From NCBI GenBank assembly GCA_018222345.1, contig JAAFAL010000011.1, positions 2,558 to 40,968 on the forward strand: a stretch of DNA of 38,411 nucleotides, given 5' to 3'. The stretch comes from a bacterium (GTDB lineage Bacteria; Pseudomonadota; Gammaproteobacteria; Nevskiales; OUC007). This document shows positions 1-38,411 of the stretch, piece by piece; the first letter of the stretch is position 1, and each line of letters begins with the position of its first letter. A program made the translations under genes and the position numbers. The notes under the pieces are model-generated. The model was not told the DNA's origin. It worked only from the letters and a program-made list of their open reading frames with translations, and searched no databases.

Positions 1-77
1 TTGGGGGTGCCGATTGCTGCCGGCCCAGGGAGTGATGGCCGGCTTGCAACGCGCCGGGAAGCGCGTGCAAGGAATCA
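1..77. repeat. Structured direct repeat, copy 1 (cut by window edge)
   Basis: This segment matches 1537-1614 along its whole length except for one missing G in a G run. It holds two clear inverted repeats: GCCGGCC...GGCCGGC, then CTTGCA-CGCGC pairing with GCGCG-TGCAAG. The match starts at base 1, so the element probably continues outside the window, where a terminator hairpin like that at 1493-1523 may lie. Similarity stops abruptly after GGAATCA. No family is recognised. Confidence 0.85.
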
Positions 78-211
78 AAAACATTAAACATTGCGGTGAC
101 AGCTTGCCAATTACACTATTTATTTCACTCCGCCGTCACCCGTAAAAGCGCGCCTGCAACCGGCCTTTTTGGCCCGTAGCGCGGAGCAAAATCAGGCTGC
201 GCTGCCGCCAA

Positions 212-274
212 GTTGTTCGAATCATCTCTGCCCGAAAAGCCGAGCGCAAACTCTACGACGGGGCGTTGCCATGA
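212..274 (+). pseudogene. Remnant of a BrnT-like toxin gene (C-terminal end only)
   Basis: Read from 212, this frame encodes about 20 residues containing RIISARKAERKLY, which resembles the C-terminal end of BrnT-family toxins. It stops with TGA at 272-274, overlapping the antitoxin ATG at 271 as ATGA, the usual arrangement of toxin-antitoxin pairs of this type. Upstream the frame stays open only to a TAA at 143-145, and nothing there resembles the BrnT body. Seen: the motif and the overlap. Inferred: the toxin gene was truncated from its 5' side, perhaps when the neighbouring repeat was placed. Confidence 0.6.
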
Positions 275-483
275 AATCGCATAAGAACCCGTATGCCTCG
301 CGTATGAAGCGACAAGTGACCATTCGCATGCGGGATGATGTGATTGGCTGCTTCAAGGAGATGTTCGAAGAAACCGGAATTCCGTACCGGAGCCTGATCA
401 ATCTCTACTTGCGAGGCTGTATGGCAGATGAGCGTCGGCCAGACCTGACGTGGCGATCAAACATGTTAGAAAAAATAGTGTAA
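271..483 (+). CDS. BrnA/CopG-like ribbon-helix-helix antitoxin
   Basis: A 70-residue protein with the sequence pattern of BrnA-type antitoxins: NPYASRMKRQVTIRM is the likely beta strand, followed by DDVIGCFKEMFEETGIPYRSLINLYL as helix-turn-helix (shown here only as a pattern; key residues are V15, I17, R18 and the GIPYRSLIN stretch). Such proteins bind their own promoter as dimers and neutralise the partner RNase toxin. ATG 271 is chosen because the family similarity begins there and because it overlaps the stop of the toxin remnant. The frame is open upstream to 169, but that extension resembles nothing. With the toxin reduced to its tail, this looks like an orphan antitoxin; it may still act as a DNA-binding protein. 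Confidence 0.7.
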   Translation: MKSHKNPYASRMKRQVTIRMRDDVIGCFKEMFEETGIPYRSLINLYLRGCMADERRPDLTWRSNMLEKIV

Positions 484-593
484 ATCGTAGGGTGCCACAG
501 TAATTCGCTACCAACGCACAATTCAGGCATCCTAGGCTGCTGCAGTTGGCCGTCGCCGACCTTCGTTCGTGAACCACACATAAGAGAATAAGC

Positions 594-1301
594 ATGTTTC
601 GTGACGATCCAGAGGTGCAGGTGGCGTTCGACACAGTGGTGCAACGTGACCGCGAATTGAAAATGCTCGAGATTGGATGTGGGTCAGCTTCGCACCTGGA
701 TTTTCCTCGAAAACCGTACATCGTTGGGCTTGATGTCTCTGAAGAGCAGCTCAAACGAAATGATGTCATCGACGAAAAAATCCATGCTGACATTGAAACT
801 TATGAGTTGTTAGCGTCCGAATATGACGTTGTGGTTTGTTGGTGGCTGTTGGAGCACCTGTCGGATCCGATAAGTGTTCTGGAAAAGTGTGAGAAGTCAC
901 TGAAGCCCGGTGGTGTCCTGGTCGTTGCTGCACCGAATGTTAGATCTGTGAAGGGGCTCATCACTAAATTTACTCCTCACTGGTTCCACGTCTGGGTTTA
1001 CAGATATGTGTTTGGCGTTAAAGACGCTGGCAAAAACGAGACCGTTCCATTCAAAACCTATCTGAGATGGAATTTGTCGGGCTCCGGCCTGAAGCATTTC
1101 GCCCACAATGCTGGTTTAGACGTGGTGCGGCTAGGTTTTCACGAGAATTACTGGCAAGCCAAGCTACGCCGTGAAAATGTAGTTCTGGATGTCGGGTGGA
1201 AAATTGCAGGCTTCTTTGTTCGTGTTGTCAGTTTGGGGTTCGTTGAGCCCGATAAGACTGACCTTACGCTCGTGCTTAAAAAGCAAGCAGCGCCTCTTTA
1301 G
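594..1301 (+). CDS. Class I SAM-dependent methyltransferase
   Basis: A 235-residue protein with a Rossmann methyltransferase core. Motif I is LEIGCGSASH (residues 25-34), the acidic residue after strand 2 is in GLDVS (about 45-49), motif II lies in VVCWWLLEHLSDP (about 84-96), and a KPGGVLVVAAPN stretch follows. This matches the Methyltransf_11/23 type that transfers a methyl group from S-adenosylmethionine to small molecules or glycans. The substrate cannot be told from sequence. No membrane segment or signal peptide is evident. The gene is visibly AT-richer than the genes from 1796 on, which suggests recent acquisition. It lies between the two structured repeats and downstream of the orphan antitoxin. 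Confidence 0.85.
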   Translation: MFRDDPEVQVAFDTVVQRDRELKMLEIGCGSASHLDFPRKPYIVGLDVSEEQLKRNDVIDEKIHADIETYELLASEYDVVVCWWLLEHLSDPISVLEKCEKSLKPGGVLVVAAPNVRSVKGLITKFTPHWFHVWVYRYVFGVKDAGKNETVPFKTYLRWNLSGSGLKHFAHNAGLDVVRLGFHENYWQAKLRRENVVLDVGWKIAGFFVRVVSLGFVEPDKTDLTLVLKKQAAPL

Positions 1302-1343
1302 CGGTACTAATTTCGGTCCCCAGTAATCGCTGAGGGAGCCAGT

Positions 1344-1445
1344 ATGTCCGTCAATTTCTCCGAAAACGTCGTGCCACCAGGCGACCTCAAGATCAACCCA
1401 GGAAAGATCGGCAGAATTACGGTGACACTGTACTCATTGCATTAA
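1344..1445 (+). CDS. Possible micro-protein, 33 residues
   Basis: A short frame starts at ATG 1344 after a near-ideal Shine-Dalgarno sequence (GAGGGAG, about 6 bases upstream) and ends at TAA 1443-1445. The product would contain VVPPGDLKINPGKIGRITVTL and has no signal peptide. It lies 42 bases after the methyltransferase stop and could be co-transcribed with it. No family is recognised. It could also be the start of a longer gene cut short by whatever placed the terminator and repeat downstream. Existence as a real gene rests on the ribosome binding site alone. Confidence 0.35.
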   Translation: MSVNFSENVVPPGDLKINPGKIGRITVTLYSLH

Positions 1446-1483
1446 TTTTGCTTGAGCCTTCATCTGGCAGCATCTTTCACCGC

Positions 1484-1523
1484 CAAAAAAATCCCCCGCA
1501 GACCCGGGGACGGCCTGCGGGGG
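1484..1523 (-). terminator. Rho-independent terminator, minus strand
   Basis: CCCCCGCAG (1493-1501) pairs perfectly with CTGCGGGGG (1515-1523), a 9-bp GC stem with a 13-base loop. Read on the minus strand the stem is followed directly by A and seven T residues (1485-1491). It could end transcripts of the LysE-type gene (stop at 1796) or of a separate RNA made from 1524-1614. Confidence 0.8.
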
Positions 1524-1536
1524 AACTGTCATCGGC

Positions 1537-1614
1537 TTGGGGGTGCCGATTGCTGCCGGCCCAGGGAGTGATGGCCGGCTTGCAACGCGCCGGGGAAGCG
1601 CGTGCAAGGAATCA
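1537..1614. repeat. Structured direct repeat, copy 2
   Basis: Second copy of the element at 1-77, with one extra G. It contains GCCGGCC/GGCCGGC and CTTGCA-CGCGC/GCGCG-TGCAAG inverted repeats. Just before it TCGGC (1532-1536) pairs with GCCGA (1545-1549). With the terminator stem at 1493-1523 this makes four consecutive hairpins ending in a U tract on the minus strand, the architecture of a small RNA or a structured 3' UTR. No known RNA family is recognised. Confidence 0.8.
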
Positions 1615-1795
1615 GACAGCGTGTTTGCGGGCGAAGTTCCGACAGTTCTCGCGAGGCAGAGCTCGACACAACCTGTTGAATTTGCTTGAAATAACAAAGA
1701 ATTAACGCGGCATTTCATCGCCGGGAAATGACCGTTCATCGGCCAGCGCCTGATTAATCAGTCAGTCGGCACCGAGTCAACATGCGGTGCAGCCC
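1615..1795. other. Intergenic stretch without recognised feature
   Basis: Together with the repeat and terminator this completes a gene-free interval from 1446 to 1795. It holds short open frames without ribosome binding sites or family resemblance. If the structured element is transcribed as an RNA on the minus strand, its promoter would have to lie here, but no convincing -35/-10 pair was found. Confidence 0.5.
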
Positions 1796-2413
1796 TCAGA
1801 CGACCACCAGCCAAACTGCGATTGCCGCCATCAAACACGCTGACAGGCGATTCAGCCAGCGGCCCAAGCCGCGCTGCACAAGCGCCACCTTTAGCATGCG
1901 GCCGCCCTGCGCGTAGAGCAGCATGCAGGCAAACTCGATGATCACCATGATGCTGACGAGCGTGACGCCTTGCGGAAGTAGCGGGCGGTCGCCGTTCACA
2001 AACGGGGGCAGCAACGCGGCGAAGAATATCCACGCCTTGGGGTTGGACGTGGCGGTGATAAAGCCTTGCGCGGCCAAGGCCACAACGGTGTGCTGCTTTG
2101 TGGTCGCCACATTGCCCACGAAGCTGTCGGAGCGCCAAGCGCTCACCGCGGCGTAGAGCAGATATGCCGCACCGGCCAGTTTGGCTAGGGCAAACAGTTG
2201 GGGTTGCGCGACCAATAGCGCTGCCACGCCCACCAAGGCGGCGGTTGCGACGACGACAATGCCCGCCAACTCGCCGGCCATCATCCACAGCGTGCGGCGC
2301 ACGCCAATTTGTATGCCCAGCGTCATGGCCAGGCTCATGCACAGGCCGGGGCTGACGGCGATCAGGAAGAAGCTCGCTGCAAACGCAAGCAGCGTGGCGG
2401 GTTCAACTGGCAC
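1796..2413 (-). CDS. LysE/RhtB-family amino acid exporter
   Basis: A 205-residue, very hydrophobic inner-membrane protein with about six membrane segments. It fits the LysE/RhtB exporters: the N-terminal SPGLCMSLAMTLG stretch after the first helix, then a long helix pair, the central SNPKAWIFFAALLPPF signature (about residues 123-138), and a C-terminal helix ending WLVVV. Members export amino acids or related metabolites using the proton gradient; the substrate is not predictable. The start is GTG at 2413; no ATG gives a complete first helix, and no clear Shine-Dalgarno sequence is present. A palindromic repeat separates it from polA. Proximity to lysA is probably coincidental. Confidence 0.85.
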   Translation of the reverse strand: MPVEPATLLAFAASFFLIAVSPGLCMSLAMTLGIQIGVRRTLWMMAGELAGIVVVATAALVGVAALLVAQPQLFALAKLAGAAYLLYAAVSAWRSDSFVGNVATTKQHTVVALAAQGFITATSNPKAWIFFAALLPPFVNGDRPLLPQGVTLVSIMVIIEFACMLLYAQGGRMLKVALVQRGLGRWLNRLSACLMAAIAVWLVVV

Positions 2414-2435
2414 GGGACGGGATCATACGCTCGGC

Positions 2436-2521
2436 TGTCATTGCGAGCGAAGCGCGGCAATCTCGTTACGTGGGCGGACCGTCCAGCAGATTGCCGCGGC
2501 GCTTTGCGCCTCGCAATGACA
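2436..2521. repeat. Palindromic TGTCATTGCGAG repeat, copy A
   Basis: Begins TGTCATTGCGAGCGAAGCG and ends in the inverted counterpart CGCCTCGCAATGACA, with GCGGCAATCTCGT near the left arm and AGATTGCCGCGGC near the right arm. The 86-bp element lies between the 3' end of polA and the 5' end of the LysE-type gene on the same strand. It contains no protein gene and could fold into a long hairpin when transcribed. Confidence 0.85.
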
Positions 2522-2540
2522 GATTTGGTTGCGCTATTAC

Positions 2541-5255
2541 TTAGTGTGCAGCGTCCCAGTTGTCGCCAATGCCGGCTTCGGCCAGCAGTGGCACGGCGAG
2601 GTCGGCGGCGGCCTCCATGCGGTCGCTGATGCGCTTGGCCATGTCTTCGGCGGCGTCTTCGGCTACTTCGAACACCAACTCGTCGTGCACTTGCATGATC
2701 ATCTTCGCTGGCAGCTTTTCGGCTGCGAGCCAGGCGTGGATGTCGATCATGGCGCGTTTGATGATGTCGGCTGCGGTGCCTTGCAACGGGGCGTTGATGG
2801 CCACGCGCTCGGCGCCGCTGCGGGCGGCTTGGTTGCGGGCTTTGATGTCGGGCAAATACAGGCGACGGCCGTACAGGGTTTCGACAAAGCCGTCGTCCTT
2901 GGCCTTGGCCTTGCAGCCGTCCATGTAGGCCTTCACGCCGGGGTAGCGGGCAAAAAACGTGTCGATGTGCTCGGCGGCTTCGGCGCGGCCGATGTTCAGG
3001 TTGCGCGCCAGGCCAAACGCCGAGATGCCGTAGATCAGGCCAAAGTTGATGGCTTTGGCGGCTCGGCGCTGGTCGCCGCTCACATCATCCAGCGGTACGC
3101 CCCAGACTTCGGCGGCAGTGGTGCTGTGAATGTCCTGCCCGTTTCTGAATGCTTCGATTAGCGACTTATCTTCCGAAAAATGCGCCATTAGCCGCAGCTC
3201 AACCTGCGAATAATCGATGGCCAGCAGCTTGTGGCCGTCCGGCGGGATAAAGGCTTCGCGGATGCGCCGGCCCTCGCTGGTACGAATCGGAATGTTCTGC
3301 AGGTTGGGGTCGGACGACGACAAGCGCCCAGTGGCCGCGCCAGCCTGGTGGTAGCTGGTATGCACGCGGCCGGTGTGGGCGTTGATGCGTTCGGGCAGCG
3401 TCAGGGTGTAGGTGCTGCGTAGTTTGCTCAGGCTGCGCCAGTCGAGGATCAGCTTGGGCAGCTCGTATTCTTCGGCCAACTCGCTGAGCACCGCCTCGTT
3501 GGTGCTGGGCGCGCCCTTGGGGGTTTTGCGCAGCACCGGCAACTCCATCTTGTCGAACAGGATTTCGCCAATCTGGCTGGGCGAGCCCAGGTTGAACGGC
3601 TGGCCGGCGATATCGTGCGCCTGCTGCGCCAGTTCGTCGATGCGCTCGCCGAACTCATGGGTGAGGTCGGCCAGGGTTTGTTTGTCGATCCGCACGCCGG
3701 TGCGCTCGATGTCGGCCAGCACGGGCACCAGCGGCATTTCGATGGCCTCGAAAATGTGGCGCTGGCCCTCGGTTTTCTCCAGTTGGCCCCAGATCTGCTG
3801 GTGCAGCCGCAGCGTGATGTCGGCGTCTTCAGAGGCGTAGGGCGCGGCCTGCTCCAGATCGATCTGATTGAAACTCAGCTGCTTTTTGCCCTTGCCGGCA
3901 ATGTCCTCGAACTTGACCGTGTCGAGGTTGAGGTGGAGCTTGGCAAGCGTGTCCATGTCGTGCCGGCTGCCGCCAGCGTTGAGCGTAAAGCTCTCAAGCA
4001 TGGTGTCGTAGGCCACGCCGCGCACGGCCACGCCGTGGTGGGCCAGCACGTTGAGGTCGTACTTGATGTGCTGGCCAAGCTTGGGGATATCCGCATTTTC
4101 CAGCACCGGCTTGAGCGCCTCCAGGCAAGCGTCGCGGTCTAGCTGATCCGGCGCGCCCATGTAGTCGTGGGTGAACGGCAGGTACCAGGCTTCGCCCGGC
4201 TCAACGGCAAAACTCAGGCCCACCAGGCCGCCGGTGATGGCATCCAGCGCGTCGGTTTCACAGTCCAGGCAGATGAGCTCGGCTGACTGCAGCGCCTTGA
4301 GCATGGCGTCGAAGGCGTCTTGATCGAGCACCGTGTGGTACGTCGTGTCGTTGGGCACGGACGGCGCGGCAACGGCGTCCTCTACTTGCTCTTCACTGAC
4401 CACTACCGGGTCGTCCAACCAGCGGTTGAAGCCCAGGCGCTTGTACATCCCAAGCAGCGCCTCGCTATCAGCTTCACCCCGGCACAGGTCGTTGATGCCG
4501 ATGTCCAATTCGACATCGGTCTTGATCGTGGCCAGTTCGCGCGACTTCGGCAACTGCTCAAGCCCAGCCCGCAGGTTTTCGCCGATCTTGCCGCCAATTT
4601 CTCCATTTTTAGCGATGATGGCGTCAAGATCGCCGAAATTATTGATCCACTTGGCGGCCGTCTTGACCCCGCATTTTTCGATGCCGGGAATGTTGTCGCT
4701 GCTATCGCCCATCAGTGCCAGCAGGTCGATGATGCGCTCGGGCGGCACACCGAATTTTTCGACCACGCCTTCGACATCCATGGTTTTACCCTTCATGGTG
4801 TCGATCATCACCACGCGCTCATTGATGAGCTGGGCCAAGTCCTTGTCGCCGCTGACGATGCGCAGGTCCATGCCGTCCGGCAGTTGATGCGCCAGCGTGC
4901 CGATCACGTCGTCGGCCTCCACGCCGCTGATTTGCAGCATGGGGATGCCCAGCGCCTCGACCAGGTCAACAATCGGCTGGAACTGGTCCGACAAGTCCGG
5001 CGGCACCGGCGGGCGATTGGCCTTGTAGTTGGGGTCGAGTTCGTGGCGGAAGTTCTTGCCGCGGGCATCGAAAATAACCGCAATGCGCTGCGGATTCTGC
5101 TCGCGCAGCAGGCCACGCAACATGTTGCCAAAGCCATAAACGGCGCCGGTTGGGCTGCCGTCCGGTGCAGTCAGCGGTGGCAGGGCGTGAAAGGCGCGGT
5201 ACAGCCAGCCGCTGCCGTCGATGAGCCAGAGGGTATTGTCGCTGGGGTTGTTCAT
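2541..5255 (-). CDS. polA: DNA polymerase I
   Basis: A 904-residue protein, close to the usual 900-930, that fills gaps and removes RNA primers during replication and repair. Three domains are visible: an N-terminal 5'-3' exonuclease/FEN domain (about 1-290, with LLALMGDSSDNIPGI), a 3'-5' exonuclease domain (about 320-500) whose ExoI motif LDCETD keeps the D-x-E pair, and the polymerase domain. Motif A is DYSQVELRLMAHFSED, motif B is AKAINFGLIYG, and motif C is VHDE (856-859). ATG 5255 begins MNNPSDNTLWLIDGSGWLYR, as expected for the family; the frame stays open upstream, but there it covers the neighbouring gene. It lies 23 bases after the membrane-protein gene, likely in one transcript with lysA. 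Confidence 0.97.
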   Translation of the reverse strand: MNNPSDNTLWLIDGSGWLYRAFHALPPLTAPDGSPTGAVYGFGNMLRGLLREQNPQRIAVIFDARGKNFRHELDPNYKANRPPVPPDLSDQFQPIVDLVEALGIPMLQISGVEADDVIGTLAHQLPDGMDLRIVSGDKDLAQLINERVVMIDTMKGKTMDVEGVVEKFGVPPERIIDLLALMGDSSDNIPGIEKCGVKTAAKWINNFGDLDAIIAKNGEIGGKIGENLRAGLEQLPKSRELATIKTDVELDIGINDLCRGEADSEALLGMYKRLGFNRWLDDPVVVSEEQVEDAVAAPSVPNDTTYHTVLDQDAFDAMLKALQSAELICLDCETDALDAITGGLVGLSFAVEPGEAWYLPFTHDYMGAPDQLDRDACLEALKPVLENADIPKLGQHIKYDLNVLAHHGVAVRGVAYDTMLESFTLNAGGSRHDMDTLAKLHLNLDTVKFEDIAGKGKKQLSFNQIDLEQAAPYASEDADITLRLHQQIWGQLEKTEGQRHIFEAIEMPLVPVLADIERTGVRIDKQTLADLTHEFGERIDELAQQAHDIAGQPFNLGSPSQIGEILFDKMELPVLRKTPKGAPSTNEAVLSELAEEYELPKLILDWRSLSKLRSTYTLTLPERINAHTGRVHTSYHQAGAATGRLSSSDPNLQNIPIRTSEGRRIREAFIPPDGHKLLAIDYSQVELRLMAHFSEDKSLIEAFRNGQDIHSTTAAEVWGVPLDDVSGDQRRAAKAINFGLIYGISAFGLARNLNIGRAEAAEHIDTFFARYPGVKAYMDGCKAKAKDDGFVETLYGRRLYLPDIKARNQAARSGAERVAINAPLQGTAADIIKRAMIDIHAWLAAEKLPAKMIMQVHDELVFEVAEDAAEDMAKRISDRMEAAADLAVPLLAEAGIGDNWDAAH

Positions 5256-5278
5256 GGCGGCGATTATGCCGGGCCTGC

Positions 5279-5716
5279 CTATAAGCCGTGAATTACACCG
5301 GCTAGTAATACGGTCAGGCCACCAATTTCCGCCCCAATCAACATCCACATATACAGCTTGATCAGCCCGCCGGGCAGTGTGCGCTTGCCCAACTTGTGCG
5401 GGCGTTGTAACTGGTTGTCGGTGTCTTGCAAATAGCCGTGCACCGCATAACCGAACACAGCCGTCGCAAAGTAGATGATAGGCAACAGCGTGGCCCAAAA
5501 ATCCACCGTGGCCGACCACGCGCTGCGCAGCGCCAGTTGCTGCAGCACGATGCAGGCAAAGGCGTACATCAATGCGGTGCGGTGGCAGATATCGACATAC
5601 GTCGGCGCGGTGGCATCGGCGCTGGCCATCATGTGGCGGTATTTCCACACGCCGGTGAGCATGCCGACGAGCAGGAACAAGCCAGCGGAGACCAGCGCTA
5701 GATCAGGCGCGCTCAT
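5279..5716 (-). CDS. Small integral membrane protein of unknown function
   Basis: A 145-residue protein with four probable membrane helices, at about residues 5-23, 45-62, 70-90 and 118-140. Between helices 3 and 4 is a basic loop with RPHKLGKRTLPGG. No family is recognised. It is very probably real: its ATG (5716-5714) overlaps the lysA stop codon as ATGA, so it is likely translated by coupling, and polA follows after 23 bases. A role in lysine synthesis cannot be deduced from position alone. Confidence 0.8.
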   Translation of the reverse strand: MSAPDLALVSAGLFLLVGMLTGVWKYRHMMASADATAPTYVDICHRTALMYAFACIVLQQLALRSAWSATVDFWATLLPIIYFATAVFGYAVHGYLQDTDNQLQRPHKLGKRTLPGGLIKLYMWMLIGAEIGGLTVLLAGVIHGL

Positions 5717-6960
5717 GGCAGGGTAGCCTCGCCGCGCCACAGGTCGGCGATGGTTTCGCGGGCGCGCACCAGGTGCGCTGCGTCGCCATCCACCATCACT
5801 TCGGCCACGCGTGGGCGGCTGTTGTAGTTGCTGCTCATGCCAAAGCTGTAGGCGCCGGCGCTGCGCACTGCAAGCAGGTCGCCGGCGGCAATGGCCAGCT
5901 CGCGCTCCTTGCCCAAAAAGTCGCTGCTTTCGCATACGGGGCCGACGATGTCGTAATGCCGCGGCTCGGTGTCATCGCGCGGGACGACCGGGATGATGTT
6001 CTGCCAGGCCGAATACAGCGCGGGCCGCAGCAGGTCATTCATGGCCGCATCAACAATGGCGAAATTGCGTTGCAACTGCGGCTTGATGAACTCGATCTTG
6101 GTGAGCAGCACACCGGCGTTACCGGCGATGGCGCGGCCGGGCTCGACGAGGATTTCCAGCCCGCGGTCGCCCAGCTTGCGCACGATGGCCTCGGCGTAGG
6201 CGGCTGGCGAAGGCGGTGCTTCTTCGTTGTAGCGAATGCCAAGGCCGCCGCCCACGTCCAAATGCGCGAGCGCGATGCCGTTTTGCAGCAGCCGATCGAC
6301 CAGTGCCAGCAGGCGGTCCAGCGCGTGCTCGAAGGGCGCAACCTCGGTGAGCTGCGAGCCGATGTGGCAGTCCAGCCCGCAGACATTGATGTTTGGCAGG
6401 ACTTTGGCCTCGGCGAAAGCTTCGTCGGCTTCCGAAATATCAATCCCGAACTTGTTCTCTTTCAGGCCCGTTGAGATGTACGGGTGCGTGCCGGCATCGA
6501 CATCCGGATTGATGCGCAGGCTCACCGGCGCGACCACGCCGCGTTCGCCGGCTACGGCATCCAGCGCATGCAGCTCGGCGCGCGACTCGACGTTGAAGCA
6601 TTTGATGCCCAGTTCGAGCGCGCGGTGCATTTCATCGGGGCGCTTGCCGACGCCTGAAAACACTACTTTGGCGGGGTCGCCGCCGGCCTTGATGACACGC
6701 TCCAACTCGCCCAGCGAGACAATGTCGAAGCCGCTGCCCAGCCGTGCCAGCACATTCAACACTGCGAGGTTGGAGTTGGCCTTGACCGCGTAGCACACCA
6801 AGTGCGGCGTGCCGGCAAAGGCTTCGTCGAACACGCGGTAGTGGCGCTCGAAGGTGGCGCGGCTATAGACGTATGCCGGCGTGCCGAACTGGGCGGCAAT
6901 GTCCGGTAGCGGCACGCCCTCGGCATGCAGCACGCCGTCGCGGTAGTCGAAATGATCCAT
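5713..6960 (-). CDS. lysA: Diaminopimelate decarboxylase
   Basis: A 415-residue PLP enzyme that decarboxylates meso-diaminopimelate to L-lysine, the last step of lysine synthesis, in the cytoplasm. The PLP-binding lysine is K60 in YAVKANSNL. HIGSQ and GGGLGIRYN follow in the alanine-racemase-like barrel, and the substrate-contacting CESSDFL motif (C343) lies in the C-terminal beta domain. Length matches E. coli LysA (about 420). The ATG at 6960 shares one base with the stop codon of the small lipoprotein gene upstream (TAATG), and the 3' end overlaps the membrane-protein gene by four bases. Confidence 0.97.
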   Translation of the reverse strand: MDHFDYRDGVLHAEGVPLPDIAAQFGTPAYVYSRATFERHYRVFDEAFAGTPHLVCYAVKANSNLAVLNVLARLGSGFDIVSLGELERVIKAGGDPAKVVFSGVGKRPDEMHRALELGIKCFNVESRAELHALDAVAGERGVVAPVSLRINPDVDAGTHPYISTGLKENKFGIDISEADEAFAEAKVLPNINVCGLDCHIGSQLTEVAPFEHALDRLLALVDRLLQNGIALAHLDVGGGLGIRYNEEAPPSPAAYAEAIVRKLGDRGLEILVEPGRAIAGNAGVLLTKIEFIKPQLQRNFAIVDAAMNDLLRPALYSAWQNIIPVVPRDDTEPRHYDIVGPVCESSDFLGKERELAIAAGDLLAVRSAGAYSFGMSSNYNSRPRVAEVMVDGDAAHLVRARETIADLWRGEATLP

Positions 6961-7124
6961 TAATTGTCTTCTTTGGTAGCGGCGTCGCCGCCGGCTTCGG
7001 GTGCGTCCTGCGCTGTCGTTTCCGCTTGCCGCGGCGGGCGATCTTCCGGCCGGTACAGGTCGCCGCTCTGGCCGCAGGCGGGCAGCAACAGGGTCAACAA
7101 CAGCAATGCTGCAAAGCGGGACAT
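6960..7124 (-). CDS. lptM: LptM-like small lipoprotein
   Basis: A 54-residue lipoprotein: signal peptide MSRFAALLLLTLLLPAC, lipobox LPAC with the modified cysteine at C17, then GQSGDLYRPED, similar to the short conserved stretch (GLKGPLY-P) of LptM/YifL/LppL proteins. E. coli LptM helps the outer-membrane LPS translocon LptD-LptE to mature. The gene directly before lysA is commonly of this kind in gammaproteobacteria. The remaining residues are Pro/Ala/Asp-rich and probably disordered. Its ATG is 58 bases from the divergent carboxylesterase start. Confidence 0.75.
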   Translation of the reverse strand: MSRFAALLLLTLLLPACGQSGDLYRPEDRPPRQAETTAQDAPEAGGDAATKEDN

Positions 7125-7182
7125 CGGCGGGCACGGGGTAGAATCGGGCGCACAATTTACACCAGCAGCAAACACATTACGT

Positions 7183-7851
7183 ATGGCCGACACCGACGAC
7201 GCCGTTATCCTGCCCGCGCCGGGCACGCACACCGCCACCGTGATCTGGCTGCATGGCCTGGGCGCGGATGGCAACGACTTCGTGCCCATCGTGCCGCATC
7301 TGGGGCTGGCAGCAGACCACGGCATCAAGTTCATCTTCCCCCACGCGCCCATGCGGCCCGTGACTTTGAACATGGGCATGACCATGCGTGCCTGGTACGA
7401 CATCAAGGAGTTGTCGGTGGAAGGCCGCGAGGACGCCGAGGGCGTGGCGCAATCGGCGCAGCGCGTCGAGGGCCTGATCGCCGACGAGCGTGACGCAGGC
7501 ATCGACACCCGCAAGATTGTCATCGCCGGCTTTTCGCAAGGCGGCGCCGTGGCGCTGCACACGGCGCTGGGCTACCCGGCGCGCCTGGGCGGCCTGATCG
7601 CGCTTTCAACCTATCTGCCTTTGCGCAAACAATTTGCCGAGCACAAACACGCCGCCAACGCCGACCTGCCGATCTTCATGGCGCACGGCACGCTCGACCC
7701 CGTGGTCGTACCTGAGTTCGGCACGACATCGCGCGACGCGCTTATCGAGCACGGGTATGCCGTGAACTGGCAGGATTACCCTATGCAGCATCAGGTGTGC
7801 ATGGAAGAGATTGAAGCCATCGGCCAGGCGTTGAAGGCATGGCTGGGTTGA
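7183..7851 (+). CDS. Phospholipase/carboxylesterase (alpha/beta hydrolase)
   Basis: A 222-residue cytoplasmic serine hydrolase of the carboxylesterase II (EstB/Ypfh/acyl-protein thioesterase) family. It has WLHGLGADGNDF near the N-terminus forming the oxyanion loop, the nucleophile S118 in GFSQGG, D172 in HGTLDPVV and H203 in QHQVC. Spacing of the triad matches the Pseudomonas enzyme. Members hydrolyse short-chain carboxyl esters and some act on lysophospholipids or acylated proteins. ATG 7183 is chosen because family similarity begins there. The next gene starts inside its stop codon, so the three plus-strand genes up to 9532 are probably one transcript. Confidence 0.92.
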   Translation: MADTDDAVILPAPGTHTATVIWLHGLGADGNDFVPIVPHLGLAADHGIKFIFPHAPMRPVTLNMGMTMRAWYDIKELSVEGREDAEGVAQSAQRVEGLIADERDAGIDTRKIVIAGFSQGGAVALHTALGYPARLGGLIALSTYLPLRKQFAEHKHAANADLPIFMAHGTLDPVVVPEFGTTSRDALIEHGYAVNWQDYPMQHQVCMEEIEAIGQALKAWLG

Positions 7852-8672
7852 TGCGCGCCCTGATGGCCATGGCAGCGGCCTTGACACTGGCGGCTTGCGC
7901 CAGCAACACGCCGCAAGCCCGATCCGAAAGCGACACCAACTACCTGGCCCAGCAACGTGCGATCACCGACTCCGGGCCGCTCGGCCTGCTGGCGGACGCC
8001 TGTGTGATTCGCGATGAGATCGGTAACGACTTTGTTGTCGTCGGCGCCAGTGAAGGCATGCCACTGCGCCCTGCACTGGCGCTGCGCAGCCTGTTGATGG
8101 AACGTGGACAGACTGTTCCAAACGCGACGGTCAAGACCGTGTGTGCTGCTACCGATGCGCAAACCGACACGCTACCTTGGGCAGAGTCTCGAGCGCATGA
8201 GCCCCAAGCCGCCCCGGCTCGCACGACGATTGCGCGATCGGCGACGCAAGAACGCGCTGCAAAGCTACAGCGCGCCGTGTTTCAGGCGATCAGTAAAAGC
8301 AGTGGCGGGTACCGGTTGCGTGCACTGGACCTTTCCAAGTCGGATGCGTCCGAACTGCAGCAGGACCTGGGTGCAAAACGTGTTTGGGCCATTCAGCTGG
8401 CGGGCATTGACGTGTCCACCGGCAAGCGTGTCGGGCAGTCGCTGGGCTACGCCTTTTTGTCTTACCCGTTCGTCTTTGTAGAGCCGCTTGCCGCAGAGGC
8501 CATGGCCGGCGCTGATGATGACCTGCAACGCTATACGTTGGCGCTTGTTGACTTGGAGGCCCGTCAGCTGGTCTGGTGGAAGGCATCCAACTGGGCCGAC
8601 CCTGGCAGCCACTTCGGCGCGGCGTATGGTGTCGACTGGGCTTACCGCGCCACCAGCCCTCTTTACCGATGA
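7851..8672 (+). CDS. Lipoprotein of unknown function, tandem paralog 1
   Basis: A 273-residue predicted lipoprotein with signal peptide MRALMAMAAALTLAAC and lipobox LAAC. ATG 7851 overlaps the upstream stop as TGATG; an ATG at 7839 is in frame and possible. The mature protein has an early ACVIRD stretch, a middle GGYRLRALDLS stretch, WAIQLAGIDVS, and a C-terminal FGAAYGVDWAYRATSPLYR. Equivalent stretches occur in the same order in the next gene, so the two are diverged duplicates. No enzyme motif is seen. Its stop overlaps the next ATG as ATGA. Function unknown; envelope location is inferred from the lipobox. Confidence 0.85.
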   Translation: MRALMAMAAALTLAACASNTPQARSESDTNYLAQQRAITDSGPLGLLADACVIRDEIGNDFVVVGASEGMPLRPALALRSLLMERGQTVPNATVKTVCAATDAQTDTLPWAESRAHEPQAAPARTTIARSATQERAAKLQRAVFQAISKSSGGYRLRALDLSKSDASELQQDLGAKRVWAIQLAGIDVSTGKRVGQSLGYAFLSYPFVFVEPLAAEAMAGADDDLQRYTLALVDLEARQLVWWKASNWADPGSHFGAAYGVDWAYRATSPLYR

Positions 8673-9532
8673 TTCTGCAAGCCAAACACTGCCGCACGGT
8701 ATTGATCACCGGCCTGGCCTGTGGCCTTTCCGCCTGCGCCACGACAGCGCCAGACCCCAAGCCGCCGTCCTACCTCGCCGATGAGCGCGCGGCGATTGCC
8801 GGCGCGCCTCACGCCATCCTCGGCGATGTCTGCGTGGTGCGCGATGTGACTGGTAGCGGCGACCACATACTGCGCAAGCAAACGCAAGACATTACCCAGG
8901 CCGCGCTGGCCAGCTTGTCGTCGCGCCTGCAAGGCGTCGGTGTGAGCTTGGCCAAAACCGCTGTGCCGACCGCCTGCGCAGGGCTGGAGCGTGTGGGCAT
9001 CCCGCCGCGCGTGGCAGAAACGTGGAATGCCGACGTCAGCACGCTAGACGATCAAGTGTTCACGACCGATGCGAACCTGCCCGCAGCCGACGCCCAGTTA
9101 AACCGCCGCCTGGTTGCAGCCGTGAGCAGCGCCATCGACGATGCCGAGGGCGGCTACAAACGCCGCGCTCTGGACATTTCAGATGATGATCGCGCGGCGC
9201 TGCGCGAGCAGGCCGAATCTGACGTGCTGTGGGTGCTCGCCATTATTGGTATCGATGTTTCGGCCGCCAAGGGCTTTTTGTCAGGCGGCAGCGACGGCCC
9301 CGAAGATTGCGACCGCATCCGCGATTCGTTTGAGCGGCGAGAATGTGAGCGTGACGCTGAACAGGCGCTGCAAAATGCTGATCGATTCAGCTACACCCTG
9401 GCGCTGGTGGACCTAAGCACCTATGAAATGGTGTGGTTCAACAACACCAACAACGTGCCCGGCCCACCGTACGAGCCGAGCAATTTTGGTGCCGAGTGGG
9501 CACAGCGCGTAGTTTCTCCCTTTTACCAATAA
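8669..9532 (+). CDS. Lipoprotein of unknown function, tandem paralog 2
   Basis: A 287-residue predicted lipoprotein; the signal peptide ends in LSAC (C23). It is a paralog of the preceding gene: CVVRD, GGYKRRALDIS, VLAIIGIDVS and FGAEWAQRVVSPFYQ match in order. It differs by an insert of about 25 residues (near 205-230) rich in charged residues with two cysteines (in EDCDRIRDSFERRECERD), possibly a disulfide-bonded loop after export. The four-base overlap with paralog 1 predicts coupled translation and perhaps a hetero-oligomer. No known family is recognised. Confidence 0.85.
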   Translation: MILQAKHCRTVLITGLACGLSACATTAPDPKPPSYLADERAAIAGAPHAILGDVCVVRDVTGSGDHILRKQTQDITQAALASLSSRLQGVGVSLAKTAVPTACAGLERVGIPPRVAETWNADVSTLDDQVFTTDANLPAADAQLNRRLVAAVSSAIDDAEGGYKRRALDISDDDRAALREQAESDVLWVLAIIGIDVSAAKGFLSGGSDGPEDCDRIRDSFERRECERDAEQALQNADRFSYTLALVDLSTYEMVWFNNTNNVPGPPYEPSNFGAEWAQRVVSPFYQ

Positions 9533-9536
9533 CGCC

Positions 9537-9671
9537 TGTCATTGCGAGGCCGCGCAGCGGCCGTGGCAATCTCGTTATGAGGCGATAGCGTGACGAGATT
9601 GCCGCGCGCCGTTGATTCGCTAGGCGAACCACCTTTAGCGCGCCCATTCGCGCGCAAGAATCACAATGACA
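9537..9671. repeat. Palindromic TGTCATTGCGAG repeat, copy B (expanded)
   Basis: Left arm TGTCATTGCGAG at 9537; right arm CACAATGACA ends at 9671. It shares GTGGCAATCTCGT and ACGAGATTGCCGCGCG with the other copies but carries about 40 extra bases in the right half, so it is longer (135 bp). It sits between two convergent genes, where its hairpin could serve as a bidirectional transcription barrier. Confidence 0.8.
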
Positions 9672-9679
9672 GCTGTTTG

Positions 9680-10564
9680 TTAAATCGGTTTCGGAGCCAG
9701 ACGCCAGCGCCGAAACGCGCCATCGGCTGTGTAAATCGCCAACGCGGTCCAAATGCACGCAAAGCCAACGGCCTCGACAGCCGTGAACGGCTCGCCGTAG
9801 ATCAAAACCCCGCACAACAACTGAATACTCGGCGCCATGTACTGCATGATGCCGATGGTCGAAAGCGGCACCCGCCGTGCGGCGAAAGCAAAACAAATCA
9901 GCGGGATGGCGGTAACCGCGCCGGCAATGATCAGCAGGCCATCGGTCAGCAGGCCCGTCTGGCCGAACGCGCCTTCGCCCTGCCAGCCAATCCACACCAG
10001 CCAAGCCGTTACGAACGGAAGAAACACTGCCGACTCCCACGCCAAGCCGGTGACCGACGGGACATTGACCTGTTTGCGCACCACCGAATAAAGGCCGAAT
10101 GACATCGCCAGCGTCAGCGCGATCCACGGCAGGCGGCCGTGGGCTATGGTCATGTAGGCAACGCCGATTGCCGCCACCGCAACCGCCGACCACTGCGCGC
10201 GGTTGAGCCGCTCGCGGAAGATCGCCACGCCAAACACAATGTTGACCAGCGGGTTGATGAAATAGCCCAGCGCGGTTTCGACGATGTGGTCGCTATTCAC
10301 CGCCCAGATGTACAAGAACCAATTGACGCCGATCAGCGCCGCCGACAGCGTCAGCGCTGCCATCACCCGTGGTTGTTCCAGCAGCGCGGCGAGCCAGGCG
10401 CGGCCGCGGGTTATGCACAAAAAACCCACGACCCACACGCAGCACCACGCCAGCCGATGCGCGGTAATTTCCAGCGCCGGTACGTGGTCGATGGTCTTCC
10501 AGTAAATCGGCAAAAAGCCCCAGAGCAAAAATGCGCACAGGGCCGCCGCGTGGCCGCGGGTCAT
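9680..10564 (-). CDS. rarD: RarD-type EamA transporter
   Basis: A 294-residue inner-membrane protein with about ten hydrophobic helices, length typical of RarD. Characteristic stretches are FLLWGFLPIYWK near the N-terminus, HRLAWC, NWFLYIWAVNSDHIVETALGYFINPL (shown partly; key parts are NWFLYIWAVN and ALGYFINPL), and FAFAARRVPLSTIGIMQYM in the second half. RarD proteins belong to the drug/metabolite transporter superfamily and are annotated as chloramphenicol-sensitivity permeases; the natural substrate is not established. ATG 10564 starts immediately before the first helix. The gene stands alone, bounded by the copy B repeat and the divergent gene at 10696. Confidence 0.9.
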   Translation of the reverse strand: MTRGHAAALCAFLLWGFLPIYWKTIDHVPALEITAHRLAWCCVWVVGFLCITRGRAWLAALLEQPRVMAALTLSAALIGVNWFLYIWAVNSDHIVETALGYFINPLVNIVFGVAIFRERLNRAQWSAVAVAAIGVAYMTIAHGRLPWIALTLAMSFGLYSVVRKQVNVPSVTGLAWESAVFLPFVTAWLVWIGWQGEGAFGQTGLLTDGLLIIAGAVTAIPLICFAFAARRVPLSTIGIMQYMAPSIQLLCGVLIYGEPFTAVEAVGFACIWTALAIYTADGAFRRWRLAPKPI

Positions 10565-10646
10565 GGGGCGAAAGGTTTAGTTGTGGGGCGGGGACTTTAG
10601 CCGCGTTGGGCGCCACGCGCACTCGCCGAAAAAAGTTATGGAATAA

Positions 10647-10675
10647 TTAACGCCTTGAGGCGTCATTTCTATAAC
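10647..10675 (+). promoter_or_regulatory. Probable sigma-70 promoter with a palindrome in the spacer
   Basis: TTAACG (10647-10652) and TATAAC (10670-10675) are spaced by 17 bases, and the gene starts 20 bases downstream. The perfect palindrome ACGCCT-TG-AGGCGT (10650-10663) covers the spacer. It lies inside a looser inverted repeat from GTTAT (10636) to ATAAC (10675). This could be an operator; the regulator is unknown. Confidence 0.45.
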
Positions 10676-10695
10676 AAACTCCGAGCGGTTCAAGC

Positions 10696-11193
10696 ATGAT
10701 TAAGAAGTACTTTGCGCTCGTCGCGATCTGCCTGTTGACCCCGGCCAGCATGTCTGCGGCGGCTGCTGAACCGGCCGCGGCCCTGCAAATGCAATGGCGC
10801 TTTGGCGCAGTTCAGCCTGCCGGTGCGCAGTTGCAGCTTGGCATATTGGCGCAACCTGACCGCCGGTTTGGCGCGTTGAAGCAGGTGTCGCTGGGCTTTA
10901 CCGGGCTGCGCTGGCAACGCCTGCGGGGTTTCTCGCCCGTCGTTATGGGCGTTCAGCCGCAGACGGCGCGGGCGCTGCATGCCGACGGCGAGCGCAAGCG
11001 TGCGCGTTGGCCCTGGATTACGGCGGTCGCTGTTGTTGGCGGTGTGGCGCTGGCTTCCGTAGTCGGGTCGGACGACGATGACAACTCGAATACCAGCAAT
11101 GTTGATAGCCAAAGCAGCGATGGCGCCTGCAATGTGGCGAGCACAAACGGCGATGGCGATGTGACCGTTGTCAGCCAGGAGTGTGTTCCATAG
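10696..11193 (+). CDS. Exported or membrane-anchored hypothetical protein
   Basis: A 165-residue protein of no recognised family. It has a signal peptide (about 1-23, cleavage near SAAAAE), a central region with LQMQWRFGAVQPAGAQLQLGI and a repeat-like QVSLGFTGLRWQR, a second hydrophobic segment at about 108-123 (ITAVAVVGGVALASVV), then a run of four aspartates and a Ser/Asn/Asp-rich tail with two cysteines. The layout suggests a periplasmic N-terminal part anchored by one helix, with an acidic tail. It is preceded by a well-placed promoter and is transcribed away from rarD. Confidence 0.7.
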   Translation: MIKKYFALVAICLLTPASMSAAAAEPAAALQMQWRFGAVQPAGAQLQLGILAQPDRRFGALKQVSLGFTGLRWQRLRGFSPVVMGVQPQTARALHADGERKRARWPWITAVAVVGGVALASVVGSDDDDNSNTSNVDSQSSDGACNVASTNGDGDVTVVSQECVP

Positions 11194-11209
11194 GAACCGA
11201 CTCAACAGC

Positions 11210-11608
11210 TCACCTGGCCCGGGCAACCCACCAACTGGTGCCCTGCGGATCACGAATCCCTGCACAGTAGTCACCGTAGTCCTGCTCGGCCGGCGGATAG
11301 ACCTCGTCGGCGCCCAGTGCCAGCGCCTTGGCGTGGCAGGCATCGACATCTTCGACATAGATGTACGCCGCGCCGGGAATTGCGGCGAAATCCCCACTGG
11401 CCTCGCCCAGCATCACAATGCTGTCGCCGATCTGTACTTGCGCGTGCCGCACGCGGCCATCGTCTTCCTCGCACATCGTCAGCTTGCCGCCAAACACTTG
11501 CTCGATGAAGCTGATTTGCGCCCGGCCATCGCGCACCAACAGGTACAGCGTGATGGTGCGCAGCGGGTCGCGCCAGTTGGGGTCATCCAGTTGTTGTAGT
11601 GCTGCCAT
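11210..11608 (-). CDS. VOC-superfamily protein (glyoxalase/PhnB-like)
   Basis: A 132-residue protein with the beta-alpha-beta-beta-beta repeats of the vicinal oxygen chelate fold. It has YLLVRDGRAQISFIEQVFGGK near residues 22-41 (key: VRD, FIEQVFG), RHAQVQIGDSIVMLGE in the middle, and YVEDVDACHAKALALGAD and YGDYCAGIRDPQGTSWWVA at the end, as in the PhnB/YccB-type group. Such proteins bind metals and act as lyases, dioxygenases or resistance proteins; the reaction is not predictable. The start at 11608 has a GGAG ribosome site. It converges with the preceding gene, leaving only 16 bases between stops. Confidence 0.85.
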   Translation of the reverse strand: MAALQQLDDPNWRDPLRTITLYLLVRDGRAQISFIEQVFGGKLTMCEEDDGRVRHAQVQIGDSIVMLGEASGDFAAIPGAAYIYVEDVDACHAKALALGADEVYPPAEQDYGDYCAGIRDPQGTSWWVARAR

Positions 11609-11684
11609 GGTGGAATCTCCTTGCTATTCTGCGGTCAATCTTTCGTGAATTGAACATGCGCGGCAACCGCGCCTTGGGGACATC

Positions 11685-13799
11685 ATGACCAAACTCTACA
11701 TTGCGCTCATTGGCGTGCTCGCGGCGCTGCCTGCTGCCGCACTCGACTACCCGGACACCCGCAAGGGCGACGTGGTTGATAACTACCACGGCACCAAAGT
11801 GGCCGACCCCTACCGCTGGCTGGAAGACACCGACAGCAGTGAGACCGCCGCGTGGGTGAAGGCGCAAAACAAAGTCACCTTTGGTGTGCTGGACAAGCTG
11901 CCCAAGCGCGAGCAGTTCAAAAACCGCCTGACCAAAATTTGGAATTACGAGCGCTACAGCGTGCCGAGCAAGCGCGGCGACCGTTACTTCTTCCGCAAAA
12001 ACGACGGCCTGCAAAACCAAAGCGTGCTGTATGTGCAAGAGGGCCTGAACGGCAAACCGCGCGTGCTCATCGACCCCAACACGCTGAGCGACGACGGCAC
12101 CGTCTCGCTAGCCAGCACCTCGGTGTCGCCCGACGGCCAGTGGCTGGCCTATGCCCTGGCCGATGGCGGTAGCGACTGGCGCAGTGTGCGGGTGAAAAAC
12201 ATCAACACCGGCGAAGACCTGCTGGGCAGCCTGGAGAACATCAAGTTCTCGGGCATGGAATGGACCAAGGACTCGCGCGGCTTTTTCTACAGCCGCTACC
12301 CCGGCAAGGACGGCACCTTCGACGACCTGGCCAACCAGAAGCTTTACTACCACCGCATCGGCACGTTGCAGTCTGAAGACGTGCTGGTTTACGAGCGCCC
12401 GGACCAGCCCAAGTGGGGCTTCTACGCCAGCGTCACGGAGAATGGCCGCTACGCCGTCATTGGGACTTGGAAAGGCGCCGAGAGCAAAAACAAGCTGGCT
12501 GTGCTCGACCTGCAAGACGCCGACTTCCCGAAATTCGACGGCAAGGTTGTGCCCATCGTCGATGACTTTGCGGCGCGCTACGACCTGGTCGGCAGCAAAG
12601 GCAGCACGTTGTACGTGTTCACCACGGCCGGCGCGCCACGCGGCAAGATCATCGCCATCGATGCCAACAAACCGGCCAAGGCCGACTGGCGCACGGTGCG
12701 AGCCGAAGACGCCGACACCATTGAAACCGTCGGCTTTGTCGGCGGCAAACTTATCGTCGTGGCCATGCGCGATGCCGCGCACCGGCTGCATGTGCTGGGT
12801 ACCGACGGCAGCGTGGATCGCGAGATCAAGCTGCCAGGCCTGGGCAGTATCAGCAGCGTGTCGGGCGAGGCCGACGACAGCGAAATGTTCTTCGGCTACG
12901 AGTCGTACTTGCAGCCCGACACCAACTACCGCGCTGACCTGAACAGCGGCAAGGTCGAAGTGTTCCAGCAGCCCAGCATCGACTTCGACACCAGCCAGTT
13001 CACCACCGAGCAGGTGTTCTACAAGAGCAAAGACGGCACTCGCGTGCCGATGTTCATCACCTACAAGAAAGGTCTGAAGCGCGACGGTCACAACCGCACG
13101 CTGTTGTACGGCTACGGCGGCTTCAACGTGTCGCTCACGCCGGGCTTCAGCATCTCGCGGCTGGGCTGGCTGGACGCTGGTGGCGTGCTGGCCGTGGCCA
13201 ACCTGCGCGGCGGTGGTGAGTACGGCGAGGCGTGGCACAAGGCCGGCACGCGCGAAAACAAGCAAAACGTGTTCGACGACTTCATCGCTGCCGGCGAATA
13301 CATGGTTGAAAACAAGTGGACCATGCCGCATCACTTGGGCATCCAAGGTGGCTCCAACGGCGGCCTGCTGGTCGGCGCTGTGGCCAATCAGCGGCCCGAC
13401 CTGTTCGCCGTGGCGCTACCGGCCGTGGGCGTGATGGACATGCTGCGCTTCCACAAATTCACCATAGGCTGGGCCTGGACGCCGGACTACGGTAGCTCGG
13501 ACGAGGCCGATGCATTTGAATACCTGTATGCCTACAGCCCGCTGCACAACATCGAAAAAGGCACGGATTACCCGGCGACACTAGTTACCACCGCCGACCA
13601 TGATGACCGCGTGGTGCCCGGCCACAGCTTCAAGTACGCCGCGGCACTGCAAGCCGCCCACACCGGCGACGACCCCGTGCTGATCCGCATCGAAACCCGC
13701 GCCGGGCATGGAGCCGGCAAGCCAACCAGCAAACGTATTGCTGAGGCGGCCGACTTGTGGGCATTTTTGTGGGAGTACACCGGAAAGAAGAAACACTAA
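11685..13799 (+). CDS. Prolyl oligopeptidase (family S9A), exported
   Basis: A 704-residue serine peptidase with a cleavable signal peptide (about 1-19, ending AAALD), so probably periplasmic. The N-terminal seven-bladed propeller (about 70-420) restricts access to short peptides. The C-terminal alpha/beta hydrolase domain carries S557 in GGSNGGLLVG, the catalytic Asp in TADHDDRVV (from D638) and H675 in AGHGAGKP. DPYRWLED near the N-terminus is typical of the family. It cleaves after proline in small peptides. Length matches the family (about 690-720). A GGGGA ribosome site lies 5 bases before ATG 11685. It lies divergent from the VOC gene and stands alone. Confidence 0.95.
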   Translation: MTKLYIALIGVLAALPAAALDYPDTRKGDVVDNYHGTKVADPYRWLEDTDSSETAAWVKAQNKVTFGVLDKLPKREQFKNRLTKIWNYERYSVPSKRGDRYFFRKNDGLQNQSVLYVQEGLNGKPRVLIDPNTLSDDGTVSLASTSVSPDGQWLAYALADGGSDWRSVRVKNINTGEDLLGSLENIKFSGMEWTKDSRGFFYSRYPGKDGTFDDLANQKLYYHRIGTLQSEDVLVYERPDQPKWGFYASVTENGRYAVIGTWKGAESKNKLAVLDLQDADFPKFDGKVVPIVDDFAARYDLVGSKGSTLYVFTTAGAPRGKIIAIDANKPAKADWRTVRAEDADTIETVGFVGGKLIVVAMRDAAHRLHVLGTDGSVDREIKLPGLGSISSVSGEADDSEMFFGYESYLQPDTNYRADLNSGKVEVFQQPSIDFDTSQFTTEQVFYKSKDGTRVPMFITYKKGLKRDGHNRTLLYGYGGFNVSLTPGFSISRLGWLDAGGVLAVANLRGGGEYGEAWHKAGTRENKQNVFDDFIAAGEYMVENKWTMPHHLGIQGGSNGGLLVGAVANQRPDLFAVALPAVGVMDMLRFHKFTIGWAWTPDYGSSDEADAFEYLYAYSPLHNIEKGTDYPATLVTTADHDDRVVPGHSFKYAAALQAAHTGDDPVLIRIETRAGHGAGKPTSKRIAEAADLWAFLWEYTGKKKH

Positions 13800-13804
13800 A
13801 AGCT

Positions 13805-13898
13805 TGTCATTGCGAGCGCCGTAGGCGCGCGGCAATCTCGTCACGAAAACGCCAAGGTGACGAGATTGCCGCAGTCGCTGCGCTCCTTCGCAATGACA
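13805..13898. repeat. Palindromic TGTCATTGCGAG repeat, copy C
   Basis: TGTCATTGCGAGCGCCGTAG opens the element and CTTCGCAATGACA closes it, with GGCAATCTCGTCACG and TGACGAGATTGCCGC inside. It lies 5 bases after the prolyl oligopeptidase stop and about 190 bases before the helicase start, so it could act as the 3' hairpin of the peptidase mRNA. Confidence 0.85.
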
Positions 13899-13937
13899 TG
13901 CGACTCATGACAGATGCTGCTTTGCACAATTTCGCGG

Positions 13938-14092
13938 TACAATAAAGGTGGCTACACGCCAAGGACGTCAGTTCCTCCCCTAGCGGGGTGACCCTGCCGT
14001 CACCCGCCGGGCACGCAAAAGCGCCCCCACTTCTGGCCAAAATCGGCCAACGCTATCTGGCGCCGCTGCTTGGCGCCGGTTCAAGGATTCCC
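13938..14092 (+). promoter_or_regulatory. Structured leader of the DEAD-box helicase gene
   Basis: A -10-like TACAAT (13938-13943) lacks a good -35. Downstream are four inverted repeats: CCCC-TAGC-GGGG (13977-13988), GGTGAC-CCTGCC-GTCACC (13987-14004), TGGCC/GGCCA (14034-14049) and GGCGCC/GGCGCC (14059-14077). The first two share 13987-13988. The last ends 5 bases before the AAGGA ribosome site (14083-14087). Structure-dependent control is inferred from this layout. Confidence 0.45.
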
Positions 14093-15385
14093 ATGTCTTT
14101 CGACACCCTCGGCCTGTCGGCCGAACGCTTGCGCGCGGTTCGCGATGCAGGCTTTGACACCCCCACACCCATTCAAGCCAAAGCCATCCCGCCCGTACTG
14201 GAAGGCCGCGACGTACTCGCCGCAGCACAAACCGGCACGGGCAAAACCGCGGCCTTTGCGCTGCCCATGCTCGACCTGCTGGCCAAGGGCCGCAGTGCCG
14301 GCAAGCGCCAGGCACGGGCGTTGATCCTCACGCCCACACGCGAACTCGCTGCGCAGGTGCACGAGAATTTCACCGAAATGCGTGGTGAAACCCACCTAAG
14401 CACCACACTGATCTTCGGCGGCGTGGGCCAAAACCCGCAAGTTGGCCGCATGGCCAAGGGCCGCGACATTCTCGTGGCCACGCCGGGCCGCCTGCTCGAC
14501 CTGGTCAACCAAGGCCACATCGACCTGTCCGCCGTGGAAATTTTGGTGCTGGACGAAGCCGACCGCATGCTGGACATGGGTTTCATCCACGACATGAAAA
14601 AGGTCATCAAGCTGCTGCCGCCCAAGCGCCAGACGCTGCTGTTCTCGGCGACGTTTTCCAAGGACATCCGCAAGTTGGCGTCGCAGTTTCAGCACAACCC
14701 GATTGAGGTTGATGTGGCTCCGCGCAACAGCACCGCCGAGCGCGTCGAGCACGCCGTGCTGCACGTGAGCGACCCGGCCAAAGCCAACAAGGCGCAGTTA
14801 CTCATCCACCTGCTGCGCGAGCACGGTTGGCACCAGGTGTTGGTGTTCCACCGCACCAAGCATGGTGCCAACAAGCTCACGCGCCAGTTGGAACAGGCAG
14901 GCAACAAGGCTGCGGCGATCCACGGCAACAAGAGCCAGTCGGCCCGCACCAAGGCGCTGGAAGGCTTCAAAAAAGGCGAGATCACCGTGCTGGTGGCCAC
15001 CGACATCGCCGCCCGCGGCTTGGACATCGAACAATTGCCGGTGGTGATCAACCACGACCTGCCCAACGTGTCCGAAGACTATGTGCACCGCATTGGCCGC
15101 ACGGCCCGTGCTGGCGCCGAAGGCTTGGCGTTGTCGTTGGTTGGCCCGGAAGATCGGCCATTGCTGCGTGACATCGAAAAACTGCTGGGCCACCGCATCG
15201 ACATCCGCGAAGTACCTGGCCACACTATCGACAACCCGCCGACGACCAGCGGCGGCGGCCAACCCGTGAGCCGTAGTGCCAAACCAAAACGCAGCGCCAA
15301 GCCCGGTGACGGGCCGGGAAAGCCCGGCGCGCGTAACAGGCGCCGGCGGCGTGGTGGTGGGGGCGGCCGCAGCGCGTCGCGCTAG
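14093..15385 (+). CDS. RhlE-type DEAD-box RNA helicase
   Basis: A 430-residue ATP-dependent RNA helicase. Motifs in order are the Q motif (TPTPIQAKAIP), Walker A AAQTGTGKT (44-52), PTRELAAQ, TPGRLLDL, DEAD (154-157), SAT, TDIAARGLDI and HRIGRTARAG. After the helicase core (to about 375) comes a tail of about 55 residues rich in Lys, Arg and Gly, ending in an Arg/Gly cluster, which probably binds RNA non-specifically. RhlE-type helicases work in ribosome assembly, RNA decay or cold adaptation. ATG 14093 follows an AAGGA site; the upstream open frame is leader sequence. A structured leader suggests post-transcriptional control. Confidence 0.95.
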   Translation: MSFDTLGLSAERLRAVRDAGFDTPTPIQAKAIPPVLEGRDVLAAAQTGTGKTAAFALPMLDLLAKGRSAGKRQARALILTPTRELAAQVHENFTEMRGETHLSTTLIFGGVGQNPQVGRMAKGRDILVATPGRLLDLVNQGHIDLSAVEILVLDEADRMLDMGFIHDMKKVIKLLPPKRQTLLFSATFSKDIRKLASQFQHNPIEVDVAPRNSTAERVEHAVLHVSDPAKANKAQLLIHLLREHGWHQVLVFHRTKHGANKLTRQLEQAGNKAAAIHGNKSQSARTKALEGFKKGEITVLVATDIAARGLDIEQLPVVINHDLPNVSEDYVHRIGRTARAGAEGLALSLVGPEDRPLLRDIEKLLGHRIDIREVPGHTIDNPPTTSGGGQPVSRSAKPKRSAKPGDGPGKPGARNRRRRRGGGGGRSASR

Positions 15386-15400
15386 GCCGCGCCGGCCGAT

Positions 15401-15553
15401 CCCCTCACCCCGGCCCTCTCCCTCAGGGAGAGGGGGCTATTTCCTTCTCCCTGGGGGAGAAGGTGCCCCATAGACAGTGCGAAGCACAGACCCCCTTCTC
15501 CCGCTCGCGGGGGAAGGTGCCCGAAGGGCGGATGGGGGTAGGCGGATGAGGGG
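15401..15553. repeat. CCCCTCA...TGAGGGG palindromic repeat element
   Basis: The element starts CCCCTCACCCCGGCCCTCTC and ends GGATGAGGGG. Inside are stacked hairpin arms: CCCTCAGGGAGAGGG, CTTCTCCCTGGGGGAGAAGG and CCTTCTCCCGCTCGC followed by GGGGAAGG. Repeats of this look occur between genes in many proteobacteria. It fills most of the gap between the helicase and hydrolase genes, both on the plus strand. Confidence 0.75.
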
Positions 15554-15600
15554 CGTGTGTGACATTGCCCCCAAATCAATCACGTGGCACCCTGCCGCGC

Positions 15601-16551
15601 ATGAAAAAACTCATCCTCGGCCTGCTGGGCCTCGTTGTCGTGGGCGCTATCGGCTTGGTGGTGTTCCTCTGGATTTACGGCGCGTCCAATCCGTCGGCAG
15701 CGCTTGATGCCGCCTACGCCGCTGAGCGCGACGCCTCCCATCTTGAACTCAAGTCAGTTCAAGTGGGCGGCGATGCATGGCCTTACCTGGACAGTGGCGG
15801 CGACGGCGAGGTGATCCTGCTGCTGCACGGTTTCGGTGCCGACAAGGACAACTGGCCGCGCTTCGCCCGCAGCTTCACCGACAGCTATCGCGTCATCGCG
15901 CCCGACCTGCCGGGCTTTGGCGACAACGTCCGCCATCCGGACTGGAGCTACGACATCGCCAGCCAAGTGCCGCGCCTGCATGGCTTTGTGCAAGCGCTGG
16001 ACTTGCCCGCGTTTCACTTGGCCGGCAATTCCATGGGTGGCAACTTGTCGGCCGCCTATACGCTGGCCCACCCTGATCAGGTCAAAACCCTGGGCCTGTT
16101 CTGCGCCGCAGGTGTTGAAGAACCCACGCCCAGCCGTCTGACCACCATGATCGCCAATGGCGACAACGTGCTGGTGCCACGCAACATGGAGCAGTGGAAC
16201 ACGCTCATGGATTTGGTGTTCGTTGAGCAGCCGTGGGTGCCCGGCTTCATTGGCGACGAGATCGCCCGGCGCGCATTCGAAAACGCTGACTTCAAGCAGA
16301 AAATCTTCACCGAGTATCGCGCCAAGTTTCAAAACCTGGAGCCGCGTTTGCCTGAGATTCAGCAACCCACGCTCGTGCTCTGGGGTGATCAAGACGGCCT
16401 GCTGCATGTCTCGATGGCTGATGTGTTCCACAGCCGGCTGCCGAACTCCAAGAAAGTCATCATGGACGACATGGGCCATGCGCCGATGATCGAGCGGCCC
16501 GGCGAAACTGCGGAAATCTACGCCGAGTTCATCGCTTCCGCTGGCGGATAA
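15601..16551 (+). CDS. Membrane-anchored alpha/beta hydrolase
   Basis: A 316-residue protein with one N-terminal membrane helix (about 3-27) and a hydrolase domain facing the periplasm. LLLHGFGADKDNW forms the oxyanion loop, S144 is the nucleophile in GNSMGG, D263 in WGDQD is the acid and H293 in MGHAP is the base. Length and anchor resemble the lipase/monoacylglycerol-lipase-like hydrolases of Moraxella and Psychrobacter type (LipC-like); the substrate is not certain. ATG 15601 starts MKKLILGLLG. Its last 34 bases overlap the end of the convergent ASCH gene. Confidence 0.9.
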   Translation: MKKLILGLLGLVVVGAIGLVVFLWIYGASNPSAALDAAYAAERDASHLELKSVQVGGDAWPYLDSGGDGEVILLLHGFGADKDNWPRFARSFTDSYRVIAPDLPGFGDNVRHPDWSYDIASQVPRLHGFVQALDLPAFHLAGNSMGGNLSAAYTLAHPDQVKTLGLFCAAGVEEPTPSRLTTMIANGDNVLVPRNMEQWNTLMDLVFVEQPWVPGFIGDEIARRAFENADFKQKIFTEYRAKFQNLEPRLPEIQQPTLVLWGDQDGLLHVSMADVFHSRLPNSKKVIMDDMGHAPMIERPGETAEIYAEFIASAGG

Positions 16552-17003
16552 ACCCGCTCAAAACGTTCGCAGGCAATCAGTAGCGCGTCGTCAACAGCGA
16601 CGCTTGTGCTTGCCAGCACCCGCTGAAAGTAGGCCCGGTGGCTGTGCTGCCAGTAGGCCAGCGAACCGTCGCCTTCGCCTTCGATTGCCGCGAACTCTGT
16701 GCTCACCTGCCCGAGCGGGACCACATCGACCTGGGTGGTGCGGACGGTGCATTGCGCCTCGCCCGCCCAGTTGGTCACCACCAGATGATCGCCGGGCTGC
16801 GGTGGCGGCTCTCCGGCAGCTTTCAATTCGGCAAGGCTGCAGGCGGTCGCGCGCTTCGTGCCGGCGAGCACCAGCGCGGCCAGGGCATCCGCATCGTGCT
16901 GGTTGTCGCAAAAGTGATCGACCAGCATGCGGGCGTCAGCGGCTTCGGGCTGACTCGCCACATACTCGGCCCACATCGCGCGGGCGGACGCGTTGTCAGT
17001 CAT
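16518..17003 (-). CDS. ASCH-domain protein
   Basis: A 161-residue protein with an ASCH fold, an RNA-binding-like beta barrel related to PUA. Visible are LAGTKRATACSL (about 46-57), the GxKxxxxS-type signature with GTKRAT; PGDHLVVTNWAGEAQCTV (key: GDHLVV), and W-HSHRAYF near residue 118. Related proteins include the E. coli amidohydrolase YqfB and predicted RNA-binding regulators. This one is longer than YqfB and nearer to the YhfF-type group. ATG 17003 overlaps the end of the PqiA-like gene by 8 bases, so the two are probably co-expressed. Confidence 0.85.
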   Translation of the reverse strand: MTDNASARAMWAEYVASQPEAADARMLVDHFCDNQHDADALAALVLAGTKRATACSLAELKAAGEPPPQPGDHLVVTNWAGEAQCTVRTTQVDVVPLGQVSTEFAAIEGEGDGSLAYWQHSHRAYFQRVLASTSVAVDDALLIACERFERVYPPAEAMNSA

Positions 17004-17502
17004 TTTCGGCTTGTCGCCAGTCGAGCACGGTCGATACCAAGTTGGTGAGGATGATCGCGCTAGCAAAGTAATACACGCCGGGCTGCAGTTCGGCTTTGGC
17101 GACAGCGCCCAGCTTGATGCTGGCCACCAGCAGCGCACACAGAAACACGTCAAGCATCGACCATTTTCCCAGCACCGCCAGCCAATGCAGCAAATGCGTG
17201 CTGCGCAGCCGCAGATGCAAGATCAGCAGCATCAGCAGGTTTTTGACGATAGGGAAGGCAATGGAAAACAGCAGGATGACCCAGCCCAGGAAATACTCGC
17301 GTTCGGCGAGCAGGGTCATGGTGCCGCCCCACACCGAGGTGGTCGATTCGAAGACCCAGAACTTTTCCAGCCGCAGGATGGGCTCGGTCAAACCAACGTA
17401 TAGCAAGCCCAACGCCAGCCAGAGCACACCGATGCCCAGCCAGCGGGCAACGCCTACCGACGGCACGCCGCGCATCCAGGCGCTGAGGGAATGCACGGCC
17501 AT
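16996..17502 (-). CDS. PqiA-like (paraquat-inducible protein A) membrane protein
   Basis: A 168-residue inner-membrane protein with four probable helices, corresponding to a single PqiA domain. The diagnostic stretch is GKWSMLDVFLCALLVASIKLG (split here: GKWSMLDVF, then LVASIKLG, about 112-132). E. coli PqiA has two such domains and works with the MCE proteins PqiB and PqiC in lipid transport across the envelope. No MCE gene is visible here, so the partner is unknown. The N-terminal cysteine pairs of larger PqiA proteins are absent. Confidence 0.85.
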   Translation of the reverse strand: MAVHSLSAWMRGVPSVGVARWLGIGVLWLALGLLYVGLTEPILRLEKFWVFESTTSVWGGTMTLLAEREYFLGWVILLFSIAFPIVKNLLMLLILHLRLRSTHLLHWLAVLGKWSMLDVFLCALLVASIKLGAVAKAELQPGVYYFASAIILTNLVSTVLDWRQAEND

Positions 17503-17522
17503 GGCGGCCTAAGCGTCTCGGT

Positions 17523-18323
17523 TTAGCCGCACTGTGGCCGTCGGCCGGCGCGCTTGGCAGCTTCGTACTCCGGCATAACTTGCGGGATGCGGCCATTCAG
17601 GTCATTGATGCGCGTGTCGTGCGACGGGTGCGTTGAAAGGAACTCAGGCGGCTGATTCCCGCCACTTTCTTGGGCCATGTTGCGCCACAGGGCGACGCTG
17701 GCACGCGGGTCAAAACCTGCACGCGCCATCAAATCCAGGCCGTACAAGTCGGCCTCGGATTCCTGGGTGCGGCCAAACGGAAGCAAGATGCCCACTTGTG
17801 TGCCAATGCCCAGCAGCCCAAACAATTGTTGCTTGGCCGGGGTGGGGTCGCCTGCGGCCACTTGCGCCAACTGCAGCCCGGCGTTGGCCAGGTACGACTG
17901 CGACACACGCTCGTTGGAGTGATTGGCCAGCACGTGGGCAACCTCGTGGGCTACCACAGTGGCGAGCTGGTCTTGGTTCTTGGCGACCTTGAGCAAGCCG
18001 GTGTGCACCCCGATCTTGCCGCCGGGCAGCGCGAAGGCATTGGCGCTGTCTTCCTCGAACACCTGCACCTCCCAGTCCTGCCGCTCGGGCAATGTGTTGG
18101 TGATCGCGTAGGCCACGCAGTTGACGTAATTGTTGACGCCGCGGTCGGACGAGGTTGGCGTTTGCTTCTTCATGCTGGCGAATGCAGCAACACCCATCTG
18201 CGACATTTCAGCCGACGGGAACAGTGTGAGTTGCTTGCGGCCTAGCGGCGAGGTGGTGCAAGCCACGACAACGGCAGCAGCACCGATAGCGAGCAGCGCC
18301 GTTTGGATAGATTTACGAGACAT
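17523..18323 (-). CDS. M48-family metalloprotease lipoprotein
   Basis: A 266-residue zinc peptidase with a lipoprotein signal peptide and lipobox VVAC (C22). The zinc site is HEVAH (126-130), with the third ligand E188 in ESEADLYG (ExxxD). Close relatives are the E. coli envelope lipoproteins LoiP and YcaL, which degrade misfolded outer-membrane proteins such as BamA or LptD. The length is typical. ATG 18323 places the lipobox correctly; a longer open frame upstream is unlikely. It is divergent from the outer-membrane protein gene at 18468, and both products belong to the envelope. Confidence 0.93.
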   Translation of the reverse strand: MSRKSIQTALLAIGAAAVVVACTTSPLGRKQLTLFPSAEMSQMGVAAFASMKKQTPTSSDRGVNNYVNCVAYAITNTLPERQDWEVQVFEEDSANAFALPGGKIGVHTGLLKVAKNQDQLATVVAHEVAHVLANHSNERVSQSYLANAGLQLAQVAAGDPTPAKQQLFGLLGIGTQVGILLPFGRTQESEADLYGLDLMARAGFDPRASVALWRNMAQESGGNQPPEFLSTHPSHDTRINDLNGRIPQVMPEYEAAKRAGRRPQCG

Positions 18324-18400
18324 GGTCAGGCTCCGTGGGGGAACGGTTGCGCCATTATGGGCCATCGCCGCGTCGGCGTCGTAGCTGTTGCACCTCCAAT

Positions 18401-18429
18401 TTGTGAAATTCATTGGCGGCAATTAACAT
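18401..18429 (+). promoter_or_regulatory. Probable sigma-70 promoter
   Basis: TTGTGA (18401-18406) and TAACAT (18424-18429) are separated by 17 bases, each matching four of six consensus positions. Transcription would begin near 18436, inside the operator palindrome, about 32 bases before the GTG start of the outer-membrane protein. Confidence 0.5.
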
Positions 18430-18443
18430 ACCGTTCGGTATGT
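18426..18443. promoter_or_regulatory. TetR-type operator
   Basis: ACATACCG (18426-18433) and CGGTATGT (18436-18443) are perfect inverted arms around TT. Palindromes built on ACCG-NN-CGGT with flanking AT are typical binding sites of TetR-family repressors. It overlaps the -10 element and predicted start point, a position fit for repression. No TetR gene lies in the window. Confidence 0.65.
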
Positions 18444-18467
18444 AAATGCAAGTCGGGAGACAACACG

Positions 18468-19832
18468 GTGCGACCAACCCAAGTTTTGTTGCTGGCCGGC
18501 GGGCTGCTGGGCAGCGGGCTGGCCGCAGCGGCCGACAGTGAGGTGTATCTGACGCTGGAGGCCGAGCACCGTGAGTACCCGCAGGAGTCGATGGCGCCCG
18601 GCCGCGAAGACCGCAGCAGTAGCGCGGCGGCGACGGTGGAGTGGTTCACCGAATGGAATCGTGGCGACCAACTGCTGTCGGGCAAGATTTTCGGCCGCGT
18701 CGATTCAGTCGATGACGAGCGCACCCACGCCGACATCCGCGAACTGAGTTTTTTGCACGCTGCGCGCAGTTGGGAAGCGCGGCTGGGCATTCGCAAGGTG
18801 TTCTGGGGCGTTGCCGAATCACGCCATTTGGTTGACATCATCAACCAGACCGACTTCGTCGAAGACATCGACGGCGAGGACAAGCTGGGCCAGCCCATGG
18901 TCAACCTGGCGTGGATTACCCGCGGCTGGGGCAGCTTCGACGCCTTCTGGCTGCCGTATTTCCGCGAACGCACATACCCCGGCGAGGAGGGCCGCCCTGG
19001 CTTTCCATTGCCTATCGAAGAAGACGAAGCGCGCTACCAGTCGGACGACGAGCAGCAACACCAGGATTTTGCCGCCAGTTGGCGCCACACCGTTGGCCCG
19101 GCTGATTTCCGCTTTGGTTGGTTTGACGGCACCGCGCGCGCGCCGCGCCTGCTGCCGTGCGTGCGTCAGGGCAGTGGTTTCCCAGGCACCGCAAACCAAG
19201 CCAACTGCAACATTGCATCGGCCGCGCCGGAAAGCCCGTCGCTCACTGATGTCGAGGCGCTGGATGCGCTGATCACCGCAATCGCTCAGCAGGCCGGGCT
19301 GGCACCGACGGATGCCCAAGTCCGCCAGCAAATCATCAGCAATTTGGTGCTGGTGCCGTTCTACGACCAGATCCGCCAGGCCAGCCTGGATGCGCAGGTG
19401 ATTCTGGGCGGCTGGGCGCTGAAGTTCGAAGGCACGCGGCGCGAACAGCTGGGCAATTACACCAATGCCATGGTCGCGGGCTTCGAGTACACCCTTTACG
19501 GCCTATTCAACGGCGCCACCGATGTCGGCCTGCTCAGCGAATACCTGTACGACGAGCGCGACGACCCGCTGGTGGCGCTGTTCGACCGCGACCTGTTCGC
19601 CGGAACCCGCATCGCGCTGAATGATGTTGCCGGCACCACGTTCCTCGGCGGCACCATTTACGACCTCGACGACGAGTCATTTGCCATCACCGTCGAAGCC
19701 GAGCGCCGGCTCAACGAAAGCTTCAAGGCGCAGATCGAAGCGCGATTGTTCACCAATGTGCCCGAGGGCGCGCCCACCCAAGTGTTCGCCAATGAAGACT
19801 TTGTCAGCCTGATTCTGCAGTACTACTTTTGA
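18468..19832 (+). CDS. Outer-membrane beta-barrel protein of unknown family
   Basis: A 454-residue protein with a signal peptide (about 1-22, ending GLAAAADS) and a sequence of alternating polar and hydrophobic stretches typical of beta strands. It ends in LQYYF; a C-terminal aromatic residue is the usual signal for BAM insertion. Recognisable parts are FGRVDSVDDERTHADIREL, ARLGIRKVFWG and ESRHLVDIINQTDF, the kind of motif seen in DUF1302-like barrels, though shorter than those. A loop of about 90 residues (near 225-315) has two cysteines. The start is GTG at 18468 with GGGAGA seven bases upstream. The TetR-type operator suggests induction by a small molecule. Confidence 0.8.
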   Translation: MRPTQVLLLAGGLLGSGLAAAADSEVYLTLEAEHREYPQESMAPGREDRSSSAAATVEWFTEWNRGDQLLSGKIFGRVDSVDDERTHADIRELSFLHAARSWEARLGIRKVFWGVAESRHLVDIINQTDFVEDIDGEDKLGQPMVNLAWITRGWGSFDAFWLPYFRERTYPGEEGRPGFPLPIEEDEARYQSDDEQQHQDFAASWRHTVGPADFRFGWFDGTARAPRLLPCVRQGSGFPGTANQANCNIASAAPESPSLTDVEALDALITAIAQQAGLAPTDAQVRQQIISNLVLVPFYDQIRQASLDAQVILGGWALKFEGTRREQLGNYTNAMVAGFEYTLYGLFNGATDVGLLSEYLYDERDDPLVALFDRDLFAGTRIALNDVAGTTFLGGTIYDLDDESFAITVEAERRLNESFKAQIEARLFTNVPEGAPTQVFANEDFVSLILQYYF

Positions 19833-19852
19833 AACCCTGCCGCCGGCAGCAG

Positions 19853-21019
19853 CTATGCCAGCAGGGGGTCATCATCGGCGATGACTACACAGTTTCTGCC
19901 CTGCTGCTTGGCCTGGTAAAGCGCGGCGTCGGCACGCCTGAACAGTGCCTCGCGGTTGCCGCCCTGGCGCGGCCGGATTGACGCCGCGCCGATGCTCACG
20001 GTTGGCGGCTCGCGGTTGGTTTGGCGAGCCATTGCAGTCAGGCGCTCGGTGATCTCGTCGTACAGCAATTGTGGCAAGCCCTCACGCTGCGGCGTGCCGT
20101 ACCAGATGCCGCAGAACTCATCACCGCCGTAGCGGGCGATCCGGTCTAGCGGGCGCCGCGACATCTCACGCATCGCCTCGGCCACGGTACGCAAGGCCGA
20201 ATCACCCCATGCATGTCCAAAGCGGTCGTTGACCTGCTTGAAATGGTCGATATCGACCATCACCAGCATCAGCGCCTGGTCTTCGCGAAAGGCCTGCTTC
20301 CACAGGTCGTCCAGGTCGGCGTCCAGCCCGCGACGATTGAGCACCGCCGTCAGCGCATCATGCGTGGCGAGCTCTTCGACCATCGCATGCGCCACCCACG
20401 CGCGGCGCTGATAGCGCTCCAGCATGTAGCAGCCAGCCATGCCGACAATGTTTGTCGCCACCAGGAAGAAACTGGCGTAAATCATCGGCGTGGCAGCCGA
20501 CCCGCTGGCCCATTGCGCAGCCAAGTAGGCGAGAAAATAGCCCCAACCCACCACCACCGCGGCGCGGAACAACAGCATGGAAAACAGGTAGGCGTAGGCA
20601 ATGAACACAATGCCCGCCTCGTAGGCATACGGGGGCGTCATCGGATCCGTGCGCGTCAACACAAATGCCCAGACAAAGCCGGCGCCCGACAACGCCAATG
20701 CAAACAATGTCACCTGTCCCATTATCGGTCGCATAGCGCGCTGGCTGGGCACCAGGCCAGCCAGCAGCAGCGCAGGCACAACGCCGATGCCGATGGCAGC
20801 GACGACGACTTGCGGCAGGCGTTGGCCCAATACCGCGAGGTCGGCGATCAAGAATGCGGCGGTGAGTAAGCCCGCCGAAAATACTGCAATACCGCTGCCC
20901 CAAGCGCGCATTTCGACCCACTGGGCATTGAACTCACGTTCCAAGCCGGGCTCGAAACGCAGCCGCCAGTCGCGACGTGCCGCCTGCTGTTGCAGGGCAT
21001 TCGTGCGGTTGTTGTGCAT
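19853..21019 (-). CDS. Membrane-bound diguanylate cyclase (GGDEF)
   Basis: A 388-residue enzyme making cyclic di-GMP from two GTP. The N-terminal half (about 35-195) has six hydrophobic helices without a recognised sensor domain; the GGDEF domain (about 215-385) follows. The active site is intact: GGDEF at 298-302, with DIDHFKQVNDRFGH upstream. An inhibitory I-site RPLD lies exactly five residues before GGDEF, so product inhibition is likely. ATG 21019 is chosen; a TTG eight codons upstream is possible. It converges with the outer-membrane protein gene, with 20 bases between stops. Confidence 0.93.
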   Translation of the reverse strand: MHNNRTNALQQQAARRDWRLRFEPGLEREFNAQWVEMRAWGSGIAVFSAGLLTAAFLIADLAVLGQRLPQVVVAAIGIGVVPALLLAGLVPSQRAMRPIMGQVTLFALALSGAGFVWAFVLTRTDPMTPPYAYEAGIVFIAYAYLFSMLLFRAAVVVGWGYFLAYLAAQWASGSAATPMIYASFFLVATNIVGMAGCYMLERYQRRAWVAHAMVEELATHDALTAVLNRRGLDADLDDLWKQAFREDQALMLVMVDIDHFKQVNDRFGHAWGDSALRTVAEAMREMSRRPLDRIARYGGDEFCGIWYGTPQREGLPQLLYDEITERLTAMARQTNREPPTVSIGAASIRPRQGGNREALFRRADAALYQAKQQGRNCVVIADDDPLLA

Positions 21020-21172
21020 CTCGTACGCGCGCGCCGACGCCAAAGATTGCGGGTTGCGCAGTTTTTCCTGCGCCTTTGGTCAACTCGGCGGCCTCCTCAA
21101 CAGTGACTATGCCGGAATTACCTGCACCGAACCAATTCACCAACGCTGCAGGCGCGCTACCCTTGGGCGGCA

Positions 21173-21910
21173 ATGAAAAGACACACTATTTTTACGCAAC
21201 AATGCGGCAAGTTTTTGATCGCTGGCGCGTGCTTGGTGCTCAGCCTTACGGCGCAGGCTGGCCCGCCGCTGATCAGCGACGACGCCCAAGCCCTTGGTGG
21301 CGCCGGCAAGGCCGAATTGATTGTCGCTGCGACGGGCTTCTGGCGCCCGGGCATGCGCCAAGTCGATGGGCCGGTCGTTGATGTGACGGCCGGCTTGTCA
21401 CCCACGGTGGATGCAACGCTGGTGGCCAGCGTCTCGCGCTTGCGCGGCAAAGGCGGTGACGACAACGCTGCATTGCTATGCCCTGGCATCAAGTGGCAGT
21501 TGCTTGGCGGAGGCAGGTTCAATATCAGCGTGTCGCCGGCGCTGATGTTGGACATCAACGATGCGGACGCCGGCGCAGTATTGCTGCCGGTGCAGGCGGA
21601 ATGGGTCACGGGCAATTGGGTGCTTGGTGTGGATGCTGGCCACATCGCCACGCGCCGCGGGCGCGATCAGTGGCAGGTAGGCAGTTATTCCACCTGGACG
21701 CCTACGGCATCGCTGACAATCCTGGCCGAACTTTGGGCCATCAGCGCCGAGCCGGATGCAGCCGATCGCGGCTTTTCAATCGGCGCGGACATCGGCCTGC
21801 CAACGTCGCAACGTTTGCTGGTCGGTTGGGGCAAGGGCTTGGCTTCGGGCAGCCAGCCGCAGATCGACGACTATGCCTACCTGGGGTTGATGACCGCGTT
21901 TGGTGGCTAG
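21173..21910 (+). CDS. Small outer-membrane barrel protein
   Basis: A 245-residue protein with a signal peptide (about 1-29, ending TAQAGP) and a mature start GPPLISDDAQALGGAGKAEL, resembling the opening of the phenol MetA-pathway (PF13557) outer-membrane family. The rest has alternating beta strands with many Gly, Trp and Tyr residues, but it lacks a C-terminal aromatic residue (ends TAFGG). Members are thought to be channels; nothing fixes the substrate. The stop is only 3 bases from the stop of the convergent VWA gene. Confidence 0.7.
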   Translation: MKRHTIFTQQCGKFLIAGACLVLSLTAQAGPPLISDDAQALGGAGKAELIVAATGFWRPGMRQVDGPVVDVTAGLSPTVDATLVASVSRLRGKGGDDNAALLCPGIKWQLLGGGRFNISVSPALMLDINDADAGAVLLPVQAEWVTGNWVLGVDAGHIATRRGRDQWQVGSYSTWTPTASLTILAELWAISAEPDAADRGFSIGADIGLPTSQRLLVGWGKGLASGSQPQIDDYAYLGLMTAFGG

Positions 21911-21913
21911 CCG

Positions 21914-23092
21914 TTAGCGCGCCAGTTTGCGCATGGCGCGGTCGAGGCCGTCCAGCGTCAGCGGGAACATACGGTTTTCGAAGATCTCTTGCGTCAGCCC
22001 CACTGATGGCGAGTATTGCCAATGGGCCTCAGGCTCGGGGTTGAGCCAGGCGGCTTTTTCGAAGTGGCCGAGCAGGCGCCGCATCCACACCTCGCCGGCC
22101 TCTTCATTCCAGTGCTCGACGCTGCCGCCGGGGTAGGCGATCTCGTACGGGCTCATGGTGGCATCGCCGACAAAAATCACGCGGTAGTCCTCGCCAAAGG
22201 TGCGCATGACTTCGTTGGTGGGCGTTTTTTCGCTACGCCGGCGGCGGTTGTCCTTCCACACCGATTCGTACAAGAAGTTGTGGAAGTAGTAGTACTCCAT
22301 GTGCTTGAACTCGGACTTGGCCGCCGAGAACAGCTCTTCGCACAGCTTCACGTGCGGGTCCATCGAGCCGCCCACGTCGAAGAAGATCAGCACCTTGATG
22401 GTGTTGCGCCGCTCGGGCTGCATGCGGATGTCGAGCAGGCCGCCCTGCTTGGCCGTGCCGGAGATCGTGCCCGGCAGGTCCAAGGTGTCCTCGGCGCCTT
22501 GGCGGGCGAACTTGCGCAGCCGGCGCAGCGCCAACTTGATGTTGCGCGTGCCAAGTTCGCGGTTGTCGTCCAGGTTGGCAAACTCGCGCTTGTCCCACAC
22601 CTTCACGGCGCTGCGCATGCGGCCTTTGTCCTGGCCGATACGCACGCCTTCGGGGTTGTAACCATAGGCCCCAAAAGGCGAGCGGCCGGCGGTGCCAACC
22701 CACTTGTTGCCGCCTTCGTGGCGTTCGTTTTGTTCTTCCAGGCGCTTTTTCAGCTCTTCCATCAGCTTCTCGAAGCCGCCCATGGATTCGATCTTGGCCT
22801 TTTCCTCATCGGTGAGCATCAGCTCAGCCTGCTTGCGCAGCCACTCTTCGGGGATGTCGGTAAACAGGTCGCCGGCGACGTCTTCGATGCCCTTCCAGTA
22901 GGCGCCGAAGATCTGATCGAAGCGGTCGTACTTGGCTTCGTCTTTGACCAAGATGGCGCGGGACAGTACGTAGAACTCGTCCAGCGAGAACCAGCCCAGG
23001 CGGTGCTTGAGCGCGTCGAGCAGCGCCAGGAATTCGGTGACCGACGGCTTGAGGCCGCCCTCGCGCAGGGCAAAGAAAAAGCTCAGCAACAT
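21914..23092 (-). CDS. CoxE-like VWA-domain protein
   Basis: A 392-residue cytoplasmic protein of the CoxE-like VWA group. The N-terminal half is helical and charged (SLDEFYVLSRAILVKDE and a Glu/Lys-rich stretch at 110-150). The VWA domain (about 220-392) has a variant metal site, DVGGSMD in place of DxSxS, with HMEYYYFHNFLYE and VGDATMSPYEI following. Relatives act with a MoxR AAA+ ATPase in metal insertion or complex assembly. No MoxR gene is adjacent here; the gene starts 4 bases after the OsmC stop, so the two are probably co-transcribed. Confidence 0.88.
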   Translation of the reverse strand: MLLSFFFALREGGLKPSVTEFLALLDALKHRLGWFSLDEFYVLSRAILVKDEAKYDRFDQIFGAYWKGIEDVAGDLFTDIPEEWLRKQAELMLTDEEKAKIESMGGFEKLMEELKKRLEEQNERHEGGNKWVGTAGRSPFGAYGYNPEGVRIGQDKGRMRSAVKVWDKREFANLDDNRELGTRNIKLALRRLRKFARQGAEDTLDLPGTISGTAKQGGLLDIRMQPERRNTIKVLIFFDVGGSMDPHVKLCEELFSAAKSEFKHMEYYYFHNFLYESVWKDNRRRRSEKTPTNEVMRTFGEDYRVIFVGDATMSPYEIAYPGGSVEHWNEEAGEVWMRRLLGHFEKAAWLNPEPEAHWQYSPSVGLTQEIFENRMFPLTLDGLDRAMRKLAR

Positions 23093-23096
23093 GGCG

Positions 23097-23528
23097 TCAG
23101 GCCGCTTCGATGCTGTGGTCGTGGGTGATGTTCACACTGGCCTGCAACATCTTCGACGCCGAGCAGTATTTCTCGGCCGACAGTTGCACCGCGCGCGCCA
23201 CGTGTTTGGCGGCGAGGTCGCGGCCAGTGACGGTGAAATGCAGGTGGATGTCGGAAAATACCTTGGGGTCGGTGTCCACGCGCGTTCCTGTCACGTCGAT
23301 CACACATTCGGTTACTTCCTGGCGCGCCTTCTTCAGGATGTGGATCACGTCCATGGCGCTGCAACTGCCCACACCCAACAGAATCAACTCCATTGGCCGC
23401 ATGCCCAGGTTGCGCCCGCCAATGTCAGGCGAGCCGTCGATAACAATGCCGTGGCCGCTGCCGGATTCGCCCACCCAAGCCGCGCCTTCGACAAATTTGA
23501 CGCGCGTCACCAATTGATTATTGCTCAT
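23097..23528 (-). CDS. OsmC-family protein (YhfA type)
   Basis: A 143-residue protein of the OsmC/Ohr superfamily. It has PMELILLGVGSCSAMDVIHIL (split: PMELILLGVG, then SCSAMDVI) with the conserved cysteine in GSCS, and a C-terminal SAEKYCSASKML segment with the second conserved cysteine. These two cysteines are the peroxidatic and resolving pair in Ohr/OsmC enzymes, which reduce organic peroxides. The gene lies divergent from crp; a YhfA gene beside crp is also known in E. coli, and an OsmC gene beside vfr in Pseudomonas. ATG 23528 matches the family start. Confidence 0.9.
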   Translation of the reverse strand: MSNNQLVTRVKFVEGAAWVGESGSGHGIVIDGSPDIGGRNLGMRPMELILLGVGSCSAMDVIHILKKARQEVTECVIDVTGTRVDTDPKVFSDIHLHFTVTGRDLAAKHVARAVQLSAEKYCSASKMLQASVNITHDHSIEAA

Positions 23529-23607
23529 CGGGCTATGATAACGCCCGGGGACGCGGTGCCCCACCTGAACAAATCGAATACCCGGCTTGGGTCGGGGGAT
23601 GACACGC

Positions 23608-24264
23608 ATGACCGACAACAGCAGCGCGCGTGAGGCGGCAGTCTCGGCGTTTCACATGACGGCACACCGTCGGCACTTCCCGGCCAAGCATGCGGTGTTG
23701 CACGAAGGCGACGCGCCAGATGCGCTGTATTTGGTGCTCGAAGGCTCGGTGAGCATCGTCATCGAAGACGCCCAAGGCCACGAAATGGTGCTGGCTTATC
23801 TTGGTCCCGGCGAGTTCTTCGGCGAGATGTGCCTGTTCCCTGAATTGGCCACCCGCAGCGCGCGCGTGCGCACACGCATCGACACCGTCGTATCCGAGCT
23901 CAGCTACGAGCGCTTCCGCGAGGTGGCAGCCGAACACCCCGAACTGATGTACATCCTTGCCGGCCAGTTGGCCCGCCGCCTGCGCGACACCAGCCGCAAC
24001 GCCATCGATTTGGCTTTCCTCGACGTCTCGGGCCGTGTTGCCCGCGCCATCGTCAACCTGGCCAATGGCCACGAACACATCCCGGACGAGCGCGGCCGCA
24101 TCGTCAAGATCAGCCGCCAGGAACTGGCCCGCATCGTCGGCTGCTCACGCGAAATGGCCGGCCGTGTGCTCAAGACGCTGGAAGATGACGGTGTGGTCGA
24201 GGTCAGCGGCAGAAGTATCTTGGTTTTGAATGCCACGATGATGCCGGTAGAAATTGGCGACTGA
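23608..24264 (+). CDS. crp: Crp/Vfr cyclic AMP receptor protein
   Basis: A 218-residue global regulator. Every landmark of E. coli CRP is present with an offset of one: G72 and E73 (ribose), R83 and S84 (phosphate), T128 and S129 (adenine), and R181, E182 and R186 in the recognition helix (CSREMAGRVLK). This predicts cyclic AMP binding and recognition of TGTGA half-sites. ATG 23608 is chosen because a GGGGG ribosome site lies about 9 bases upstream; ATG 23599 is in frame but too close to that site. It converges with trpC across a palindromic repeat. Confidence 0.96.
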   Translation: MTDNSSAREAAVSAFHMTAHRRHFPAKHAVLHEGDAPDALYLVLEGSVSIVIEDAQGHEMVLAYLGPGEFFGEMCLFPELATRSARVRTRIDTVVSELSYERFREVAAEHPELMYILAGQLARRLRDTSRNAIDLAFLDVSGRVARAIVNLANGHEHIPDERGRIVKISRQELARIVGCSREMAGRVLKTLEDDGVVEVSGRSILVLNATMMPVEIGD

Positions 24265-24275
24265 TCGAATCGCAC

Positions 24276-24368
24276 TGTCATTGCGAGCGGCGTAGCCGCG
24301 CGGCAATCTCATTGGGTGGCGCGTTTGTTGACGAGATTGCCGCAGTCGCTACGCTTCTTCGCAATGAC
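24276..24368. repeat. Palindromic TGTCATTGCGAG repeat, copy D
   Basis: TGTCATTGCGAGCGGCGTAG at the left, CTTCGCAATGAC at the right, with CGGCAATCTCATTGG and GACGAGATTGCCGC between. It fills the gap between the convergent stops of crp (24264) and trpC (24378) and could terminate transcription in both directions. Confidence 0.85.
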
Positions 24369-24377
24369 GGCCTGTTG

Positions 24378-25175
24378 TCAGGCGATCAACGCCAGCAACG
24401 CCGCGCCTGGGTCATCAGCCCGCATCAGCGATTCGCCGACCAAAAACCCGTTGACACCGGCGCTGCGCATGCGCTGCACATCGGCCGCGGTGTGGATGCC
24501 GCTCTCGGTGATCAGCGTTCGCTCTGGCGGCACTTGGCCAACCAGGGCCTCGGTGGTTTCCAGCCGTGTTTCGAAGGTGCGCAGGTTGCGATTATTAATG
24601 CCGATCAGCGGCGCGTGTTCAACCGGCAACCGCAGTGCGCGTACCAACTCGTCGCCATCATGGACTTCCACCAGCGCATCCATGCGTAGTTCGTTGATTG
24701 CATGCGCCAATTCCGCCATTTGCGTATCGGCCAGCGCAGCGACAATAAGTAGCACGGCATCGGCACCCCAGGCACGGGCTTCGGCCACTTGGTAGGGGTC
24801 GATGATGAAGTCCTTGCGCAATACCGGCAGGCCGCTGACGTCACGGGCGAGTGTCAGGTAGGCCGGGTCGCCTTGGAAATACTCGCGATCAGTGAGCACC
24901 GACAGGCAGGTGGCACCGCCCGCGGCATAACTTTTGGCAATAGCCTGCACATCGAAGTCGGGCCGGATCAGGCCCTTGCTGGGGCTGGCTTTTTTGACCT
25001 CGGCGATCACCGCCGGCTGGCCGCTTGTGATACGCGCGTCAATGGCGGCCGCGAAATCGCGTGGCGGCTCGGCCAGCAGGCCCTGGCGTAGCAGGGCATC
25101 AACCGGCGTGTTCTCGCGCGCCGCGGCCACCTCTTGTCTTTTGGTGGCGAGAATCTTGTCTAGAATATTGCTCAC
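24378..25175 (-). CDS. trpC: Indole-3-glycerol phosphate synthase
   Basis: A 265-residue TIM-barrel enzyme that closes the indole ring of tryptophan, converting CdRP to indole-3-glycerol phosphate with loss of CO2. Family motifs are [10 protein letters not shown] (catalytic lysine), [21 protein letters not shown] and ESGI. It is a single-function enzyme without the fused TrpF domain seen in E. coli. Length is usual (about 260-270). Its ATG overlaps the trpD stop by four bases (ATGA), so the two are translationally coupled. Confidence 0.97.
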
Positions 25176-26209
25176 GTAGCTGGCGCGAGCTTCTGCGACA
25201 GCGTCGCTAGGCTGCGCAGGCGCTGCAGCGCTTCACCGCTGCCAAGCACGTCCTGCGCACGGGCCACGCCGCCAGCAAAGGTGTCGGCCAGCCCCGCAGC
25301 ATAAATGGCGGCGCCGGCGTTCAGCGCAATGGTGTCGAAGGCCTGCCCACGGGCGCCGCCCAGGGCGTGCTCGATCAACGCCAGGCTGGCCTTGGCATCG
25401 GCCACCTGCACCGGCGCCAGGCTGGTGTAGTTCATGTCGAACTCGGCCGGGTCAACGGTGTGGCGCAGGAATTTGCCCTGCTTGTATTCCACCACTTTGG
25501 TCAGCGCCACCGGGCTCATTTCGTCCAGGCCGTCGTGGCTGGCAACCACAACTACGTGGCGACTACCCATGGTGCCCAGCACCTCGGCCAGCGGTTCGCA
25601 CCACTTGCCATCGAACACGCCCAGCACCTGGTTGGGGGCGCTTGCTGGGTTGGTGAGCGGGCCGAGCAGGTTAAAGATAGTGCGCACGCCAAGCTCGCGG
25701 CGCGGGCCGATGGCGTGCTTCATGGCGGCGTGATGGTTGGGCGCAAACATGAAGCCCACGCCGAGTTCCTGCACGCATTGCGCCACCGCTTCCGGCGGCA
25801 GATTGAGTGCCACCCCAGCGGCTTCGAGCACATCGGCGCTACCGGATTTGCTGGAGACGCTGCGGTTGCCATGCTTGGCCACGCGACCGCCTGCAGCGGC
25901 GACCACAAAGGCACTGGCCGTGGAAACATTGAACAGCCCGCTGGCATCGCCGCCAGTGCCGCAGGTATCGACTAGCGAGTCCTGCAAGCTGGGATCGACT
26001 TGAACCGGGGTGGCGAGTTCGCGCATCACCTGAGCGCCGCCGGCAATTTCCTCGACGGTTTCGCCCTTGGCGCGCAGTGCGATCAGAAAACCCGCCACCT
26101 GCGCCGGCGTGGCCTGCCCACCCATGATCTGGCGCATGACAGCCACAGTGGCTTCGCGGCTGAGGTCATTGCCGGCGAGGAGGGTTTCTAGGGTTTCGCT
26201 CAGTGACAT
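25172..26209 (-). CDS. trpD: Anthranilate phosphoribosyltransferase
   Basis: A 345-residue enzyme that joins anthranilate and PRPP to phosphoribosyl-anthranilate, the second dedicated step of tryptophan synthesis. The PRPP loop VDTCGTGGD (about 84-92), [15 protein letters not shown], and the metal-binding DEMSP segment are present. It is separate from TrpG, which is not in the window. The trpD-trpC order beside a crp-type gene resembles the trpGDC-vfr arrangement in Pseudomonas. A palindromic repeat begins 5 bases before the start codon, leaving little room for a promoter or ribosome site apart from the repeat itself. Confidence 0.97.
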
Positions 26210-26213
26210 CTGT

Positions 26214-26305
26214 TGTCATTGCGAGCGCCGACGGCGCGCGGCAATCTCGTTACGTTGGCGCTGTCATTACGAGATTGCCGCGGCTCTGCGAGCCTCGCAA
26301 TGACA
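26214..26305. repeat. Palindromic TGTCATTGCGAG repeat, copy E
   Basis: TGTCATTGCGAGCGCCGACG at the left and GCCTCGCAATGACA at the right, with GCGGCAATCTCGTTACG and TTACGAGATTGCCGCGG between. It lies between the gltA stop and the trpD start on the same strand and abuts the trpD translation start region, so the trpD mRNA may begin within or run through it. Confidence 0.85.
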
Positions 26306-26325
26306 GCTTGTTTGCTGGCTGGGGC

Positions 26326-27615
26326 CTAGCGGCTACCGATGTCGGTGTAGGCCCGCTCGTCGGCGCCGGTGTAAATCTGCCGCGGGCGGCCGATGCGCAT
26401 GCCGGGGTCGGACACCATCTCCAGATAGTGCGCCACCCAGCCCACGGTGCGGCCAATGGCGAACATGGGCGTGAACATGTTGGTGGGGATGCCCAGCGCC
26501 TTGTAGATGATGCCGCTGTAGAAATCGACGTTGGGGTAGAGCTTCTTCTCGACGAAGTACTCGTCCTTTAGCGCGATTTCTTCCAGCCGCATGGCCAGTT
26601 CCAGCTTGCCGTCGCTGTCGCCGCCGTAGGCCTTGAGCACCTTGTGGCAGTGCTCGCGGATGACCGTGGCGCGCGGGTCGAAGTTCTTGTACACCCGGTG
26701 GCCAAAGCCCATCAGGCGGAACGGATCGGACTTGTCCTTGGCCTTGGCGATGTATTGATCAATGTTATCGACACTACCAATTTGGTTGAGCATGTTCAGC
26801 ACAGCCTCGTTGGCGCCGCCGTGGGCCGGCCCCCAAAGCGCCGAAATGCCCGAAGCCATTGCTGCGTAGGGGTTGCAGCCGGTGCTGCCGGCTAGGCGCA
26901 CGGTGCTGGTCGAAGCGTTCTGCTCGTGGTCGGCATGCAGGATGAACAACACATCAAGCGCTTCGGCTGCCACCGGATCGACGGCATATTCTTCTGCCGG
27001 AACCGCAAACATCATGCGCAGGAAGTTGCTGCAGTAGTCCAGATCGTTACTCGGATAAACCAGCGGCTGGCCGACCGAATACTTGTACGCCGCGGCGGCG
27101 ATGGTTGGAATCTTGGCGATCATGCGCCGCGCAAAAATCGTGCGGTGCTCGGGGTCCGAGGTGTTGGTGGTGTCGTGGTAGAACGCCGACATGCCACCGA
27201 CGATGCTCGACAGCATCGCCATGGGGTGGGCGTCGTAGTGGAAGCCGGTGAAAAAGCGCTTGAGTGACTCGTTGATCATGGTGTGCATGCGAATCGCGCT
27301 TTCGAACTCGTCGTACTCCGCCTTGGTGGGCAGCTCGCCGTTGAGCAGCAGGTAGCACACCTCGATGAAGTTCGACTTTTTCGCCAACTCGTCGGCGCGG
27401 TAGCCGCGATACAGCAGCACGCCCTCGTTGCCATCGATATAGGTGATGCCCGACTCGCACGAACAGGTGCTAGTAAAACCGGGATCGAAGGTGAAGCCGC
27501 CGGTGCTGGCGTAGAGCTTGCGCACGTCCACCGCCGGCGGTCCCAATGTGCCTTGCACCTTGGGCAGCTCGACGCTGTTTCCGGACGGGTCGGTGACTGT
27601 GTACGAGTCGCTCAT
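26326..27615 (-). CDS. gltA: Citrate synthase (type II)
   Basis: A 429-residue enzyme condensing oxaloacetate and acetyl-CoA to citrate, the entry step of the TCA cycle. It matches the allosteric hexameric type II enzymes of gram-negative bacteria: an N-terminal beta domain with [28 protein letters not shown], the catalytic His in [25 protein letters not shown], and the catalytic Asp in [10 protein letters not shown]. The E. coli enzyme has 427 residues. ATG 27615 has a GGGAG ribosome site six bases upstream. The malic enzyme gene ends 131 bases upstream on the same strand. Confidence 0.97.
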
Positions 27616-27746
27616 CAAATTCTCCCAGTGATGCGCATAGCCAAATACGGCTGTAATAGCGCCTTTGGCCCAGTGATTAGGGGCCACGTAGTGTCTTTGC
27701 TGCGCGCCGGCTTTGCAAGCCGGTGGCGCGAGTCTTGTTTTGAAGT
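27616..27746 (-). promoter_or_regulatory. gltA upstream region with a hairpin after the malic enzyme gene
   Basis: On the minus strand CCGGCTT-TGC-AAGCCGG forms a clear stem, extended imperfectly by GCGCC/GGCGC-type flanks, about 25-55 bases after the malic enzyme stop. No T tract follows, so it may be a pause or processing site rather than an intrinsic terminator. The remaining 70 bases should hold the gltA promoter; no strong -35/-10 pair stands out. Confidence 0.35.
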
Positions 27747-29006
27747 CTAAGTTGGTTGATGGGCCGGATAGTGCGCCGGATACGCCACGCGGGCGACGCC
27801 TGAATCGACCGCGGCTCTGGCCACGGCCGGCGGCACGAAGTCTCGCAGGCGCGGGTCGAGCGGGGTGGGCAGGATGTAGTCGCGGCCAAATTCCATGGCG
27901 TCCCAGTCATAGGCCTCCAGCACCACTTGCGGCACCGGCTCGCGGGCCAGCTTGGCAATCGCCTGCACCGCCGCCTTGGCCATGTCCATGTTGATGGCCG
28001 TTGCGCGCACATCCAGCGCGCCGCGGAACAAGAACGGAAAGCACAGCACATTGTTGACCTGGTTGGGGAAGTCGCTGCGGCCGGTGGCGATAATCAGGTC
28101 GTCGCGCGCTTCGCGGGCCTCGTCGGGCATGATCTCGGGCGTGGGGTTGGCCAGTGCAAATACCACCGGGTTGGGCGCCATTTTCTTCAGCATGTCGGGC
28201 GTAACCAGCCCGGGGCCCGACACGCCAATGAACACATCGGCGCCGTCCAGCGCGTCTTCGAGGCTGCGGCGGTCGGTATTCAGCGCGTAGCTTTGCTTGA
28301 ATTCGTTGAGGTCATCGCGGCCGTCGTGCACCACGCCTTTGCGGTCAACCAGCATGATGTGATGCCGCGGCACGCCGAGTGCTTGCAGCAGGTTCATGGC
28401 CGCAATACCGGCGGCGCCAGCACCGATGCAGACGATCTTGGCGTCTTCCAGCTTCTTGCCCGCCAATTCCAGTGCATTGGTCAGCCCGGCGCAGATGATG
28501 ATGGCGGTGCCGTGCTGGTCGTCGTGAAACACCGGGATGTCGAGCATTTCGCTCAGCCGTGTTTCGATCTCGAAGCAATGCGGCGCGGCGATGTCTTCCA
28601 GGTTGATGCCACCAAAGGTGGGCGCGATGCGGGCGACCGTCTGGATGAAGTCTTCCGGGTCGTCGCAATCGATCTCGATGTCGAACACATCGACATCGGC
28701 AAATTTCTTGAACAGCACAGCCTTGCCTTCCATCACCGGCTTGGACGCCAGCGCGCCGGTGTTGCCAAGGCCCAGCACCGCAGTGCCGTTGGTGATCACG
28801 GCCACCAGGTTGCCCTTGGCGGTGTACTTGAAGGCGTCGTCGGGGTTTTTCTCGATGGCCTTGACCGGCTCGGCCACGCCTGGCGAATAAGCCAGCGCCA
28901 ACTCACCCGGCGTGGTGAACGGTTTGATGATGCTGATGCCCAGCTTCCCGGGGCGCGGCAGTGCGTGATAATCCAGCGCTGCTTGGGTGAGGTCTTTCCG
29001 GGTCAT
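27747..29006 (-). CDS. Malic enzyme, short form without phosphotransacetylase domain
   Basis: A 419-residue enzyme that decarboxylates malate to pyruvate with reduction of NAD(P). The malic domain has [26 protein letters not shown] (key: GNIGP-like GLGNTG), the metal-binding FHDDQHGTA, and the Rossmann motif [24 protein letters not shown] and [13 protein letters not shown] complete the family pattern. E. coli MaeB is about 760 residues because a PTA-like domain follows; this protein stops after the malic domain. Cofactor choice is not decided. It is divergent from rph and upstream of gltA, and both feed central carbon metabolism. Confidence 0.93.
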
Positions 29007-29074
29007 GCAAGGGCCATGGGCGATTACGGGCCCGCATTATGACAATGCGCGCGGTGCGGCGACAGCGCAAGCGT

Positions 29075-29104
29075 TTGTAAAGGCCGCGCGCATCCACTTG
29101 TAAT
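29075..29104 (+). promoter_or_regulatory. Possible promoter of the rph-hemW run
   Basis: TTGTAA (29075-29080) and TGTAAT (29099-29104) with an 18-base spacer. The -10 matches five of six consensus positions. It lies 50 bases before the rph start, in the 147-base divergent gap with the malic enzyme gene. Confidence 0.4.
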
Positions 29105-29153
29105 GGCTTTGGCGCTTGCCCATGCTGTGCGCCAATTCAAGACATGGCAGCCC

Positions 29154-29882
29154 ATGACCGACCTTCAACGCCCTAGCGGCCGCGCCGCCAATCAACTGCG
29201 CGCCGTGAGCATCGAGCGCCAATACACCAAGCATGCCGAAGGCTCGGTGCTGGTGAGCTTTGGCGACACCAAAGTGCTGTGCACGGCGTCGGTGGAGGCG
29301 CGCGTTCCGCCGTGGCTGCGCAACAAAGGGCGCGGCTGGGTGACGGCTGAATACGGCATGTTGCCGCGCTCCACCGGCGAGCGCATGGGCCGCGAGGCTG
29401 CGCGCGGCAAGCAATCCGGTCGCACGCAGGAAATCCAGCGCCTCATCGGCCGCAGCTTGCGCGCGGTGGTTGATCTGACCGCGCTGGGCGAGTGTCAGAT
29501 CACCGTCGATTGCGACGTTATTCAGGCCGACGGCGGCACCCGCACGGCCAGTATCACGGGCGCTTACGTGGCGCTGGTTGATGCCATCGACGGTTTGAAA
29601 GCCGCGGGCAAGCTGAAAAATGATCCCATTCACGGCCAAGTAGCGGCGATTTCTGTTGGGGTTTACAACGGCCACCCGGTGCTCGACCTGGACTACGCTG
29701 AAGACAGCACCGCCGAAACCGACATGAACGTGGTGATGAACGAGGCCGGGGGCTTTATCGAAGTGCAGGGCACAGCCGAGGGCCATGCGTTCCGCCGCGA
29801 TGAACTCGACGCCATGCTGGCTTTGGCTGATGCCGGTATCAAAGACCTGTGCGCCGCGCAAACGGCTGCACTTGGGCAATAA
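29154..29882 (+). CDS. rph: Ribonuclease PH
   Basis: A 242-residue phosphorolytic 3'-5' exoribonuclease that trims tRNA precursors. Motifs are [11 protein letters not shown] at the start, [13 protein letters not shown], the strongly conserved [13 protein letters not shown] and [33 protein letters not shown] and [18 protein letters not shown] (given partly: [11 protein letters not shown]). E. coli RNase PH has 238 residues, so ATG 29154 is right and the 17 upstream codons are not part of it. It opens a plus-strand run through the CPXCG gene; rph with rdgB and hemW is a recurring grouping in gammaproteobacteria. Confidence 0.97.
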
Positions 29883-29891
29883 GGTAGTGCT

Positions 29892-30263
29892 ATGAATTTA
29901 GGCGCTTTTTCTGTCAGCCTCGCGGTTAAAGACATTCGTAAATCGCGTGATTTCTACACCGCGCTGGGTTTTGAAGAGGCCGGTGGAAACATTGAGCAGA
30001 ACTGGCTGATCCTGCGCAATGGCGATACCGTGATTGGCCTGTTTCAGGGCATGTTTGAACGCAATGTGCTCACCTTCAATCCTGGCTGGGACCAGCATAG
30101 CGAAACGCTTGATGACTTCGATGATGTGCGCGCCATTCAGGCCGAACTGCAAGCCAAGGGTGTGACGCTGACCACGACTGCCGAAGCCGAAGGCAGCGGC
30201 CCCGCCAACATCACTTTGCTCGACCCTGACGGTAATCCGGTGTTGATTGATCAACACGTTTAG
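29892..30263 (+). CDS. VOC-superfamily protein
   Basis: A 123-residue protein with the glyoxalase/bleomycin-resistance fold: [20 protein letters not shown] near the N-terminus (key: [16 protein letters not shown]), [16 protein letters not shown] in the middle and [14 protein letters not shown] at the end. The group is close to lactoylglutathione-lyase-like proteins of unknown substrate. It starts 9 bases after rph and 11 bases before the next gene, so it belongs to the same transcript. It is unrelated in detail to the VOC protein at 11210. Confidence 0.87.
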
Positions 30264-30274
30264 GGGGCAACACA

Positions 30275-30655
30275 ATGGATGCGCTACGCAACGCGAGTTT
30301 TTTCAAGCCGCTAGTGGGGCTCTTGCTTGTCTGCTTGCTTGGCGGTTGCGCGTCAACGCGCAATTGGACAGCTGGTGAAGCGCGTGCCGCCGGACACGCG
30401 CTGGACCCCGGTGATCGCGTAGTGGTGGTGCTCAAAACCGGTGAGCGCATCGAAACCAGGCTTGAAACCGTCGGTCAATCACGTGTTGAGACCGAGGCCG
30501 GCGACTATCCCTGGACAGACATCAATACGCTGGAAGCGAGAAAATCCAACACCGGTGGAGTGTTGATTTTGCTCGGTGTCGTCGGGGGTGTTTTTTTCAT
30601 TTCCAGAGCGAACGATTGCAACTTCTTCCCGTTCGATTGCAGCGATGATGACTAG
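30275..30655 (+). CDS. Small lipoprotein of unknown function
   Basis: A 126-residue protein with a lipoprotein signal peptide (lipobox LGGC, C25), a compact beta-rich core (VVVVLKTGERIETRLETVG, with a W-T-D-I-N-T-L segment that recalls small Sm-like barrels), a hydrophobic C-terminal segment (about 96-109, GGVLILLGVVGGVFFIS) and a tail with two cysteines and acidic residues. A strong AGGGGG ribosome site precedes ATG 30275. Its last 8 bases overlap the rdgB start. No family is recognised with confidence. Confidence 0.8.
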   Translation: MDALRNASFFKPLVGLLLVCLLGGCASTRNWTAGEARAAGHALDPGDRVVVVLKTGERIETRLETVGQSRVETEAGDYPWTDINTLEARKSNTGGVLILLGVVGGVFFISRANDCNFFPFDCSDDD

Positions 30656-31238
30656 CATCGTCCTCGCCACCGGCAACCACGGCAAACTGGCCGAGATGCA
30701 GGCGATGCTTGGGCCGCTGGGCCTGGATGTCGTGCCGCAGTCCGACTTCGACTTCGAGCAGCCACCGGAGACGGGCAGCAGCTTTGTCGAAAATGCCCTG
30801 ATCAAGGCGCGCTCCGCCAGTGCCGCTAGTGGTTTGCCGGCGATTGCCGATGATTCGGGCCTGGCTGTGGATGCCTTGGGTGGTGCGCCAGGTGTGCATT
30901 CGGCGCGCTATGCCGGCCGCCATGGTGACGACGCTGCCAACAATGCCAAGTTGCTGGCAGCTTTGGACGGCGAGGCCAATCGTGGCGCGCAGTTCATTTG
31001 CCTGTGCGTAATGCTGCGCCACCCAGATGACCCCATCCCGCTGATTGCGCAAGGCATCTGGCGCGGGCAGATTCTTGTGGCGCCTCGCGGTGACGGCGGC
31101 TTTGGTTACGACCCGCTGTTTCTGCCAGACGGCTGCGCCGTGTCATCGGCCGAACTCGAGCCCGCAGACAAAAACCGGATGAGCCATCGCGGCCAAGCCG
31201 TTGCAATGCTGGTCGAGCGCCTGCGCGCCCATGCGTGA
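30648..31238 (+). CDS. rdgB: dITP/XTP pyrophosphatase
   Basis: A 196-residue house-cleaning enzyme that hydrolyses dITP, XTP and related non-canonical nucleotides to the monophosphate, keeping them out of DNA. It matches E. coli RdgB (197 residues): VLATGNHGKLAEM at the start, ENALIKAR, the conserved ADDSGLAVDALGGAPGVHSARYAG (key: DDSGL, GGAPG, SARY), GGFGYDPLF and MSHRGQA. An ATG three bases upstream (30645) is equally possible. It overlaps the lipoprotein gene upstream and hemW downstream. Confidence 0.96.
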   Translation: MTSIVLATGNHGKLAEMQAMLGPLGLDVVPQSDFDFEQPPETGSSFVENALIKARSASAASGLPAIADDSGLAVDALGGAPGVHSARYAGRHGDDAANNAKLLAALDGEANRGAQFICLCVMLRHPDDPIPLIAQGIWRGQILVAPRGDGGFGYDPLFLPDGCAVSSAELEPADKNRMSHRGQAVAMLVERLRAHA

Positions 31239-32364
31239 GCAAGCCCACGCCGGCCTCTACATCCACATTCCGTGGTGCGTGGCCAAATGCCCATATTGCG
31301 ACTTCAACTCGCATGGCCTGAATGGCCGCGAGCCGGCGCAAGACCGCTACGTTGAAGCCCTGGTGGCCGATCTGGCCTGGGAGGCCGAGCAACTCGGCCC
31401 GCACCACATCGACAGCATCTTCTTCGGCGGCGGCACGCCCAGCCTCTTCGCCCCCGACAGCATTGCGCTGATTCTCGAAGCCGTCGATGGCCAGTTCGAC
31501 CTCGACGAACAAGCCGAGATTACCCTGGAGGCCAACCCCGGCGCGTCGGAAGCGGCGCACTTTGCCGGTTACCGTGGCGCCGGTGTCAACCGCTTGTCTA
31601 TCGGCGTGCAAAGCCTGGACGACGCGCATCTCAAGCGCCTGGGCCGTATCCATAACGCTGCCGAGGCACAAACGGCGTATCTCGCTGCACGCGAAGCGGG
31701 CTTTGACAACATCAACCTCGACCTGATGTTTGCCCTGCCGGAGCAAAGCGTGGCCGGCGCGGCGGCCGAACTGGCCGAGCTGATCGCCTGGAGTCCCGAA
31801 CACATTTCCTACTACCAACTCACGCTCGAGCCCGGCACCGCCTTCGGCCGTCGCCCGCCGCCGCTACCGGCCGAGGACGACAGCGTAGCGATGTGGGAGG
31901 CCGGCATGGCGCGCTTGGCCGCCGCCGGCTATGCGCAATACGAAGTGTCGGCCTATGCGCGAGACGGCAAACAGTGCCGGCACAACCTCACCTACTGGAC
32001 CTTTGGCGATTACATCGGCGTTGGTGCCGGCGCCCATGGCAAAAGCGCAGGCAGCCGGCGCGAGCGCATCAAAACGCCGGCGCAATACATGCAAGCTGCC
32101 GGCTCGCCCACCGTGTTGGCAGGTGCAGCACCGATTGCCGACGAGGCAGTGCTGTTCGAATACATGATGAACCGGCTACGCCTGAATGCGCCCATTGCCC
32201 GTCGCGAGTTCGAACGCGCGACAGGCTTGCGTTGGGCGGGGTTGGCTTCAGCAATGTCGAATATGCGCGACCGAGATTTGGTCACCAGCGACGACAAGCA
32301 ACTGTCACTCACGCCCTTGGGCCGCCATCATTTAGACGATGTTATTAGCGGATTTTTGCCCTGA
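31231..32364 (+). CDS. hemW: HemW heme chaperone (radical SAM)
   Basis: A 377-residue radical SAM protein. The iron-sulfur cluster cysteines are C16, C20 and C23 in CVAKCPYC; it lacks the additional cysteine of HemN just after them. FGGGTPSLF and GVQSLDD follow, and HNLTYW (from H251) is the HemW heme-binding HNxxYW motif. HemW binds heme and delivers it to respiratory enzymes; older annotations as coproporphyrinogen oxidase are wrong for this type. E. coli HemW has 378 residues. ATG 31231 overlaps the rdgB stop by 8 bases. Confidence 0.96.
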
Positions 32365-32549
32365 TGCAATTGCAAGACGAACATGCGGTTGCCTGCCCGT
32401 ATTGCGGTGAGCCCATCACCTTGCTGGTCGATCACACCGGCGGCAATCAACGCTACGTTGAGGATTGCTTCGTCTGCTGCCAGCCGATTGTGGTGCAGGT
32501 TGAAGTCGGCGCCGAGGTGCTTGTGCGGGTCGAGCAGGAGGGCGGCTAG
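32364..32549 (+). CDS. CPXCG motif-containing cysteine-rich protein
   Basis: A 61-residue protein with two cysteine clusters, CPYCGEPI (C11, C14) and [10 protein letters not shown] (C35, C38, C39), giving a probable zinc ribbon. Proteins of this type are annotated only by this motif; their role is unknown. ATG 32364 uses the last base of the hemW stop (TGATG), so translation is coupled. It is the last gene of the plus-strand run; the convergent msrA gene ends 29 bases on. Confidence 0.88.
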
Positions 32550-32578
32550 CGCTTTGCGCCATTTGGAGTGGTAACTCG

Positions 32579-33226
32579 TTAGGTAGGCTTGCCGTCCAGC
32601 GCGGCGTCGCCCCACAGGTCTTTGAGCCGCGCATCGCGGCCGCAGGAAATCCGATAGTAGTTGTAGCGCAGCGGGTTTTTCTTGTAGTAATCCTGGTGGT
32701 AGGTTTCGGCCACCCAAAACTCGCCAGCCGGTTCGATGGTGACCTTGATCGGTGAAACCTCGCCGGCATCTTTCACAGCTTTGCGCGAGGCCTCGGCTGC
32801 GCGCTGCTCGGCCTTGTCTTGATAGAAGATTGCCGGCCGATAGTGGCGGCCGGTGTCGCAAAACTGGCGATCATCCACCGTGGGGTCGATATTCACCCAG
32901 AAGTGATCCAGTAGTTGCTCATAGCTCACTTGCTGCGGGTCGTAATCAATGCGTACGGCTTCGACGTGCTTGGTGGCGCCGCGGGATACCTGCTTGTACG
33001 TCGGTGATTTGATGTCGCCGCCGATGTAACCCGAGACAACTTCACTGACGCCGGCCAGTTTCTCGAAATCGGCCTCCATGCACCAAAAGCAGCCACCGGC
33101 GAAGATAGCGCTGGCGGTCTCGGCGGCTGGCGCGTCGTCGCCATTGCTGGGCATGGGTAGGACTAGCAAGGCAGCGCCGGCCAGTAGGCCAACTGCGGCA
33201 AGTGAGAGGACGACTTTTTGTGACAT
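32579..33226 (-). CDS. msrA: Peptide methionine sulfoxide reductase A, membrane-anchored
   Basis: A 215-residue protein with an N-terminal hydrophobic segment (about 5-24), followed by the MsrA domain. The catalytic cysteine is C46 in GGCFWCMEA; YTGG-like SGYIGG, THTEA-like TKHVEAVRIDYDP, and the aromatic/acidic DDRQFCDTGRHYRPAIF complete the pattern. It reduces the S-form of methionine sulfoxide in damaged proteins. The hydrophobic segment implies periplasmic work, whereas standard MsrA is cytosolic. A resolving cysteine may be that in RISCGRD near the C-terminus. It is divergent from the sigma-factor gene. Confidence 0.93.
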   Translation of the reverse strand: MSQKVVLSLAAVGLLAGAALLVLPMPSNGDDAPAAETASAIFAGGCFWCMEADFEKLAGVSEVVSGYIGGDIKSPTYKQVSRGATKHVEAVRIDYDPQQVSYEQLLDHFWVNIDPTVDDRQFCDTGRHYRPAIFYQDKAEQRAAEASRKAVKDAGEVSPIKVTIEPAGEFWVAETYHQDYYKKNPLRYNYYRISCGRDARLKDLWGDAALDGKPT

Positions 33227-33406
33227 ATGGGCAGCACGAAGCAGAGTGTGCGACCTTGGACATGCGCACAATGGCGTCGTTCCGCTGCATCCAAGCATGT
33301 ACTGCGCAGCGAATATCCAAGCATGATGGTCGCAGCAGCGCGCATGCAAGCACTAACTACAGCGTATTGGGTTGCGCCCATGCCCAGTATTGGAAACAAT
33401 CGCTCA

Positions 33407-34003
33407 ATGGCATCAAGCAACTCGTCGCCGAAGGCAGCAGGCAATAGTGCGCCCGAGCAAACCTTGCTTGAGCGCATTGCCAGTGGCGACGATTTGGCGC
33501 TAGCCGCCTGCATCAAGCAATACGGTGGCCTGGTTTGGTCGATTGCGCGGCGTTATTTCCGCGACAGCGCCGAGGCCGAAGATGCCGTCCAAGAGGTATT
33601 TACAGATTTGTGGCGTTCGGCTGCACGCTTCGACCGCAACATCCGGTCAGAGCAGTTTTTTGTCGCCATGATCGCGCGGCGGCGGGTTATCGACCGGCTG
33701 CGGCAGGTGACGCGCCATCCCACCGAGCAATTGCCCGACGGGCCGCTGGAGGCGACGCGCGCCGACGGCGACCCCGAAGTCAGCGCCGAAGTGGCGGTGA
33801 TTCAGGAAAAGATGAATGAATTGCGTGAGGACGAGCGTTCGGTGCTCGACCTTGGCGTGGTGCAAGGCTATTCGCACAGCCAAATTGCCGAGTTGCTGAA
33901 AATGCCGCTGGGCACAGTCAAAAGCCACACTAGGCGCGGTTTGCTGCGCCTGCAGGAGTGGTTGGGTGAAGGGCCGGGCAGTGACAAAGGTAATCAGGCA
34001 TGA
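33407..34003 (+). CDS. ECF-type RNA polymerase sigma factor
   Basis: A protein of about 198 residues with sigma region 2 (YGGLVWSIARRYFRDSAEAEDAVQEVF; key: DAVQEVF) and region 4 (YSHSQIAELLKMPLGTVKSHTRRGLLRLQ; key: SQIAELL, GTVKSHTRR), and no region 3, which defines the ECF/group 4 type. The start is uncertain: ATG 33407, ATG 33380 and earlier ones are in frame, and none has a clear ribosome site. Its stop overlaps the anti-sigma start as ATGA. Region 4 resembles the SigK/RskA-paired group. Confidence 0.92.
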   Translation: MASSNSSPKAAGNSAPEQTLLERIASGDDLALAACIKQYGGLVWSIARRYFRDSAEAEDAVQEVFTDLWRSAARFDRNIRSEQFFVAMIARRRVIDRLRQVTRHPTEQLPDGPLEATRADGDPEVSAEVAVIQEKMNELREDERSVLDLGVVQGYSHSQIAELLKMPLGTVKSHTRRGLLRLQEWLGEGPGSDKGNQA

Positions 34004-34782
34004 GCGCCTCCGACAAACAGTTGGACATGGAGCTGAAGGCGCTGGCAGGCGAACTGTCGGAGCGCCAGCGCGCGCGTGCCGGGCTTGAAGGCCACTGCAC
34101 CCTGGAAGAATTGGCCGCCGCCTACGACATCGCGCGAAACCCAGGCCCCTACGAAGACATGCCGGCAGCGCTGGAAACACGCATCCGCCTGGCCGCCGCA
34201 TTGAATAAGCGCGATGCCGCAGCGCCCAAGCGCCGCAATGGCGAGCCCACCCTGCTGGGCAACCTGGCATGGATTGCTGCAGCCGCAGCCATTGTTGCGG
34301 CGATTGCCGGCTGGTGGCCGCGTGGCGGTGAAGAGCTCAGCACACAGGTCGCCGTCCAGCAATTGGAGGCAACGGCCGAAGAGGTCACCAAAGTGGCGCT
34401 CAGCGGCACCAAGGATGCGACCGTGGCCGACGCCTTCTCGGGCGAGGTGATCTGGTCGCAAAGCGAGCAACGCGGTTACATGCGCTTGGCCGGCCTGGCC
34501 GCCAACAACCCTGAAACCGAGCAGTATCAGCTTTGGATTATCGACGCCGAGCGCGGTGAGTATCCGGTTGATGGCGGCGTGTTCGACGTGCCCGAGCCGG
34601 CTGGCGAGAACACCGTGCCCTTCGAAGCCAAACTGGCGGTGTATCAGCCCGCCGCGTTTGCCATTACGGTTGAGCAGCCGGGTGGCGTGGTGGTGTCCAG
34701 CCAAGACCGCGTGGCGGCTATTGGCAAGGTTGCCGCACCAAAACAAACCAAGCCGGAGGCTGGTGGAGACACCGGTGCCTGA
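34000..34782 (+). CDS. Membrane anti-sigma factor, RskA-like
   Basis: A 260-residue single-pass membrane protein. The cytoplasmic part (about 1-82) should hold the sigma factor; the helix is at about 87-104 (LAWIAAAAAIVAAIAGWW), and the periplasmic C-terminal domain has QLWIIDAERGEYPVDGGVF and FAITVEQPGGVVVSS, the pattern of the RskA/anti-sigma-K C-terminal domain. The N-terminal part lacks the HxxxCxxC zinc motif of ZAS-type factors; it has one HC pair only. Translational coupling to the sigma gene fixes the partnership. Release is probably by proteolysis, as in relatives, which is inference. Confidence 0.88.
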   Translation: MSASDKQLDMELKALAGELSERQRARAGLEGHCTLEELAAAYDIARNPGPYEDMPAALETRIRLAAALNKRDAAAPKRRNGEPTLLGNLAWIAAAAAIVAAIAGWWPRGGEELSTQVAVQQLEATAEEVTKVALSGTKDATVADAFSGEVIWSQSEQRGYMRLAGLAANNPETEQYQLWIIDAERGEYPVDGGVFDVPEPAGENTVPFEAKLAVYQPAAFAITVEQPGGVVVSSQDRVAAIGKVAAPKQTKPEAGGDTGA

Positions 34783-35140
34783 CCACGCGCCAGGCTTTCT
34801 GGCGCTGGTCGATGCCGCTAAGGCGCGTATTCGCGAGGTGCCAGCATCAGAACTGCCTGGATGGCTGCGGCGCCAACCCGAGGCAGCATTGATTGATGTG
34901 CGTGAGGAATCGGAGTTCGCGGCTGCCCACGTCAAAGGCGCCGAGCACATCGGTAAAGGCGTCATCGAGCGCGACATCGAACGCCTGCATCCCGACAAAC
35001 AGCAACCGCTGTATCTCTATTGCGGTGGTGGTTATCGCTCGGCGCTGGCCGCCGACGCCTTGACGCAAATGGGTTATACCGACGCGGTGTCGGTTGATGG
35101 TGGCTGGCGGGCGCTCAAGGGCCTGATGCCGGTGGCCTGA
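34775..35140 (+). CDS. Rhodanese-domain protein
   Basis: A 121-residue single-domain rhodanese. The start is GTG 34775, with GGAG seven bases upstream, overlapping the anti-sigma stop by 8 bases; no ATG is available. ALIDVREESEFAAAHVKGAEHI is the family N-terminal pattern (key: DVREESEF, HVKGAEHI), and the active-site loop CGGGYRS contains the sulfur-accepting cysteine within YLYCGG. Rhodaneses move sulfur as a persulfide. Coupling to an ECF/anti-sigma pair beside msrA suggests a thiol or oxidative stress role. Confidence 0.88.
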   Translation: MPDHAPGFLALVDAAKARIREVPASELPGWLRRQPEAALIDVREESEFAAAHVKGAEHIGKGVIERDIERLHPDKQQPLYLYCGGGYRSALAADALTQMGYTDAVSVDGGWRALKGLMPVA

Positions 35141-35318
35141 GGGATTGCCTCGAATAAGGGATTGCCTCGCGCAAAGGCGCGAAGGACGCAAAGTTATTTA
35201 CTTTGTCATTCCCGCGAAAGCGGGAATCTAGCCGTTCTAATCGGCGCCAAGCGTTCGATTCCTAGTCTCTGTTCCACTAAAAATAAAACTTAGCGTTCTT
35301 TGCGCCTTTGCGCGAGGC
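35141..35318. repeat. Nested composite of palindromic repeats
   Basis: GGGATTGCCTCG occurs twice (35141-35152 and 35158-35169). The arms GCCTCGCGCAAAGGCG... (35164-35195) and ...CGCCTTTGCGCGAGGC (35287-35318) pair at 29 of 32 positions. Inside, ATTCCCGC-GAAA-GCGGGAAT (35208-35227) is a second, separate palindrome of the CATTCCCGCGAAAGCGGG type. It fills the gap between the rhodanese stop and the small membrane protein stop, which converge. Confidence 0.85.
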
Positions 35319-35326
35319 AAAAAAAA

Positions 35327-35515
35327 CTACGGCTTGCCCCAATCATCATCGTCGGCGTCTTCCTCGTCATCCCACTGCTTCACTTTGCTCCAATCGGCAC
35401 GCTGCTCTTGCTTGCGGGCTTTGCGATTTTGCTGGCGCACGAACAGTGCGCCGCAAACAAAAGTGAGTGCCAGCAGCAGCAAAATCAGGGTGATTGTCGC
35501 GTTGGGTTCGTGCAT
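35327..35515 (-). CDS. Small single-helix membrane protein
   Basis: A 62-residue protein with one hydrophobic helix (about 7-26, TITLILLLLALTFVCGALFV), a basic patch (RQQNRKARKQEQR) and a strongly acidic tail (WDDEEDADDDDW). The positive charges after the helix put the tail in the cytoplasm. No family is recognised. It lies 7 bases after the DAHP synthase stop on the same strand and is probably co-transcribed. Confidence 0.65.
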   Translation of the reverse strand: MHEPNATITLILLLLALTFVCGALFVRQQNRKARKQEQRADWSKVKQWDDEEDADDDDWGKP

Positions 35516-35522
35516 CGGGCGG

Positions 35523-36893
35523 CTAGGGCACGGTGGCGCCGGCTTGTTTGCGGACGATGAGCATGGCCAGTTCCAGCGCTTGCTCGTAGTTGAGCCGTGG
35601 GTCAACTTGCGACTTGTAGGCGCGCGACAGGTCGGTTTCGGTCAGGTCGCGGGCGCCGCCCATGCATTCGGTAACGTTCTCACCGGTCAATTCCAAATGC
35701 ACGCCACCCAGGTGGGTGCCGCAGGCCTGGTGCACGTCGAATGCAGTGTCCAGTTCGGCACGGATATTGTCGAACTTGCGGGTTTTGACGCCAGTGCTGG
35801 TTGACTCGGTATTGCCGTGCATGGGGTCGCACATCCACAGCACTTGGCGGCCTGCGTCGCGCACGGCTTCGACGATTGGCGGCAGCGCGTCGGCAATCTT
35901 GCCGGCGCCCATGCGGTGGATGAGCACGATGCGGCCGGGCTCGTCGTCGGGGTTGAGCGTGTCCAGCAGGCCCAGCACCCAGTCGGTGTCCATCGAAGGG
36001 CCGATCTTGATGCCCACCGGGTTGCGGATACCGCGGCAATATTCCACGTGCGCGCCGTCCAGCTCGGCCGTGCGCACGCCAATCCAAGGCAAGTGTGTGG
36101 ACAGGTTGTACCAGCCGTCCTGGCGCGGCACGGTACGGGTTTGCGCCTGCTCGTAATGCAGGTGCAGCGCCTCGTGGCTGGTAAAGAAATCAACCCGGCC
36201 GAAGTCGCCAATGGTTTTGTCGGCCAGGGTTTCCATGAAACGAATGGACTCGCCAATGGCATCAACCATTTGCTGATACGCGCCTGAGTGCGGCGAGTGC
36301 GCCACCCAGTCCAAATCCCAGAACTCCGGGTGGTGCAAGTCGGCAAAGCCGCCATCGATCAGCCCGCGGACGAAGTTCAGCGTCATCGCCGAGCGCGCAT
36401 GGGCGCGGATCAGCAACCGCGGGTTTGGCACCCGCGCCTCGGCGGTAAATGCCGGCGCGTTGACGATGTCGCCGCGATAGCTAGGCAGGGTGACGCCGTC
36501 GCGGGTTTCGAGGTCGGCACTGCGCGGCTTGGCGTATTGGCCGGCAAAGCGGCCCACGCGCACCACGCGTTTTTTCATGCCGTGCACCATCACCAGGCTC
36601 ATCTGCAGCAGCACTTTCAGCCGGTTGGTAATGATGTCTGGGGTGGTGTCGGCAAAGCTTTCGGCGCAGTCGCCACCTTGCAGCACGAACATCTTGCCGG
36701 CTTGTGCAGCGGCAATTTGTGTCTTGAGTGCTTGTACCTCGCGCGAGGTCACTAGCGGCGGCATGCCGGACAGCTCGGCCAGCGCCGCATCCAGTGCCCC
36801 GGCGTCAGGATATTTGGCCTGCTGTACCGCAGTGCGAGTTTGCCAGCTATCGGGTGACCAGCCGGCGATCAGATTGGGAGCGGGGGCGTTCAT
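35523..36893 (-). CDS. Class II 3-deoxy-7-phosphoheptulonate synthase
   Basis: A 456-residue enzyme condensing phosphoenolpyruvate and erythrose-4-phosphate, the first step of the shikimate pathway to aromatic amino acids. It is the plant-like class II type: QGGDCAES near residue 75, RVGRFAGQYAKPRS, the metal-binding HGNTEST-type PMHGNTE and GGVHLELTGENVTEC are all present. E. coli has only class I enzymes of about 350 residues. It feeds the pathway to which trpC and trpD at 24378-26209 belong. Its ATG directly follows the stop of the GST-like gene (TGAATG). Confidence 0.96.
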   Translation of the reverse strand: MNAPAPNLIAGWSPDSWQTRTAVQQAKYPDAGALDAALAELSGMPPLVTSREVQALKTQIAAAQAGKMFVLQGGDCAESFADTTPDIITNRLKVLLQMSLVMVHGMKKRVVRVGRFAGQYAKPRSADLETRDGVTLPSYRGDIVNAPAFTAEARVPNPRLLIRAHARSAMTLNFVRGLIDGGFADLHHPEFWDLDWVAHSPHSGAYQQMVDAIGESIRFMETLADKTIGDFGRVDFFTSHEALHLHYEQAQTRTVPRQDGWYNLSTHLPWIGVRTAELDGAHVEYCRGIRNPVGIKIGPSMDTDWVLGLLDTLNPDDEPGRIVLIHRMGAGKIADALPPIVEAVRDAGRQVLWMCDPMHGNTESTSTGVKTRKFDNIRAELDTAFDVHQACGTHLGGVHLELTGENVTECMGGARDLTETDLSRAYKSQVDPRLNYEQALELAMLIVRKQAGATVP

Positions 36894-37646
36894 TCAGGCC
36901 GCGTAGGTGGTGTTGAGGTAGTCAAGAATATCAGCCGACTCGAACAACTCGGTGCCGGTGTTCGGATCGATGAGGTAGGGCACCTGCACTTTGCCGGTGC
37001 GTTCCAGCAAGGCGGTGCGGTTGCGGCCTTGCACGGGTTCGTTGGGGAACAGTGCCGTGCGCATTTGCGGCGGGCCCATGTCTTTCCACAACTCCTTGGC
37101 CATGTTGCGTAGCACGTACGGTAATTCCAGTTCGCACAGGCGCTCGCGCACAAGGCGCGAGTAGGGGCTGGACTCGAAGCTGTACAGTTCAAGCGGTTTT
37201 GCTGCCGGGCGAGATTTACGCGCCGTCAGGCCGCGCATGCCGCGCGCCGCGGTGGCCAATTGCGAGCCGGGCACGCGCAAGCCGTGCAGCCAGGCCGCCG
37301 GGGCGCCGCGGCCGGCATAGGTGCGGTACAGGTAGTCGATGATGTCGGCCGACTCGTACATTGCGGCGCCAGTGTTTGGATCGACCAGAAACGGAAATTG
37401 CGCCTTGCCACCAGCATCGGCGACTTGTGGTCGAAACCGCTGCCCACCCTTGGGCGTGGGTTTGATCAGTACGTCGATGTCCAGCTCCGATAAGGCCTCG
37501 CGCACCAGCCGGCAATACGGGCAAGCCTCGAACTCGAACAGTTCCAGCAGTTGTTCCGGCTGGCGGGTGCCGGGCCGGGTTTTGGTGCCGCGCCATGCGG
37601 CAAAGGTGCTGGCCAGCACCGAGCTAGTCACTTTCAGGGCGTGCAT
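36894..37646 (-). CDS. Tandem glutathione S-transferase N-terminal domain protein
   Basis: A 250-residue protein with two thioredoxin-fold GST N-terminal domains (about 34-112 and 152-250) and no helical GST C-terminal domain. Domain 1 has ACPYCRLVREAL with an intact CPYC (42-45); domain 2 has SSPYSRLVRERL, where both cysteines are serine (160-163). Both end in the substrate-side motif LxDPNTG...ESADIxDYL. Likely a glutaredoxin- or GST-like thiol protein with one active and one degenerate half. ATG 37646 is chosen; the frame is open further upstream. Confidence 0.87.
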   Translation of the reverse strand: MHALKVTSSVLASTFAAWRGTKTRPGTRQPEQLLELFEFEACPYCRLVREALSELDIDVLIKPTPKGGQRFRPQVADAGGKAQFPFLVDPNTGAAMYESADIIDYLYRTYAGRGAPAAWLHGLRVPGSQLATAARGMRGLTARKSRPAAKPLELYSFESSPYSRLVRERLCELELPYVLRNMAKELWKDMGPPQMRTALFPNEPVQGRNRTALLERTGKVQVPYLIDPNTGTELFESADILDYLNTTYAA

Positions 37647-37733
37647 GGGGAGTGCGCTCGCGAAATGGGCGCGCAGTTTAACGTGATGCGCGGCCGTGCC
37701 GGCCACCGAGCGCGGCAACCTTTTGTCGGGCAA

Positions 37734-37922
37734 GGCTAAATTTATCCTTTGTTAGCAAGCCCTGGTGTGGTAAAAAATTAACGTTAAACAAACGTGTTAA
37801 ATAATAGTAATCACAGCGTTGCGCTGCGATTATCGTGACGATCGCGGCAAATACGCATCGCGACGTGACACAAAAAAGCGCCATAACGAGCGCATATCAG
37901 ATGCGGGTCTGAGGAGATGACA
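37734..37922 (+). promoter_or_regulatory. AT-rich upstream region of the lipoprotein gene
   Basis: The 189 bases before the gene at 37923 are clearly AT-richer than the coding sequence. TTAACGTTAA (37778-37787) is a perfect palindrome, and an AATAAT stretch at 37800-37805 may be a -10 element with TTAACG (37778-37783) as -35 at 16 bases. GAGGAG before the ATG is a strong ribosome site. The regulator is unknown. Confidence 0.35.
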
Positions 37923-38411
37923 ATGTCGATGAATCGATTGCTGGCGACGCTGGGCGTCGTGTTTTTGGCTGGCTGCGGCGGTGGTGGCGGTGCCGATCCG
38001 GCTGCGCCTGACCCCATATCGGTCAAATCCGGCGTGTTCGTTGACGCCCGCGCATCGGGGCTGGGATTCACCAGCGCGGCAGGCGCTGGCGTCACCAATG
38101 CCAACGGCGTGTTCGACTACGCCGAAGGGCGCCAGGTCGAATTCCTGTTGGGCGACATCTCGCTGGGTAGCGCAATCGGCAGCGACATCCTCACGCCCGT
38201 CGAACTGGTGCCCGGCGCCACGGGGGACGACCTGTTCGCTGACCCGCCGGCGGTGATCAACATCGTCCGCCTGATGATGACGCTGGACGCCGACGGCCAG
38301 CCCGGCAACGGCATCGCCATCACCAGCCAAGCCCGCAGCGCTGGTGTTGGCCGCAGCATCAATTTCGCCCAGAGCTATAACGCCTTCGGCGACGACGACG
38401 CGGTGCTGGAC
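37923..38411 (+). CDS. Lipoprotein, partial (runs off the window)
   Basis: 163 residues are visible with no stop. It has a lipoprotein signal peptide (lipobox LAGC, C18) followed by a glycine run. The next part, VFVDARASGLGF...GVTNANGVFDY...VEFLLGDISLG, resembles an exported domain (VxGLxY...TNAxGxFxY...FxxGxxxLG) found in many gammaproteobacterial lipoproteins. This supports a surface or periplasmic protein with more repeats beyond the edge. The ribosome site GAGGAGA precedes ATG 37923. The function of the domain is not known. Confidence 0.8.
   Translation, partial: MSMNRLLATLGVVFLAGCGGGGGADPAAPDPISVKSGVFVDARASGLGFTSAAGAGVTNANGVFDYAEGRQVEFLLGDISLGSAIGSDILTPVELVPGATGDDLFADPPAVINIVRLMMTLDADGQPGNGIAITSQARSAGVGRSINFAQSYNAFGDDDAVLD

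Follow-up and report, generated by a model that had tools for sequence, protein, structure and literature searches.

A 77/78-bp sequence occurs twice near the left end of the window, by which we mean the whole stretch of 38,411 nucleotides that was analysed (G000:C108:2558–40968). The two occurrences, at positions 1–77 and 1537–1614, raise the question of whether this sequence is a gene for a small RNA (sRNA), a repeat of another kind or the end of a neighbouring transcription unit. We consider it highly probable that the element is a trans-acting sRNA gene of the sX13 kind, located downstream of polA and present in two copies, for which sigma-E control, pairing through the loops and a promoter change at copy 1 are proposed. 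The two copies are as follows.

1–77, minus strand: sRNA copy 1, of which the window contains the 5′ part; the remainder, terminator included, is to the left of the window (G000:C108:2351–2457)
1485–1611, minus strand: sRNA copy 2, polA-proximal, assigned from its fold, its terminator and its matches to sX13 and to the model R1 described below

The repeat noted in the original prediction proved to be real, and the two sequences within the window match save for one 1-nt indel. The window starts inside copy 1 because this copy is cut by a 100-N scaffold gap (G000:C108:2458–2557), directly after which the first base of the window lies; with the part to the left of the gap, copy 1 is full-length and includes a terminator. 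The two pieces of copy 1 overlap by exactly 55 nt, with a difference between the copies at either end of the overlap; an assembler that collapses a real repeat is expected to leave this signature. When merged, copy 1 differed from copy 2 at 3 sites in ~130 positions (a deletion in a loop, a G-C/G-U change in the terminator stem and the loss of a closing pair in stem 3) and had the same fold (−67.8 versus −69.8 kcal/mol). A gap inside copy 1 and halves that overlap by 55 nt might also be expected if copy 1 were a scaffolding artefact and only one true copy existed. However, both halves of copy 1 have substitutions or an indel absent from copy 2, their outer flanks are unique, and the overlap spans exactly the sequence that separates two differences, as a real repeat would show after its collapse in the assembly graph; we therefore regard an artefact as extremely improbable.

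The flanks of copy 1 and copy 2 are unrelated, and the identity between the copies ends sharply at the ends of the RNA gene. The initial proposal of a recent duplication or selection holds in outline, as an identity that stops at these points fits a recent duplicate under selection or gene conversion. Many degenerate genome-wide copies, which had been named as the mark of a plain dispersed repeat, did not appear in a search of the own genome; it revealed only these two, and a dispersed repeat was rejected on this ground. We infer that copy 2 is the ancestral copy.

Folding of positions 1485–1614 bore out the four consecutive stems and the T7 tract that had been predicted on the minus strand. 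This strand folds at −70 kcal/mol, with z = −5.4 relative to shuffles, into the following structure, in which the 5′ end of the copy 2 RNA is placed according to the promoter position.

1607–1580, minus strand: hairpin HP1, loop UUCCCCGG
1579–1555, minus strand: hairpin HP2, loop with ACUCCCU
1550–1531, minus strand: hairpin HP3, loop ACCCCCAA
1524–1492, minus strand: terminator hairpin HP4, loop with GUCCCCG
1491–1485, minus strand: T7 tract, 3′ of HP4

The last hairpin is an intrinsic terminator with a 13-bp stem followed by T7. The stem-loops are stable, as are those of sX13, and their apical loops are C-rich (UUCCCC, CUCCCU, CCCCC and UCCCC); the loops are conserved across homologues as CUCCCUGG/A, CCCCCAA and the CCCC of the terminator loop. 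An RNA from the plus strand was rejected, its fold having a z of −2.2 (versus −5.4 for the minus strand) and lacking a T-tract. The stems were also evaluated in an alignment of 40 sequences of the window's order, aligned by sequence alone. Fifteen of the 23 predicted pairs had changed on both sides, and standard pairs occupied 92.8% of the pair cells, as compared with 83.5% in shuffles and 23–50% with slid partners. The observed value of covariation was reached by 0 of 500 shuffles, and so was that of pairing.

The sequences upstream of the two copies contain the following promoter-like elements.

1612–1640, minus strand: sigma-E (RpoE/AlgU)-type promoter of copy 2, with −35 GGAACTT at 1640–1634, a 16-nt spacer and −10 GTCTGA at 1617–1612
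83–110, minus strand: candidate sigma-70-like promoter of copy 1, with TTGGCA at 110–105, 16 nt and TTTAAT at 88–83

A promoter of the GGAACTT-N16–17-TCTGA type is present at copy 2 and absent at copy 1, which has lost the motif, as it ceases to match copy 2 within the −10 element. The strict sigma-E-type motif was found directly upstream of 81 of 95 homologues, the control rate at random positions of these loci being 2.6%, and most of the homologues without it had near matches by eye. A search of the plus strand across the 38-kb window gave a single AAGTTCC and no GGAACTT. The sigma-70-like site, which is suitably spaced from copy 1, agrees with the consensus at 10 of 12 positions (p ~0.004 against shuffles; none among 5000 random positions of the window); because a stricter promoter scan does not list the site, we regard this single weak consensus match as suggestive only. 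RpoE and Hfq are both encoded in this genome, above curated cut-offs. A further match to an ECF-type sigma factor lies in the window at ~33455–33937 (G000:C108:36012–36494) and scores 45 bits against the RpoE model, under its cut-off.

No Rfam family matched in the window at curated cut-offs, which are 50 bits for sX13 (RF02232) and 49.5 bits for anti-hemB (RF02837). With a relaxed threshold, the minus strand matched both sX13 (33.1 bits, E 8.7e-5) and anti-hemB (32.9 bits, E 3.7e-6). None of the genomes of the order passed the sX13 cut-off. We then used R1, a covariance model built solely from sequences of the window's order, and obtained homologues in 83 of the 85 genomes of the order (72/72 of the good-quality ones) and in 164 of the 369 genomes of the class. 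Three class genomes have a cut-off-passing sX13, and there the R1 matches lie at identical coordinates, so that homology to bona fide sX13 is given by an independent model. Another class member (L146) passes the anti-hemB cut-off, with 51.7 bits, at its R1 match, which adjoins engB. The initial statement that no known RNA was recognised is thus superseded by the sub-threshold matches to Rfam sX13 and anti-hemB, together with the reciprocal model search, which confirms the link to sX13.

The genomic position of the element is anchored by polA, from which copy 2 is separated by one gene; both genes were assigned from open reading frames and domain matches.

1796–2413, minus strand: LysE-type translocator gene, between polA and copy 2
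2541–5213, minus strand: polA, DNA polymerase I, the locus anchor

Thus, the window sRNA lies downstream of polA on the same strand, as sX13 does, with a lysE gene between; in three loci of the same family, the homologue directly follows polA. All 81 R1 matches in polA-containing loci are downstream of polA on its strand, at distances of 42–1240 bp. A set of 80 named polA loci gave 17 R1 matches, and all of these (17/17) likewise follow polA on the same strand; the distance is at most ~0.4 kb for 16 and 2 kb for the remaining one. The specificity of R1 is supported by this consistent location of its matches. Eight of the 14 matches without polA in the locus adjoin engB; the engB of this genome is on another contig than the window. 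The R1 matches of two loci (L154 and L157) adjoin neither polA nor, apparently, engB, that of L154 lying near hslVU-like genes, and are possible relocated paralogues. Between lysE and polA of the window (2433–2522), there is a REP/MITE-like palindromic repeat, TGTCATTGCGAGCGAAGCGCGGCAATCTC...GATTGCCGC...CTCGCAATGACA. It has 68 own-genome matches, many of which are one place matched on both strands, corresponding to dozens of copies.

The canonical intrinsic terminator at the end of the element is on the strand of polA and lysE, and the element might accordingly be only a strong terminator or hairpin array that ends the polA-lysE transcription unit, with no independent regulatory RNA. A terminator, however, has no need of another three hairpins whose loops are C-rich and conserved and whose stems covary. 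Moreover, nearly every copy is preceded by its own conserved promoter, genomes contain two to six full copies, and sX13, its homologue, has been verified as an independent sRNA (PMC3771888). A mere terminator is thus very unlikely, and the original idea of a small RNA is strongly supported by the covariation, the polA/engB position, the conserved sigma-E-type promoter and the homology to sX13 and anti-hemB.

We compared the window RNA with known sRNAs. sX13 of Xanthomonas, a verified sRNA encoded downstream of polA and said to be confined to Xanthomonadaceae, uses its C-rich loops to repress G-rich mRNAs, which have the G-rich motifs near the start codon, and does not need Hfq for this repression (PMC3771888). 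The window RNA resembles it in its location downstream of polA, its length of ~115 nt, the order of its stem-loops with C-rich apical loops and the intrinsic terminator. It differs in scoring 33 bits against a cut-off of 50 that is the mark of Xanthomonadaceae, in its longer 5′ hairpin, in being duplicated and in its sigma-E-type promoter; the strict form of this motif is absent from Rfam-grade sX13 genes, and promoter control thus differs. Anti-hemB (Burkholderia RNA 7, RF02837; ncS04 of B. cenocepacia), the function of which is unknown (PMC5688073), shares with the window RNA a CUCCCUGAGCGG-type hairpin and a C-rich terminator, whereas the score of the window (32.9 bits) is below the cut-off of 49.5 and the anti-hemB model is shorter (81 positions). 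The alpha-r7 sRNAs of alphaproteobacteria are polA-linked and have three hairpins with C-rich loops, with no sequence similarity to sX13 reported (PMC3771888); they resemble the window RNA, by description, in the polA link and the C-rich loops. Spot 42 (spf) of Enterobacterales and Vibrionales, an Hfq-dependent regulator of carbon metabolism, occupies the same chromosomal slot at polA (PMC3771888). Identity with Spot 42 was rejected, as the window has no RF00021 match and R1 had no match with E ≤ 0.1 in any of the enterobacterial polA loci that were searched. ErsA of Pseudomonas aeruginosa is transcribed by the sigma-E homologue AlgU and has been called a functional orthologue of Spot 42 (PMC8395346). 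It provides a parallel to the window RNA in the way it works, the likeness being one of regulation. We take ersA to sit at polA-engB.

Multiple copies of the RNA are common in the order: 42 of the 85 genomes have two to six R1 matches, partly non-tandem. In one genus, three to six copies stand in tandem, most of them behind a sigma-E-type promoter of their own, and in a tree of the array copies some group by array position across species and others by species. Four to six tandem sRNA copies with very divergent spacers lie downstream of polA in L098, L104, L119 and L125. A transposase-remnant-like stretch, recognised by eye, separates groups of sRNA copies at ~1000–1400 of L103 (G027), which suggests that the sRNA array tolerates insertions. 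The pair in the window is unusual in that its copies are near-identical, one of them is without a sigma-E promoter, and protein genes are enclosed.

Judging from its sequence, the element is probably switched on by envelope stress, under which RpoE would transcribe the sRNA. By analogy to sX13 and ErsA, its C-rich loops probably block ribosome-binding sites; being anti-Shine–Dalgarno-like, they would pair with G-rich ribosome-binding sites, and translation would be repressed. Copy 1 would be the product of a duplication, after which it lost its sigma-E promoter and gained one of sigma-70-like type; because of this promoter change, copy 1 may also yield the same RNA in the absence of stress. 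Today a brnA remnant and a methyltransferase gene lie between the two copies.

sX13 has been described as exclusive to Xanthomonadaceae, and Rfam treats sX13 and anti-hemB as separate small families; here, the same kind of RNA was found in nearly half of the sampled class, linked to polA or engB and to a promoter of the sigma-E type. It would thereby be a core envelope-stress regulator outside the enterobacteria, in which Spot 42 holds the slot. A wider reading, to which we give as much belief as doubt, is that a single ancient family, spread throughout the gammaproteobacteria, has sX13, anti-hemB and the window RNA as its branches, that its members are C-rich-loop sRNAs at polA-engB, mostly under sigma-E control and repeatedly amplifying in tandem, and that here the duplicate moved from a stress to a housekeeping promoter with its RNA almost unchanged. 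The species with one to six copies and the promoter-changed pair described here constitute natural experiments on sRNA dosage and rewiring.

The interval between the copies contains the following genes.

218–483, plus strand: brnT remnant and brnA-like antitoxin gene, the brnA being 86% identical over 188 bp to the paralogue in an intact pair
594–1301, plus strand: class I SAM-dependent methyltransferase gene (PF13489, PF08241)

These genes look foreign and are flanked by copies whose identity ends sharply at the ends of the RNA gene, and an imperfect 35-nt inverted repeat surrounds the brnA remnant. Such features would suit a mobile or attachment-site repeat, in which the copies are direct repeats from a small genomic island (the brnA remnant and the methyltransferase gene) inserted at the sRNA gene. 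However, neither the open reading frames nor the domain matches between the copies include an integrase or transposase, the genome has two copies only, and plasmid or phage collections gave no match at blastn sensitivity. In addition, related species have full tandem copies with short spacers and their own promoters, and a single insertion between the copies leaves unexplained the brnTA pair that also lies to the left of copy 1. Insertion of an island is thus unlikely. An integron attC or island attachment repeat was rejected, as there is no recombinase; the reading frames are brnA-like and methyltransferase between the copies and lysE between copy 2 and polA. A plasmid or phage origin was rejected from the same blastn searches.

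The intact brnT-brnA toxin-antitoxin pair is at G000:C108:1427–1926, beside copy 1. The brnT inside the inter-copy interval is truncated, and the remnant is a decayed paralogue of the intact brnTA. The inverted repeat (74%; window 90–124 and 470–504) brackets the brnA remnant and could represent the ends of a degenerate small element; an own-genome search with the bracketed segment gave no second copy beyond the brnA match. The sRNA pair and the brnA pair may both go back to a single tandem duplication, with replacement or gene conversion afterwards.

Follow-up and report, generated by a model that had tools for sequence, protein, structure and literature searches.

The barrel gene and its upstream region

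The window, that is, the whole stretch of 38,411 nucleotides analysed here, carries a gene for a predicted outer-membrane beta-barrel, in front of which a palindrome overlaps a candidate promoter. On the other side of the palindrome, a gene for an M48 peptidase is read divergently. The features of this region are as follows.

17523..18323, minus strand: divergent M48 peptidase gene (Pfam M48, 2.6e-40)
18401..18406, plus strand: candidate -35, TTGTGA (4/6 to consensus; under the scanner threshold)
18424..18429, plus strand: candidate -10, TAACAT (17 nt spacer; 4/6; overlaps the left arm of the operator)
18426..18443, no strand assigned: predicted TetR-type operator, ACATACCG-TT-CGGTATGT (two further sites in the genome; found before the barrel in 4/4 family genomes)
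18455..18459, plus strand: Shine-Dalgarno-like GGGAG, 8 nt 5' of the GTG
18468..19832, plus strand: predicted outer-membrane beta-barrel, 454 aa (from a structural model, fold matches and the neighbourhood of relatives)

The palindrome is a perfect inverted repeat of 8+8 bases with a 2-bp centre, ending 24 bp before the GTG start of the barrel gene at 18468, and its first four bases are shared with the candidate -10. A preliminary description of this DNA had placed the palindrome over the -10 of a plausible promoter, and the letters at 18426-18443 confirm this. It should be noted that the promoter is weak, agreeing in 8/12 letters over both hexamers; because the promoter scanner requires 9/12, none was listed here. 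The encoded protein has a signal-like N-terminus, as judged by reading, and terminates in YYF. The barrel gene is probably transcribed alone, since a convergent GGDEF gene (19853-21043) comes next.

The window contains many perfect 8+8 repeats with loops of 0-8, 19 being counted (overlapping registers included) against 1-12 in ten mononucleotide shuffles. The palindrome alone is therefore unremarkable, and as a bare repeat it was rejected as evidence by itself. The letter pattern of the operator was matched once in the window and in none of 100 shuffles. Overlapping pyrimidine/purine inverted repeats of the CCCTCTCC type were also observed at 15414-15470, just beyond the open reading frame 13988-15385; they are perhaps a terminator or a repeat element.

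Operator sites and the TetR gene in the genome and the order

The genome containing the window (G000; 3.0 Mb, 220 contigs, 98% complete) was searched for the 18-base pattern, with at most two mismatches allowed. Three sites were obtained, that of the window included, compared with one for the reversed pattern. The second site, ACATACCGGTCAGTATGT at C190:4784-4801, separates two genes: a TetR gene (C190:4159-4764) begins 19 bp from it on one side, and a gene of the old-yellow-enzyme type (OYE, PF00724) begins 44 bp from it on the other; the OYE query begins one codon past the likely ATG (4846 in L017), which leaves the match unaffected. The TetR gene is followed in a same-strand row by an MMPL exporter, a LolA_like protein (PF17131, plus a DUF1329 match at 4.9e-10) and a 4HBT_3 thioesterase. 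The third site, at C214:10958-10975 with one mismatch, is located 30 bp before a 4HBT_2 thioesterase. On C190, past the OYE gene and a TauE-type gene and before a BCCT-type transporter, a 367-aa porin-like protein is encoded (L017, 7037-8140) that has no Pfam match, these assignments being made by reading.

TetR_N was matched 13 times in G000 at E<=0.001, in each case on a contig other than that of the window, which bears out the earlier remark that no TetR regulator is nearby. The check proposed there, a genome search for more sites and for a TetR gene with a matching operator, yielded two sites beyond that of the window, one of which precedes a TetR gene, so that the refuting outcome named there (neither another site nor a fitting repressor) did not arise. 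The dispersed regulon that had been suggested is supported by this computation, in which the arrangement recurs in 4/4 family genomes. For the other 12 TetR genes, the 320 bases that precede the TetR_N match held nothing under three mismatches to the core (CATACYRNNYRGTATG, the pattern used throughout the order). The stretch VTKGALYHHF of the C190 TetR is invariant in 10/10 aligned orthologues. Its best NCBIfam match is AcuR (NF051457), and at 95.2 bits against an equivalog cut-off of 247 the protein was not assigned to that family. Upstream of another TetR gene of G000, with the stretch VTKGSFYWHF, a palindrome CATACGAAAGCGTATG was observed (L008, on C45, 1716-1733). It is a half-site relative of the operator, of the CATACG type and three positions off the core, and cross-binding by that TetR is possible for this reason.

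Conservation was followed in the family, sampled as four genomes in two genera (G000 and G001-G003). Each contains one barrel match, the other three being 60-63% identical to that of the window, and in all four a site precedes the barrel (0, 1, 2, and 2 mismatches) and a TetR orthologue has a site in front of it. A TetR gene with this site next to it is thus present in 4/4. Each genome has three sites, and the reversed-pattern control gave 0, 2, 0, and 0. In G001-G003 the third site is positioned before a second MMPL pump, with that of G003 cut by the contig end; the G000 pump closest to this one is 45% identical. The TetR site of G003 is about 250 nt upstream of its TetR gene. The site excepted, the DNA upstream of the window barrel is unlike its counterpart in the other genus. 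In all four genomes the M48 gene is read divergently next to the barrel, with 71-72% identity in the other three. In G001-G003 the site is about 10-14 nt from the barrel start used and about 440-510 nt from the estimated M48 start, making the barrel the likelier target; the M48 peptidase gene is probably not a target of the operator.

Across the 85 genomes of the order, the core was detected in 26 and the reversed control in none, while a TetR orthologue (profile A2, E<=1e-30) was detected in 23. Both were present in 20 genomes, TetR only in three (G038, G059, G060), the site only in six (G011, G021, G035, G080, G082, G083) and neither in 56. The association has a Fisher p of 2.2e-11 with related genomes treated as independent, the core having been written after the family and barrel-locus sites were viewed, so that the table is partly not independent of those; the outer A/T letters were outside the pattern. 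At this G+C content the core is expected by chance about 0.08 times per 3 Mb, and the six sites in the 62 genomes lacking the TetR are accordingly near chance level. The outer A/T letters are kept in 56/74 places at the 37 sites of TetR-bearing genomes versus 3/12 at the six other sites. An exact core stands directly before the TetR orthologue in 13/23 genomes, G003 counted in; the remaining upstream sites show one mismatch (6/23) or two (2/23), and none was seen in G059 and G060. A random-window control was set aside, as it includes windows overlapping the sites themselves (373/5000 at <=2 mismatches).

The site in G082 is a possible exception to chance: at L255 (G082:C8, 3975-3990) an exact core overlaps the beginning of a different TetR gene, a non-orthologue of the TetR_C_13 type adjoining a haloacid-dehalogenase-type gene (by reading). 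The TetR genes of G059 and G060 (L260, L261) are without a recognisable operator, and those of G057, G058, and G061, from the same genus, have one at 1-2 mismatches. Either the site was lost in G059 and G060 or the specificity changed.

The position of the operator within the TetR promoters could also be ascertained. In 19/21 core-bearing TetR loci the arrangement TTGA.., 16/17 nt, CATACT is observed (TTGAC in 17), and it was not seen in L154 and L186. Because this is the normal spacing from a -35, the left arm of the operator can be taken as the -10 at TetR promoters, and a repressor bound there would, as the sequence reads, cover the -10. The left arm of the barrel operator has the letters CATACC; in the window the candidate -10 overlaps this arm, and in G001-G003, where the hexamer is TAGGAT, it abuts the arm. 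The same blocking is plausible from these letters, though less clear than at TetR. A palindrome overlapping a promoter is hence found at the TetR promoters and, with a weak promoter, in the window.

The barrel family and its gene neighbourhoods

At the limits used, no Pfam or NCBIfam family was matched by the barrel; a TUTase match (E 0.0058, below its own cut-off) was taken as chance. The earlier view that the barrel is of no recognised family holds for these two collections, yet the protein is part of a large uncatalogued family, with at least 576 relatives confirmed by genome scan. The best 80 of these were taken for the counts at named loci. Many of the 80 are from Gammaproteobacteria, and records labelled Nitrospirae, KSB1, Acidobacteriota, and others are also present. 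Among 72,556 plasmid records, distant relatives only were found, in six.

An AlphaFold2 model built from 21 sequences (pLDDT 82.8, pTM 0.78) displays about 18 strands. Among solved structures, the best fold matches (Z 22-24, identity about 10%) are the OprD/Occ, BenF-like, and AlgE barrels, and the TM-score in Foldseek is at most 0.60 among the 50 matches listed. The exporter AlgE and the porins OprD/Occ and BenF-like tie at this Z, so the comparison does not discriminate between export and uptake. Antiparallel strands and a C-terminal aromatic residue agree with an outer-membrane beta-barrel, by prediction only.

The relation to DUF1302 (PF06980) was considered separately. The window barrel gave no match to it at E up to 1, is absent from the seven DUF1302 matches of G000, and was not assigned to this family. 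Among 21 members of the barrel family, four match DUF1302 at E<=0.1, the best at 5.6e-7; comparison of the two profiles gave E 0.031 with a probability of 1.6% over 31 columns, and comparison of single sequences found nothing. From these sequence comparisons, a distant kinship between the barrel and DUF1302 is possible.

The neighbours of the barrel are more informative with respect to its partners. With profiles built in this analysis, LolA_like adjoins the barrel (within about 0.5 kb) in 68 of the best 80 loci and MMPL lies within the fetched stretch in 59; the two occur together with the barrel in 58 of the 80 stretches, some of which are incomplete. Pump, LolA-like protein, and barrel are thus encoded together in the barrel family, while in G000 the barrel is apart and is linked to the others by the shared operator alone. 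A TetR was found in 10 of the best 80 loci and in none of the fetched stretches of the other 70. The core is present in 8/10 of the TetR-bearing loci, the two exceptions being L155 and L181 (where the TetR match is weak), and in 1/70 of the others. This last one is not independent, because its locus (L107) is the G003 contig and the core is the G003 barrel site itself.

In 6/20 barrel loci examined (a set without the second copies of G011 and G064-G066, the G064-G066 rows having been viewed with the further loci, and without the weak matches of G013 and G022), TetR, LolA_like, and barrel follow one another in one row with the site before TetR. MMPL lies in between in four of the six, and none was found in L063 and L069. 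Three more rows of TetR, LolA_like, and barrel were seen at L248, L252, and L253. In five of six further TetR loci (G053, G057, G059, G060, and G061), none of MMPL, LolA_like, and barrel was found within the 11-14 kb fetched; in the sixth (G038), LolA_like was the only one of these found in the stretch fetched. A tree of 21 barrels groups those of the four family genomes firmly (100/100) but attaches them weakly (66/30) to the barrels of TetR rows; the family barrel may for this reason have been recruited from among relatives instead of having been displaced from such a row.

Proposed regulation and transport path

The sites, their conservation, their co-occurrence with TetR, the gene neighbours, and the predicted fold were all computed here, and from them we infer binding of the TetR at all three sites and repression of the genes behind them. 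It is very probable that the operator belongs to the C190 TetR. The whole reading, in which the barrel supplies the outer-membrane component of an MMPL/LolA-like transport system and is under trans repression by this TetR, is considered likely. The AcuR-like protein encoded at G000:C190:4159-4764 would recognise the palindrome as its operator and, when no inducer is present, would sit on the barrel promoter and block RNA polymerase. It would also shut its own row of TetR, MMPL exporter, LolA_like carrier, and 4HBT_3 thioesterase, act on the 4HBT_2 thioesterase, and probably on the divergent OYE-type reductase. On accumulation of a hydrophobic ligand, perhaps of the acyl or enone type, the repressor would be released and the parts produced together. 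The MMPL pump would then take the compound out of the inner membrane, the LolA-like protein would ferry it through the periplasm, and the barrel would let it pass the outer membrane, so that an outward direction and a single path of three parts are proposed. Induction by hydrophobic compounds, already suggested in the preliminary description, is plausible given what the sites stand before (MMPL exporter, LolA-like protein, thioesterases, and OYE-type reductase). Two more MMPL pumps of a comparable class are encoded in G000 (C154, C118), and either could be the partner of the barrel instead.

Several other explanations were weighed against this. The regulon may be real and the barrel a porin, either general or for uptake, with hydrophobic or aromatic substrates, induced with the pump and acting outside the MMPL-LolA_like path. 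Substrate-specific porins share the top of the fold comparison with AlgE, and in the four family genomes the barrel is not beside the pump, both of which suit such a role; nevertheless, the LolA_like and MMPL neighbours counted above in 68 and 59 of the best 80 loci would be unexpected for a stand-alone porin, and this explanation is regarded as unlikely. A second question is the identity of the repressor, since a different TetR of G000 might bind the barrel operator. The C45 protein is the obvious example, with its similar recognition stretch and its CATACG-type palindrome, but that palindrome differs from the core at three positions, and the site tracks the C190 orthologue (20/23 genomes with it, 6/62 without), leaving another TetR very unlikely.

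The target and the function of the site can be questioned as well. In the window the M48 start is 102 bp from the site and the divergent pair is conserved, as would suit an operator serving the peptidase rather than the barrel; against this stand the distances in G001-G003, where the site nearly adjoins the barrel start and is hundreds of nucleotides from that of M48, and we hold a peptidase operator to be highly improbable. Even less credit is given to a functionless chance repeat. The abundance of perfect 8+8 repeats in the window would allow it, whereas near-identical letters at the same place in 4/4 family genomes, against an otherwise differing upstream DNA, and the order-wide association of site and TetR argue against chance.

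The outer-membrane passage of compounds lifted by MMPL/HAE3-type pumps in Gram-negative bacteria is poorly known. Through the common operator, an orphan barrel is connected with a pump and a LolA-like carrier whose genes lie at another locus, and a concrete set of partners is thereby provided. Moreover, the core can serve as a search pattern for candidate members of the regulon in the order, and the TetR offers a handle on the natural substrate through inducer screening.

Known systems point the same way by analogy. AmeABCD of Castellaniella defragrans is linked to tolerance of hydrophobic monoterpenes, and there the outer-membrane AmeA (DUF1302), the periplasmic AmeB of the LolA superfamily (DUF1329), and the HAE3-type RND pump AmeD are likewise encoded together; in contrast, AmeA is a DUF1302 protein and the window barrel matches no Pfam family, AmeABCD has a further component, AmeC (COG4447), of which no counterpart was noticed here, and the available portion of that report describes no TetR with dispersed operators (PMC6394551). 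In Pseudomonas putida, PP_0765/PP_0766 and PP_2018/PP_2019 are connected with growth on Tween 20 and predicted to interact; there too the barrel and the DUF1329 protein are encoded away from the pump with a common phenotype, although the proteins are of the DUF1302/DUF1329 kind and the sections available mention no common operator (PMC10866462). TOL_3187/TOL_3188 of Thalassolituus oleivorans, raised on n-C28 alkane, comprise MMPL and LolA-like domains and, after them, a porin-like protein in which no domain is known; unlike in G000, MMPL and LolA-like parts are in a single protein there, and the likeness of the barrels is by description only, as given in the accessible text (PMC6304351). As for the regulator, AcuR of Rhodobacter sphaeroides is a TetR-type repressor of acrylate genes whose inverted-repeat operator overlaps its own promoter, as here, but whose letters are different (TAATAGAC-n6-GTCTATTA), according to the part of the report available (PMC3017554). 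Among the open-library papers found for this subject, none describes in its title or opening abstract lines a TetR with dispersed operators over such a transport system. The system does not belong to a new kind; what is newly observed is a regulon tying an uncatalogued barrel family to a known MMPL/LolA-like kind of transport.

In TetR-bearing genomes, dispersed sites stand directly before OYE-type genes in seven cases (G044, G047, G049, and G053-G056; Pfam was run for G044 and G055, the others being named from their start sequences), and the OYE proteins of G000 and G044 are 43% identical. A site precedes the second MMPL pump in G044 as in G001-G003, with 66% identity between G001 and G044, and another MMPL-type pump has its start adjoining a site in G065. 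The 4HBT_2 thioesterase is preceded by a site in G000 and G064 (66% identity), and an alpha/beta hydrolase in G057 (by Pfam), with genes of similar sequence in G058 and G061. No clear target was apparent for the G065:C32 site, 55 nt from a PF10118 gene, or for the G004:C1 site, 88 nt from a LuxR-type gene. Tentatively, and with somewhat less than even confidence, a wider proposal can be made: a conserved TetR regulon with several promoters would sense a hydrophobic, perhaps electrophilic, lipid and turn on a full export path across two membranes, the uncatalogued 18-strand barrel family being the conduit. The same operator would then stand before different handling genes according to family, namely the OYE-type reductase, the 4HBT_2 thioesterase, the alpha/beta hydrolase, the second MMPL pump, and a DUF1302 barrel.

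The last of these is encoded in G004 directly behind a site (E 1.7e-161). At L233 (G004:C10, 3995-6410) this barrel of 794 aa lies behind a core operator and adds another barrel type to the genes that follow it; the next 1.6 kb hold CinA-like and RecA-like frames (by reading) and no evident DUF1329 gene. DUF1302 is frequent in the order, being matched 23 times in G004, 23 times in G053, and seven times in G000, compared with zero in 14 control genomes.
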